DNA from: Sphaerolaimus hirsutus
Taxonomy: Eukaryota; Nematoda; Chromadorea; Monhysterida; Sphaerolaimidae
Assembly: GCA_964036195.1 (NCBI GenBank)
Contig: OZ038454.1
Span: forward strand, 27,576,315 to 27,640,314
DNA length: 64,000 bases
Direction: 5' to 3'
The stretch's first letter is position 1. The number at the start of each line of letters is the position of its first letter. This document shows positions 1 to 64,000 of the stretch, piece after piece. A program made the position numbers and the translations under genes. The notes under the pieces are model-generated. The model was given only the letters and a program-made list of their open reading frames with translations, did not search any database and was not told the origin of the DNA.

Positions 1-644
1 ACGTGACGTTATTCGTCAAAATATGGTACCATTCATTGCATAGCGATTTGTCTGTCCAGTTTACATATTTACGTATGCAGATGTTATTGAAGATCCAAAT
101 GCACACTTACATTTTGCGATTTTGTTGCATTTTTTTACGAAATATGTACAACACAGTAATTTTCTGTCATTGTTTTGCTAACACAGATCTCGTAAAACAA
201 TAGCGTAAAAGTCATGCACGTTGGACTTTTTTGGTTTTATAAGCTGTAATTGTTGCAAGCTTATAAATATCTTACAAAAAGCTAAATATAATAGACGAAA
301 ACATCATAACTTATTCTGTGGACATGACATATCGCCCAGCGCCAAACACAACTGCTCAAATTTTCAAGTGTTCAAATTCTAAAACTTTTTCGAATTATCC
401 AATCAATGTTTGCCATCGCTGCGAGCGCCACAAAAAAATCATGGCGCTTAGCTGCAAAAAAAGGACGGTAGTGCCAGGCGATTTTCACTTTTAAAGCGGA
501 ACAAAAACATTAAGTATTTTACAAAAACGTTATGGCGGCATCCAGAGGCAGTACATGGAGCCGCAGCGTAAAAACGTGAAGTGTGGAAACTCTGTGGCTT
601 ATTTCGCTACTGTTCAAAGGACAGTTTACGCACAAAGTAAACTA

Positions 645-888
645 CCGTATTTCCTCGAATTACCCCCCGGGGGGTTATTTTTTCAGAGTGAAAATTTTGA
701 GAGAGAAACGTGAAAAATGCAACAATAACCACCATTTATAAGTTTTAACAGATGGTATAAACGATGTTCTAACGTAACACAGTAAGTGTTTTGAACATCT
801 GTTATGCATTTCCCGGACCACAAATTCATAGTGCCCATTTTGAGGGGGGGTATTTCGAGGGGGGGGGGGGTATTTCGAGGAAATACGG
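645..888. mobile_element. TA-flanked poly-C MITE (CCGTATTT family)
   Basis: The ends are inverted copies of CCGTATTTCCTCGAATTACC, each bordered by TA. Homopolymer C and G runs lie just inside both ends, with an AT-rich middle. It shares its interior with the copies at 6803 and 49929. It has no coding capacity. TA borders fit a Tc1/mariner-type target duplication. Confidence 0.8.
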
Positions 889-978
889 TATAATGTAAAG
901 TATCCTGCTAAATGTAGGTAATGTGTCATGTAAAGTGCAATGTGAAATGTAGTAAAGAGGCATTTTAAAATTGTTATA

Positions 979-1272
979 CCGTATTTGCTTGGATAATTTC
1001 CCTCTTGAATAATTCCCACCTGTTCTGTTAGACAAGTGTGGAAAAAATAATCCCCCCTTAAGGTATATGAGAAGTTTGTTGTGTATTATTTTAACAAAAA
1101 TGGAATGTTATATTTCTAATAACACATATTTCATGAAATAAGTTTATAGAAACATGTTTGAAAATTTTGACGAAATAGTAATCTCCCTCATAAAATTCCC
1201 TCTTTTGAATCGTTCCCTCTCAAAAAAGTTCTGAAAAAGCATTCCCCAGGAAATTTACTCGAGCAAATATGG
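979..1272. mobile_element. diverged TA-flanked MITE
   Basis: The left end reads CCGTATTTGCTTGGATAATT and the right end is a degraded inverted copy ending in AAATATGG, both bordered by TA. Internal runs such as TCCCTCTTGAATAATTCCC show it is a diverged member of the CCGTATTT group. Confidence 0.55.
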
Positions 1273-1347
1273 TATGCATTTACAAAAAGTTAGAGTTACC
1301 CAAGTTAGTTCTAAACAATTTGCAAGTTGCAAACGATTTGAAAATAG

Positions 1348-2163
1348 GTATACTCGGCGGACCGCAGAAGAGTATGCATATATTCCAGCGACATTACACC
1401 TTACAATGAAATCTACCATATCCCATCTGAATAAAAGAACAAACATAAAAAAATTTAATCATATTTATTAAATTTCTTTGATATTTTAAATATGATGAAA
1501 TTTTTGTTAATGTTTGTTCTTTTATTCAAATGGGATATGGTAGATTTCATTGTAAGGTGTAATGTCGCTGGAGTATACAAAATAACTTATGTCTTAGTAG
1601 ATAACGCGCGAACGAGATACTTTTATGCATGCATATGCACTTTCACAAAAAAATTCTTTAAAGTTATATAGTTGTAAGTTTTAAAGTTATAAGTTATTAC
1701 CTACATTAGTTTTTTTGCTAAAGCCGACAAGGTATCGTGTGCCGACAAAATTTATATGAAAAAGTTCCATAATTCCAGAATAAAGTTCCATAGCTGCAAG
1801 AAAAGAAAAAGTGAAGTATACTCACTAGTTGACTTTACACGCATGCCAATTGGCACATAATTTGAGCCTGTCATTCAAGACCTTTAAGCATTTGAAAACG
1901 AATTTCAGTTGTTGGTTCGGTGTCAAAATGAAAATTGAACTGACAACTGAAATTCATATTCAAATGTCTATAAGTCTTGAATGGCAGGCTCAAATTATCT
2001 GCAAATCGGTAGGAGTGTACTCTTCACTTGTGAGCGCCTTCATTGTTTTTGGAACTTGGAACTTTTACACTTTTTTCTTCTTTTTTGGAACAACTTTGAA
2101 TTTTTTGGCAATGACGTCATGATGCTGTGTTTCATGCAGCAAAAAGCATAGCATGCGGTCCGC
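1348..2163. mobile_element. GTATACTCGGCGGACCGC-ended element
   Basis: It begins GTATACTCGGCGGACCGCA and ends with the inverted motif GCATGCGGTCCGC. Internal motifs (GATAACGCGCGA, ATGACGTCATGATG) recur in the copies at 27829-28090 and 33461-33714. A nested palindrome with arms near 1380-1446 and 1511-1577 sits inside it. Confidence 0.6.
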
Positions 2164-2934
2164 TATTTATAAATAGTGTTAGTTAAGTTAATGAGAACAC
2201 CTCATTATTGACAATGTCAATGTTAGTGTAAAGACAAAGAGATGAAAGTGATGCCATTCGCTTAAAAACTATCGGGTGGGCGCGCCAGCGCCATCCCTCG
2301 CTGCCGAGGGAGGGCGCAAGCGACCCACCCATAATATGGTCAGAGACAGCAAAATGCGGAAAATCGAAAATTAAAACTCAAATAACTTTAGAACGCCATT
2401 AGATACAAGGAAACCGTCTACGCCGTTGGAAAGCCCGTGTCGGAAAGTATATTGACTCCAATTCTCAAACCGATTGGTTGAACTGGAAAAAAGTTTTTCA
2501 AGAATTTCGTTCTGAGGTGCTGTTCTTGTTCTTGTTGTTGTTGTTGGGATGAAAAACTTCAAACTGCAATAACTTCCCTGTAACACAACCGATTTTATTG
2601 AATAATGGCTCATATGAAAGAGCTTATGATGCAATTTATTATTTTACAAAAAATTTGTTACAGGCTCCGCCCACTTTAGGACAGTAGCGGTTTGAAATCT
2701 TAAAACATGAATAAATTTAAAATTTGAATACAAAGTATGCAATAAAAAAAATTTGTTGATGTGCGCTGGGACAAGAGCTTTCAAATGAGCTCTTTTTGGC
2801 TAATTTTGATTGAGATTTAGAAAAGTTATTTGAGTTTGCGTGTTTTGTGTAAAATGCGCATGTGTGCTGAAAGTGCTGCTTGATTTTATACTGGGTCCAG
2901 TTTAGTTAAAAACGGATTTCGCGTGACAAGGAGA

Positions 2935-4150
2935 TGCTAATAAATAAAAAAGTTTTTTTAAATTATTTTATTTTTCAAAGTTTTTAATTTTAGATGTTTA
3001 TTTTTTTAAAGTTATTGAATTTTTAAATTTGAAAATATTTTATTTTGTTGTTTTTTTAAATTTAATGAACGCAAAATTTTTTTAAACTTGTTTATCTTAA
3101 ATTTTGTTTTAAATTTTCAAATTTAAAAATCATTATTATTACTTTTTATATATTTTTTTAAAATTATTATTTTTTGTTATACTCATGCTTTTATATTTGT
3201 TTCTTTGTTTTAACATATTTTTATTAAAAAATAAACACAAAAAAAATATTTATATATTTTTAATACAATTTTTTTTTGAAAATGTGTTTAATTTTTTTAA
3301 TAAAAAAATGTGTTGATTTTTTGTTCGAAAATTAAACTGAATAAATAATTATTTATTATATTTGAGCTTTTTATCATTTTAAATTATTTGCTTTTTAATT
3401 TTATTCCTATCTACTTTATTCTTATAATTTAATTTATATTAAAATCAAAATAAATTAATTATTTTTATATTTAAATTAAATTTTTGTAATATTTTTTTTA
3501 TTTTGGTTAGTTTCTACTATTTTTATTTTAGTTTAAATTGAATTATATTAAAGAAAATTGAAAAAAATTTGCTGATTTTTTTGGTTGAAAATTTATACAC
3601 TTAAATAATTTTTTTAAATTATATTCAAGTTATTATCATTTTGAATTATTTGCTTTTTAATTTTATTCTTATCTACTTAATTTTTTCAATTCAATTTATA
3701 TTAAAATAAAAAATTAATTATTTTTATATTTACATTTAACTTTTATAATTTTTTATTATTTTGGTTTTGATTTTAGTTTAATTTTAATTGTATTGTATTA
3801 AAAAAAATTTAAAACAATTTGTTGATTTTTTTTTTGTTTGAAAATTAGAATAAATAAATAAGTTTTTAAAATTATATTTTAGCTTTTATCATTTTAAATT
3901 ATCTTTTTAATTTTTTTCTTATCTACTTTTTTAAAATTTAATTTACATAAAAATCAAAATAAATGAATTATTTTTATATTTAAATTGAATTTTTGTAATA
4001 TTTTTTTTGGTTATTTTTTATTATTTTGATTTAAGTTTAAATTCAATTTTTATAATTTTTTTCTAATCAAAAAATTTTTACACATTGATTTTATTTTACT
4101 TAAATTATTTTTTATCATTTTTGTTTAAATTTTACTTTATACTCTAGTCA
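2935..4150. other. long AT-rich low-complexity tract
   Basis: About 1.2 kb made almost only of A and T, mostly runs of T and A with a loosely repeated unit containing TTTTTATTTTAATTT-like words. No coding frame or transposon end is visible. It is far more AT-rich than its neighbours. Confidence 0.8.
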
Positions 4151-4243
4151 CTAGTGTATAATAAAAAATTTGGAAATGGTATTCATCTTCCACTTACATT
4201 TTCCGATAATTACAATAGCTTTCACATCATGTATTTACTCAAC

Positions 4244-5455
4244 CAGGGACGTATGCAGGATTTTTCAGCGTGGGGGGGCTGCTTGTTTACGGAGGCCGGC
4301 GAGGGGGGGGGGGGGGCTCCCCCCCCCCTAAAATTATACCTACATAGTGGCGAAATGGCGCCATGGCGCTGGCACCTTTATTAGGCGCCACCAGGCTGGC
4401 CGCGAGTGTTCCGCGCGTGAAAAACACCGTGCTAAAACAAATGCGCGGAACAAATTTTTGTTGCGCACGTAGGGAATGCAACAGCGCGCTTGTGTGTTGA
4501 TCAGGTCTATGGGCACAGAAACAAAACGTGTCAACGCGCGCGGACTTAGAGGTCAAATTGACCAGGCGCGCGGAAATTTTTGTTTTAGCACGCACACAGA
4601 TTATACGTGTTCGCAAAACGAACACGCAATGAGCACTAAGTCATTATCGGGAATTTTTTAGTGGCTTCACAGTTGGAACTGCATATTTCCATGAATTATC
4701 TACCGATTTTGATGGTAGAGCACTTAAAATGATCAGAATGGTGTGGCGATCACTGAAATAAAGCAATTATATAAAAAGATATTGTGACACTTGATTTTCA
4801 TTGTTTGTTTTTAAGTGTGATGACTTTTTAAAAACGAAAACCATCTTAATTATGAACAAAAAATGCTACAGTTTTTCCATCATAATTTTTTGTTCCTATT
4901 ATGGAATAATAATTGCAAAGTTGAACACAAGATTATTTATGCTTTTGCGATAATTTTGTGCACATCAAAATGTTTTGTTCCACACACAGACTTTGCCTGT
5001 TACGCGCGCGCCATTTTTGTGCGCGCGCAGGGGCTGCAGAGTTGTGTGTGTGTGCGCGCGTCAGGCGACTTCTGTTATTGTCTTTGCGCGGAACACATGT
5101 CCACCCAACGTTTTTTACGTGCTTGCGGAAACGCACGCGGAACCCTCGCAGCCAGCCTGGGCGCCACGCCATGGCGCCATTGGCGTTGGTGTCAGCGCCA
5201 TGGAACGCTGTATATGTATGTAGATATACATACAAAACAGCAAAAACACAACATTGAATGTATTTACAACGATTTGCGGTCACATGAAGCAAATCGAATG
5301 ATAATATACCTTATGTCTGGTGAAGAATGCGCGCTTGCGCGCAAAATTATTTACGCAGACGTTGAAAAAGTCGGAATTTTCCGGTCACTTTCTGGTCTCG
5401 CCCCGGGAGGGGGGGGGCTGCAGCCCCCCCCCGCCCCCCCCTGGATACGGCCCTG
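4244..5455. mobile_element. hAT-like element, CAGGGACGTATGCAGG end, 8-bp TSD
   Basis: It starts CAGGGACGTATGCAGG and ends CTGGATACGGCCCTG, an inverted match. The 8-bp duplication TACTCAAC lies on both sides (4236-4243 and 5456-5463). Inside are C and G runs, many GGCGCC and GCGCG words and a GC-rich core. Open frames across it are Pro/Arg-rich and show no domain. It is the longest of four copies here (others at 29850, 43272 and 49239). Confidence 0.88.
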
Positions 5456-5599
5456 TACTCAACATTTTCCATATTCATAGTCAAAGTTGTGGTATTATGG
5501 ACCACACACCACACATTTGTGGTTTTCTAAATCATGACAACATTGTTGATATTAATAATGGATATCCTAGTGGGCCCGTGGCCACCAAAAAGAAGTATA

Positions 5600-6107
5600 T
5601 CCCATTAAAAATGGCTAAAGCCAACAAAAAGTGGACGCCATATCCAAACATGTATGCCTTTGAATGCAGAAAAGTAATATATATCATAAAAATCTTGCCA
5701 TTTTAAGATTGAGCTATCAAAAGAAGTATATCAAGGGTAATTTATACCCTTATTAATGATATAAGTAGGCTATCAACACAGCAAATTTTATCACAAGGAT
5801 ACAATTTCACCAAACTTTTGCATGGCAGCGTGAGCTTTTTGTATCTTTCAAGTGTGCAGCACATTGACTCAGCTCACACTGACATGCAACAGTTTGGTGA
5901 AATTGTATCCTTGTGATAAAATTTGCTGTGTTGATAGCCTACTTATATCATTAATAAGGGTATAAATTACCCTTGATATACTTCTTTTGATAGCTCAATC
6001 TTAAAATGGCAAGATTTTTATGATATATATTACTTTTCTGCATTCAAAGGCATACATGTTTGGATATGGCGTCCACTTTTTGTTGGCTTTAGCCATTTTT
6101 AATGGGA
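5600..6107. repeat. long near-perfect fold-back (hairpin) repeat
   Basis: The arm 5600-5836 is repeated in reverse complement at 5871-6107, almost without mismatch over about 235 bp; mismatches concentrate near the roughly 34-bp loop. A transcript through it would form a long double-stranded stem. No protein-like frame is present. No target duplication was found, so its class is open. Confidence 0.85.
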
Positions 6108-6574
6108 TTTACATCTAAATTGCATCTTTCAGTTGACCGCAAATCAGCTAACAACCAGCTTTGTAACTGCAAAAACTCACTCTGTAAACTGAAAGTTCGA
6201 ACGAATGTTTTATGAATGTTTTACAAATCATTTTTTGACTTCCTTGTTCGTCAAGGGCATGTTTACAAAAATTACGCAATGTGTTTTATTTTTAAAAAGA
6301 TCCCCTTTTTATTTCACAAAGATTGAGTTTACAGAGTTTAACACACAATGGTTTACAACTGAAATTGCCAAAACTGGTTAATTTATCTTAAACACATTTG
6401 ATTTTACAGTAATGAATCATTTTCAATCTCAACTCAAATAACGTTCAATACTAATTTATCAGTTTTTGCAATTTCAGCTGTAAAAACAAACAAACAAATA
6501 AATTAGTGTGTATGGGTAAAAACGCTACCCCCCCCCCCAAAAAAAAAATAAAAAATAAAAAATAAAAAACATAC

Positions 6575-6756
6575 CGCCTCCAAAGCCTGGACTTGTGAAC
6601 TATTCAATCGCGCCTGGGATTCACTTTGACTCTCCAAATTTTTTCGTTCATTCTCCAAAAACGCGACCTTGTTTTTCAGGGACTTAATCTCTGAATGTAA
6701 TTCTTGGACCACCGACTCGAGTTTCGTTTTTGCGGTTTCCAGCGTGCAAAATGCGT
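6575..6756 (-). CDS. FAM184: FAM184 exon 8
   Basis: Encodes a coiled coil containing TAKTKLESVVQELHSEIKSL, then a Gln/Ser stretch ending QVQALEA. The acceptor is a TTTTGCAG, the donor is GCG|gtatgt, entering in phase 1 and leaving in phase 0. It is the last exon of the gene visible on the left. Confidence 0.8.
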
Positions 6757-9700
6757 CTGCAAAATGGATGAGAGTTGATGAATGTAAATTTTTGGACAAC
6801 TACCGTATTTCCTCGAACTACCCCCAGGGGGTTTATTTTTTCAGAGTGGAAATTTTGAGAGAAAAACGTGAAAAATGCAACAATAACCACCATTTATAAG
6901 TTTTTACAGCCTTATATAAGGATGTAGATGTTATAAACGATGTTCTAACGTAACACAGTAAGTGTTTTGAATGTCTGTTATGCATTTCCCGGACCACAAA
7001 TTCATAGTGCCCATTTTGAGGGGGGTATTTCGAGGGGGGGGGGTATTTCGAGGAAATACGGTATGTGACTGACTCTGGAACTCGATAAGTTGCTTTCGAT
7101 TATTTGACTGAATTGCTTTGAATGGCATTTTAATCTACTGGATCGATGTTTTCGGCAACTACAGTTGACAGAGCAAAAATAACTTTATGGTAAACTCGAA
7201 AACTGATTTACGAGTTGACTAAATTCTTTAAATTTTGATAGTAAAATTTAGGTAGTGTGCTACCAGTTTATTTAGTAAGCTAACAAAAGAGCGCCGATAG
7301 AAATAGAAATAACAAAATAGCGCGCTGCTAGTTTACTAATAAATCAGCTTTCTAATCTCCGTCAACTGGGGACTAGCATGCGTAGTTTACTCTCACTAGA
7401 ACAAAATCGAAATTTGGTTAAAAACTCATTAATCAGTTTCAAACACACTCGAGTTTACCAGAATGGATGATTTCTGATTGCTACTAACAGTATTTAGTTG
7501 ACAGATTTTTCATTCTGGTAAACTCAAATGCTTTCAAACCAGATTTGCGAGTTTCCGAAACTGCGGCAGTGTACTAGCGTGCGCACTGGGCAATGTGCCA
7601 AAACGAACTCGACTTGGTCTGCAGCGCTTCGTGCAGCTCGCTGAGGCGGTCGTTCTGCTCGGTCATCTTGACGCTGGCGCACTTCAACTTGTCCACCGTT
7701 TCGTCGTTTTCCTGCCGCGCCAGGCTTAGCTGGAAAGGGTGTTATGAACTTTACTTTGTATAGGTGACTGAGATTAAGGGTATATTGGTAAAATTGTACA
7801 TTGGTACGATAGGCCGTGTAAAATGCCCCGAAAAATGTCAAATTTTCCTTTAATTTTTAATGTTTATTTGACATGACTTTTTACACGGAATTTGACAATT
7901 TGCATGACATTGGACACCAATTTACGGGGCATTTTGATGACGTTTGACACTTTTGACAGGGCATTTTACATCACATTTGAAACTCGCTTTCACACAGGGA
8001 AAATAAAGGAGCTTAATAAATATCATAGGAAGAAGGTGGAAAATACCAATTATTTCACGAAACCGATGATTTCACGCATATCTAACCATACAATAGGCGC
8101 GCACGCACTCACATCCTTGCTGAACTCTACAATCTGCCTCTGTTTCTCATGCAGGCGACTTTCCAGCATGTTGACCTCGTCCCTGCACTTGCACAGGTCC
8201 TCTTTGGTCTGGCTGAATTGCTGCTGGAGCACATCGAGTCGGTCTCGGAACTCATCTTGTCTGCGTGTGTGGGTGTATTTTGTGGGCAGTTTACACCAGG
8301 GAACTTGTCAATGTGATCCTCCCACAGATATAATTACCTCCAATACCTCTTCACTTTGACTCTCCTCATTTTCAGCCATTAGAAGGTTATGTTATTAGAA
8401 TTTTACTTGTTTCTGGCATGCTGCTAGCTGTGCTTCTGATTGTAGATATACATCTTATTGTAGCAATGCCTATTATCTATTTCATCACATTCAAAGAGCT
8501 AAAAATCCATCTATTTCCAAAGGGTACCACTTATTGCAGCATTTGCCACTATTGGAGGTAATGGCCCTACACACACTAGTTTTCACCGTGACCGATGTGA
8601 AATGGCAACATGGCGACATTCAGCCTACTCTTTCTGTATGCTATATGTGTTTTAGTTTCAAAATTTTCAAATTTTAACTTTCATTAATTTTAATTCTGAT
8701 TTAAATGAAATCAAATCGTTCAACTGTGTTCATTAAATTACATTTGAAAAAATTAAAGTTTTCACACAAAGACACGGTGAAAACTAGGTGAAACAACCGC
8801 ACCCCCAACACAAACACACCTCGCCAACAATTCCTCCTTCAGGCAATCTTCATGATCTCTCAATGCTTCAAGTTCTTTTGAATACAGCGCTTTCGCAGCA
8901 GTCAGTTCAGTTTCATACAAACTCTGGGCGCGCCGAAGCTTCGACTCGAATGTCTCTGCTAGTCGGTCGCGTTCCAGACGTAGGGCTTTTCTCTCTTCTT
9001 CAAGTCGACCCACTTCCATCATGTATTTCTATGTTGAGGTGATAATTGAGGCGTCCAATTCTAAAAGTCGACAAGTCCAAAATATGAAAATTTTGAGTTA
9101 GGCCCGGAAACGTCATCTGGGGCTACTTCCGCACATTTTTCATCATTTTCCATAAATTTTTTGACCTCACATGCCCATATGGCATAGTGCCAATTTGACA
9201 TTTTTGGGGAAAAATGCAAAAAATTTGGGCAAGAAGTCGACAACTCCACTTAGTTTTGAGCTAAAAGGCGACAAGTCCATCCTCCGCTTCCTTTTTTTAT
9301 GGGAAAAAACGCAAGAAATGTGATAAGTCCACTATGGGCACCGATTTCTAAAAGCCGACAAGTACATAAATTTCCCATAAGGGAGGCGCAACGCGGGCGG
9401 GAACAAAAATGTTCTTGCCTGCAAGAAGGCGACAAGTCCATTTCCCTCCCAAACACAGTTTTGCTCTGACCGAATGGAATTTTATGGACACCCCATTTTT
9501 CACATATACGTTGGGATTAGGGGCTGAAAATTTGACACTTTATTGTCAACATATGGAACTTAATGGAAAGCATGAGAGAGCCAAATTGGACACGCACCAC
9601 GGGCCTGGAATTGGGTTTGAAACTTAAAATGCGATTTACTCAAAATCACATTTTGTGGACTTGTAGACTTTTAGAATTAGACGCCTCAATTACTTTACAG

Positions 9701-12700
9701 TTTGCAGGAGTGGTTCACGTTGGCAACGAGCCAAGAATGATTTGACTATTGTAAAATAGTGAAACATCGTTGCCTAATTTATGTTTACATTTGAATAAGT
9801 GCAAATTTTGTCGTTACTGAATCTTAAGTCTGACAAAAAAATTCCATAGAGTACCTATTCCAGAAAACATGGTATTGTATGCAAAACCCGAACCTGTTCC
9901 AACTGCATCAACTGCGACTCGGACAGCCTCCTATCCATCAAATTCAGCTCTTTCTGGTGCTCCTGCCTCAGTGAGTCCAGGGGGCACTCCCAGACCCTGT
10001 CAAATATCCTGAAAAGTGTCAAGTGTCAAGTGGCAAAGTGTCAAAAGTAATGGATAATGTCAAACGACCAGTAAAAAATAGAGTAAAAGTGAACATTTGT
10101 CGCTGCACCCGCTAGTTTACTAACACCACTAAACTGATATTTTAGTACGTATTTACTCGTTTATCATGATTCAAAGTAAATGAGTTTCATTTTGAGTTTG
10201 CCATTTTATCTCCAGTTGGCAGAAATTAAAAGGTGAACTCAAAATTTTACTTTAACACGTTCAAAGTTGATTGACGTATAAGCACTCAATTTTGAGTTTA
10301 CCGGTGTTGGTAAACTAGCGTGCGCGACGCCTGTGCAGGGTATTTTACATGACTTGACAAAATGTTATAAGGAATGTCAAATAACTGGTAAAATGTTGAC
10401 ATTGTTCATGTCATTTTTATTGCTGACCTTAGAGTCTTAGACACGTTGCACAACATTTTACATTTTACATGACTTTAGACACTTTGCATACAATTTGACA
10501 TTTTACGTAACTTAGACACTTTGCATGACACTTGACATTTTCCAAGGCGCTTTACAGGATCCGGGAGTGGCACCAGGGCCTGCTCCTTTTCCCTTTCAAA
10601 GCGCGCCTGAAGCGCCTGAAAAGTGTGCATGCGCTCTTCGAAATCCTTTTTCGCCGCTAAAACGTCCTCGCTCAGTGCGATTATTTTCGCTGAATATTCA
10701 GCTTCCAATTTTCGCTCGCGCTCGGCGACGCGCTCCCTGAAAGGAGATTAAAAAACAAATTTATTGGGGAACTGTTAAATCCGTTTTTTGATTAAATGTG
10801 TATTTTGTGCTCGAAGGTTTGGGATGTCATTAGGGTGTCAAAAAAATTTTTTGATGAAAAACGGAAAGGTAAAATTTTTTCACTTTACGGAAAACGGAAA
10901 ACGGAAAGGTAAAAAAAAAATTTCTGCCGGAAAACGGAAAGGTAAAAAAATTTCACTCAGCGGAAAACGGAAAACGGAAAGGTAAAAAAAAATTGTCAGC
11001 CGGAAAACAGAAAACGGAAAAATGAAATGCCGGAAAACGGAAAACGGAAAGCAAAATTTTCACGGAAAGGGAAAAAAATAAAGTGAAATTAGCACGGTAA
11101 TAGACAAATTTGCAGAAGGAAAACCTGCATGCAGGTTTGCCTGTTTGGCTTTGATTGTGGTAGCTGTACATTCTGCAACTATGGATCATGCCTGTAACTA
11201 CACTTGTAGTTCAAGCTTAACTGAACCAACAAAAAATCATCAAAAAGTAGCCATAGTGGCCATAGGAAAGGAAACACTACGACAATTTCACAGTCTAGAA
11301 GCAGTAGGAATCACTGATGACCCCTATGCAATTGATGACAACATTGCAGAGGAGATGATAATAAACAACATTTACGTCGATAACTTCATCATGAGTGTCA
11401 CGAATGAAGTTGAAGCTTTAGAACTATATTACAAAGTCAAAGCTTTATTTAACCAATGTTCTATGAACATGAGGGAATGGCTGTCAAACTCCAGATCAGT
11501 CATGAATGAAATAGCAGAAAATGACAGGAGTACAAAAATGAATAAAATTGTCGCAGTAATGGGCATGAAATAAAATCACCGAACGGACATGCTGGCAATA
11601 TCAACACCAAAATTACAAATTGACAGCATCACAACACCAACCAGACGAAACTTGAATAAATTATTGGTGTCAGCATATGACCCAATTGGGTTCACACTAC
11701 AGCACCTGTTTCACTGACCCTGAAATCCCAGTTGTCAATGCTGCTTCAAAAGACAAAAACAACACAATGGGATGAGCCAATTGAAGATAAATACAGATTG
11801 GAAAAACAATGGAAAAATGTCAGAAAACTGAAAATTGAGCCAGAAAATGGAAAAATGGCCTGGTAAAACGGAAACGTAAAAAATTTTCAGCCAGAAAACG
11901 GAAAAATGGGTCGGAAAAACGGAAACGGAAAGGTAAAAAATTTTCAGCTGCCGGAAAATGGAAAACGGAAAGGTAAAAATTTTTCGGCTGCCGGAAAACG
12001 GAAAGGTAAAAATTTTTCGGCTGCCGGAAAACGGAAAACGGAAAGGTAAAAAAGTTTCCTGCGGAAAGGCGGAAACGGAAAACGGAAACGGAAATTTGAC
12101 ACCCTAGATGTCATTTACAATTACCGTATTTCCTAGAAATACCCCCCCTCGTTTGCCCCCCCCTCTCGAGACCACTATGAAACAATCACCCCCCCTCGAA
12201 ATACCCCCCCAGATTGAGTGTAAAGAGAACGTACATGACAAATACTGCAGTTTGTGTTCTGCGTAGTGCAGAACACACGTTAAAAGAATGTCGGAATCAC
12301 GTTAGAACAGTGTGGTGTGTTTATACCATCTACGTACTAATACATTAGTCTACAGGAGTCTTTACATGTCATTTATTGATGCATTTTTCTACCCCAGCGC
12401 ACATCACAAACAACGATTTTGTACTAGGATTTCAAAAAAGTTCTTGCGAAATAATAACCCCCCCCCCTCGAAATACCCCCCCTCGTTTAACCCCCCCCCC
12501 CCCCCCGCTCGGGAGTACTATGAAACAATCACCCCCGGGGGGTATTTCGAGGAAATACGGTAAATTTGGCTCCCGATATCCGGCGAATTTGCCTGTGTCA
12601 GTTATAACTCAGAACCAAATTGAGATAATTTCAATGGAGTAAAATTGCAACACGAGCCGCCGGAAGCAATAATTTTCTTGAATAAATCATACCCTTGGAA

Positions 12701-14756
12701 AGTTTCCACCTGTAATTAATAATTACCGTATTTCCTCGAAATACCCCCCGGGGGGTGATTGTTTCATAGTGGTCCCGAGAGGGGGGGGGGGTCAAACGAG
12801 GGGGGGGTATTTCGAGGGGGGGGGGGGGTTATTATTTCACAAGAAAATTTTTGAAAACCAAGTACGAAATTGTCGTCTGAAACGTACGCAGACGTCGAAA
12901 AATGCAACAAAAACCGCCATTTATAGGGTTCTGTAGACTAATATTAGTATGTAGATGGTATGTACACTGTTCTAACGTGACACCGACATTGTTTTAACGT
13001 GTGTTCTGCAGTACACTGCAGAGTTGGTCAAATACTGGTATTTTTGGAAAACGTAAACGTAAACGTAAATACCTTTTCCAAAATGAAAGTATAAATACTA
13101 AAACGTAAGGTATTTTAAAAATACCTGGGAAAACGTAAAATAAAACGTAAACGTAAAAAATTATTACCGTATTTCATCTAATAGAAGGGCTCCCTTCTAT
13201 GTTTCACCAACATTGAATATACCTATTTTGAAAATACGGCTTCTGTGGATGGAAAGTGTGCGCTGGCGCACAAAAGTTTTAAAGTTGTCGGAAATTTATG
13301 GGGAAAGTTGCATTTTGGCAAAAAAATTTGGGTCTCACAACGTTTTTTTACGTTTTCTCTGGTACCCGGGTATTTCGGTCAGGAAAACGTAACAAAACGT
13401 AACGGTATTTTATGAAAACGTAAACGTAAACGTAAGTATAAATACCCGAATAACCGGGTATTTCGGGTAAACGTAAATATGTTTTTTCAACTCTGGTACA
13501 CTGAACACAAACTACAGTTATTGTCATGTACGTTCCCTTTACACTCAATTTGGGGGGGGGTATTTCGAGGGGGGGGGGGTTATTGTTTCATAGTGGTCTC
13601 GAGAGGGGGGGGGGTCAAACGAGGGGGGGGGGTATTTCAAGGGAGGGGGTATTTCGAGGAAATACGGTATACACCTGTTAGATGAGTGAGCTACCAACCC
13701 CCCTCCCCCTGAAGAGTCCCTTCCTTAGGCGTCTGATAAAATGTGTAGTCCAGATTTAACAAAAAGACATGTTAATTTGTCAATAAATCGTATATCGTGA
13801 AATGAGTTGATGCTTGAAAATTTTGACAAAACAATAATCACCCCCATCCCTCTTCAATAGTTCCCCTTTCAGTGAATTATTTGAGCCAATAAAGTATGCT
13901 AAATGCATTGAATTCGCTAATAAAACTCAGACCCCCCCCCCAAAAAAAAAAACACACCTGTACTCGGCAAAGGTGCCCATAACGTTCATTTTCTGCCGCT
14001 CATACTCAGCCACGGTGTCTTCCAACGCTTGAATTTTCTGCCGCAACTCAGATTCTCTGTATGAATTTATCGAGTCGGCGGCGGCGGCCGCGGCGGCGGA
14101 AAATTGCAAGGGCGACAGCGACCGGCTGCGATGGTCGTGTGGTGATTAGTGGTGGAAAAGGCACCGGGAAATAATGCGCCGCACCGACACCGACATCTCT
14201 GAAGTTTGGGGGGCACTGCACCGGCGCCGGCGCCGACACCGGCACCGACACCGGCACCGACAACTCTGAAATTTGAAGGACATCGCATCGACACCGGCAC
14301 CGATACCGACACCCCTGAAATTTGAAGGGCACCGACACCGGCACCGGTACCGACAACGACACCTCTGAAATTTCAAGGGCACCGCACCAGCATTGGTGCT
14401 GGCGGTTGGCGGCACGGTACCGCTGTCGTCGCGCCCGATTCATTGAACTCAACTTTTCAACGAAGCTCTTTCAATTAAAAAACCCCTCACATTCAAATCA
14501 AACCTAAACAACTATTCTAAAAACAGCCACTTTCTAAAAAAAATCGCCCGCACCCCGCGGCGCTGATCGGCGTCAGGTAGCTGCTCAAGGGCGACTTTGT
14601 GTTCGGCGCGACGCGCTTCGACACGCCCGCCATGCCGTACACGCTGGCCGTTGGGGCGACAGTTGCCGCGCTGCCGTTGAGACTTCCGATTGGAGTTGGC
14701 GCGACCGTCGACGGCACCGAATCTAATGCTGCGCATGTGCGAATATGAATTTGCAT
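6575..14756 (-). CDS. FAM184: FAM184-type coiled-coil protein, eight exons, 3' end off the window
   Basis: Exons (minus strand): 14728-14554 (or from ATG 14756), 14056-13958, 10736-10574, 9986-9894, 9028-8820, 8260-8113, 7729-7609, 6756-6575. All junctions are GT-AG and phases agree throughout. The product is almost all charged heptads. In order, it matches the N-terminal half of human FAM184A: RQKIQALEDTVAEYERQK aligns with its LDLRRKIQVLES region, DFEERMHTFQALQARFEREK with its RKFEEKLRSFGQLQVQFEKD region, and the later ESKLRRAQSLYETEL also aligns. No stop codon was found, so the gene continues leftwards. FAM184 proteins are poorly characterised coiled-coil proteins; no role is inferred. The conserved N-terminal block of the human protein was not found. 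A or B paralogue cannot be decided. Confidence 0.82.
6803..7061. mobile_element. TA-flanked poly-C MITE in FAM184 intron 7
   Basis: Inverted ends CCGTATTTCCTCGAACTACC and GGTATTTCGAGGAAATACGG with TA on both sides. The interior is nearly identical to the copies at 645 and 49929. It begins about 45 bp upstream of the acceptor of FAM184 exon 8, on the intron side. Confidence 0.85.
7410..7597. repeat. palindromic MITE (TTGAC core) next to FAM184 exon 7 donor
   Basis: A palindromic arrangement: AAACTCATTAATCAG and GAGTTTACCAGAATG on the left, CATTCTGGTAAACTC and a GTACTAGCGTGCGCA end on the right. Related copies occur across the window. It lies only about 12 bp beyond the donor site of exon 7. 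Confidence 0.65.
7609..7729 (-). CDS. FAM184: FAM184 exon 7
   Basis: Encodes LSLARQENDETVDKLKCASV and a further coiled coil ending LHEALQTKS. The codons are GC-rich at third positions like the WRAP53 exons. Acceptor CCTTTCCAG; the donor CGA|gttcgt is chosen because only it gives phase 1, as exon 8 requires. Confidence 0.8.
8113..8260 (-). CDS. FAM184: FAM184 exon 6
   Basis: Encodes QDEFRDRLDVLQQQFSQTK and then EDLCKCRDEVNMLESRLHEK, a continuous coiled coil. Acceptor ACACGCAG, donor GAT|gtgagt; enters in phase 2, leaves in phase 0. Confidence 0.83.
8561..8787. repeat. MITE with CTAGTTTTCACCGTGACC ends
   Basis: Starts near ACACACTAGTTTTCACCGTG and ends with the inverse CACGGTGAAAACTAG. A closely similar copy lies at about 19802-20053, including the internal stretch TGCTATATGTGTTTTAGT. 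It lies in FAM184 intron 5. Confidence 0.75.
8820..9028 (-). CDS. FAM184: FAM184 exon 5
   Basis: Encodes MMEVGRLEEERKALRLERDR followed by a segment with RRAQSLYETELTAAKALYSK. This is the best match to FAM184A, whose corresponding region reads LNKMLEELRLERKK. Acceptor CAACATAG, donor GCGAG|gtgtgt; phase 0 in, phase 2 out. Confidence 0.88.
9044..9691. mobile_element. element with GAGGCGTC ends and TCGACAAGTCC words
   Basis: The left end AATTGAGGCGTCCAATTCTA is inverted at the right end as AGAATTAGACGCCTCAATT. The interior carries the word GTCGACAAGTCC several times. It fills most of FAM184 intron 4 and stops about 15 bp before exon 5. Confidence 0.7.
9894..9986 (-). CDS. FAM184: FAM184 exon 4
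   Basis: Encodes 31 residues, CPL then DSLRQEHQKELNLMDRRLSE and a Gln/Leu tail. DSLRQEHQKEL aligns with EDLQAAHRREI of FAM184A directly after the residues that end exon 3. The CPL at the start has no human counterpart and is read from the transposon end; see the introner finding. Acceptor GGTCTGGGAG, donor CAG|gttcgg. Confidence 0.8.
9987..10573 (-). mobile_element. introner-like MITE forming FAM184 intron 3
   Basis: The whole intron is bounded by one inverted-repeat element. On the minus strand it starts gtgccactcccggatcctgt and ends gacagggtctgggag. Inside both ends are AAAATGTC/GACATTTT-type words shared with the copies at 21104, 24925 and 41096. A TTGAC-type palindromic MITE (about 10105-10330) is nested in it. 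The donor GT and the acceptor AG both lie in the element ends. The flanks carry CCCTGG on both sides, a possible target duplication. Confidence 0.78.
10574..10736 (-). CDS. FAM184: FAM184 exon 3
   Basis: Encodes ERVAERERKLEAEYSAKIIA, then SEDVLAAK and DFEERMHTFQALQARFEREK, ending EQAL. This aligns without gaps to FAM184A around RRKFEEKLRSFGQLQ. Acceptor CTCCTTTCAG, donor CTG|gtgcca; phase 2 in, phase 0 out. Confidence 0.88.
10831..12106 (+). mobile_element. hAT-like element (TAGGGTGTCAAA) carrying a BEL/Pao RT fragment, copy 1
   Basis: The ends TAGGGTGTCAAA and TTTGACACCCTA are flanked by the 8-bp duplication GATGTCAT (10823-10830 and 12107-12114). Both subterminal regions are arrays of GGAAAACGGAAAGGTAAA-like words. 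The middle, 11145-11860, is non-repetitive and carries the RT fragment listed separately. It lies in FAM184 intron 2. Confidence 0.9.
11145..11573 (+). pseudogene. BEL/Pao reverse-transcriptase fragment, decayed
   Basis: A 142-codon frame whose second half (VTNEVEALELYYKVKALFNQ, then MREWLSNS) is typical of the region after the catalytic motif in BEL/Pao reverse transcriptases. The usual Tyr-x-Asp-Asp reads YVDN here, so a catalytic Asp is missing. The first part joins an upstream segment directly to this motif, so the palm domain is mostly deleted. It lies inside a hAT-like element and was probably carried by it. Confidence 0.75.
12124..12560. mobile_element. TA-flanked poly-C MITE
   Basis: Ends CCGTATTTCCTAGAAATACC and TATTTCGAGGAAATACGG with TA borders. 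Poly-C and poly-G runs lie near both ends. It sits about 10 bp after the target duplication of the hAT-like element before it. Confidence 0.82.
12726..13667. mobile_element. TA-flanked poly-C MITE interrupted by a nested hAT-like element
   Basis: The outer ends CCGTATTTCCTCGAAATACC and GTATTTCGAGGAAATACGG have TA borders. The interior TGTTCTAACGTGAC is shared with the copy at 12124 in reverse. It is split by the CAGAGTTG element at 13019-13495, so the MITE is the older insertion. Confidence 0.85.
13019..13495. mobile_element. hAT-like element, CAGAGTTG ends, AAACGTAAACGT words
   Basis: Ends CAGAGTTGGTCAAATACTGG and TTTTTTCAACTCTG, flanked by the 8-bp duplication GTACACTG (13011-13018 and 13496-13503). 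The interior is dominated by AAACGTAAACGTAA and GGTATTT words. A second copy is at 50506-51335. Confidence 0.9.
13958..14056 (-). CDS. FAM184: FAM184 exon 2
   Basis: Encodes ESELRQKIQALEDTVAEYER and then QKMNVMGTFAEY. It matches the FAM184A block LDLRRKIQVLESSLEDHIK. Acceptor TTCATACAG, donor TACAG|gtgtgt. The open frame continues upstream through an alanine (GCC) run, but the phase match to exon 1 supports the splice at 14057. Confidence 0.83.
14195..14415. repeat. GC-rich 6/12-bp satellite (CACCGGCACCGA)
   Basis: Repeats of CACCGACACCGGCACCGA with interspersed CTCTGAAATTTGAAGGGCAC units, one every 60-75 bp. The frames read as Val/Pro/Ser or Arg/Cys repeats, which is a consequence of the array. 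It lies in FAM184 intron 1, beside a GGC trinucleotide run at 14077-14099. Confidence 0.75.
14554..14728 (-). CDS. FAM184: FAM184 exon 1 or first visible exon, Ser/Thr/Ala-rich
   Basis: Encodes SVPSTVAPTPIGSLNGSAAT and then VSKRVAPNTKSPLSSYLTPI with GC-rich third positions like the proven exons. The donor GCGGG|gtgcgg leaves phase 2, which fits exon 2. Two starts are possible: an acceptor at 14729 (ATGCGCAG) with an upstream exon, or an in-frame ATG at 14756 making this the first coding exon. No homology was recognised, so membership rests on phase and composition. Confidence 0.55.
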
Positions 14757-14818
14757 GTGCAAAAGAGAATTTGCATGTGCGATGTGAAATCATTGCGCAA
14801 AGGACACCTCAAAATATA

Positions 14819-15125
14819 CCGGAAATACCCACCTTCCCAAACCCCCCCCCCCCTCATAATGGCCACTACAAACCCTCTGAAAACAGTATTTCAACTTGTT
14901 GTTTTTTTGAAAATGAACTTTCGAATTTTTTCCTTAAATGAATTTCCGAATTTCGAATTTACTTTTAGATTTTTTTTGGAAAAAAAATTGATTTTTAAGT
15001 GTTTTTTCAATGATGAAATAAAAATTCTAATATTTTTTGCCATCGTTACCTTCCATACGTTTAATCCCCCTCAAAATTTTCGCTATGAAGCGATCACCCC
15101 CGGGGGGTATTCCGATGATATACGG
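14819..15125. mobile_element. diverged TA-flanked poly-C MITE
   Basis: Ends CCGGAAATACCCACC and GGGGGGTATTCCGATGATATACGG with TA borders. It retains the ATGGCCACTA/GATCACCCC segments of the family but is more decayed than the other copies. Confidence 0.6.
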
Positions 15126-15278
15126 TAAATGGATAGTGATGGACACCGGAAGAAATTTCTGCTTTTGCAAAATTTTGGCGTAGTAAATACTAGCGTGTGC
15201 GCAGGGCCTTTCCATCACTATTAATAATTCAAAAACAGCGCACATTTGGACACTGGCGGCGAGGGCCAGGGCAACATA

Positions 15279-15413
15279 TCAGGCACTGCAGATTTCGAAG
15301 CAGTGACTGCAGCCGTCGGTTTCGTCGATGTGCTCGATGTCGTTGTCGAGCTGGATGTCGATGTCCTCGGGCTGGTCGATGTCGATGTTGAGGTCGATGT
15401 GCAGGAAGGTGTG
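15279..15413 (-). CDS. terminal exon of a small acidic protein, unrecognised
   Basis: Behind a good acceptor (GCGCAACTAG) the frame encodes 44 residues and a TGA stop. It begins HTFLHIDLNIDIDQPEDIDI and ends ETDGCSHCFEICSA, so it is rich in Ile-Asp pairs with four cysteines near the end. Nearly every codon ends in G or C, as in the real exons of the WRAP53 gene; the other open frames lack that bias. The partner exon may be 18050-18082. The family was not recognised. A Ser/Thr-rich reading of another frame is the main alternative. Confidence 0.55.
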   Translation of the reverse strand, partial: HTFLHIDLNIDIDQPEDIDIQLDNDIEHIDETDGCSHCFEICSA

Positions 15414-18049
15414 CTAGTTGCGCCCGGCGCTGGTTGGTCCTAATTATGGGGGGTGGTGATTTTGTGTTTGTGGCCTTGCACACTAGTTGACAAGGACACA
15501 AAATGTCTACTGGTTCCGATCCCAATTCAAAGCTTGTTGGGGAGCCGACAAACGATGTTTATGCGTAAAAGTGTTGAATCATGTTGCAAATGAAACTGAA
15601 CCACAAAAAAAAATTGACAAAAATTGCGCATTTGCAAGGACATGTGTATAGTGTAAGAGCGTTTTTACGATGAGAAAAACACCACCCCACAAATTTTTAG
15701 ACAACCAAATGCAATAATAATTCACGGAACATAAACTCAATGTATTTTGTAAACCAAATTTCGAATAAATCCCCTCAGGTATTTTGGCGACTTTTTCGTA
15801 GCCTACGGGGCCTGCATGGCACTGCGCAGCAGTTTTCCCTGCTGTGCTACACCCCAATAAAGCACAGCACTGCAAGATCAACGCCGCTGCACTGGCAGAC
15901 CGAGTTTACCACGTTTTTAGCAGTTGTAGTGCACTGCACAATTTCGTTTCCTTATACCCCATTAACTGTTCATGTCAATATGCGCCAACTCAACTTAAGT
16001 AAATTTAGCTAAGTTATTTCTAGCCCAAATGTAAACTACATTCCACGTGGCGCAAGGTGAGAGGGGAATTTCACATTTCTACTTTTAAATGCCGCGGCGC
16101 AGCGTGTGGACGCCTTTGAAGTTGTCGGCACACTGTTGTGACTTTCTGGGTGGCCGAATGCACATTCCACCCTTTACTTATCTTTGGGCAGAGGCAAAGA
16201 CTGCAACTGATAGGTAGGTGGCGACCGGAAGCCAGGAACAATGAATTTCACAAAAAATAAACAAAATAAATACTGTTCCGAGTTCCTCCCCATGTTGACT
16301 TGATTGTCATGTGTCATCTAGTATCGGTGGGTGGTAGGAACAGCTTCTGATAACGCCCCAAGTGACAAGTCGCAGTCCAAAAAAATACATTTTCCACCGC
16401 TCCAGTACAAATATCCCATCACGCTCGGAAGGGTGAGGCCATCGGGCTGAACCTTTCTCACGGGCGCGAGCTGACTGGATAGTCACAATAGTGGGTCACG
16501 ACGTTGAGGGTGATAAGCATTCGTGCCTGCAAGCATTCTGTTAGCTACCGTAACTCCTGAATACAAACCCCCGTGCAAAGTTTCCACGTGACATGTAGAG
16601 AATACTGTATATATCGTTTCACGCCAATGTCTTTCAATTCCATGAGCTTAGTTAATCGTATTTAGTAACCTTATTAATTAGTATTAGTTGTAAGCTTGTA
16701 TTAATTATCTAATTATCAGTTAGCTTGATTTCCTATGATAATTCATGACATCGTATTTGTTTTCATCATATTTCCTTCATTCCCATTTCTGTAAATATGC
16801 ATTCCACTGCGCCGTTGACTTTTTCCTGTTGTATCAGATTAAGTAGGGATTTGTAGGTAATTATGGAAGTGGGTAATCGTTTCTTGAGTAGCTATCAATT
16901 ATTAGGATAAGCCCCATGTCACATGAAGCTATTATTTGATGCTGTAAATTGTATCTAAGTATTACCGCACATTTTATTTATCCAATTAGTTACGCTTTTA
17001 TAAGTATTTGCATCTTACGATTTTATTAAGTGCTCACATCAGAGCTTATGTGAATTGAAAGTGATTCTGTGCCTTCTTGACATTGTGCTTTTTTAGTCTT
17101 TTTATTCACATTGATTATGGTACTTACATTATCCTTATAAGTGGCTGGAATTGTTGTTTTTTCACCAATATTTCGACTTGTGACAAAAATTGACTTTTGC
17201 TTCTACTCTGCCGCTAGTGTTCTTCCATCGCCCTAAAAAATAAACTCTCTTCTCAAACTCAACTTGGACCCCCCTTTAGTATCAAAACTAAGTACTAACT
17301 GTTTTTCCCTTAGTTTGCTGATTAACAAACCGCTCTAATTACTGCACCGCTTGTGCTAAGTGTAGGCGCTGTGCGTGCCGCGGGAAATGGAACAGCGCGA
17401 TCCCCAAGTGGTTCACTGCACGTTCTGCAAAACAATGTCTTCGGACACGTTTCCTTAAAATTTACACACGCATTTATAACCTGGACCTCCGGGCCCAGTG
17501 CAGTGCACACCAGTGACAACGGCGGGTGAAGAGGAGTGAAAGGGAAGGTAGTGAGGTAAAAAGCGCTCTGAATCGTGTAGACAAAAAACAGCTGAATACA
17601 TGGATTCATGACAATAGTATGCTGCATTTTGTCACTCGTCAGCAAGCTTTGAATTGGGATGGGAACCAGTTCACATTTCATTTCTTTGTCAACTAGTGTG
17701 TGTTTTGGGCCTTTCTGTGTTTGGTCTTTTTTGGGGGGAGGGGAGGTAGCAGTTGACGGGCAATAATAGACGTTGCATATTGTATGCTTTACTTGAACGT
17801 CGTTGAAGCGTAATCTCTCAGCTATTTGGTGGTGGTATAACAATGTTTTGAATGGTTGACCAACTTGACCAACAATTTTTTTGTCTGCAGCATCACTTTG
17901 CCGCCTTAAGTTTTCTTGCCGCGTTGCACGGTAAAACGTTTAAAGGGCCATTTTACTTTCATGCCACTTGTCAAGTGTGGAATTGCTTCTAGAGTCAAAT
18001 CATGGTATACAAAAATCTAACACAAAAAAAACAAAAAAATCGACCAAAC
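15414..18049. other. non-coding stretch between the two exons of the candidate small gene
   Basis: About 2.6 kb with fewer transposon ends than the surrounding DNA. No convincing exon was seen; a 173-codon minus frame at 17322-17843 has no coding bias or domain. From about 16000 to 17300 the sequence looks single-copy within this window. Confidence 0.4.
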
Positions 18050-18082
18050 CTCATTCTCATCATTCAACACGCGGTCGCTCAT
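18050..18082 (-). CDS. possible first coding exon of the small acidic protein
   Basis: An ATG is followed by MSDRVLNDENE and a possible donor GAG|gtttgg. It ends in phase 0, the phase needed by the exon at 15413-15279, giving a 55-codon gene. The first exon is too short for statistical support and the donor is weak, so the link is tentative. Confidence 0.3.
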
Positions 18083-19322
18083 TTCGACAAATATTTTTGT
18101 AGCAACGAAATGAATACGTAAATCGAATGTTCAATATAAAATGGGGTAAAATAAAAAAATCCTAGCGTATATATCATAGAATACATTCATAAATGCGAAT
18201 GTAAATATGTGGGTATATGGCATTTAAGTAGGTAATACCTATTCATGAGTATAAGGTAGGTACATTCAATGGCTTTTCTAGTGACGTCAATATGTAACAT
18301 AGATAGCTACAGAGAAGGCTTTCATTATACCATTTGCAGAAAAACGTTGTCGCACAGGTCGAAAGCATCCAACAAAGCATCGAAAACGGAAGCAGAAAAA
18401 GACTTTGTGGCTTTCGGTGCCGATAGCGATGGCGCTGGCGCCTGGCGCCATTTATCGTGCGCCAAAGGGCGCCATAGCGACTCCTGCACACACTAGTTTT
18501 CAACTGAAGTTTCGGAAACTCGCCTTTGAACGCATTTGAGTTTACCGGAATGAGTTCGGTTTGTTCGCACACGATTGTAGTTGACGGATAGCTCATTTCG
18601 GCAAACTCAAATGCGTTCAAAGCTGATCTATGGTTTTTCAAGTTTTGGTTGAAAATTAGCGAGTGCAGAGCGATTTTGTAACCGACTTTGTCCGGTAGCT
18701 AACAATTGCAAAATGTATGTAAAAAAGTGTTCGAATTTTTAAGCGTTTGTTTCAAAAATGATTTTTCGAATTTCAAACTTTTTCTCCGAAAAATGGTTTT
18801 CGAGAATCATAAATTTTTGGAAACGTTTCAAATTGTGGATTTTTCCTACTGTAGTAGTTGATTGAAAAGTTCAGAATATGCACTACGGATCTGCGTATCT
18901 CTGGCGCTGGCGCCATTTTTTTCATTTCTCCATCGCCAGTCGCTGGTGACCACATGACAGATGTCTGCTGTCACATTTTGGAAGCTGACATTCAAAACAA
19001 AAAGCCATTTGGATACTCAGGTAAATCTAGTGTGAGTATGTTCACTCGGCGACTATGGCTCGCCAATAAATACCTATTTAGATGTATACACAAAATATTT
19101 ACAGATCTATGAACTAGGGGTGGTAGTTGTCTTTTTAAACCATGTTTTTTAAAGTGTCTTTAAAAAAGAACATCTTGACCTTTTTTTAAAAAGCGGCCAA
19201 AAAAGTTTGTAGGTATTTTATTTGTTGACCGACATATTTACAATTAACGTTTTTTCAATGTTATAAAACTACGGTCATCTCAAATGCGTCTAACACAATA
19301 TAGTACAGGTGTTTTGTACATA

Positions 19323-19717
19323 CCGTATATCCTTGAATAAGACCCCCTTGAATAATACTGCCCCTTGAATAACACCCCCCTGTTGGCCAGGTGAGGAAAA
19401 TGGGGTTTGGTTCATGTATGTTCCTGCTGGGCTGATTCATCGAATGCAAACGGGGTTTGGTGTGTGAAACGAAAAATACAAAAGAATGTTAGCCTACGGC
19501 CGGGATACGTTGTTTTTGTTCTTGTTGAACTGGTGATTTTCTGCATTAGATGTGTTGACGGAATGCATACAAACAATGAATAAAGTGAAAGTTTTCCTGG
19601 AAGTTCTGAGGAAAAAAATAACTCCCCCTTGAATAGTACCCCCCCCCCTTGAATAACTCCCCCCCAAAACCTTTGATGAAAAAAAACGCCCCAGGGGTCT
19701 TATTCAAGGATATACGG
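19323..19717. mobile_element. TA-flanked MITE, GTCTTATTCAAGG subfamily
   Basis: Ends CCGTATATCCTTGAATAAGA and TCTTATTCAAGGATATACGG with TA borders. The inner words CCCCCTTGAATAA replace the CCCCTCGAAATA of the main family. A relative is at 20116-20513. Confidence 0.85.
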
Positions 19718-19801
19718 TAGCTAAATATCACTACTTATCAATATCACATTGTCGCACATGGGCGTCTACAAAAGACATGACAAGGACAACGCATTATGTG
19801 A

Positions 19802-20053
19802 TAATGGCCCTACACACACTAGGTAGTTTTCACCGTGACCGATGTGAAAACTGAAATGGCCACATGGCCACATCCAGCCTACCCTTTTAGTATGCTATAT
19901 GTGTTTTAGTTATAAAATTTTCAAATTTTAACTTTCATTAATTTAAATTCCAATTTAAATTTTTTTAAATCATTCAACCGTGTTCATTAATTTGCATTTG
20001 AAAAAAATTCAGTTTTCACACGAAGTCACGGTGAAAACTAGTGTGTGTAGGCA
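19802..20053. repeat. MITE with CTAGTTTTCACCGTGACC ends, copy 2
   Basis: Starts near ATGGCCCTACACACACTAG and ends CACGGTGAAAACTAGTGTGT. The interior matches the copy at 8561-8787 over most of its length. Confidence 0.8.
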
Positions 20054-20115
20054 CATTGAAGTAAAATTTGTTGTTATTCTATTCCTCAATTTTGGGACAT
20101 TTTGAAAACAGATTA

Positions 20116-20513
20116 CCGCAAATCCTCGAATAAGACCCCCCTCGAAAAACTCCCCCTTGAATAAGTCCCCCTGTTGGCGGGGTGAGGAAAAAATAACTCC
20201 CCCTCCCTTGAATAACTCCCCCCTGTTAAAAACTCCTCCCTCTGATGAAAAGGATACAATACAAAACTATAAAAGAATAGTAGCTTATGACCGCGACAGC
20301 AGATACATAATATGTATGCAGTGTATACACATTGTTTTGTTGTGATTGGACGGTGAAATACCTGAATTAAACGACTTTACATACTGCATCCATACAATGA
20401 ATCAAGTCCAAGTTTCTTGAGGAAATAATAACTCCCCCCCTTGAATAACTCCCCCCTCCAAAACGTCTGACGAAAAAATAACCCCCCTGGGGTCTTATTC
20501 GAGGATTGAGGGT
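20116..20513. mobile_element. TA-flanked MITE, GTCTTATTCGAGG subfamily
   Basis: Ends CCGCAAATCCTCGAATAAGA and TCTTATTCGAGGATTGAGGG with TA borders. Internal words (CTCCCCCTTGAATAAC) match the element at 19323. Confidence 0.75.
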
Positions 20514-21103
20514 AGTCTATTTTGAAAAACTACAAAAAATTTTTAAACGGGGTAATTGAAATAAAAAAACATTTTTACATCTCTAGTACACACTGATTTA
20601 TATACAAAAGTAAGTTTTTATTCGTTCTACAAGGTATTCAGTTTACGTTTACCGGTTGAAGTAAATGTGGATACATATTTAGGTAAATGGTTATAATTTA
20701 TAAAGTTGTGCTGAAGGAATTTGGTGGCACAGAGAGCTTCAATGTTTGTAAAATATAAAGAAATTTCCTCTGTTGTTTAAAACAAAAAAATATAAACCGC
20801 ATTTAAATAAGAAATGGGACACACTGTGGCACGCAAAAATTTTACCTGTATAGCGCGTCAAAAAGCTTGCAACAGCTGCCACATTTTCCTGGAAATTGGA
20901 ATAATTTGGGTGCAAAATAAATTAAGAGTGCAATTTATATGGAGAGTGGTTAAAAGAAAGCTGTCTTTTCTTTTTTGTACTTTTTTTCCGGAACAAAATG
21001 AAAGATTTGATCTGCAGCAGGGTGGCGAAACGTTTTTACTAATGTCCCTCAAAGTTTCAAAATTGTTTCAAAGTGATAGATGGAGTATACTTTGAGATAT
21101 CCG

Positions 21104-21378
21104 GGTGCCACTCCCAGAGCCTGTAAAATGTCAAATGTCATGCAAACTGTCAAAAGTCATGCAAAATGTCTCGTAAAATGTCAAATGTCATGCAAAGAGT
21201 CAAAAGCCATGCAAAATGTCCTGTAAAATGCCAAATGCCACGTAAAATGCCATTTTGCACGGCATTTTACCTACTTGACTATTGACACTTTGTCTTATAT
21301 TTTACATTGCAGGGATTTTAAATGACTTTAGACATTTCGCATGACATTTGACATTTTACAAGGTCTGGGAGTGGCACC
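21104..21378. mobile_element. introner-family MITE, intergenic copy
   Basis: Inverted ends GGGTGCCACTCCCAGA and TCTGGGAGTGGCACCC enclose CCTGTAAAATGTCAAATGTC words and their inverse. It is the same family that forms FAM184 intron 3 and WRAP53 intron 3, here outside any gene. Confidence 0.82.
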
Positions 21379-21436
21379 CGTCTGTAAGAATGTTTTCCTG
21401 TTGAACTAAAAAAGCTACAAATTTTGTATCCACGAT

Positions 21437-22464
21437 CAGGGTTGGCAAAATCTCAGAAAAAAATAAAAATAAAATAAAAATAAAATGGAATATTCAAGAA
21501 TAAAATAAAATAAAATAAAATGGAAAATTTAAGAATAAAAATAAAAATTGTATAAAAATTCGAATTTTTGTAAAATTTTTGTAAAATTGTATAAAAATTT
21601 GTATTTTTGTAAAATTGTATAAAAATTCATATTTTTTGTACAATTTTATCTCGTTGCTTGAGTTTCTACCTGTTTATTCATGGATCTGGGAGCAGTCCCA
21701 CATGTAAAGTGTCAAACGTAAGGTGACTGTGATGACAAATGTAAGGTAAAGTGTAAATTGTCATGACATGTAAAAAATAAAGTATCAATTGTCAAGCAAA
21801 TTGTGTCCAACTCTTATGTTTTATATCTCAATCTTATCTTTGGTATCCAAATTATGTTGTTGTTGAATCCAAATCTTATGTGAACATTTGGATACAAAAA
21901 CATAAGATTTGGATACAAAGCATACTATGGATACAAAAACACAAGATTTGGATACACACTTTGCATGACATTTGTCATGACAATTGCCACTTTGCTTGAA
22001 ATTTGACATGACACTTGACATTTTGCATGACAATTGACACTTTACTTTACATTTGTCATGACAATTGACAAATTGCATTACATTTTACAAATGTGCCCAG
22101 CACACTCCACTAGTCCTTCTACTGAAAATGCAAACCATTCTTATCAATAATTGTAACTTTACACTTGCAGCTAGCTAATAATACATACTGCATGCAACTT
22201 TTGAAAAGTAAGGGAAAAATTAGTCACAGGTTTTTCATGTATAAGTCTAAATATAACATTTTTCTGGCCTTGCATGCATGATTCTGATTTTTTGTACAAT
22301 TTTTGTAAAATTTTTGTAAAATGTGTCATTTTATTTTATTAATGACTTTTGGGAATAAAATAAAATAAAATAAAATGAAACAAGAATAAAATTAAAATAA
22401 AATAAAATTTTTATACAATTTTTATACAATTTTACTAAAATGAATTTTTATAAAACCAACCCTG
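21437..22464. mobile_element. hAT-like element, CAGGGTTGG ends, AATAAAATAAAA words
   Basis: Ends CAGGGTTGGCAAAATC and TAAAACCAACCCTG, flanked by the 8-bp duplication TCCACGAT (21429-21436 and 22465-22472). Both subterminal parts are AATAAAATAAAATAA arrays. A diverged introner-family MITE (about 21690-22100) with TGTCAAATGTC-type words is nested in the middle. Confidence 0.88.
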
Positions 22465-22703
22465 TCCACGATGAAGTGATGGAATGGCACCTTGAAAACT
22501 TAAAGGCGCCAAGACGTTCCGCGCAGCTGAGCCTTGTGTACGTTTCAGTGGCCACATTTTAGCCATTCATTCTGAACGTCTTCAGTAGAATTGAAAAATG
22601 GGTGACATAGAGAAAATATAATTGAATAATAATGTCAGAAAATCTCTGAAGAAACAAATATAATTCAATTTCTCTGAAAGAACAACGAAAAAATAAATAC
22701 CTA

Positions 22704-23082
22704 CCGTATTACCTCGAAATACCCCCAGGGGGTTTATTATTTCGCCAGCAAAATTTCAGGGGGGATAATTCGAGGGGGTTTTATTCGAGGGGAATCTCTT
22801 TTTTCGCCAGAAATTTTTGGAAATTCCCCATAATCAGACGTAGAAAAATCAAGCAATTACATAGATGTACAATTATGTGTTTATAGGTATATAAATATAA
22901 CTGCTTATACAGATAAACCCTTCCCTAACATCACTCAGTCATCGGTTTTAACCTGTGTTCTGCATATTACAGATCACAAGCTGCAGTATTTGTCACGTAC
23001 GTTCTCTTTACACTCAATCTTAGGGGGGTATTTCGAGGGTGGGGGTAATTCAAAGGGGGGGGGGTAATTCGAGGTAATACGG
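22704..23082. mobile_element. TA-flanked MITE, GAGGTAATACGG subfamily
   Basis: Ends CCGTATTACCTCGAAATACC and GGTAATTCGAGGTAATACGG with TA borders. The compensating CT/AG change in both ends shows that the arms are a matched pair. Confidence 0.85.
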
Positions 23083-23457
23083 TATATAGAAAATCGTATA
23101 TTTTAAAATTTATGGATTAAAAAAAATAAAAATCCAGAGATCGGTCAGTTGACCGAGGGGAACACTGAATTTAGCTGCTCGCGGTACCTGCACAGCAAAA
23201 TGGGAACTAATTTTTTCCTAGTCATCGACCAGTGCCGAATCCTGTAAAATTTAGACGCTCGCAGTTTGATTTTTAAAATGATTTTTTACTGGATATCGGA
23301 CGATTTGCCATGTTAAACGGAACAATACATCATAGGCGGTGCGATCCCAATTTAGGTGAGCCAACACCATCACATTTCATCAAACGGTATCCAAATATTT
23401 ATTTTACGAAAAAAATAAAAAACTCAAAACCTGAACGTTGACTTTTAAACCCCGAAA

Positions 23458-23623
23458 ATGTCTCGTCGGGGACGCGGAAAGTCATTCCGGGCAGAAACAG
23501 AAGGCACGGCCCTTCTTTTAGCCAGTTTACGCGCGTCGGCAGCGGTTCCAAATGAGCTAAAGGCTACCTCCAGCGGGGAATCTATTTCCGGGGGGAAGGC
23601 GTCCGACACTGCGAGACCTTTTG
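23458..23623 (+). CDS. WRAP53: WRAP53 exon 1 (predicted)
   Basis: Starts at an ATG and encodes [20 protein letters not shown] and a Ser/Ala-rich tail. The donor TTTTG|gtcggt leaves phase 1, as exon 2 needs. From about 23634 the sequence matches a dispersed repeat (compare 37399), so the exon should end before that. There is no homology to human WRAP53, whose N-terminus is poorly conserved. Confidence 0.5.
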
Positions 23624-26600
23624 GTCGGTTTGGCGGAGCTCTCCAAGATTTTGATTCTCCGGGTTGCATAGATAGCAAATCGATCCGCCGGAGAGATAGA
23701 TAGCCAGTAGATTGTGTACTTTTTTGCCAATTTTGGTAACTTGGGCCCTACGATGCATCGTTAAGAAGTTATTTAACTTTCAATTTGAAATGTCCACTTT
23801 TACTCCCTATTTTGGGTTTTTGAAAAGTTCATCAAATATCACACCACAACAAAAGTTGTGGCTACAAATCTGATGGTATGTAGTGCGGGACAAGCTTTTT
23901 CGCTCAAACACGGCGCTGTTTGGCCAGTGGCAAGATGTGCATATATGCACTTTTGGAATAAAACTCTTCAAATGCTTTTCGAAAGGTTTTCAAACACAGT
24001 TCAAATGTCCCAAATAGTTCAACCAACAAACATTTAGCTTTAATACTGTCAACAAACTTTCCCAAAACCCCAAATTTAGCAACAACAAAAAAAAGAAAAA
24101 AATTTTCAGCTGACAATGACCAGCTGATGGAAGATGGGTTGGATGCGGAAGCGAAGGAACGTTTATCCGAGCACGCCGTCGAGTCGCCAGACCTCGCCCA
24201 GCGTGAGTTTCAATTTTAATTGTGCTTGAATTTGAGAAATTTGAATTTCTTGCTTGAACCCTGGTGCCAGTCCCGCACCCGGTATAGTATAAGTCAAGTG
24301 TCGAATGTCATGTAAAATTTCATACACATTTGTCAATTGTCTTGCAAATATCAAAAGTTCAGTAATGTACTTTTTTCTTTTTTAATTTACATTTTACATG
24401 ATATTTCAAATTTTATTTTAGGCGGTGTTTACAGAAAAAATTGAAAATGACACAAATTATTTTTTAAGCTTCATATTTCAAGAATATTTCAAGCAGAATG
24501 TTCTGTATTTGTGAGTGAAGGTAGTGAAGTTTACAGACTACAGGGGTTTGAAAGAATTCTGCTGCGTGGCCGCGACTGATCTGCGACAACAGCATTTAAA
24601 AATGCCTATAACTTATGAGCAACAAGCCCTACTTGTGTATCGAGCAGTATTTTTTATGTGTACTTCGCTGTTTTTCTCTCTTTAACAAATATGGGACTTT
24701 TCCTGGAAATATGAAACTTTAAAGGGCGCAGAAGTGCCCCTGAATGTCGCCCAAACTCTACACGCAGAAGCTAATTCGCAATCACCATCGCAACCGGTCG
24801 TGGGTCCCGCTGGCGATGTGCCAAGTCTCCCTGAAATTGAGCCGGTTGAATTCGATTTCATTCACGGTGGTAGAACTTTGTGTTCAGTTGATTTTGAGTC
24901 TCGCTTTGCCGGTCTACCCGGCAGGTGCCAATCCCGGATCCTGTAAAATGCCCTGTAAAATGTCAAATGTCGTGCAAAGTGTCTAAAGTCATGTAAAATG
25001 TCATGTAAAGTAAAGTGTTTAAAGTCAAGTAGAAAGACGTGTCAAACTTAATTCATTGTACCAGTTATTTGCCATTTTTCATGACATTTTACTTGACTTT
25101 TGACACATTGCATGACATTTTCCATTTTACAGGGCAGTTTACAGGGTCCCGGAGTGGCCTCAGATGTCAGCGCAATAATTATTTGAAGGGATGCAAATGG
25201 TCCAAATGCGGAAAGTATTTGCTCGCCAGTTCCCAAGACAGATTTTTGAGAGTTTTTCGACTGAACGAAGATGCTCTGAAAATGCAGGATCTATCATGTG
25301 GCTTCAGTGAGTGTGTTTACATTTCCTTAGCCAGCCCTGCACCTAGGGATGGCCAAAAAATGTCCCAAAAAACAGCTGCCATCTCTACACCCTTGTAAAA
25401 TGTTTACTACATTTGAACGCGGCCAATTTGTACAATGTTTTACATATGGTGTGTTAAATATATAGACTTTTTCAAGGTGTTGAAGGCAGAAAAAGGAGAG
25501 AAATCGCTTATAAATACGGGGAAAACAGTTACAAATAGCCAGGGAAAATAGGTACATAAGCACATATAGCCAAAAATGGGCAAGAATAGACAATAAACCA
25601 CATGGTCTGGTGATTAGGGATGGCAAGCGCTTTTTTTCAAGCGCTTTTTTTTAAAAAAACGCCGCTTTTTTTTAAAAAAAAGCGCAAGGGTCCCAGCGCT
25701 TTTTTTTTAAAAAGAGCGCTGGCAAAAAATTTTGTACTCATGCACTAGGTATTTTGCAATTTTTTTTGCGCGCAAGCGCATATTTTCACATGCAAATTGC
25801 CATTGGTGGTTGTTTTCATTGGTTTTGTAGCATTTTAGTGACATTGCTTCTATTCCTGCATGGTATCATGTAATAATAAGTTGAGGAGATATGTCAGTGT
25901 AGTAAATAATATCCAGCCAATGTGCTCCCACTTTTCTACACTGCGAAACATCACTGTCATGTATTAGCCATCTTTTATAGCCAGATTGAGGCACTATTCC
26001 ATGCCTAACTTCACTTGCAGTCAAGAAACATTCAAAAACGGCGATATACATAATTAGTCGACATAAAATTGGATTTTTTTGGCAGAAATCAGCACTTATA
26101 ATGATATCAGATGATTACATAGCCATTATATGGTTATATATCATCACAAGTACTGCCACTTGTCTGATATACCTGTATATATTGACTCAGGACTAGGGTT
26201 CAAACGGGATTGACTTTTCGGGATCTGGATCGGGATCGAGATTCACTTTTTGAGATTTCGGGATCGGGATCGGGATTGGGGTTACGGGATCGGGATCGGG
26301 ATTGGTTTTTTGAGATTTCGGGATCGGGATTGGCCGGGATTGGGGTCACGGGATCGGGATCGGGATTGGGTTTGGCATTTTTCCGGGATCGGGATTGGGT
26401 TCTAGGGATAGAGATTTTGGCCATTTTTCTGGCATTCACAGTTGTTCATAAAGGTCTCAAAACACTGTTGGATGCCAGAAAAGTGGCATAAAATTGACAC
26501 TGGGGGTTTGCATCCACTTTTTTGCATGCAAAAACGTCATTATTTCACTTTTTTTATTTCCACAAATTTTTCCGGGATCGGGATCCCGGACTTGGGAGTT

Positions 26601-29600
26601 TCTCGGGATCGGGATCGGGATTTGAAAATTTTCGGGATCGGGATCGGGATTGGTATTTATGGATTTCGGGATCGGGATCGGGATTGGGGTTTCGGGATCG
26701 GGACTGGTAAATCCCGGAATTTCACGGGATCCGGGATCGGGATCGGGATCCCGTTTGAACCCTACTCAGGACCATATTTGGGAGCTTTTTAGGTAACATC
26801 TTGACAATTTTTGAAAAAAAGCGAAAAAAGCGCGTTTTTTAAAAAAAAAGCGCTTTTTTTAAAAAAAAAGCGGGGCCGTTAAAAAAAGCGCTTTTTTTCC
26901 ATCCCTACTGGTGATGCCACATAATTGAATGTGAAAATGGGCAAAAGATTATGAAAATTAGCGATTTCGTGCGAAGAGTATGACGCGATTTGTAAATGAT
27001 AAGGTAAAACATGAAAATTACGGCAAACTTTCAAATTTACGGTACGGTGCAGCAAACGGTAAATTGTTCTATCCTAATCGCAGGTAAATCGGACGAACTT
27101 CTCCCATTGACGTGCCAAGTGCCCCATGGGGACCTGGTTTATGATTTTTGTTGGTACCCACACTCGTTCCGCGGTGAGGATGCCGTGTTTGTCAGCACTA
27201 CTAGGGCGCAGCCGATACATTTTTGGGTAAGAGCATTTTTTCTATTTGGGTATAATTAGGGATGGTTGGAGTTTTCAAAGGTTTAAAAAATGTTTTAATT
27301 TAAAAAATGTTGTTTTTTAAAAACACCGGATAGTTAAAAAAATCGTTGTTTTTTCATCCGCACGTGAAATATACTCGGTGGATAGATAGCTGAAAACGGT
27401 ACTGCCGTTCGGTATCGTATACCGGAATTTGAAACGTTTACCGTAACGATGATTTCAAAAGCGCCCGTTAATAACAAAAACAAAATTGGAGTATACTCGG
27501 CGGACATCACACTTACCTACCATAACCCACCATAACCATCACCTTAGTATAAAACCTACCATAACCCATCTGAATAATGAAACAAAATAATAGTTTTTAA
27601 ATAATATTTCGTTTTTACTATGAAATAATTACTTGCGAAATTTATCACAAGATTTTATTCCTTAATTTATGGTAGGATTCTGGGCACACTGTGCGGTCCG
27701 CCGAGTATACTCATAAGCTGCTTTCAAGGTATCTGAGTATTTTAAGTTAGCTTCTAATCTCCAGTTGACGGAAATTAGAACGTAAACTCTAAACGAAACT
27801 AAACTACCTTCAAAAAGCTGATTTACGAGTATACTCGGCGGACCGCAAAGTATGCGCCCAAAATTATTTATGTCTTGGTCGATAACGCGCGAGCTGGATA
27901 CTTATGTATGCACTTTCACAATAAAAATATTTTAAAAAAGAAAAAAGCTGAGTGCGTACAAACGAGAAATTTTTTTCCGTCATGTTTTTTTCTTTTTTTT
28001 TGCTGGGATTAATTTTATTTTATTAATGATGACGTCATGATGGAGTGTTTCCCTCAGAAAAATGCATAGCATGCGGTCCGCCGAGTATACTCAAATTCGA
28101 GTATGCCGCTGTCAGTAAACTAGCGTGCTCTAGTTTGCAGGGTTTGCAGAGTGCCTTTGCAGGGCGTTTCACGTGACTTGACAAAATGTCAAAATAACTC
28201 AAATAACGTCAAATAACTGGTAAAAAATAAAATAAAAAAATTGAAGAAATCCACAACGTGTCGCAGGCGTGCGGCAGCGGCGAGTCGCTGGCCGCCTACC
28301 GCGGCATCAACCACTTGGACGAGCTCGCCTCCGCGCACAGTCTGTGCCCCACGCCCGACGGCAAGACCCTTTTCGCCGGCTATAACAAGTGCGTCAGGGT
28401 GTTCGACGTGTCCAGGCCCGGCAGGCAGGTGCACGAGATTCACGGCAAAAAGAAACGTGCGTCGGGCGTTGGCGGGACTTTTTTGGGGGTGTTTAGTGAG
28501 TCGAGGATAAACCCATGGGCCGGGGGATATGCAAATTGATGCGTTGTCCTTTTTTTAAAGTGTCACATTTAGAATTTCGACACTTTTGCAACAATTAGGG
28601 ACAATTTTCAAAACTTACCGGCAAAAAGTCGATAACTCCATGGTCCATGCTGTATCTAACTAAAGTCGATAACTCCGCCCTTTTTCTGGGGAAACAAATT
28701 GTGCTGTTGTAAATGTGTTTGCAAGAATAATTTATTATCAAAAATAATTGATTCTGGTAAGCTCAAAAGTGTTCAAAACTCAGATTTTGAGTTTCCCGAA
28801 TTTCGCCACAATCAGGGAAGTGGCCACAACCAGTGTTTCCCACTCTCGCGCAGGTATAGTGGGCGGAGTTAGCGGGATAATCTCCTCGCTGGCGTTCGAC
28901 GCGGCCAGCGAGACCCTGGCGTTGGGCAGCTACAGCGGCTCGGTGGGCCTGTACTCTGTGCGCAGCGGGGCGCTCGAGTGCTCGTTCAAGGCGCACAACA
29001 CCGGCGTCACCACCGTCGCCTATGCCAGGCAGGGTCGGTCATGGGGGGGGGGGCTTTTACAGGGGTTGTGTGGTGGTTTGTATTGTACCCCTGCGGGGGT
29101 ATTGATAGATCGGGAATCGCCCCTCCGGAGGGAAAATACGGCTGAAAAATGGAGGGGGGTTTTCGCCCGGTACCAATATGTATGCTTAGTAAGTGTAGAA
29201 GGCAGAAAAGTTGCAAAAGTAACAGAAAATTGTTAGTAATAGGTTAACATGGCTAAAAATTGAGGATTTTGCTTCCGAAACTCGATAACTCGATGTTTTT
29301 CAGTTTTGTGAAAATTGCATTTGAATCTTTAAGAGTGGCCTGAGCGGGTACGCTTTGTGTGACAACCCTTGCCCAATACTTTCTGAAAAGCCAACGAATT
29401 TCTCTACATTTTCCATATTTACAATCCTTTGGTCGGCAAATATGGCTAGAGTTACGTCCATTTTACTGTCATTATGGCAACAAATTGATCTAACAAAATT
29501 TTATAACGAGTTTCGGATGCCAACTTCATTTTTGTATGGGGATTTTCCCAATTGAGCCATTTCCCTATAAATTTATAACGAGTTTCCGATGCAAAGTTTT

Positions 29601-32600
29601 TTCAGTGGAGTTATCGAGTTTCGAGTGAAAATTGACCATTTTGATGGTGGATATATCGAGTTTCGTATGAAAATTTACATTTTTTTCAAAAATAGGTGTA
29701 TCTTTATCTCGGGAACGGTAATTGATTGACGTAATTTTTTATTTATTTTGAAGAAAAAAGTACTTATATATATATATATATATATATATCAGCTATGCAC
29801 TTAACTCTATTTTTTTTCACTTTGGCGTTTATCGAGTTACGGAACCAAACAGGGCCGTATCCAGGGGGGGGGCAGGGGGGGGCTGCAGCCCCCCCCCCCT
29901 TCCCGGGGCGAGACCAAAAAGTGACTGGAAAATGCGACTTTTTTAACGTCAGCGAAAAAATTTTTGCGCGCAAGCGCGCATTCTTCACCATACATAAGTT
30001 ATTATCATCAGATTTGCTCCGTGTGGCCGCAAATCGCTATAAATATACTGCATTCTATGGCGCTGGCGCCAACGCCAATGGCGCCATGGCGTGACGCGTG
30101 GCGCCATTCTGCCACTATGTAGCTTAAATTTTAGGGGGGCCTCCCTAAAATCCTGCCTCCGTAAACAAGCAGCCCCCCCCCCGCTCAAAAATCCTGGATA
30201 CGTCCCTGGAACCAAACGCCTCATTATTAGGGATGGATGGTCTTCTGACGGTCTTTGTTTAAAAAAACGTAAGTTGTAAAAACGGCGGCATCGAAACCGT
30301 TTTTCAAACAGCATCGTAAAAATATATTATAACGATAAAATGACATCATTTTATTTTCCCAGGTCAACTGTTAATCACTGCGGCGCGCAAAGACAGCACT
30401 TTGGTCGTGCGCGACATGCGAAAATTCGGCGATTCCCTGGCCGTGTTTCACAGGGAACACGACACCAATCAGAGGGTGCAGTTTGATACCGACGCGCACG
30501 ACCGCTTCCTGTTCAGCGGTACGTTTTCGGGGTTTCAATTCAAGTGCGTATACAGGGTTGCCATAACGGGCGTTTTTGTCAACTGCGCACATGCACTAGT
30601 CAGGGGTCTCGAATGGGGGGTTGGGGGGTTACCCCCCCCCCCCTAAACCGCCCAGCTATCTATCTTTCCCGGAGGCCGCTCAGCTATCTATCTATTCCGG
30701 AGGCAAAATTTTGGAGCGTTTTCTGAGAAACTATACCCCAATTTTCGCTCATTTCGCTATTTTTCATATCTTTTTATAGATTTTCCCTTCCAAAATCATA
30801 GTTCTGGTTCCTATTTGCCTATTCTCAGCTATTTTGAGAACTAAATGCTCTTGTATACCATTTTTGAGCTATTTTACACCTACTTTTAGCGATTTTTCTC
30901 CCTTTTCTTCCTTCTATGCCCCGAAAAAGCCTATATATCGAACCACCACAGAGGGTTGAAATTCAAGATACCCCTGGCACTAGCAAATGTCCAGGGGTGT
31001 TGGATGTCCACAGCTGCTGGGTCGATTGAAAAATGATGAAGTAAAAAACCATTTGAGCAGTGTGAAGTGACAAGTAAAATCGCAAGTAAAAGTTAAAAGT
31101 GAACTAAACTGATTAGTGAAACGAGAGAAAAAGTTAAAGCGAAGTAATTTTCGAAGTGGGAAGTTCAAAGAAAAGTCACATGCTTACTCCGCATTTAATT
31201 TTTACTTGCCATTCCACTGCCTTCTTTCTTGCCTTCTTTTCTGAAATGGTTTTTCACTTCTCCACTTGCGGAATCTGCACCCGCAGTCTGAGAACACAAT
31301 GGCGCACCGCACACTCAAAATTTTCAAGTGCAGTTCGAACGTTTTTGAGTTCCGCCAAGGCGGAACTCCAAGTGCAGTTCGAACGATTTTTTAAAGGATT
31401 TTTAGGGCATTTTTTGGACATTCGAACGGATGTCTGGACGAATTCGTACACTTTTTGCTGATTTGCGTGTCATAACATTTCCACGCAGCAAGTTTCAAAA
31501 TGATTGGGACACTTTCAATTCCGCCCTTGACTTTCAATTCCACCCATTAGAGAAGGTTGTTGTGAGAAACACATCTCACTTATCTTGCCAAATATATTTG
31601 TGAAAAAAAATTTATAGGTAGATCTAGGCTTTGTCTTCAAAAATGAATAGAGTAATTTTTTTGTACTATCAACTTGTTTAAAAGATATTGAAGTTCACCG
31701 TGTGGCATATTTGTGTAAACTGAAACTGAATTCCACCCTCTAGAAAGTGTCCGAATGTTTTCTTGCCTAGATGGCACACCGCACACTCAAAATTTTCAAG
31801 TGCAGTTCGAACGTTTTTGAATTCCGCCATGGCGGAACTCCAAGGGCGGTTCAGACATTTTGCACTTTCCTACCTGTCTGAATTGATTCCGCCCGTGCAC
31901 AATTCGAGGCAATTCCGCCATCGTCAAAGTGTTCGGACGTTTCATGTGCAGAATTGAAATCGAGGGCGGTTCGGACGTTTTTGAATTCCACCCCCGATTT
32001 TAATTCCGCCCTTGAAAAAGTGTTCGAACTGCAACTGAAAATTTGAGTGTGCCGTGCAACAATCCCTCTCCAACAAAACGAAAACTCAAAATTTTGTCGC
32101 CCAAATATCACCATAATCATCACAGGCAGTACATCTGGCTGCCTATACGCGTGGAGCCTAAACAGCGCGTCGCCCAGCTCCGAGCCAAGCTCCGCCCCCA
32201 TCTGCAAGAGCCAATCAGCGCACGGGGGCGCCATGTCCGGCTGCTCGGTGCACCCCTCGCTGCCGCTGGTGGCCAGCGCCGGTGGCCAGCGGGTGTTCCA
32301 CCAGCCGGAGTTGGGTGCCACCGATGGCTCGGGGGATAGCGACCAGATGGAGACGGATAGTGATGGTGGGTTTCGGTGCGGTGTGTGGATTGGACGAGAC
32401 CGCGGGATTTTCGGTGTCGGTTTCGGTGGCGGCCTTGGGAAATAGAAATGTCTGTGAAATAAAAAGGCATGGAACAAAAATGTTGTCGAAAAGTTTGCAA
32501 AGAACGTTCACCAGGCTGCTCCGCTGTGAATTGCTGTATGTCTTGAGTCTAGAATGGGCAAATTTAGAAAAGTCTGGACATTTTTTGAAAAAAACAGTCG

Positions 32601-33416
32601 GAAATCTAAAAACGCCCTCTTTCCACCCCTGGACCCGATTCAATTGGGCAGACAAATTTCTGCCCTCCGCGCCCGGCACCTGACACGCCCGTCATGCACG
32701 CCAGGCAAAATTTTGTAAAACGAGATTCAATTGCGCCCTGCATGCCAGGCGCCTGACACGCCCGACGCGCCTGCCAGGCACGCTCTCGCGAGTGCCTGAA
32801 GTCCCTCAAAATTGCAAAATGAAGTTTAATTGTGAGGGCATGCCTGGCAAAATTTAACAGAACATGAAAAATGTGCCCTGCATCCTCAGAGGTGCAGGGC
32901 AGGTAACTTTTCATGTTTTCAGTTAAACTTTTTCCATAGTGTATCCAAATATTTTTTTATGTATCCAAATATTGTTTTCGGTATTCAAATCTTATGTTTT
33001 GTATCCAAAACTTATGTTTGTGTATCCAAACCTTATGTTCATGCCTGTTCTGCCAGGCACCTGACAGCTGCCACCCGGCACGCAATTAAATCTCGCTCTG
33101 CCTGGCGGTCGGGCGGTGGCTGTCAGGCGCCTGGCATGACGGGCGGGCGGCGCGGGCATGCCTGCCCAATCAAATCTCGAATTGCCAGACACGCCCGTCA
33201 TGTCCTCCCTCTCAGGGATAATCTGCCCAATAAAATCTGGGGCCAGGCATCAATAATACAAATGCATAAATGCACACTTTTGAACGTTGCCCAGACGCGG
33301 GCGTGTACGAGCGGCGGGCCGGCCTGCCCGACTTGCCCATCGACAACACGGTCAAGTTGTGGTCCTTCCACAGCCCCCACAGCTCCGAGGGCACCGACGA
33401 GGCCATGCGGTTGTAA
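23458..33416 (+). CDS. WRAP53: WRAP53/TCAB1 telomerase Cajal body WD40 protein, ten exons
   Basis: Exons: 23458-23623, 24110-24202, 24732-24924, 25164-25306, 27084-27226, 28267-28456, 28854-29033, 30363-30518, 32126-32365, 33295-33416. Phases join to 541 codons plus stop, close to the 548 of human WRAP53. A disordered acidic N-terminus precedes WD40 blades with family signatures [64 protein letters not shown] and [20 protein letters not shown]53 binds the CAB box of scaRNAs and telomerase RNA and carries them to Cajal bodies. The C-terminus is short, ending after [11 protein letters not shown]. Exon 1 is the least certain. Intron 3 is a transposon. Confidence 0.93.
24110..24202 (+). CDS. WRAP53: WRAP53 exon 2
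   Basis: Encodes the acidic stretch [20 protein letters not shown] and then [10 protein letters not shown]. Acceptor TTTTCAG after a purine run, donor CAGC|gtgagt; phase 1 in, phase 1 out. Confidence 0.75.
24732..24924 (+). CDS. WRAP53: WRAP53 exon 3
   Basis: Encodes a disordered region with [15 protein letters not shown] and [10 protein letters not shown] just before the WD40 domain. Acceptor GGGCGCAG restores phase 1. The donor GGCAG|gtgcca is the first bases of an introner-family MITE. Confidence 0.85.
24925..25163 (+). mobile_element. introner-like MITE forming WRAP53 intron 3
   Basis: The intron starts gtgccaatcccggatcctgt, matching the FAM184 intron 3 element at 19 of 20 bases, and ends with acagggtcccggag before tggcctcag. 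Between are CTGTAAAATGTCAAATG words and their inverse. The donor GT lies in the element end. Two acceptors in the same phase are possible, GGAG at 25154 and CTCAG at 25163, differing by three codons. Confidence 0.82.
25164..25306 (+). CDS. WRAP53: WRAP53 exon 4 (first WD40 blade)
   Basis: Encodes [20 protein letters not shown] and then a segment with [15 protein letters not shown]. Human WRAP53 has NFLKGCKWAPDGSC at the same place. Donor TTCA|gtgagt, phase 1 out. Confidence 0.93.
25615..26907. mobile_element. hAT-like element, TAGGGATGG ends, AAGCGCTTTTTTT words, with nested element
   Basis: Ends TAGGGATGGCAAGCGC and TTTTTTCCATCCCTA, flanked by the 8-bp duplication CTGGTGAT (25607-25614 and 26908-26915). 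The subterminal parts are AAAAAAAGCGC arrays. The unique interior, about 25730-26180, matches in reverse the interiors of the elements at 38183 and 38885. A TAGGGTTCAAAC element is nested in it. It lies in WRAP53 intron 4. Confidence 0.9.
26194..26764. mobile_element. hAT-like element, TAGGGTTCAAAC ends, GGGATC satellite
   Basis: Ends TAGGGTTCAAACGGGAT and ATCCCGTTTGAACCCTA, flanked by the 8-bp duplication CTCAGGAC (26186-26193 and 26765-26772). Both sides of the interior are arrays of CGGGATCGGGATTGG words. Its frames read as Arg-Asp-Gly repeats and are not genes. Copy 2, with the same ends but a different satellite, is at 54239. Confidence 0.92.
27084..27226 (+). CDS. WRAP53: WRAP53 exon 5
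   Basis: Encodes [12 protein letters not shown] and [16 protein letters not shown], matching the human TIYDYCWYSL and ENPIHIW region. Acceptor ATCGCAG, donor TGG|gtaaga, phase 0 out. Confidence 0.95.
27491..27710. repeat. GTATACTCGGCGGAC-ended MITE
   Basis: GTATACTCGGCGGACATCAC on the left and GTGCGGTCCGCCGAGTATAC on the right form inverted ends. It is a shorter member of the family at 27829 and 33461, in WRAP53 intron 5. Confidence 0.7.
27829..28090. repeat. GTATACTCGGCGGACCGC-ended MITE, copy 2
   Basis: The ends GTATACTCGGCGGACCGCAA and ATGCGGTCCGCCGAGTATAC are inverted. The interior words GATAACGCGCGAG and ATGACGTCAT recur at 1348-2163 and 33461-33714. Confidence 0.78.
28267..28456 (+). 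CDS. WRAP53: WRAP53 exon 6
   Basis: Encodes [20 protein letters not shown] and then [13 protein letters not shown], matching human AYNHLDELTAAHSL and RTVRVFSTARPGR. Acceptor TCGCAG, donor AAAC|gtgcgt; phase 0 in, phase 1 out. Confidence 0.95.
28854..29033 (+). CDS. WRAP53: WRAP53 exon 7
   Basis: Encodes [20 protein letters not shown] and then [11 protein letters not shown], matching human QSGIISCIAF and CGSYGRSLGLYAW. Acceptor TCTCGCGCAG, donor CAGG|gtcggt, phase 1 out. Confidence 0.95.
29765..29790. repeat. TA dinucleotide microsatellite
   Basis: About 13 uninterrupted TA units in WRAP53 intron 7. Confidence 0.9.
29850..30208. mobile_element. hAT-like CAGGG(A/G)CGTATCC element, copy 2 (inverted)
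   Basis: Starts CAGGGCCGTATCCAGG and ends CCTGGATACGTCCCTG, flanked by the 8-bp duplication GAACCAAA (29842-29849 and 30209-30216). It is an internally shortened copy of the element at 4244, in reverse orientation. Confidence 0.9.
30363..30518 (+). CDS. WRAP53: WRAP53 exon 8
   Basis: Encodes [20 protein letters not shown] and [19 protein letters not shown], matching human GARKDAELLCWDLR and TNQRIYFDLDPTGQFLVSG. Acceptor TTTTCCCAG, donor AGCG|gtacgt, phase 1 out. Confidence 0.95.
31302..32057. mobile_element. element with GCGCACCGCACACTC ends in WRAP53 intron 8
   Basis: The left end GCGCACCGCACACTCAAAAT is inverted at the right as ATTTGAGTGTGCCGTGC. The interior repeats GCAGTTCGAACGTTTTTGA and CCGCCAAGGCGGAA palindromes. 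No duplication at the borders was resolved. Confidence 0.65.
32126..32365 (+). CDS. WRAP53: WRAP53 exon 9
   Basis: Encodes [13 protein letters not shown], a Ser-rich insert and [16 protein letters not shown], then an acidic tail. Human has GSTSGAVSVWDT and HPSLPLLATASGQRVF here. Acceptor CATCACAG, donor GATG|gtgggt, phase 1 out. Confidence 0.95.
33295..33416 (+). CDS. WRAP53: WRAP53 exon 10 (terminal)
   Basis: Encodes [20 protein letters not shown] and ends EGTDEAMRL before a TAA. Acceptor GTTGCCCAG completes phase 1. NTVKLWSF corresponds to the last WD40 strand (human CRLQLWWC). The human C-terminal tail after this blade is longer. Confidence 0.9.
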
Positions 33417-33460
33417 TTGACAAGGGTTTTGGACAATGATCTGTTGTTTTCTGTTTGATA

Positions 33461-33714
33461 TGTGCTCGGCGGACCGCACGATGTGTATTTTTCTAAAGGA
33501 AACACCATAATGACGTCATAATTAAATGAAAATTGTTCCAAACAAAATGATATTTCACCTTTCAGGAAACATTATTCGTCGCTTTTACGCTTTTTTCCGC
33601 CTTTTTATGTTTGAACTTTTTTTTTGAAAGTGTCTGCATAAATATCTTGCTCGCGCGTTATCGACCAAGACACAAGTAATTTTGGACGCTTACTTTGCGG
33701 TCCGCCGAGTATAC
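33461..33714. repeat. GTATACTCGGCGGACCGC-ended MITE in the WRAP53 3' flank
   Basis: The left end TGTGCTCGGCGGACCGCA and right end TGCGGTCCGCCGAGTATAC are inverted. It starts 45 bp after the WRAP53 stop codon and holds the first plausible ATTAAA polyadenylation signal (33521-33526), so it may lie in the 3' UTR. Confidence 0.75.
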
Positions 33715-33994
33715 ATGTGTAACTGTTTATCACGTCCGTTGATTAATTTAGAAAATCTAGTAACTAAAATAGCACTCGGATTATGATCGATTTTTATTGT
33801 ATTACGTTATTATTTTTACAGGTTCAAATATATTTATGTATTAATAGATTATCAATTTTTAAATGCAAATGCGTGTGTAGAGATGAGATAAAGTCATGCG
33901 AACTTCTGTGTCGATATGATTTTCATTTACTGTAACCCAGTAATTATTTATGATCTCATTTGAAGCGATTTAGAAGTAGATTGCATGTCATGTC

Positions 33995-34191
33995 CAGTTA
34001 TGTAAAAGCGCCATGGCGTTTTTGCCGCTTGGCGCTACTTTTACCCGGTGCCAAGAACAAAATGCCTGGCGCTGGCGCTTGGCGCGGGCGCCAGAGCAAA
34101 AAGCGACATGGCGCTTGGCGCTATTTTGTTCTGGCGCTGAGGGTCGGAAAAGCGCCATGGCGCCAAAGTCCCGGAGCTTTTTACATCACTA
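33995..34191. mobile_element. hAT-like element, CAGTTATGTAAAAGC ends, GGCGCC words
   Basis: Ends CAGTTATGTAAAAGCGCC and GCTTTTTACATCACTA, flanked by the 8-bp duplication GTCATGTC (33987-33994 and 34192-34199). The interior is almost only GGCGCTTGGCGC-type words. Confidence 0.85.
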
Positions 34192-34636
34192 GTCATGTCA
34201 TTTAGGTAATGATATACGCAAAATAAAAAAATAAATTTAATCATTAAATGATGATGATTTAATTATTGTCACGTCATATGGTGTAAATTAATGACCACTT
34301 GATTCAGGATAGCTGCTTGCAGGGCTTTTTTCTATTTATAATGTGTTCACATTATAACCTTCTATTTAAATATCTAACATAACTCAGCCATTACACAGAA
34401 CAAACTGCAGTTTTGGTCATTTATAAATATTCCCTTTACACTCAATTCAGGTGGGGGGGGAATTTCAAGGGGGTCTATTTTCCCACCTCGCTAAGACCTG
34501 GGGGTATTTTGAGAGGGGGGGTTTAATTCAAGGAGGAAATACGGTAATCTGAATTTGTAAGACAATTCTTCTGTCCCACTCGTGTTTTCGTTTTCATTTC
34601 GAATCACCATTTTTTCATTAAATCATTTTTTCGCAG

Positions 34637-34666
34637 CCAACGGGAGGAACCAACGTTCAGGGTCAT
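34637..34666 (+). CDS. unrecognised gene, tentative exon A
   Basis: A 30-bp segment between TTTTTTCGCAG and CAT|gtaagc, reading NGRNQRSGS in the phase required by the next exon. The splice signals are good, but the exon is too short to show coding bias. Confidence 0.35.
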
Positions 34667-37600
34667 GTAAGCGGCTGAAATGAATAAATGAGTGAGTGAT
34701 TGTCCCATTGTACACTGAAAAATCTAGTTCTGCATCGCGCAAATTTCACTTTTTTCTGATTGTGAAGGTCACTCTTTGGCCCTTACTTTGGTGGGTGTCG
34801 TTTAATTTTTTTGTTTGGTTGATAACTTTCAGCTAAATTCTCTTGAAGTACTGCGCGCTGAAAAATCTGTTATAGCATACTGAGTAGTTTTTTGAGTGCA
34901 TCACTTGTAATCAGTCACACTTCACATCAAGCCTGGTGTGCATCACTTGTAATCAGGGCTCTGCTTCAGAAATTATAATCAAATGTTTGCCTCACTTGCA
35001 GTTGAAAATGTCTAACTTCACATCAAAATTTCTAGTTGAGCTACTTGTAATCAAGAACTGAATCACTTCTAATCATGAATCACTCTTGTATTCTGAAACT
35101 TCCCCCAATATTTTTCATTAATGCTGTTGTCCATACATCCTCACTGCATGCTTCACATCAAAGGCAACAAATGTATGTGATCAATGCCACTACTGTATTT
35201 AATACCTCAAAATACCCCCAGCAGGGTTCATTATTTCACAAGCAAATTTTGAGGGGGTCAATCCAGGTCAGGCCTGTTATGCATGTAAACCCATTATGCA
35301 TGTAGACCCATTATAGACACATACCTGCAGGGGTAAAAAGGGGGTGGGTAGCCCTACCCAAAACTGCCTGGCTGTCTATCTACCTGGAGCAAATTTTTTT
35401 GGTTACTATCCCCTGAACACCCCCCTTGCAAATTGCCTAGTTATCTAGCCATGTGGAGCACTTTTGAGGTATTTTACTCTAATTTTCACCTAAAGTTGCT
35501 AATTTTCATACTTTTTATACATTTTCACCTTCAAAATCACTAGGTCATGTGTTTCATTGCATATTTTCAGCATGCTGGGTATAGTAAAAAGTGTGCTAGT
35601 TCTACATGCATAATGGATTTAAATGCATAATGACACAGGGCCATCAATTCGAGGGGGCTCATTCAAGGAGGCTTTTATTATTTCACCATAATTTTGTCAG
35701 TGTGCGGTGTACGGGTGTCAATTCGAGGGGGGGGCTCATTCAAGAGGGCTTTTATTATTTCACCATACATTTTTTCAGTGTTTGGTGTACCATTCTTTGG
35801 TATGTTTAAATGCTACAGAACTTTTATTCTGGCAGTATGACAGGTGAATGCAATGGTATTTATGTAGTGAGTAATAAAACAAAAGACAAACAGTAAATTG
35901 ATGATAAATGTTACTGGAAACATGGTTCAACCATTTTATTACAACTGATGCACTTCAGTATTTTAAGTGTAATAATAGTGAAGCAAATGAGTCCGACGTG
36001 TGGTTATAAGTTTTGATGTTAAGTGGGGTTCTTCTTGATTACAAGTGATGCACCTAGGTTTGATGTGAATTTTTCGCGATTAGAAGTATTTCATTTTGCG
36101 CGCCTGTTACTAGATAAAATGAATAGTAAATAGAACATGTGGCGTAGGCTGGCTTTTATTGATTTTTTCTATACATGTACGTGCATATGCGTACTTTTTA
36201 TACGTAAATATGTATACGTTTGTAATGTCATGTTATTTATGTGCACGCTTACTGGACACATTTTGTGGATCTAAATTATGTGGAAATCGACTGCCGTTCA
36301 CCATTATCGACTTTTAGGCAGGCGCTTTTTTCATGCGTAAACAGCGTAAACGGTTGATATTTTAACAGTCGCTCAGTGTTCAATAAAAATTCATTTTTAG
36401 ACAGTTTACAATAATTTACAATAACGATTATCTTCGATCGGCATAAACTGCTGTATCAATTTAAGAGATCACGTGTTTCCGTCAACTAATGCGCGCTTCA
36501 CATAGATTTTTCGGTTGACTGCTGGCGTGCCTATCGCTAATAATTTTTATTCTAATATGAAATTTTTATGTTGAAAAAGTCAATTTTCCTCTCTGCAGGC
36601 TGTCAACTAATAAATAATTCGCTCGATGACAGGTCGCTTCAGGAAATATTCATCGCGGTGAGTTGACATTTCGAAAATTATTAAATCGGAATGTGCCGTG
36701 GCCATATTTTTGCCCTCTGTGCTAAGGTTTACTGGAATTCGAAAGCTTGGATAGCTTCCCCCGATGGACAGACAAGTTTCGAGGCAAGTAAAATTATCTG
36801 TTTTTCACTCGAATAGGTCCGCGCGTTAGTTTGCGCCGTAAATTTCCGAAACTGGTTTGAATAGGGTTCCGACGATTTTCGGAATTTTGCGGTCTTGATC
36901 CCGAAATCTCAAAATTCCTATTCTGATTACGAAATTATCAAAATCCCAACTGCGAGAATAATCCCGATCCCGCAAAAATTTGTCAACTTTGTCAAATGAC
37001 GTTTTTGCACTAAGAAATGTGAACGGAAACCGCCGGTCCAGTAAAAGTATGCATACCACTTTAATGGCATCTTGGTAGGTGTGTTATAGGCCATTTTTAT
37101 AGCAACTTCGTGAAAAACTAATATCACAACTTTGTCCAAAATCCCGATACCCGGACCTCGAAAACTCGAAAACCAATCCCGATCCCATAAGTTCAGACTC
37201 ATTTGAGTTTGCCAGAATGAGGAGTTCGTCAACTGAGGAGTTGACCAACATCTGAAAAAGGCCGCCTGAAACAGATTTATCAGTTTCGGAAATTTCGGTC
37301 GCGAACTAGTGTGTGTTGTGAGCAAAATGTTTGAATTTCAGATAACTGAATGGTTACTAATCGCACTTTTTAAAAGAATTTATTCAATTGAATAAGTGGT
37401 CTCCAGGATTTTGACCCTCCGGGGGCTGGATAGGTAGCAAATCGCTTCCCTAGAGAGATAGACAGCTGAAATTTTTTTTGGGGAGTGGGTTTCGGGTTGG
37501 TTCAATTACCTATGTGCTTTTTCATGGTGTAGAATGTAGAAAATGGGGAAAAATCACTAAAATGGGTAAATAATATAAGGTATATAAGCACATAAATACT

Positions 37601-40600
37601 TATCCAAAAGCCAATAATGCACATGAATTAGTGATTTTGAATGTGAAAACAGGCAAAAACCTAGAAAATCATTGATTTTGAATGAAAATTGTGGCAAAAT
37701 TTGTAAAAATCGCTCAAGATAGATAGATAGCTGTTCGATTTGGATTCAGGTGTTCTGGGGCTAAAATCCGAAAAGTTTGCTTCGGGATAGCTGCCCAGTG
37801 AAGACCCATTTATTGAATTAGTCTGAGAATTTTTTAAAAATTTTCAACATAGATGTCTATCTTGTAATAAAAAATTCGCTTATGAAAACAAGCCCATCGG
37901 TAAAATGTTGTTTTTTTCTTCTTTAGGCCCCATGAACATTGGTAAGTGGACAACTGAAATAGCTTTCCGTCAATTCGCGGTGACCTGCGAAAATCGGTTT
38001 CTGGCTGTAGCTCGTAACGTTATTTCATGTAAAGTGCTCAAGTCCCGCTGTCCATTTAAAAGTTTGAATCATCGCCCTATTTCCTGTTATGGGGGGTGTA
38101 TAGAGCTGTAAGTTTGGGGGAATATTGGCGACACCCCCTACTATACACTGACGGGAGGGGCGCCCCTCGAATGTATAGCGACTAGGGATGGCCGAAAAAG
38201 GTTTTTTTTCGACGACGGTTTTTTTTCAAAAACGGTTTTATTTTAAAATAAAACCGTGTTTTTCAAAAGCTCCCAGATATGGTTATGAGTCAACATATAC
38301 AGGTATATCAGACAGGTGGCAGTACTTTGTGGTGTTGTATTTAGCCATATAATGGCTGTGGAGCCATAGGATATCATTATCAGTGGTGATTTCTGTCAAA
38401 AATATCCGTTTTATGTTGACTTATTACGAATATTGGATTTTGTTGAATGTTTGTGACTTCAACTGAAGTTGGCCTTGGAATAGTGTTTAAATTAGGTCAC
38501 AATAGAAGGCTAATTCATTAGAAGTGATTTTTCACACTGTACAAGTATATGGAGGCACATTGACTGGATATTATATACTACATTAACATATCACGGCTTA
38601 TTATGGCACAAAAGCATGAACAAATGGAAGCTTTTACATTAAAAATGCTGCAAAACCAATGAAAACAACCCCAAAAAGTAAGGTGCATGTGAAATTGCGC
38701 GCTTGCGCGCAAAGAAATTGCAAAATACCTAGTGCTTAGTACCAAAAAATTTGGTCAGATTTTTTTCAATAAAACGTTTTTATTAAAAAAGAACCTTTGA
38801 AAAAAAACCTTGGCCATCCCTAGTAGCGACCCTCACTTAGGGGTCCTACCTCCTTAGGGGTCCTACCTCCTTAGGGGTCCTACCTAGGGTTGGAAAAAAA
38901 ACGTTTTTTTTTAACTCGATGTTTTTTTTAAAAAAAAAACGTTTTTTTTAAAAGCTCCCAGATATGACCTAGTGTCAACATATATAGGTATATCAGACAC
39001 TGGCAATACTCTGTGATGTTAAATATGACCATATAATGGCTGTGGAGCCATGGGATAGCATTATAAGTGGTGATTTGTGTCAAAAATATCCATTTTTCGT
39101 CGACATATCGTTCGTATATCGCCTTATAGTCGAATGTTCGTGACTTCAGGTAAAGTTTGGCACGGAATGGTGATCAAACAAGGTTATAAAAGGAGGTTGT
39201 TACTTTGGGAGTGAAGTTACACACTGTGGAGGTACATAGAAGCACATTACCTCAATATTCTATATTACAGCAACATGTCGGCTAATTCAAAGATGGTAGC
39301 ACATAGAAATGGATGTTTTGATACTAAAAATGCAACAAAACCAATGAAAACAACCACCAATGTCAATTTGTGTGTGAAATTGCGCGCTTGCGCGCAAAAA
39401 TTTTGCAAAATACCTAGTGCTTAGTACTAAAAATTTCGGCCGATGTTTTTAAAAAACAAAAACATTTCGGACGTCATGTTTTTAAAAAAAACAACGTTTT
39501 TTTTTTAAAAAAAACGTTTAAAAAAAAACATCGGCCAACCCTAGTCCTACCGCCCCCTCCTGTCAGTGTATGGTACGGGCTGTCGTCAATATTTTCCCCA
39601 AAATTACAGCTCTATAATCCCACTGTAACAGGAAATAGGGCGTCAGTTTCAAATTTGAAAACTTACTGCCAAACTTGTTGTGAACGCAGTTTACTTATAA
39701 ATATTTCGAGTGTCAGAATTCTAGTAAATTCGGCTGTGTACACCGATTTTTGCATTCGAAAACTTTTGCGAACTGGTAAAAAATGTGCTGTAAGAGGTTT
39801 TCAGTTGTAATTTAAATAAGATGAAATATAAACACCAAATAAAGCTGATGTGAAAAAAAATTCATTTTTCGAATAATCTTCATGAATTCCTACCTAATGA
39901 TTATGGTGGCTCTTCACACTAAATAGTTCACGGCTGGAATCAAGGAAATTGATAAATCAGAGCTAAACGCATTTGAGTTGAACAGAATGAGTCATTTTCA
40001 ATCTCAGTCAACTGTAGTTGACGGATTTTTTATTCAAAGCTCGTTTAAAGCTGATTTATGGCTTTCCGAAATTTCAGCCGCAAACTGGCGCCAAAGCCGC
40101 CATAATTTTTCTTGTTGTCACTAAAATACCTTTTGTTATCATAAATATCTGTAATATTCTAAAAATCCACGTACACTATCAAGTCAAGTGTCAAGCTTAA
40201 CTGCAAAAAAAAATATTTATTTGTCAAATGTGAGTGTTCTAACACTTCTTGAAATCACCCTCCACTTGTCAACTTCTAGAATGCATCCAGCGTGCTTTTT
40301 AGCCATAAACTTCTGCATGAGTTGAGATGGGATATTTATTTCAGTAAATGTGTAGTTTCTGCAAGATTGGTACTACACACACCAGTTGACAATAATATTG
40401 GCGTCAACTGGGCCGACTGGTTTCCATTCAGATTTTAGTTGACGGGTTGTCGAACGATGTTCAAATGCACATAGGTACTAGGGATGGACACAAAATGTCT
40501 TTTTTAACCGTTAACTTCACGTTTCCCCCCATGGAAGTCTTCCCCCCGTGGTGTGATGCATTAGCGTTATGTCCGTGCGGGCATAACGCTAATGGAACAC

Positions 40601-43600
40601 GACAAAACGCTAATGCAACACGGACAAAACGCTAATACAACACACTCCGGGGGCAAGTTGTCCACGGGGGAAAAGTACCTGGAATCTTTTTTAACGACCT
40701 GTCTTTTTTTCATAAAGACATTTTTTTCATAAAGACATTTTTTTAAAGACAGTGAAAAAAGTCATCGGCCATCCCTAATAGGTACATACCAATATTCATT
40801 CCTTTTCTGCATTGCCGCGTGTGCACTTGAAAATTGTCCTAATTGTCCCACTACCCGTCAACTAAAATCTGAATTGACATGGAAACCAGTTGACACCCAG
40901 TGTGCGTAGCGCCATTGCCTGCACTGTGTCACTTTCACGTGAAAATTTTCCAACAATGAAAATTTTGCAAAATTTTTCATTTTTCAGGTCGCAGCCCGAC
41001 CTGCGCGCTCAATATGCTGATTCTGGGAATGACTGGAAAATTGAACAGGTTAGCCATTGGCATTTTTTAGTTTGGCTATAGTTCAGGTGCCTCGCCCAGA
41101 CCCTGGAAATGCCCGGGAAAATGTAAAATGCCATGCAAAGTGTCGACAGTTGTGTAAAATACACTATCAAGTGATTATCAAACCCCATCAAACTTTATTT
41201 TATTTTTAATAGTTGTTTGATATTTTTCATGACATTTTACATTATTTTCGACAATTTGCATGGCATTTTGTATTTTACACGGCATTTTACAGGGTCTGGG
41301 AGATTGCCCTCAGCGATCAACTACCGAAACATTTTTTCTTTTTTTGGTTGGGGGTAGTAAAAGAAACCCCTTTTGAATAGATACTTCCGTTGATCGCGCC
41401 ACCTCCAGGGGTTCAATATAGCAAGGGGTGGTCTTTTCGAAGGGAGAGAAAACAGAAAAGAGAAAATCACTAAAATAGTTTTAAATTAGCCAAAAAAGGT
41501 ATACAAATTTGTGATTTTGAGTGAAAATTGGGGTAAAATTGCTGAATTTTCTCTAAATGTTACATAAATATATAGCTGTGTGATTTGGTTCAAAGGATTA
41601 TAGCCAAAAAATCGCCTCAGGGCAGATCGATAGGGACCATTCAAGACACCCCTGCCCCACATACTAGACTACTGTGGATGGGTAATTTCTCATTTAACAT
41701 AATATCAAAATATGTAAAATTGTTCAAATAACTTCTGTCAACTGAACCTATTGCAAACCTACTACCACCTGCACCCCGCCTGTATTGCAGATAATGCGAT
41801 ACAGTAAGTTAGGGTTAGGTAGCCGCAGGTGTACCTATCCCAACTCGCATAGGACGCGCTCCTGGCCGGTCTGGCCCAGGACGACGACTTCGCCCCGCTC
41901 GGCATCAAGCTGTTCGCCAGGAAAGACAGGTGAGTGGTGTTTTTTGTGGTCAAGCCTATTACGCATGTAAGCCCATTACGCATGTAGACCCATTATAGAT
42001 ACATTATACCCGCAGGGGTAAGAAAGGGGGCCGGTGACCCCACCCCAAACCGCCCAGCTATCTATCTATCTCTGGGGTAAATTTTTTTGCCTACTTTCCC
42101 CTGAACACACCCCCCCCCCCCGCAAATTGCCCAGCTATCTAGCGATCTGGAGCGCTTTTGAGCAATTTTACCCAAATTTTCACCCAAAATTGCTAATTTT
42201 CATACTAATAGATTTTCACCTTCAAAAGCACTTAGTAATGTGGTTTTTTGCCTAGTTTCAGCATGCCGGGTATAATTAAATGTGTTCAGGGTCTACATGC
42301 GGGATGGGTTTACATGCGGAATAGTGCAGGCCCGTTTTTTTTTTTGGGGGGGGGGGGGTTTGTCGCGCGTTATTGAAATTTTGAGTTTTTATCTACAAAA
42401 ATACCAAAAGTTTGTAGGAAGTATTGATCCTGGTGCTTTGAGCAATTCGCTTGTTGGCTCTTTTCCTTATGCAATTTTCCGTTCGGTAGATTTCATATTC
42501 ACGCTTTTTAGTTTTGTTTCCAATAAAAAAACGAAATTCGTGTGCGCGGTGCGTGAATTTTGGATCTTTGCCAATTGTTGGATGGGTTGTTAGTTTGTGG
42601 TTTTTAAACCCATTATTTTTTTATTGAAAATGATTTTTTTTAAATTTTATTTAATGGAAAGTGGCTCTACACGCCAGTTTACGGCCTAAATTAACGAAAC
42701 TGTGTTAACCGCATTTGGTTTTACCACAGTGAGTCATTCTTGATCCCAGTTAATATTAATAGTTGACGGACTCCTCATTCAAATGCGTCCGAAACTGATT
42801 TATCAGGCTTGCGAATTTCATGTCAACGACTAGGTATGTGTATGAGAAATAAACCATCTTTGTAGTACTGACTAGGGTGCCTTGGCACCCTGCCATGTCA
42901 ACTAAGTGAGTGACAAATTTCAAATTCCGGTTTAACTTCAGCGGAAAACAACTTTAGTGTCAAATATCTGTAAAGTGACACTTTGTCGTGCGTAGTGTCA
43001 TATGAAAGTTCAATGCACAGTGCTGTAAACTATGTTTCGTGAAAACTTTTCTGTCTGCATACAGACAACAAATGTTGAATTGTTGCTTTGGTGAGCTACT
43101 AAATCGCGAATTGTATTTAGTTTTCTTTTTTTGGTGAATAGTACCTTTTTGAGTGCCTGCGTAAGTACAGTCCCACTCTGCCAACACAAAATTAGTTTGC
43201 ATATCTACTCAAGTACTTTCGGTATTTTTTTGTGACCGTTTTTTTGAGTCGTAGTTAACAGGGGTTTTGAGCAGGGGCGTATCCAGGATTTTTGAGCGGG
43301 GGGGGGGGCTGCTTGTTTACGGAGGCCGGCGAACGGGGGGGCCTAAAATTTTACGTACAAAGTGGCGGAATGGCGCCATGGCGCTGGCGCCATTAGTAGG
43401 CACCACCCCATGGCGTCATTGGCGTTAACGCCAGCGCCACGGAACGCTGTATATGTATGTAAATATACATACAAATACAGCAAAAAGCACACCATTGAGT
43501 GTATTTTTAACGATTTGCGGCCACATGGAGAAAAACTAATGACAATATCTTATGTTTGGTGAATAATGCGCGCTCACGCGCAACTTTATTTACGCTGCGT

Positions 43601-46600
43601 TGAAAAAGTAGAATTTTCCGGTCACTTTCTGGTCTCACCCCGGGAAGGGGAGGGGGGCTGCAGCCCCCCCCCCCTGGATACGGCCCTGGTTTTGAGGATT
43701 TCATGCCCGCGGGGGTTCAGATAAATGGTGAATGGAGGAACAGGGGCCAGTCCCGCAAAATGAGAAGTGAGAAGTGAAATGGCAAAGGCGGAGTAAAACC
43801 GCAAAGGCGAAGTGAAACGGCAAGTGAATTGGCAAAAGCGAAGTAAACAAATAAAAAGAAAAATTTATTGCTCTTCGATTTTGCCATTTCACTTGCCATT
43901 TCACTTCGCCTTTGCGCTTTTACTTCGCCTTTGCCATTCACTTCTCATTTTGCGGAACTGGCACCAGATAGATTTAACATGCCCCGCCCACGAGATCCTA
44001 CTGCTAAAAATATTTTTCTTCATTTTCGTATTTATTTATTTGTTTCACAGAGAATAAACACGAATAAATGCATCCTCATTGCAAACTCAAACGCGGGTCA
44101 GACGTATTTATCAGTTGACCACGGGTTGACTTGTGTGGTCAAATTCATAAATGTAAGAGTGGTGTTACGGGTTCTCTATACGGTAACATTGCTTTCGCCA
44201 TTGTTTAGTGATGCAAAAGCGCCAGCGCGATGGCGCTTGGTGCATTATATTTCTGTAGCGCCTTTTACAAAAGAGCTTGACTGTGGCGCCAGTATAAAAA
44301 AGCGCAGCAGCGTTCTTGGTGGTGTTCTCCAATCGTCACAATCTGAATGGTCATCTTTTTAATGGTCAGACATAGACCCTGTGCCACTTGGCATGTAAAC
44401 CCGCATGGCATGTAGAACCGGTGGTCATGTATTTCTACCCGGCAATCACGTAGCGGGGCGTAAGTGCCAAGCGGGCAGGCTACATGCCAATCGGGTCCAC
44501 ATGCCCACTAACGTGCACCGCAAACTGCGATGTGATAATATTTTTATTGGTCATAATTCCAGCCGTGAACTGCAGCTAACTAATATTTTAATTGACCTCA
44601 CAAGCACGCGGTGCAATATTATGTTAATTGCTCACACCAGCCGCGAACTACGGTAACCGTATTCATATTTATCCCTATTTCCCCGCTAGTTTACAACCAA
44701 AAATTTCGCAACTCATAAATCCGTTTTGAACACATTGAGTTTACCAGACTGTATAATATTCTTGTCTGCCCAGTGTAGTTTACAGTCTCTTCATTCCTGT
44801 AAACTCTAAACGCACTGCTATGTGCCAGCTGTGTCTACATACCTGGCAGGTATAAAAATTTACGTGCCCGCTAGGTCTACATGCCAAGCGGGTTTACGTG
44901 CCAAGCAAGCCTGTGTCCAGGCATAGTGGTGGCATGTGTTTTTAAACCGTTTTTACTTATAACTGTGAAATTATTGCTGAGTGGATGCTGAACTGAATAC
45001 CCAATCAGAAAGTTGAAAGAAGGGTAAATTTGGTCGTAAGAGGTAAAAATTAATTACAAATTACAAAGGTTACAAATTAATTATTTAACTTGTTACTTCT
45101 CATTTTACTTCTGCTTATTATTATCACTTCAGAATTTTTTTCTCATTTAATTTTTTTACTTCTCATCTCTTAGTTGTGTGTTTTTTTACTTCCCCACCGC
45201 GCAATTTCCCCCCTGGTGCCATAGAATCTCTGAATCTGACCAAATTCTTGGCGCATGGCGCCATTTTCCATTGGCGCCCTTGTGTTTCCGCTGTTTTACA
45301 TTTCTACTCATGCTGTATTTACTCTTTTAGTGCACCGTGACCGAGTGCAAACGTACTCTACGTGTAAATATAATAGTGATAATGATCAGAATGTCTGACG
45401 CGATGAAATTTGGGCCACGCTGCAAGAGTTAAGACATGAGGGTTTTATCTAGGGTGTCAAAAAAATTTTTTTACGGAAAACGGAAAGGTAAATTTTTTTC
45501 ACTTTACGGAAAACGGAAAGGTAAAAAAAAATTTCTGCCTGAAAACGGAAAACGGAAAGGTAAAAAAATTTCATACAACGGAAAACGGAAAGGTAAAAAA
45601 AATTGTCGGCCGGAAAACGGAAAAATGAAATGCCAGAAAACGGAAAGCAAAATTTTCATGGAAACGGAAAAAATAAAGTGAAATTAGCACGGTAATAGAC
45701 AAATTTGCAGAAGGAAAACCTGCATGCAGGTTTGCCTGTTTGGCTTTGATTGTGGTAGCTGTACATTCTGCAACTATGGATCATGCCTGTTACTTCACTT
45801 GTAGTTCAAGCTTAACTGAACCAACAAAAATTCATCAAAAAGTAGCCATAGTGGCCATAGGAAAGGAAAACCTATGACAATTTCACAGTCTAGAAGCAGT
45901 GGGAATCACTGATGACCCCTATGCATATGATGACAACATTGCAGAGGAGATGATAATAAATAGCATAAAATTCAACAACAACAACAAACAATACTATATT
46001 GACTGGCCGTATAAAGAGAGTATCAGTAACCTGCCCACGGGAAAAGCAGAAGCCTTGGTGCAGTTTATATCACTGATAAGAAGATTCAACAAAGATCCAA
46101 ACTTATTCGAACAATACCGGAAAGTTTTGGACGACCAACTAGAAAAGGGAATAATTGAGATCTGTGACGACAAAACAGACAACAAGGGGATTCATTACCT
46201 GCCACACCAGCCAGTAATCACGCCGGGCAAATCGACATCATGCAGAATCGTGTACGATGGGTTGGCAGGTAAGCCCAGTTTCAACGAGTGCCTTTTTAGA
46301 GGACCAATTACAAACCGCATTAGCACTGGGCCTACTCCTGAGGTTCAGGGCAGGCAATCTAGCATTAATTGCCGATATTGAAAAGGCATTTTTGCAAATA
46401 GGATTGCATGACCAAGCTAGAGACTACACACAATTTTTCTGGTTGAAAGATGCCTCAAAACCAGTAACTGAAAATAACTTAACAGTACTTTGTTTTAAAC
46501 ACATACTGTTTGGACTTGTCTGCAGCCCAGCAATTTTGGGAGCAGTCATAAAATACCATTTAAATGTGACAATAAACAACATGAATGAATATGAAGAAAA

Positions 46601-49600
46601 TGAAGGGGAACAAAACCAGTTGGCGATGATAATAAACAACATTTATGTCAATAACTTCATCATGAGTGTCACGAATGAAGTTGAAGCTTTAGAACTATAT
46701 TACAAAGTCAAAGCTTTATTTAACCAATGTTCTATGAACATGAGGGAATGGCTGTCAAACTCCAGATCAGTCATGAATGAAATAGCAGAAAATGACGGGA
46801 GTCCAAAGGTGAAAAAAATTGTCACAGTGATGGGCATGAAATAAAATCACCAAACGGACATGCTGGCAAAATCAACACCAAAATTGCAAATTGACAGCAT
46901 CACAACACCAACCTGACAAAACTTGAATAAATTATTGGTGTCAGCATATGACCCAATTGGGTTCACAGCACCTGTTTCACTGACCCTGAAATCCCAGTTG
47001 TCAATGCTGCTCCAAGAGACAAAAACAAAACAATGGGATGAGCCAATTGAAGATAAATACAGATTGGAAAAACAATGGAAAAATGCCAGAAAACTGAAAA
47101 TCGAGCCAGAAAATGGAAAAATGGCCTGGTAAAACGGAAACGGAAAGGTAAAAATTTTTCCGCCGGAAAACGGAAAAATGGGCCGGAAAAACGGAAACGG
47201 AAAAGTAAAAAATTTTCAGCTGCCGGAAAACTGAAAACGGAAAGGTAAAAATTTTTTGGCTGCCGGAAAACGGAAAGGTAAAAATTTTTCAGCTGCCGGA
47301 AAACAGAAAACGGAAAGGTAAAAAATTTTCATGCGGAAAGGCGGAAACGGAAAACGGAAACGGAAATTTGACACCCTAGTTTTATCATCCCTCTACATAT
47401 TTTACACTTTACATTAGGGGGGTGGAAAAAATCAATTTTTTCAAACAGATTAAAATACGCTTTTTAAATCGTGGTATTTATATAGCAAAAATATGTGTAC
47501 GTCAAGTGTCACTGTATTGTTGTGTCTATTGTGGTCATATTATGTAGGTGGCTTCATTTCATGGTTTTTTAAGCATTTTAAGCAGTGATTTCTACCTAAA
47601 AATCATTTTTGTGGACTTGTGATGTATGCCGGCTTTCACAGCTGAGCTTTTTGCCTTCAACAGTAGGAATTTTACATGGAATCATGTCAAAATATGCTAA
47701 GAAGAGCAGGTGAATGGTATCAGTGGTTTGTCGGGAAAGTTCGTTCCGTTTCGGGATCGTCTCGCATTGGATCGTTCTGGACGATCAGTGGGGATTCAGC
47801 TGGGGTATATACCGTATTCTTCTAATAGAACGGCATACCTACAATAGAACGGCACCTCCGATAGAACGGCAGGTTTTGGCGCATTTTTGCGCTCACGAAA
47901 ACAATAGAACGGCAGCCTCCAATAGAACGGCACCTCTAATAGAACGGTGGGTAAAAAAGTTGATTAAAAAATAGAACGGCGCTCTTCTATACGAAGAAAT
48001 ACGGTAAACTGGAATTTATTCAAGCGTAAAATTTTACCGTGAATTGGTAGCAAGTAGCAATGAAAGGTTTACCACTAAAAAGACTATAAAACCAATGAAA
48101 GCAACCCCCACTGGCAATCTTTTTTAAATGCAATTATTAGTTTACTGAAATGATCAGTCCATGAACTGCTGTGGGACATCGACAAAATTTCGATCGAGTT
48201 TTCAAATGGGAACCCAGAAAATTCTTGCATTTTTTTGCGAATTAGGTCATAAAAGTGTTTACTGTGTGAGCTTATCAACCCTTCATATTTTACCATAAAA
48301 GAGATACCTTTGTTTGCGCATTTTAAACGTTTTTTTGTCATTCGAATATATTTCTGCACTCTTCACAACGATCGGTTGACCTTGAACTTACCGCAGCCAG
48401 GTCCAGATTTTCTACCGTGTTTTTGTAAATTTAAGTTTTTGTGTACGTGAAATATTTCAATAAATGTTTTTGTAGGGCGTTTTTGACCACGAGAATCTGA
48501 ATGTGGGAAATTGAATATTGAAACATGTTACTGTCCTTGCTTTTTGAGTGTTTATCTATGACAACCTATATCTTTATCTATCTAGTTGACGACAAAAATT
48601 TCTAAAGCTGAAAAATATGTTTTAAACGCATTTGAGTTTACCGGAATGAGGTGTTTGTCAACTTCTTCTGATGGAAATCAAAAATTTTTCATTATAATAA
48701 ACTCGAATGTGATCAAAACAAACAGATTTATCGGTTTCATAATTTTCCGTTGTCAACTAGTATACGTAGGCACAATAGTGTCATCGAAACCTCTAAAACT
48801 TTAGTTCTTTTCACCCACGTGGCTAAGCCCGCTGACGAAAATTTTAGCCGGGTGTTTACGCTTTTCCTGTTCAAACAGTTGGCTGCGTCAATTTTTTCAT
48901 CATTTGTGAATTTTATGGAGCTACATCCTAAGTTCTGACGCAAACAGACACTTTTTTGTTGACCAGAACTTTCTTCAAAAAGTTTCCGTATATAATCAGT
49001 GACTTTATTGCGGAGTTAGAGGGTTAGAGCGTAAGTAAAAAATACTTTGATCTCATAAATTTTTCATGAAAATCCTGACGAAATAATACCCATCAAATTG
49101 GGATAGTGTTCAACTTTTCATCTCTAGCAGTTTTCATGCCCACGTTTTCATCCAAAATAGATCATTTTACACCCCAGAACATGTGTTTTTTCCATGCCGA
49201 GTTGTTGTGTCACATTTCATGCCGGAGTACACTTTACACAGGGTTTTTGAGCGGGGGGGGACTGCTTTTTTACGGGGGCCGGCGAACGGGGGGGGGGGGG
49301 GATCCCCCCCTAAAAGTTGCCCTTTATAGGGACGGAATGGCGTTTTGGCGCTAGCGCCATACCAAGGCGCCACGCCATGGCGCATTTGGCGTTGGCGCCA
49401 GCGCCAGGAACCGCTTTATATAATTGTAAATATGCATACATATACAGCGAAATTTGCAAAAATCTGTTCATTTCCAAGGAAATTAGTTTACAGGGGCCGA
49501 TCCGCTGTAAATACAATGCATGGGAAGAAATTGCTTTTTTTAAGAAACAGCGAAAAATATATATCAAAAGTTGCATTTTCCGGGACTTTTTACGTTTCAC

Positions 49601-52600
49601 CCCGGGAGGGGGGGGGGCTGCAGCCCCCCCGCCCCCCCCCCCCCCTGGATACGTCCTTGACTTTACATGCCGAAGTAGTACAGTTTACAAACCAAGGGGT
49701 CATTCTAAAACTAAAATAATTTGACACTATTCATCAAAAAAATCTACTTGGCGCCATTGTCTCTGATGCCCAGCGCCATTTTTTTGGATGGCGCCATTGC
49801 GCCTGGCACCATTTTTATGGCGCTTTTCCATCGCTAATTACAAGTAAAATGACCTACTTTGCATTAAAAGTGGGGCACTAAATTTGCACGTATACCATCA
49901 TACTCAGGAAGTAAAGTGACGCAGTATACCGTATTTCCTCGAATTACCCCCGGGGGGGTTATTTTTTCAGAGTGGAAATTTTAAGAGAAAAACGCGCAAA
50001 ATGCAACAATAACCACCATTTATAAGTTTTTACAGCCTTATATAAGGATGTAGATGGTATAAACGATGTTCTAACGTAACACAGTAAGTGTTTTGAACGT
50101 CTGTTATGCATTTCCCGCACGACAAATACATAGTGCCCATTTTGACGGGTGTATTTCGAGGGGGGTATTTCGAGGAAATCCGGTATGTATACTTTCAGTT
50201 CCCATTCAGTTCCTCAAAACGTGGTTGCCTACGTGCCGTTTGCAATTTAGTAGACTGAATACAGTCTACCGTATTTCTTCTAATATAAGAGCGCCGTTCT
50301 ATTTTTTTGTCAACTTGACACCTGCCGTTCTATTGAAGGTGCCGTTCTATTGGAGGTGCCGTTCTATTGGAGAGGTATGCCGTTCTATTAGAAGAAATAC
50401 GGTAATAGGTTGAACTATTTAGTGTAGTGTTTTTGTATTTCGTTGTTTATTGTTTGTTCACGGATTAGAATTTAGTTCGTGTAATCAGTAACTAGAACCC
50501 AGTACCAGAGTTGCGAAAACGTATTTACGTTTACCCGAAATACCCGGTTATTCGGGTATTTATACTTACGTTTACGTTATGCTTTCCAAAAATACCGTTA
50601 CGTTTTGTTACGTTTTCCTGGCACAATAACCCGGGTACCAGAGAAAACGTAAAAATATGCTACACAGAACTATATTGTTTGACGAATGTAGTGTATTATG
50701 ATGAGTTCAACATGTTCTAATGTTGAAGAGTTTGAATTCCGCAATTGGAGAACTCAAACACCAATTTGCAAGTGAAAAGTAAAAAGTTGAAGGAAAGTAT
50801 TTTTGTGAGGGAGAACTGCAATGTGAATAAAAAGTCGAAACATTTTTAGTGTTTTCTCATGACTGACCATTTGTCTTTTAACTCCCCATTCAACTTAAAA
50901 ATTTACTCTTCTTTAAATTTTTACTTGCCATTCAACTTGCCATTACTTCTCACTCATAATTTTTTTAGTTCTCCTGTTACGGAATTGGCACCTTATGGCC
51001 CTACACCCAGTAGTTGACAACGACGCAATATGTAAACTCCAATCACAATTCAATATCCCGATCCCATCATTCTAAATATATATAAAATACAGGTATTTAA
51101 GCAGAAAATGTTGATGGAGATCATATGAACATCCATAATGTTGTAAAAAACATTGTGTTTTTGTATTCTCTGATAACGTAAGCACTTAATGTAATTTTTA
51201 CGTTTACGTTTTATTTTACGTTTTCCCCGGTATTTTAAAAATACCTTACGTTTTAGTATTTATACTTTTGATTTGGAAAAGGTATTTACGTTTACGTTTA
51301 CGTTTTCCAAAAATACCAGTATTTGTACAACTCTGCCCAGTACACACGCGCACAAGTAACACTTTGGTTCCGCGCACACTAGTTTACGAACGAAATTTCG
51401 AGAACTGATAAGTTAGCTGTGAATGCATTTTAGTTCACCGGTACATAGTGTCCATTATGCTCAGTTGACGGATGTTGAAAATGATATTCTGGTGAACTCC
51501 AATGTTTTTCGGACACATTTATGAGTTTCTGAAAATAGGGCCGCAAACTAAATAGGTATAATTGTGTGTAAATGGCTCTGCGCACACTAGTTTTCACACG
51601 AAATTTCGAAAACTCATCAATGAGCTTTGAACGTGTTTGAGTTTTCCACAATGAGTCATTTTTTTATCTCCGTCAACTGCAGTTGACGGTCACCCCATTG
51701 TAGAAAACTCGAATGCGTTCTAAGCTGATTTGTGAGTTTTCGAAATTTCGTGTGAAAACTAGTGTGCTTAGGCACAATAGTTAAATTTGTTTCAAAATTT
51801 TTACATTTAGCTGTTTATCATTGGAGAACATTGGCTGTTTATCAAAACATCATCTTGTTATGTTATTCTGCATTTTGATAAAAAAAAGTGTAAATATCAC
51901 GTGTACATGTGTACATTGATATCACATTTAACCACGTGGTTCAGTTTATAAAAACGGTCGCAATTACACACTGCCATTATTCAACAGATCTAATTAGTAC
52001 ATGCAAATGTTGATTTCAGACCTATTTGCTTTGTGTTTGACGTTTGATAGATATTTTATTTGTTGGCTGAAATTGATATTTAGTTGACGCCATGTTAACT
52101 AAATATTTATGTGACGTTTTGTTATTTTCGTGGCAACGTTGAACCTCGTTGACGGGGGACGTCTCTGTGTTGTGTCATTTTTTCACAATTTTTATCATGG
52201 TAAATGGCAGATAAATACTATATGTCATTTTACCGGAATTTTCGATTCGCATATTTAACTAGAAACTGTTAAATATTTTATTTTATCAAAGGTTTTTGCG
52301 TGAGAGTTACATGTTTAAAAAAACGTGTAATAAGTAAACAAGTTTGAATTGTAAATAGAAGCGGGGATTCTGTAGTGACATTTTTCAGAATGACTTTTCA
52401 ACCGCGACAAGTCGATAAATCAATGGTGAATTTTCTTTGCGCTGTTATGAATGCGCGGTTACAATTTTTTATATTTAGGTACTTTATTCTCTAACTACGT
52501 AAGAAATGCGCTATAATTTTCACGCTCGCAAGTGTCCACTAGAAAAGTCGAAACCATCGATCCAAATACAATCGACTTCAGATATATTATCGACTCTCAC

Positions 52601-55600
52601 ATCAAATTCGATGGTGTTCGCTCTGTCAGCTACTAAAATGGGCGGATTGACGAAAAATACCCGATATTGGGTGTCGACGATTTCTTGCGACAAATCCGGA
52701 TACCCGGCTGCGATTTGTGAAGACACATTGAGGTCTGTATCCAAATACAGAGCGTCTGTATCCAAATACAGAGTGTCTGTATCCAAATGCAGACTGTAGA
52801 AAGAGATCTTCCTGTGCACATCGAGTTTTATGACAAATGAGTTTTAAAAAGATGACAAAAAGTGCACTTGTCCTTTTTGGGCAGCATTGATGTCGTTTAC
52901 AAAAACGCCCCAGGTTCGAGATGAGAATGATGATTTTTTATGGGAGCTTTTTACGCTGACTGATGCCGCTGTTTAGTAAGCTGATTTCATTCCTGTTGAC
53001 TTGACGAAAATTCCAAAGCTTATCAGTCTTTTTCAAACATATTTGAGTTGACCGGAATGAGACGTTCGTCAACTACTGTTGACATGTATTTATTAGCTTT
53101 GGAAATTTCGGTTGTCAACTAGTGTGCGTGGGCCTGGGCACGTTGTGAAGACGATTTTAGATGTGTTCGTAGGACAGAAATTGTAGAAAAATCGCTAAAA
53201 ACAGGTATATTTACCCATAAAAGATTTTTGAATGTGGAAATAGGCGAAAAAGGTGTAAAAATGGGTTATTTTGATAAGAGATAACGACCCCGTACTCCGT
53301 AGGAAAAAAACCGTTTAAAAAAACCCCGCGGCAATCCGAAACTACCTCCATCACTCTTCAACAACAACCCCCTTACAGCACGTTGTCGGGCTCGCGGAGC
53401 TTGGCCTGGCTGGCGGTGAGCTCGGCGGGCGCCAAGCCGACCGGCAACGGACCCGACTGGCAGCCGCCTGCCAGTGGATCGCACACGCCGCAGCACAATG
53501 TTTTGTGAGTGGGGGGGGGGGGTATTTGGGTGTGAAAATGGGTTATTTTGGGTGAATGATCTATTATTTGTACTTATTCACTAGGTGCTGGTTCAGGCGC
53601 AAAGGCTAAATACTTAACTACGCGGAGGGAAGCTATACTTTAATGAACAAAACATTATCATGTCGTCATCGTTAATGAAATACAACTTATTAAAAAATGA
53701 AATCATATCAAATGCATTTTTTTCGAGGGGTATCATTCAAGGGGGTATTTCGAGTGTCACTTGGATCTAAGCCAATTAGTAAACGGAACACTGACAAATT
53801 GTTTGCCCGGTAGCAACTTAAAATAGACCCTTCAAAACTAAAATACAAACCTCAAAATGCAGCCACGAAGACGCGCAAACGTCCGGAGGCATGAGCCAAT
53901 GGTTGGCTGGTTTGCTACCGCTCAGAACTAGTCCCCTGGCCGGCGGCGCTGCCGATTCTAGCAAACGGTTGGATATTTTTTTCATTGAAAATTGGCGAGT
54001 TTGTGTGATTGGCGCAAAATTAGGAATATCGCTTCAGATAGCTAGATAGCTGGCCAAGGGTCTGTGCCGGTGCGCACGTCAACCCGGTGCACATGTAGGC
54101 CAAATTTCCCGCATTTTTCCATCACACTCATTTATTAAGTAAATCAGCTGAATTTGAGGAGTGTGGAGAGCCACTCCCCTCCCCGTTAACCGGGCTCAGT
54201 AAACAAACAGCTCCCCGCTCAAAAATCCTGGATATGACTAGGGTTCAAACGATATGACTTTACGATATCGATATTCGATATTCGATATTTTTTTCTTAAA
54301 CTCGATATTCGATATCGATACGATATGGTACCTCGATATCGATATTTGATATTCGATATTGAAAAATGGTCGATATTCGATATTTCGATATTTTCGATAT
54401 TCGATATTGCGATTTGCTTTTGGTATAGCAAGGCATATTTCAAGTGGCATATTGTATTTTCATGTGGTTGCACACATGGTTAATCATCTCTTTACTGAAA
54501 TGTGAATGTTACATGTGATTTTAACAAGGTTTACATCACTCAAAAGTAGAAAATGGAAGAGAAACATGATGAATCAATGTGTATCAGACAAATAACAATT
54601 GGTAGATATTACAGTTCATACTTATAACCTAATTGCTTAATGGCATGTTGCAAAAAATAGCATATCAGCATTTTCTAGCTCCAAATTTAGCACTCCAACA
54701 AAAATAACATTATAAATACTGTAATTTTACTCATCAGATACAATACTATAAGCAAATCAGATCAATCATAAATATGTCAAAATGAAAATGAGAACTTAAT
54801 TTAGGGACACAATACAGGTTCGATATATCGAAAAAATGGTCGATATTCGATATCGATATTCGATATTTTTTCAAAATTTTCGATATCGATATTCGATATG
54901 AAAAAATGGTCGATATTCGATATTCGATACGATATATCGTTTGAACCCTAGATATGACCCTGCCTCCACGATCACCCCTCGAACAAACGCCCCCCCCGTC
55001 TACATGTGCACCATGTTTACATGGGCAACAAGTTCTCGCCTCTGGCCAATTGGGGGGGGGGGGGTGTTAGCAGACAAACTTGGCAAACTCCTTGGGATGG
55101 GGTAGCCCCACCAACCCCCCTACAACCCCCAATCTCCCCCGCAACCCCCACCCTGCACTCGCAGCAAGGACGACAGCAGCGGCGCGTCGTCGCAGCACTC
55201 GAGCAGCAGTTCCAGCTGCAGCGCGGCCGGCGGCGCCACCAACTTGGCCAGGCAGCAGGCGCTCACCGGCAGGACGTTCGACTCGTCGCCGGGCCGCGAT
55301 AGAGATACCCCGGATGCGGCCGTGCATAGAGATTCCATGGTGGGTTGGGTAGGGGGGGGGGTGGATAAAATTGTGGTTTTAAAAACGCCTTGATTAAAAA
55401 AAATCGATTTTTAAAAAAAGTGGAAGGACATTTGATGGATTTTGTATTTTGCACTGACATATCACAGCTGATTATCACATGGTAGCATGTAGAAATGTAA
55501 GGTTTGTCAGTAAAAAAGCAATAAAATCCTGGTATACATGTCTACCAGACATTTTGTTTTTCCTATTAAAAAAAGTTTCCATCCTGTGAATTTAAACAAC

Positions 55601-56054
55601 CAGATTTTTAAGTTCAAATTAGTTTAAAAAATGATGTAACACCCCTACTTTTCTGTATTGCCGCTGCGCTCTGTTTCAATGACTCTGTCGAAAAAAAGGT
55701 TAGAAAATAAACGGTTTCGATGCTTGCGTTTTTTGAAAAAAACAACGTTTTAAAAAAACATTTGAAAGCACACCGTCTATAGACTAACCTTCCACTTTAA
55801 AAATTTAAAATACCCCCCCCCTCTCAAAACTCAACCCTGCCTCCCACCCGCAGAACCCGATGGCGATCGGTTCCCGCCTGCCCACCTCTCTCGGAATCTC
55901 TCTAGACTCCGCCCCCGCCCAGCAACTGCACCAGGGCGCCACCAGCGAGCACAAACACCACCCGATGCCGCCCACCACTGTGGACGCTTTGTTTCACCGG
56001 AAAATGTCCGATCGGGAAACATATCGCGCCTTGGCTATGGACAGGCCCTGGTGA
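34637..56054 (+). CDS. unrecognised gene, nine predicted exons, Ser-rich C-terminus
   Basis: Predicted exons: 34637-34666, 36599-36657, 36755-36783, 37927-37941, 40988-41048, 41853-41929, 53379-53504, 55165-55339, 55854-56054. Phases join to 256 codons and a TGA; the 5' end is not found. The last five exons are well supported: strong acceptors, GC-rich third positions and no stops. They encode LRAQYADSGNDWKIEQ, then DALLAGLAQDDDFAPLGIKL, a Ser-rich region and a terminal FHRKMSDRETYRALAMDRPW. The first four exons are 15-59 bp and rest on phase alone; the third uses a GC donor. I recognise no domain and assign no function. Confidence 0.6.
36599..36657 (+). CDS. unrecognised gene, tentative exon B
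   Basis: Acceptor TTTTCCTCTCTGCAG and donor GCG|gtgagt are both strong. The single open frame reads CQLINNSLDDRSLQEIFIA and leaves phase 0. Confidence 0.55.
36755..36783 (+). CDS. unrecognised gene, tentative micro-exon C with GC donor
   Basis: A 29-bp segment reading LPPMDRQVS in the phase that links its neighbours. The donor GAG|gcaagt matches the rare GC-AG class. A longer exon from 36727 (after GTGCTAAG) is open in the same direction but breaks the phase to the next exon. Confidence 0.3.
37927..37941 (+). CDS. unrecognised gene, tentative micro-exon D
   Basis: A 15-bp segment between TTTTTTTCTTCTTTAG and TTG|gtaagt, both strong splice signals, reading PHEH in the linking phase. Confidence 0.35.
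38183..38822. mobile_element. hAT-like element, TAGGGATGG ends, AAAACGGTTTTT words
   Basis: Ends TAGGGATGGCCGAAAAAGG and CCTTGGCCATCCCTA. The 8-bp duplication is ATAGCGAC on the left and GTAGCGAC on the right, one mismatch. The interior (ATATGGTTATGAGTCAACAT onwards) matches those at 25615 and 38885. Confidence 0.85.
38885..39543. mobile_element. hAT-like element, TAGGGTTGG ends, ACGTTTTTTTTAA words
   Basis: Ends TAGGGTTGGAAAAAAAACG and CGGCCAACCCTA, flanked by GTCCTACC (38877-38884 and 39544-39551). The unique interior matches the element at 38183 over about 450 bp in the same order, while the subterminal arrays differ. Confidence 0.9.
40479..40777. mobile_element. hAT-like element, TAGGGATGG ends, GTCTTTTTT words, nested insert
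   Basis: Ends TAGGGATGGACACAAAATG and CGGCCATCCCTA, flanked by ATAGGTAC (40471-40478 and 40778-40785). A segment at about 40520-40680 with four copies of AACGCTAAT-like words and inverted CCCCCGTGG/CCACGGGGG ends is inserted in it. Confidence 0.88.
40988..41048 (+). CDS. unrecognised gene, exon E
   Basis: Acceptor CATTTTTCAG and donor CAG|gttagc. The frame SQPDLRAQYADSGNDWKIEQ leaves phase 0, which fits exon F; another open frame (starting RSPTCALNML) does not fit. Confidence 0.65.
41096..41308. mobile_element. introner-family MITE in an intron
   Basis: The left end GGTGCCTCGCCCAGACCCTG and right end CAGGGTCTGGGAGATTGCC are inverted, with AAATGCCATGCAAAGTGTC words inside. Here it starts about 47 bp after the donor, so it does not form the intron boundary. 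Confidence 0.75.
41853..41929 (+). CDS. unrecognised gene, exon F
   Basis: Encodes DALLAGLAQDDDFAPLGIKL and then FARKD with strongly GC-rich third positions. Acceptor CAACTCGCATAG, donor GACAG|gtgagt, phase 2 out. Confidence 0.8.
43272..43688. mobile_element. hAT-like CAGGGGCGTATCC element, copy 3
   Basis: Ends CAGGGGCGTATCCAGGATTT and CTGGATACGGCCCTG, flanked by GTTTTGAG (43264-43271 and 43689-43696). The subterminal GGGGGGGGGCTGC and the GGCGCC core are as in the copy at 4244. Confidence 0.9.
43746..43964. repeat. palindromic MITE (GCCAGTCCCGCAAAATGAG)
   Basis: Left GCCAGTCCCGCAAAATGAGA is inverted at the right as TCTCATTTTGCGGAACTGGC. The interior is AAGTGAAATGGCAAAGGCG words and their inverse. 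A relative ending in TACGGAATTGGCACC is at about 50727-50996. Confidence 0.75.
45450..47378 (+). mobile_element. hAT-like element (TAGGGTGTCAAA) carrying BEL/Pao RT, copy 2
   Basis: Ends TAGGGTGTCAAA and TTTGACACCCTA are flanked by the 8-bp duplication GTTTTATC (45442-45449 and 47379-47386). The subterminal GGAAAACGGAAAGGTAAA arrays match copy 1 at 10831. The unique core is longer than in copy 1 by an internal block of about 676 bp bounded by direct repeats of GATGATAATAAA. Confidence 0.92.
45899..46844 (+). pseudogene. BEL/Pao reverse-transcriptase fragment, frameshifted
   Basis: Two overlapping frames (45899-46381 and 46257-46844) carry consecutive parts of a BEL/Pao reverse transcriptase. 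The first has EKGIIEICDD, LPHQPVITPGK and CRIVYDGLAGKP, typical fingers/palm motifs; the second has ADIEKAFLQIGLH and then VTNEVEALELYYKVKALFNQ. A frameshift separates them, and the Tyr-x-Asp-Asp motif reads YVNN, so the enzyme is dead. No RNase H, integrase or LTR was seen. It sits inside a hAT-like element, so it is cargo. Confidence 0.85.
47812..48004. mobile_element. TA-flanked MITE, TAGAACGGC-word subfamily
   Basis: Ends CCGTATTCTTCTAATAGAAC and TTCTATACGAAGAAATACGG with TA borders. The interior repeats AATAGAACGGCA about seven times. A relative is at 50269-50402, where the word is in reverse (TGCCGTTCTATT). Confidence 0.85.
49239..49659. mobile_element. hAT-like CAGGG-ended element, copy 4
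   Basis: Starts CAGGGTTTTTGAGCGGG and ends CTGGATACGTCCTTG, flanked by ACTTTACA (49231-49238 and 49660-49667). The left end has lost the CGTATCCAGGA part seen in the other copies, probably by deletion. Confidence 0.85.
49929..50183. mobile_element. TA-flanked poly-C MITE
   Basis: Ends CCGTATTTCCTCGAATTACC and GTATTTCGAGGAAATCCGG with TA borders. The interior is nearly the same as the copies at 645 and 6803 (for example GTTCTAACGTAACACAGTAA). Confidence 0.87.
50269..50402. mobile_element. TA-flanked MITE, CCGTTCTATT-word subfamily
   Basis: Ends CCGTATTTCTTCTAATATAA and TTAGAAGAAATACGG with TA borders; the word GGTGCCGTTCTATTGGA is repeated inside. It pairs with the element at 47812. Confidence 0.82.
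50506..51335. mobile_element. hAT-like element, CAGAGTTG ends, copy 2 with nested MITEs
   Basis: Ends CAGAGTTGCGAAAACGTATT and TTTGTACAACTCTG, flanked by CCCAGTAC (50498-50505 and 51336-51343). The subterminal arrays are TACGTTTACGTT words as in the copy at 13019. A palindromic MITE (about 50727-50996) is nested in the middle. Confidence 0.9.
51582..51767. repeat. palindromic MITE, CACACTAGTTTTCACACG ends
   Basis: Almost the whole element is one palindrome: CGCACACTAGTTTTCACACG on the left, CGTGTGAAAACTAGTGTGC on the right, and GTCAACTGCAGTTGAC at the centre. Diverged copies lie at about 18487, 37193, 39905, 42665, 44688, 48586, 51376, 52975 and 57346. Confidence 0.82.
52520..52820 (-). CDS. 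possible terminal exon of an unrecognised minus-strand gene
   Basis: An open frame of about 99 codons contains PDLSQEIVDTQYRVFFVNPP and then a segment with VRVDNISEVDCIWIDGFDF, which look like ordinary protein. Its start has a 21-bp tandem repeat giving LYLDTDALYLDTDL. A possible acceptor is GATGTGCACAG at about 52813. After the TGA there is an AATAAA signal on the minus strand (52483-52488), 32 bp downstream. There is no ATG and no upstream exon was found. It is not recognised as any family; it could be a decayed insert. Confidence 0.4.
53379..53504 (+). CDS. unrecognised gene, exon G
   Basis: Encodes TLSGSRSLAWLAVSSAGAKP and then NGPDWQPPASGSHTPQHNV with GC-rich third positions. Acceptor CCCCTTACAG, donor TTTT|gtgagt; phase 2 in and out. 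Confidence 0.8.
54239..54950. mobile_element. hAT-like element, TAGGGTTCAAAC ends, CGATATTCGATAT satellite
   Basis: Ends TAGGGTTCAAACGATATGAC and CGATATATCGTTTGAACCCTA are flanked by GATATGAC (54231-54238 and 54951-54958). Both flanks of the interior are arrays of CGATATTCGATATCG words, while the ends are the same as the GGGATC-satellite element at 26194. It interrupts a CAGGG-type element fragment (54150-54965). Confidence 0.93.
55165..55339 (+). CDS. unrecognised gene, exon H
   Basis: Encodes KDDSSGASSQHSSSSSSCSA and then TNLARQQALTGRTFDSSPGR, a low-complexity Ser-rich region. Acceptor CACTCGCAG, donor ATG|gtgggt; phase 2 in, phase 0 out. Confidence 0.8.
55854..56054 (+). CDS. unrecognised gene, terminal exon I
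   Basis: Encodes NPMAIGSRLPTSLGISLDSA, a His/Pro region and the C-terminus FHRKMSDRETYRALAMDRPW before TGA. Acceptor TCCCACCCGCAG. An AATAAA at 56742-56747 is a possible polyadenylation signal, though distant. Confidence 0.8.
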   Translation, partial: NPMAIGSRLPTSLGISLDSAPAQQLHQGATSEHKHHPMPPTTVDALFHRKMSDRETYRALAMDRPW

Positions 56055-56989
56055 CGACAAAATTGGACATTGTTTTTTGATGACGGTTTTTAATGTGAGC
56101 CCTGGTGGCTTTGAATGAAACCAATCAGTGATGCCTGGATGCGATTCCACATTTTGTCGAGCGACAGCTCCGGAATTTACCATTCAGCGAGGCTTTTCGT
56201 TGGCGCTGGATCATAATTTGAGCGCTTTTGTGATTTTTTTCGCACTTGACACGGTGTGGAATTGGCCCCTGATTTTGAACAGTGTTTTCTGGGTTGTACC
56301 CTTTTATTCGAGATGTACTTATTTGCAAAGATTGTCCCCACATCGATAAACGTTTTGGAACGTTGCTCGCACGTTTTTTCTCTATACGGTTATTTGCACA
56401 ATGAACGGAAATCCTCAAAAAGTATGACACGTTTTTCGCACCTTTGTTGATGTGCGCATGCCGGTGCGGCTGGCGTTTTTTAAATTGTGATAACGTTCGA
56501 TTTTTTTGCGTAAATATTGGTGTGGGTAAATATCATAAGTGTACTCCAGAGAAATTTACGCCGCTGCCGTCCGCACATCAACTGATAATCTGTGTACTTT
56601 TCCGTTTATAAGTCCATAAATACGTCACTAAGATTGGTGGCAGTTCCGGGACTGCCCGGCACCATGTAAAGTGTCAAATGTCACGTAAAATGTCATATTT
56701 TACGAATTGTCGAATGTCATGTGAAATGTTAAAAGTTCACAAATAAAATCTTTTTATTTTAATTGACAGTCTCATGACTTTTGACACTTTTCTTTATGCA
56801 CAGTTAAGGGTGCGGCACTGTATAGTAAACTCTGATCGGAGCGCATGCCTTGGACATAATGTTACCATCATTTCATGATTATTTCATGATTACGACATGT
56901 TTCTGCTAAATTTGCATTAGTGAAATCAATCCATGTACTGTGAGGAAACCACAACAACGTATTTTCGCTGTTTTTGATTCAAATACATA

Positions 56990-57073
56990 CCGTGTTCCCT
57001 CGAAATACCCACTCATTCTTGATGGGGTACTTCCAGGGGTTTAATTCGAGGGGGATAATTCGAGGAAATACGG
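56990..57073. mobile_element. short TA-flanked MITE
   Basis: An 84-bp copy with ends CCGTGTTCCCTCGAAATACC and AATTCGAGGAAATACGG and TA borders, little more than the two ends of the family. Confidence 0.8.
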
Positions 57074-57345
57074 TAGATATGGTAAACTTCAGTGCAAAGA
57101 GTGTTCCAAGTGCTGCATGTCATCAGTCACTATTAATTGTACATCTGTATTCTTAGCTGATTAGTTTTGCTTTGCACACACCAAAACATCGTTTTATATG
57201 ATCGATTGATTCGCACGCCCTTGGTGCCAATTCAGCGAGTAGACAAATGACAAGCAAAGTTATTTATGTGATGAGTCAAATTGTAGGTGGTGTCAAGTCA
57301 AGTGACATATTTATGTGACAAGAATTTTGATTATAAAGTGTCCCA

Positions 57346-57534
57346 ACACACTAGTTGACAATTGAAACTTCCAAAACTGATACATTTGTTTTGATCGTAT
57401 TTGAGTTTAACAACATGAATCATTTTTGATCTCCGTCAACAGCAGTTGACAGACTCCTCATTCTGGTGAACTCGAATGCGTTTAAAACAGATTTATCAGC
57501 TTTAAAAGTTTCTGTTGTCAACTAATATCTGTAG
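57346..57534. repeat. palindromic MITE, ACACTAGTTGAC ends
   Basis: Left ACACACTAGTTGACAATTG and right GTTGTCAACTAATATCTGT frame a TTGATCTCCGTCAACAGCAG centre. It is the same family as 51582. Confidence 0.75.
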
Positions 57535-57958
57535 GGCCGAACTTCGCCGTGACATACATGTTTGCCTGTCGCTTGACAGACCACTTGTGGAATTGGCACC
57601 GGGAATTGTTTTTGTGAGGACACGTTTTCTTGACTTATTTGTGTTAATTGGGAAGATATTCTATCACCTAAAACATTAAATACCTATGTACAAAAAATTC
57701 ACCCCAAAAATTTGAGGGTTGAGTATTCTTATCTGGAGAATTATTTATCTATATCCTACTGTTATTGTGAATGAATTGCGCAATCATAAATTTATTTGTA
57801 TTTGTATCCATTGTAAATATTTTTCAATGGACAAATTTTTGGAAAAATCAGATGCATCGTGTTGGAAAGTACTAACCAATTTGTGTAGGTAAATATTCAG
57901 AAAGTGAACAAACAAAATTACCTTTCCAATCAAAAAACATGCAGACAACAAGAACATA

Positions 57959-58350
57959 CCGTATTTCCTCGAAATACCCCCGTCTCGAAATACCCCCCTC
58001 AAAATGGACACTATGAATTTATAAACCCCGCCTCGAAATACCCCCCCCCCAATTTACTGTATAGGGAACGTAATGCGGTTTGTGATACGGGAAACGCAGA
58101 TCGCAGGTTAAAAACAATCACTGTGTTATGTTAGAACATTGTTTATACCGTCTACGTACACATATAAGTCTATAGAGTCGTATAAATGGCAGTTTTTGTT
58201 GCATTCTTCGACGTCTGTGTACGTTACAAACGACAATTTTGTACTGAGATTTCGAAAAATTTCTATCGAAATAATAACCCCCTCGAAATACCCGCTCTCA
58301 AAATTTCCACTCTGAAAATAAACCCCGGGGGGTAATTCGAGGAAATACGG
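57959..58350. mobile_element. TA-flanked poly-C MITE
   Basis: Ends CCGTATTTCCTCGAAATACC and GGTAATTCGAGGAAATACGG with TA borders; the interior GTATAGGGAACGTAATGCGG is related to the copy at 12124. Confidence 0.87.
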
Positions 58351-59137
58351 TAAATGCTTTTTCCACATTAATATTTTGTCAGCCGTGAACTATTTCTACC
58401 TTTCAATCTGCTGCCAGTCCCGCATCCTGTAAAGTAAAGTGTCAAATGTCATGTAAAATGTTACTTTACATTTTACAGGGTGCGAGGCATCTCTGAAACA
58501 GATTTCAAGCGAGCAAACCCCCATCGCATCCAAAATACAGGAACAAATCTGCTTTCAAATTTTTCAACGCAAACATGCGCAACAAAAGCGTTATACGCGT
58601 GCGAGTATAATACTATTCAGTACCTATTTTTGGTCATACTTCTTGTCTGAACTGCGTAAAACACTCTCTGTGTACACAACTGTTCCTCCCTGTGCGTGTA
58701 CACGAACATTTATCGTTTTTGAAATGGTCTGAGTAAACAAACAGGTTATGTCCACTCTGATGTCATGGCAAGGTGCAGTCCCACACCGTGTAAAGTGCCA
58801 AATGTCATGTCAAGTGTCAAGTCTGAATGCTAAGTCAAATAAATTTTCTAATTACTGAACGTTTGATATATTGCAAACTTGATTAATTTTGGTGCGGGAC
58901 TGCCACCAGTGTTCTTACAATCTTGGAGTGAAAATTTCACATTGATAGATAACATAAAATGGAATTTCAGCCCAATCCAATGATTTTATAAATGAAAAAA
59001 TGCTTTAAACGTTCAACAAAGGTGAATTATTTACTCACTTTCATTATATACTCACATTCCGTGCTATAATTTAGGTGGTAAATGGCTAAAAAATATACAT
59101 ATGTACATAAATACAATATTCCACGCAAACACAACTA

Positions 59138-59519
59138 CCGTATTACCTCGAATTATCTCCCCTTGAAGAAACCCCCCACCCTCAAAACGGGCTGGGGAAT
59201 AAAAAAACCCTCTCGAAATACCCCCCCCCACCGAAATGATGTACATAATATTTATATGCAATGTACATGATGTATTTTGTTACCGCTAATTGACATTGCA
59301 GCTACACAAAGACTAGTTTGTGTAGCTATCTATGCTTTTATGTCCAAATATGCCCTGTTTGGAGACATTTATTACCTGTTTTGGGTCCGCAAATGCCTAC
59401 TATTTACACTGATCCTTACGAAAATTTCTGACGAAATAATAACCCCCCCTCGAATTAACCCCCCTCAAATTTTGCTAGCGAAATAATAAACCCCCATGGG
59501 GTATTTCGAAGTAATACGG
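59138..59519. mobile_element. TA-flanked MITE, ATTACCTCGAATTA subfamily
   Basis: Ends CCGTATTACCTCGAATTATC and GGTATTTCGAAGTAATACGG with TA borders, close to the element at 22704. Confidence 0.83.
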
Positions 59520-60725
59520 TAGTTGGAAAAGGCACCAGGAAATTGGTACCACACCATCAACAGTGCCACTGTTTAGAAAATGGCACTTTGCTTTTCGGTA
59601 GGGATCTTGTAGATTTTCACAATTCTGGTGGTTCAGATAGTAGTTACCTAAATAGCTCCCCCAGAGGGATGGATACCCAGGAGTATTGTTGGTGGTGGCT
59701 TTATAGCAATTCACTATAAAGCTTTAAGGTGTAGAAGACAAAGGAGGAAAAATTGGTGGAACCAATGTTTTAAATAGACTTAAATCAGGCTGTTTGAACA
59801 AAATTGACATTTTCCAACCCTAAACATATTTTTTATGAGTGAAAATGGCACAAAATTACTCAAAATTTGTTACACAAAGGTAGGTCCCTGGCAGTGTGAT
59901 TTGGGAGGCAGGGTGTTCAGTACCCCAACCCCTCATATTAGACCCCCTGGCATTTGATACCCATCAATGGGGCACCAGTGTCCTGATGCTTTTCCATATC
60001 TAGACAACTTCTACACCATTCAACATAAACATAAACTCTAGGTCCTGAATAACTCCACTATATAATTTAAGGAATTATTTTCAATTCTATCCACAATGCG
60101 AACCACAAAAATACATTAAATTTGTGTGTGTGGGAGAATTTCTATTCAATAATATTATTTTGATGGAATCATAGAAGATGGGAACAGTGAAAGCGGGAAC
60201 AGTACAACTAAAACATTCATATAGTTAAAGGACTCAAATTTTATATATTTGGTTATAATAGTTTGTATGGGGTTGGTTTATCTCCCCTAACGCATGTTCC
60301 AAAACTCTAAAACCTCAAAAAACCTCAAAAAAAGTACAACACAGCACTGTACAATGCCAGACAGCCCATGGTAAAGTCAACTGTGAAAGTAAGGTGAATG
60401 AAACATTGAAAAGGTAAATCACTGACTAGATTACCTGATGCAATAATATTGGCCTTTGATTTCCTTACACAATAATAGGTGATGTTTTCTTCAGCAATGA
60501 TCAGTATGATCAGTTTAAATGAAGCTAGCTTTGCATGGCATACACATGCATGTCAATGTCTATATAAAACCATGAATACAAATCTTGCAACATCACCTAC
60601 ATGGGAGTGCATGCTGCTTATCAGCAACAGTATACTCTGAATAAATCTAGTCACACAAACTAACTAGGAATAATAACACACTGCAATTTTTAATACAACA
60701 TATTTACACATTGTTCACACATAGC

Positions 60726-60908
60726 TCATTCCTCCTCCCCTGATTGTTCACTCGAGCGCCTCTGCTGCCTTGCTGTTGCAGCCCTCAATCTTGTAGTTCT
60801 GTTTGTCAACGGCCTCAGCGGCTGTTTGCTGGTTGAGCCTTGCTGATTGGTTGAAGATGTGGATGATTTTCGTGTAGTCCTCACATTTATGGTGGCAACT
60901 GGCTTTTT
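60726..60908 (-). CDS. TBCEL: TBCEL terminal exon
   Basis: Encodes KKPVATINVRTTRKSSTSST and a basic Ser/Thr/Gln-rich tail ending in EEE before TGA. Human TBCEL ends just after the ubiquitin-like domain, so this tail of 60 residues is extra. Acceptor CACCTTTCAG; an ATTAAA signal on the minus strand follows at 60693-60688. Confidence 0.85.
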   Translation of the reverse strand, partial: KKPVATINVRTTRKSSTSSTNQQGSTSKQPLRPLTNRTTRLRAATARQQRRSSEQSGEEE

Positions 60909-63900
60909 CTGAAAGGTGAGTGATTCATTAAATAGTGATCAGACCATATTAGAAATGATGAAATGTGAATAAATGGAACCCACAATCACTATGAACTTGT
61001 CACCATCCTGCACACCCCTGGCCAGTGAATGAAGTTTGACATTGGATAACTTCAGCTCTTCTGGCCCCTGTGGTGATTCACAATCCACATACATGAGCTT
61101 GAGTTGGCCTGGTGCCAGACCAGTCATGTGCTGTAGGGTCTTTCTCAATTGCCCCACTGTTTGATCCAGGCATATGTTTGCAGAGTAATCCAATTTTGGA
61201 TTTTCACACAAAAATTGAACCAGTGCATGTGTCCTTGGTGTGAGATCAATCTCAGCAAGTGGCTCTAGATGTCCATGGATAGCTTCCAATTCATCATATC
61301 TGGATGTGATTATGGTAACATTTCACATGTATAAATATTGATCAAAATGTGTGTGGTTGGAATAATAAACAGGTATAACCATTCACTATCAATAATGCTG
61401 CTATAGACACTTGTTTACTGCTGAAATTTGAGTTTATCAGGATTATGACTAGTCTAGTACTTTTTGTAGATTCACAAAATGATGCATCTCAATAAAAAAG
61501 GACAAATTAATTCAAAAATTCAGCTGTAAACTAGTATAACTACATCTGCCAACCTTGCGGGTAAATCCTCACAAGCCATATAATAGCGCAGGAAAAACCG
61601 TTCGGCATCCATCCGCAGCTGCGCATTGATCCTGCTGCCATTGAGCACTTCCAAATTTGACAATCGCGCCACGATCAAATTCCAGCGTTCCTCATCAGTG
61701 TGTGGCTGCAATGGAATTTTTGTGGCCTTTTTCTGGGGCTATGCCACTGCTGGGCTGTTAATTGGTGCAGTGTGGTGCCTTTCTATTGGATGGGTTGCTT
61801 GTTTGCCACGGTGATTTACAGTGAGATATGGTCTTAACTGTGAAATGGCATCTTGTGTGATGATCCTGTATCTGTATGATGTATTGTTCATTGTGCCAGC
61901 ATGTAAACACATTCCCGGTCACGTCCGGCAACCTCTTTTTGATTTCACTTGTGACATCCTATATCCAGTTCTAGGGTGCGCCAGAAGCTGAAACTTGGGG
62001 CAGATATTGGCGCAACCCCCCTCTACTTCGCAGGAATTGGGGGGTCGCGGCGACCCCCTTACAGGGTGGGTCGCCCTAATTGCAAATTTTTTATTGGCTT
62101 TTTTCTGTGTCCCACACAGGTCCGGCACCCACTGATTTCTGAGATTTGGGAGGGGTATAAATCTAAAATTTTGGGGATGTGTTACCAACATCCCTCTCCA
62201 ACTATACACCAATCAATAATCTGACATTAATGTGGAAAATTTCTGAAAAATGCACTTATTCTCTTAAAAAAGCACTACCCCCCAATAGATGGATGATGAA
62301 AAATTCACTTTTTGGAACTTTTCTATTAGACACTTGCAGAGCTGGTTTACGATACTTTAAAGGGAAGGGTTTGAGGTTTAAAGTTATGTAAAGAACCATA
62401 CCTCTAAAATGCCTGCATTACAAAGTTTACTTAGGGGGAATTTCAAAGTGTAAATTAAGTATTTTTTTGCTCCTGCAATGATGTCATTATGATGTCATAA
62501 AATTCCCCCCACATAAATTTTGCAATGCAGACATTTTAGAGGTATGGTTCTTTATATAACTTTAAACATCAAACCGTTCCCTTTAAAGTTTTGTAAACCA
62601 GCTCTTCAAGTGTCTAATAAAAAGTTCCAAAAAGTTATTTTTCTGTCATCCATCTATTGGGAGGTGGTGTTTTTTTAGAGAATAAGAGAATTTGTTACAA
62701 ATTTTTCACATTAATCTCACATTATTGAAAAGTGTATTGTAGGGAGGGGTGTTGGTAACACATTCTCAAAAATTTTGATTTATACCTCAGCTCAGAAATC
62801 AGTGGGTGCCGGACCTGTGTGGGACACCAAAACTGCCAATAAAAAATTTGTACTCAGGGCGACCCCCCCACGTGTAAGGGGTCGCCGCGACCCCCCAATT
62901 CATGCGAAGTAGAGGGGGGTTTGCGTCAATATTTCCCCCAAGTTTCAGCTTCTGGCGCGCCTTAGAACTGGAGATAGGATGTCACAAGTTAAATCAAAAA
63001 TAGGGTGCCGGACGTGGCCGGGAAAGTGTTTATTAACGTAGGTAATCAGCACTGAAAAAATCTGGTGAACTCATTTAAAAAATATTTCATTACGTTACAT
63101 TCTGAAAAAGTACCGCACTCACTTTTACGTTACGTTTTGAAAGTGATAGAGTGCAGAAAACATGTGTCAGATACGCTTTTATGTAGGAAGGCTTTTTCAA
63201 GGCATGAAGTGAAAAAATTGTGAAAAAAGCCATAAATTTGGGAAAAATCACTAAAAATATTTAGGTTTGTGAGCACACAAAGTCAAAAATAGCTGAAAAA
63301 AGGCAAAAAGCACATGAACTAGTGAATTTGATTGTGAAAATGGGCAATATTTGAAATTGAAATTTGAAGTATTGAAATTAATCATGTTGAGTGAAAATAG
63401 GGCAAAATTTCTCAAAAATATAAACTTTTAGTTTTCTAGTGAAAAAGTATTTACCGTATTTCCTCGAAATACCCCCCCCCCCTCCTCGTTTAACCCCCCT
63501 CAAAATGCTCACTCTGAAACAATCATCCCAGGGGGGTATTTCGAGGAAATACGGTAACTCAGTAAAACTACTGAGTATTTTTCTGAGTAATCGTCAAAAC
63601 GTGTTACGTTTTCTTTCTCAGGTTTGAGTAAAAAACTTAACCTTCACATATATTTTTGCTTCGGAAAAGGTTTGGTACTTTTAACAACACTGGAAGCCAT
63701 AAAGACAGCTTGAATGAAAAACATCATAGGGCTAAAAAACCTTGTCGCAAAAACCAACCACCCATCCATCACAAACCTGAAACAGGGGCATATCCCTGCA
63801 CATCCTCAACTGCTTCAAAACAGGAAAGTTGTTGATCCTGTCCACCTGCGTCCAATCGGCCACCAGCCACCGGTTCATGTTCAACGAATGCAGCCGTCCA

Positions 63901-63928
63901 AAATGAGTCTCGTAGCTGCCGCATTGAG
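60726..63928 (-). CDS. TBCEL: TBCEL (tubulin cofactor E-like), four 3' exons
   Basis: Exons (minus strand): 63928-63777, 61705-61554, 61299-60984, 60908-60726, with consistent phases and a TGA; the 5' part lies beyond the right end. The first two exons carry the last leucine-rich repeats and the cap: RINNFPVLKQLRMCRDMPLF and GSRINAQLRMDAERFFLRYY. Next come GHLEPLAEIDLTPRTHAL and a ubiquitin-like domain with DQTVGQLRKTL and GPEELKLSNVKLHSLARGVQ. Human TBCEL has SERFFIRYYVDV, YGKLEPLAEVDL and DQTVAELKKQL in the same order. Human TBCEL destabilises tubulin. The absence of a CAP-Gly domain cannot be checked here, so TBCE is less likely but possible. Confidence 0.92.
60984..61299 (-). CDS. TBCEL: TBCEL exon, ubiquitin-like domain
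   Basis: Encodes YDELEAIHGHLEPLAEIDLT and the ubiquitin-like fold with DQTVGQLRKTLQHM, LKLMYVDCESP and DGDKFIVI. Acceptor CACATCCAG, donor ATT|gtgggt; phase 2 in, phase 0 out. Confidence 0.94.
61554..61705 (-). CDS. TBCEL: TBCEL exon, LRR cap
   Basis: Encodes DEERWNLIVARLSNLEVLNG and then MDAERFFLRYYM, the conserved end of the leucine-rich repeat domain. Acceptor CCATTGCAG, donor GCAAG|gttggc; phase 0 in, phase 2 out. Confidence 0.94.
61911..63026. repeat. 1.1-kb fold-back element in a TBCEL intron
   Basis: The arm from 61911 (TCCCGGTCACGTCCGGCA) to about 62460 is inverted from about 62495 to 63026 (TGCCGGACGTGGCCGGGAA). The arms match well but with scattered differences and short indels. 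Features such as GGGGTCGCGGCGACCCCCTT occur in both. Frames through it have no domain. Confidence 0.85.
63454..63554. mobile_element. short TA-flanked poly-C MITE in a TBCEL intron
   Basis: Ends CCGTATTTCCTCGAAATACC and GGTATTTCGAGGAAATACGG with TA borders, 101 bp in all. It lies 3' of the exon at 63777 on the transcript. Confidence 0.87.
63777..63928 (-). CDS. TBCEL: TBCEL exon, leucine-rich repeats (first visible)
   Basis: Encodes RLHSLNMNRWLVADWTQVDR and INNFPVLKQLRMCRDMPLFQ, aligning with the human segment [20 protein letters not shown] and what follows. Acceptor GACCCCTCAG, donor CAG|gtttgt; phase 1 in, phase 0 out. Confidence 0.92.
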
Positions 63929-64000
63929 CTGAGGGGTCGCCTGCGAGCGGGTTTGGTTGTTTTGGAATTTGCATTATATTCAATTTGATATGATGGTTCT

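Follow-up and report, generated by a model that had tools for sequence, protein, structure and literature searches.

A NuwaI-like MITE family in the nematode Sphaerolaimus hirsutus that probably generates introns by insertion into exons

The origin of new introns is a long-standing question. Introners have been reported, in the literature as far as consulted, from algae, fungi and dinoflagellates, and they are rare in animals, for which the consulted text of PMC9860276 gives two groups. In the stretch of Sphaerolaimus hirsutus DNA analyzed here (64,000 nucleotides of contig OZ038454.1, referred to as the window, whose positions are used throughout), an interruption of a FAM184 gene consists of a transposon-like element. 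The initial annotation proposed that this intron was created by an introner-like insertion with a target duplication. The question that this locus raises is whether an element that landed in a coding exon could have become an intron, and whether it belongs to a family that does so repeatedly.

The FAM184 element (9981..10573, minus strand, 0.6 kb) lies between two coding segments. The upstream exon (10574..10736, minus strand; ERVAERERKL...EREKEQAL) is by itself recognized by the Pfam model PF15665 with 41-43 bits, and its 3' end reads ...GAGCAGGCCCTG at 10574 (codons CAG GCC CTG). The element starts with GTGCCACTCCCGGATCCTGT at 10573 and finishes with ...ACAGGGTCTGGGAGTGCCCC at 9981 (GTGCC...GTGCCCC), that is, it runs from an end A with the sequence GTGCC..., which would supply the donor GT, to an end B with the sequence ...GGGAGTGCCCC, and it is predicted to fold along nearly its full length into an extended hairpin (z -15.1 relative to 20 shuffled sequences). 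It is followed by CTG at 9980-9978 and then by GACTCACTG... (codons GAC TCA CTG), the start of the downstream exon (9894..9977, minus strand; DSLRQEHQ...MQLEQ). The initial annotation described CCCTGG on either side of an element inserted in the exon, and this is confirmed by the sequence; a 6-nt match at such offsets is found in 2.2% of random position pairs. However, CTG (left copy 10574..10576, right copy 9978..9980, both on the minus strand) is the better description of the duplication, since 49 of 56 other copies have CAG or CTG (CWG) at the corresponding position, and FAM184 is alone among the copies looked at in showing CCCTGG as a 6-bp duplication.

Once the element and one target copy are removed, the FAM184 frame reads EQAL-DSLRQEHQ. 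The match of exon 3 alone ends at PF15665 position 134 (41 bits) and, from exon 4 onward, residue 3 corresponds to position 137 (17 bits, under the cut-off); these positions are contiguous, so the seam is free of gaps. The six joined exons reached 95.0 bits (E 6.4e-27) in a match that covers both sides of the seam, compared with 92.9 bits when the residues CPL were added and 94.6 bits with VPLPDPCPL; the Pfam score by itself decides little on added residues. Sequence comparison also revealed that the FAM184 element contains a different hairpin element of 232 bp (10099..10330, minus strand), with ends like GTCGC.GCAC.CGCTAGTTTAC. Partial copies of this nested type are present in the window at 27723-27827, 28089-28128 and 51617-51682, some in a WRAP53 intron and some elsewhere, and there are more matches in the rest of the genome.

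A second copy of the family, 14 kb from the FAM184 insertion, interrupts WRAP53 (24925..25160, plus strand, 0.24 kb) and forms a near-perfect hairpin (fold z -13.2). The insertion reads ...CCCGGCAG|GTGCCAATCCC...GGAGTGGCCTCAG|ATGTCAG, with a left CAG (24922..24924) that is the 3' end of the exon (...LPG R) and a right CAG (25161..25163) that is the putative acceptor. Removal of GTGCC...CAG, an exact GT-AG "intron" at 24925-25163, produces a seamless in-frame join. The exon after the element (25164..25306) has as its first whole codon, for C, the start of the match to human TCAB1 (PDB 7bgb, E 3.1e-43 with joined exons), an alignment that includes the downstream side alone.

The window holds a third two-ended copy with CAG on both sides (41087..41310, plus strand), placed inside a probable larger intron, a fourth around which no coding sequence was recognized (21105..21377, plus strand), and two short divergent copies (58411..58488 and 58773..58906, plus strand). 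For the six two-ended copies of the window the flanks agree at 19 of 24 positions (random p 5e-6, with boundaries set after looking), a value reached by 2 of the 720 orders of the right flanks, the true order included; taken copy by copy, only FAM184 is unusual (p 0.02). A four-base duplication model derived from these copies was replaced by CWG on the genome-wide data. Rfam at gathering scores returned no match anywhere in the window. Among the other features, broken reading frames occur at 45878-46844 and 11082-11573, which we take to be retrotransposon-like; a weak similarity to reverse transcriptase (PF00078, 1.4e-4, under the cut-off) was found in the first only. Repeats of the TTTCCGTTTTCCG type, visible both in the DNA and in its translated frames, lie near these remnants (10860-11050, 11735-12100 and 46850-47330). 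An open frame at 60939-61322 (minus strand) has a weak ubiquitin-like match (0.02, below the cut-off) and may be the terminal part of a TBCE-like gene.

The family is not confined to the window. A search of the genome itself (348,482,957 bases in 762 contigs, 348 Mb) with a 24-nt element end and a tolerance of 2 mismatches found 11,384 matches (5,720 + 5,664), against 0 for the reversed control. Used as a DNA query, the FAM184 element found at least 118 matching stretches among the 40 of 3468 candidates that were scored, some of which are the nested element, and an exact version of the element end had 0 matches in viral and prokaryote contigs. Besides FAM184 and WRAP53, 56 two-ended copies were tabulated, drawn from 25 fetched regions, 30 loci of contig 1 and the window; the contig-1 loci were the first exact end matches on that contig, chosen without regard to coding. 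Left out of the table were L011 3215-3403, L026, L029, L033 (two duplicates of L022) and L035 (here and below, L numbers designate loci), the single-ended L012, L024 and L025, 6 of 38 contig-1 rows (duplicates, second readings of palindromic copies and one poor copy), and the contig-1 pairs without a GTGC end. The copies are 116-578 bp long (median 196, for the 54 whose right side was assigned), and with their short length, inverted repeats and high copy number they correspond to MITEs; the inverted repeats and the target duplication are the marks of a transposon.

The left flank of the 56 copies is CTG in 28, CAG in 21 and another trinucleotide in 7 (CWG in 49/56). Where CWG stands on both sides the pair is identical in 35 of 47 copies, a count obtained with a preference for right trinucleotides that matched the left one. 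When the copies are placed so that GTGCC comes first, their end A is GTGCCACTCCCAGACCCTGT and their end B, in the inward direction, is GGGGCACTCCCAGACCCTGT; end B (GGGGC) thus starts with GGG and end A (GTGCC) does not. At the second base, 53 of 54 A ends carry T (GTGC was a selection criterion for part of this set), and 43 of 54 B ends carry G. In 50 of 54 copies there is a branch-like YTNAY motif whose A precedes the end of the right CWG by 21-27 nt (background 0.14 for such a stretch); in FAM184 it is TTGAC (9999..10003, minus strand), where this distance, to the end of the right CTG, is 23 nt. Direct repeats longer than CWG surround two elements (at least 12 nt at L023 1633-1871 and 9 nt at L032 1599-1922).

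Protein homology indicates that some of these elements sit in exons. For 9 of the 56 copies, a Pfam domain extends over both sides of the seam once the element is removed, with E 4e-6 or better: trypsin (L017, 7.5e-12), a CSAD-like pyridoxal decarboxylase (L018, 3.6e-9), RCC1 (L019, 4.7e-8), OATP (L027, 1.9e-22), two carnitine acyltransferases (L028, 2.2e-8; L065, 8.1e-14), a permease/KCC (L058, 3.6e-6), and the first and second copies in a chondroitin synthase-like gene, CHGN (L048, 1.1e-10 and 9.2e-11), which is split by two introners (1502-1767 and 2546-2709). The Pfam output came without alignments and several of these matches hold small gaps somewhere; that of RCC1, for example, has 59 residues over 47 profile positions, which implies a gap within it. 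Alignments to PDB sequences pass through the seam with no gap there for CSAD (2jis), for chymotrypsin and plasminogen (WPWQ|V, with a gap further downstream), and for OATP1C1, KCC2 and chondroitin sulfate synthase 2; the L028 peptide had no match in PDB. Neither flank of the homology-supported insertions retains any other intron sequence, and both CWG copies lie directly on the exon ends.

Other junctions gave less. The seams of L030 (TIL, 0.0018) and L015 (0.068) had weaker matches and that of L021 had none, and L032 (PCCA-like) scored 0.1 on the downstream side only. No Pfam match was obtained for the second copy of L034 (GPCR-like by eye), L031, the zinc-finger-like L062 or the junctions of L040, L042, L045, L047, L050 and L054, which appear coding by eye, and the L061 junction matched an unrelated family at 0.058. 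Same-strand readings of the unverified copies were tested in part; of the opposite-strand readings, Pfam was run on 22 of 31, with nothing at 0.01 in 20, one weak GPCR match and one with nothing better than 0.048. The GPCR-like gene of L034 carries two elements (1505-1776 and 2309-2718), and the first of them, with a 7tm_1 match of 6e-5 that is below the Pfam cut-off, is reversed and has no GT at its edge, so under the main model it should not splice. Within the contig-1 sample, homology-supported seams were found in 3 of 30 loci (4 elements), from which we extrapolate that the genome probably holds several hundred such introns.

The element itself, the CWG target copies, the in-frame seams in known genes and the thousands of end matches are read directly from the sequence. 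Similarity among copies reaches both predicted splice edges in WRAP53, FAM184 and 9 of the 56 others, and removal of the element from coding sequence restores the frame (FAM184 by Pfam, others at the PDB seams). According to the initial annotation, family copies that never coincide with intron boundaries elsewhere would have spoken against its proposal; the result was the reverse, 9 of 56 other copies splitting a recognizable domain at the seam. We interpret the FAM184 intron as one member of an introner family spread across the genome, a non-autonomous MITE that resembles NuwaI, targets CWG, inserts in exons and would be spliced out, and we assign this reading a probability of about 0.85. The existence of an intron-making transposon family is strongly supported, the membership of the FAM184 element in it is supported, and there is good support for the view that insertion, accompanied by a target duplication, created this intron, with splicing itself inferred.

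A simple account of the family is that it would be a NuwaI-type MITE in which one altered end sets a GT at the edge. Insertion at a CAG or CTG within an exon would be followed by removal of the element through splicing. One end, GTGCC instead of the transposon-like GGGGC, would place a GT at the very edge to act as the donor, and the other end carries a TTTAC or TTGAC motif that could serve as branch point, 21-27 nt upstream of the end of the duplicated CWG. At a CAG site the duplicated CAG would be the acceptor at the usual distance and the protein would be unchanged, as proposed for WRAP53, trypsin and one carnitine acyltransferase. Of the initial proposal that the element carries its own splice sites, the part that stands is the donor GT; the acceptor at the seam, where present, would come from the CAG target copy.

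At a CTG site the situation is different: the FAM184 duplication is CTG, so that there is no acceptor AG at the seam. Splicing there would use either TG as acceptor or, as had been predicted, the AG of GGGAG (9987..9991, minus strand) 9 nt earlier, with three codons added (CPL). The predicted intron 10573-9987 is in frame, but GGGAG|TGC is the worst of the four AGs, which score 3.4, 2.0, -8.0 and -2.5 with a simple home-made matrix that was applied to donors and acceptors of FAM184 and WRAP53. By the same matrix the donor GTGCCA is weak (0.9 in WRAP53, -1.2 in FAM184), and the WRAP53 seam acceptor scores -0.8 versus 5.9 for the out-of-frame TTTTACAG; stronger AGs exist upstream but are out of frame with the edge donor. 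We regard the acceptor that adds CPL as weak and a guess, and a GT-TG intron would be equally likely; the FAM184 element may also be poorly spliced. The idea that the hairpin guides the choice by hiding inner sites found no support, given that the outer sites are paired as much as the inner ones in the predicted fold. For FAM184 only, the insertion could be real and other splice sites used, for instance a donor at +44 together with the TTTTCAG acceptor, the strongest of the four (3.4), which is in frame and stop-free; this is unlikely, since the +44 donor scores -6.1 and a longer peptide of about 25 residues would enter a coiled coil that Pfam aligns gap-free at the seam.

The CTG class suggests how such an intron might mature. 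Among the homology-supported cases, the left and right target copies are CAG/CAG in trypsin, the L065 carnitine acyltransferase and WRAP53, CTG/CAG in CSAD, RCC1, OATP, the L028 carnitine acyltransferase, the first CHGN copy and KCC, and CTG/CTG in FAM184 and the second CHGN copy. In 18 CTG/CTG copies an AG lies exactly 9 nt before the end in 8, only at 7 or 10 in 3, and is absent from the stretch examined in 7; the AG at 9, as in the GGGAG|TGCCCCCTG of FAM184, would lengthen the protein by three codons whatever the phase. One of the 7 is the second CHGN copy (L048 2546-2709), which lies between open exons and has no AG in its last 14 element bases plus CTG, so the three-codon route is unavailable to at least one homology-supported case. 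TG acceptors are known in other genes, and GT-TG splicing would be the simplest alternative for the CTG/CTG copies that lack an AG. The right copy could later change from CTG to CAG and so repair the acceptor, 6 of 8 homology-supported CTG cases being now CAG on the right. With FAM184 and WRAP53 added by hand and L034a set aside, the right CAG:CTG ratio in CTG-left copies is 6:2 for the homology-supported against 4:15 for the others (Fisher two-sided p 0.025), a comparison in which an AG was required when many of the seams were initially selected, which favours CAG on the right, and in which the right trinucleotide was chosen equal to the left where possible; for all CWG copies it is 9:2 against 20:17 (p 0.16, not significant). 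End A is upstream in 10 of 11 homology-supported seams (one-sided p 0.006), subject to the same caveats. The excess of CAG in right copies is no more than suggestive of acceptor repair, which we put forward as a hypothesis because of the AG-based picking and the non-significant wider comparison. L022 and L033 are copies of a larger duplicated stretch with the same two elements, and one right target is CTG in L022 and CAG in L033, hence the T/A change does occur. A full scenario, in which base changes in one of the terminal repeats (GGGGC to GTGCC) turned a NuwaI-type MITE into an intron-maker, CAG insertions are born as GT-AG introns, CTG insertions are born as GT-TG introns or with three added codons and mature by a single T>A in the right copy, and FAM184 and the second CHGN copy are still immature, is put forward tentatively.

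It could also be argued that the elements merely broke exons, so that the insertion in FAM184, and others, would be disruptive or a recent unspliced allele. The weak donor and the missing AG at the seams of FAM184 and the second CHGN copy fit this idea, but the frames are open on either side of 10 homology-supported seams, and the FAM184 element is old enough to host the nested element. In simulations with a neutral divergence of 0.10, about half the mismatch between the FAM184 and WRAP53 copies and a rough clock, the 272 FAM184 codons stayed stop-free in only 4% of the runs. We judge this explanation improbable. Still less credible is that the elements jumped into pre-existing introns and displaced the old intron ends, as the copy at 41087-41310 inside an apparent larger intron might suggest, given that the homology-supported cases have no leftover intron sequence, their CWG copies are on the exon ends themselves, and CHGN is split at two places by two copies.

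The preferred reading, an introner family derived from a CWG-targeting MITE, would concern an animal genome with thousands of element-end matches and homology-supported exon insertions in 3 of 30 loci taken without regard to coding. Simple rules, the target base and the element end, would predict which insertion becomes an intron, and the CTG class would be a natural experiment on the tolerance and repair of a poor acceptor.

Several known systems share part of these features. The introners of Micromonas and Aureococcus, reportedly the subject of work by Huff et al. in 2016, are said to have one splice site in the element and the other from the target duplication, as would be the case here; in contrast, those hosts are algae and their duplications are said to be of 8 bp, whereas S. 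hirsutus is an animal and its duplication is CWG. In the published introner literature surveyed, a CWG-targeting introner was not found; the fungal paper PMC8476143 contains both words, Harbinger and introner, and the word Harbinger is absent from the main text of PMC9860276. Compared with the introns of Fritillaria borealis, according to the consulted part of PMC13326754, the five ordinary introns examined in the S. hirsutus window, those of FAM184 and WRAP53, are all GT-AG. The hairpin introners of Amoebophrya (PMC7789003, consulted in part) have hairpin-forming inverted repeats and direct repeats of 3-5 nt at the exon edges, and the S. hirsutus family likewise combines a hairpin from inverted repeats with short direct repeats there; in contrast to those introners, which are defined among a protist's non-canonical introns, the majority of the seams backed by homology here have GT-AG, and there may be a GT-TG class. 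In the parts consulted of Gozashti et al. 2022 (PMC9860276), which gives two animal groups, copepods being named, introners form many similar introns, part of the families have inverted repeats and short target duplications, splice sites are partly carried and partly co-opted, and insertion can add codons (legends of Fig. 2C and 2F). The many similar introns, inverted repeats, short duplications and mixed origin of splice sites proposed here agree with that description, and the CWG target, the donor at a changed transposon end and the many CTG sites without AG differ from it. Finally, the NuwaI group of the PHIS superfamily, as described in the consulted part of PMC4482050, produces CWG duplications, has inverted repeats that usually begin with GGG and occurs in animals only. 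The S. hirsutus family has the same target duplication and an animal host. It departs from NuwaI in its short copies (median 196 bp, 54 copies), and of its two ends B begins with GGG and A with GTG.
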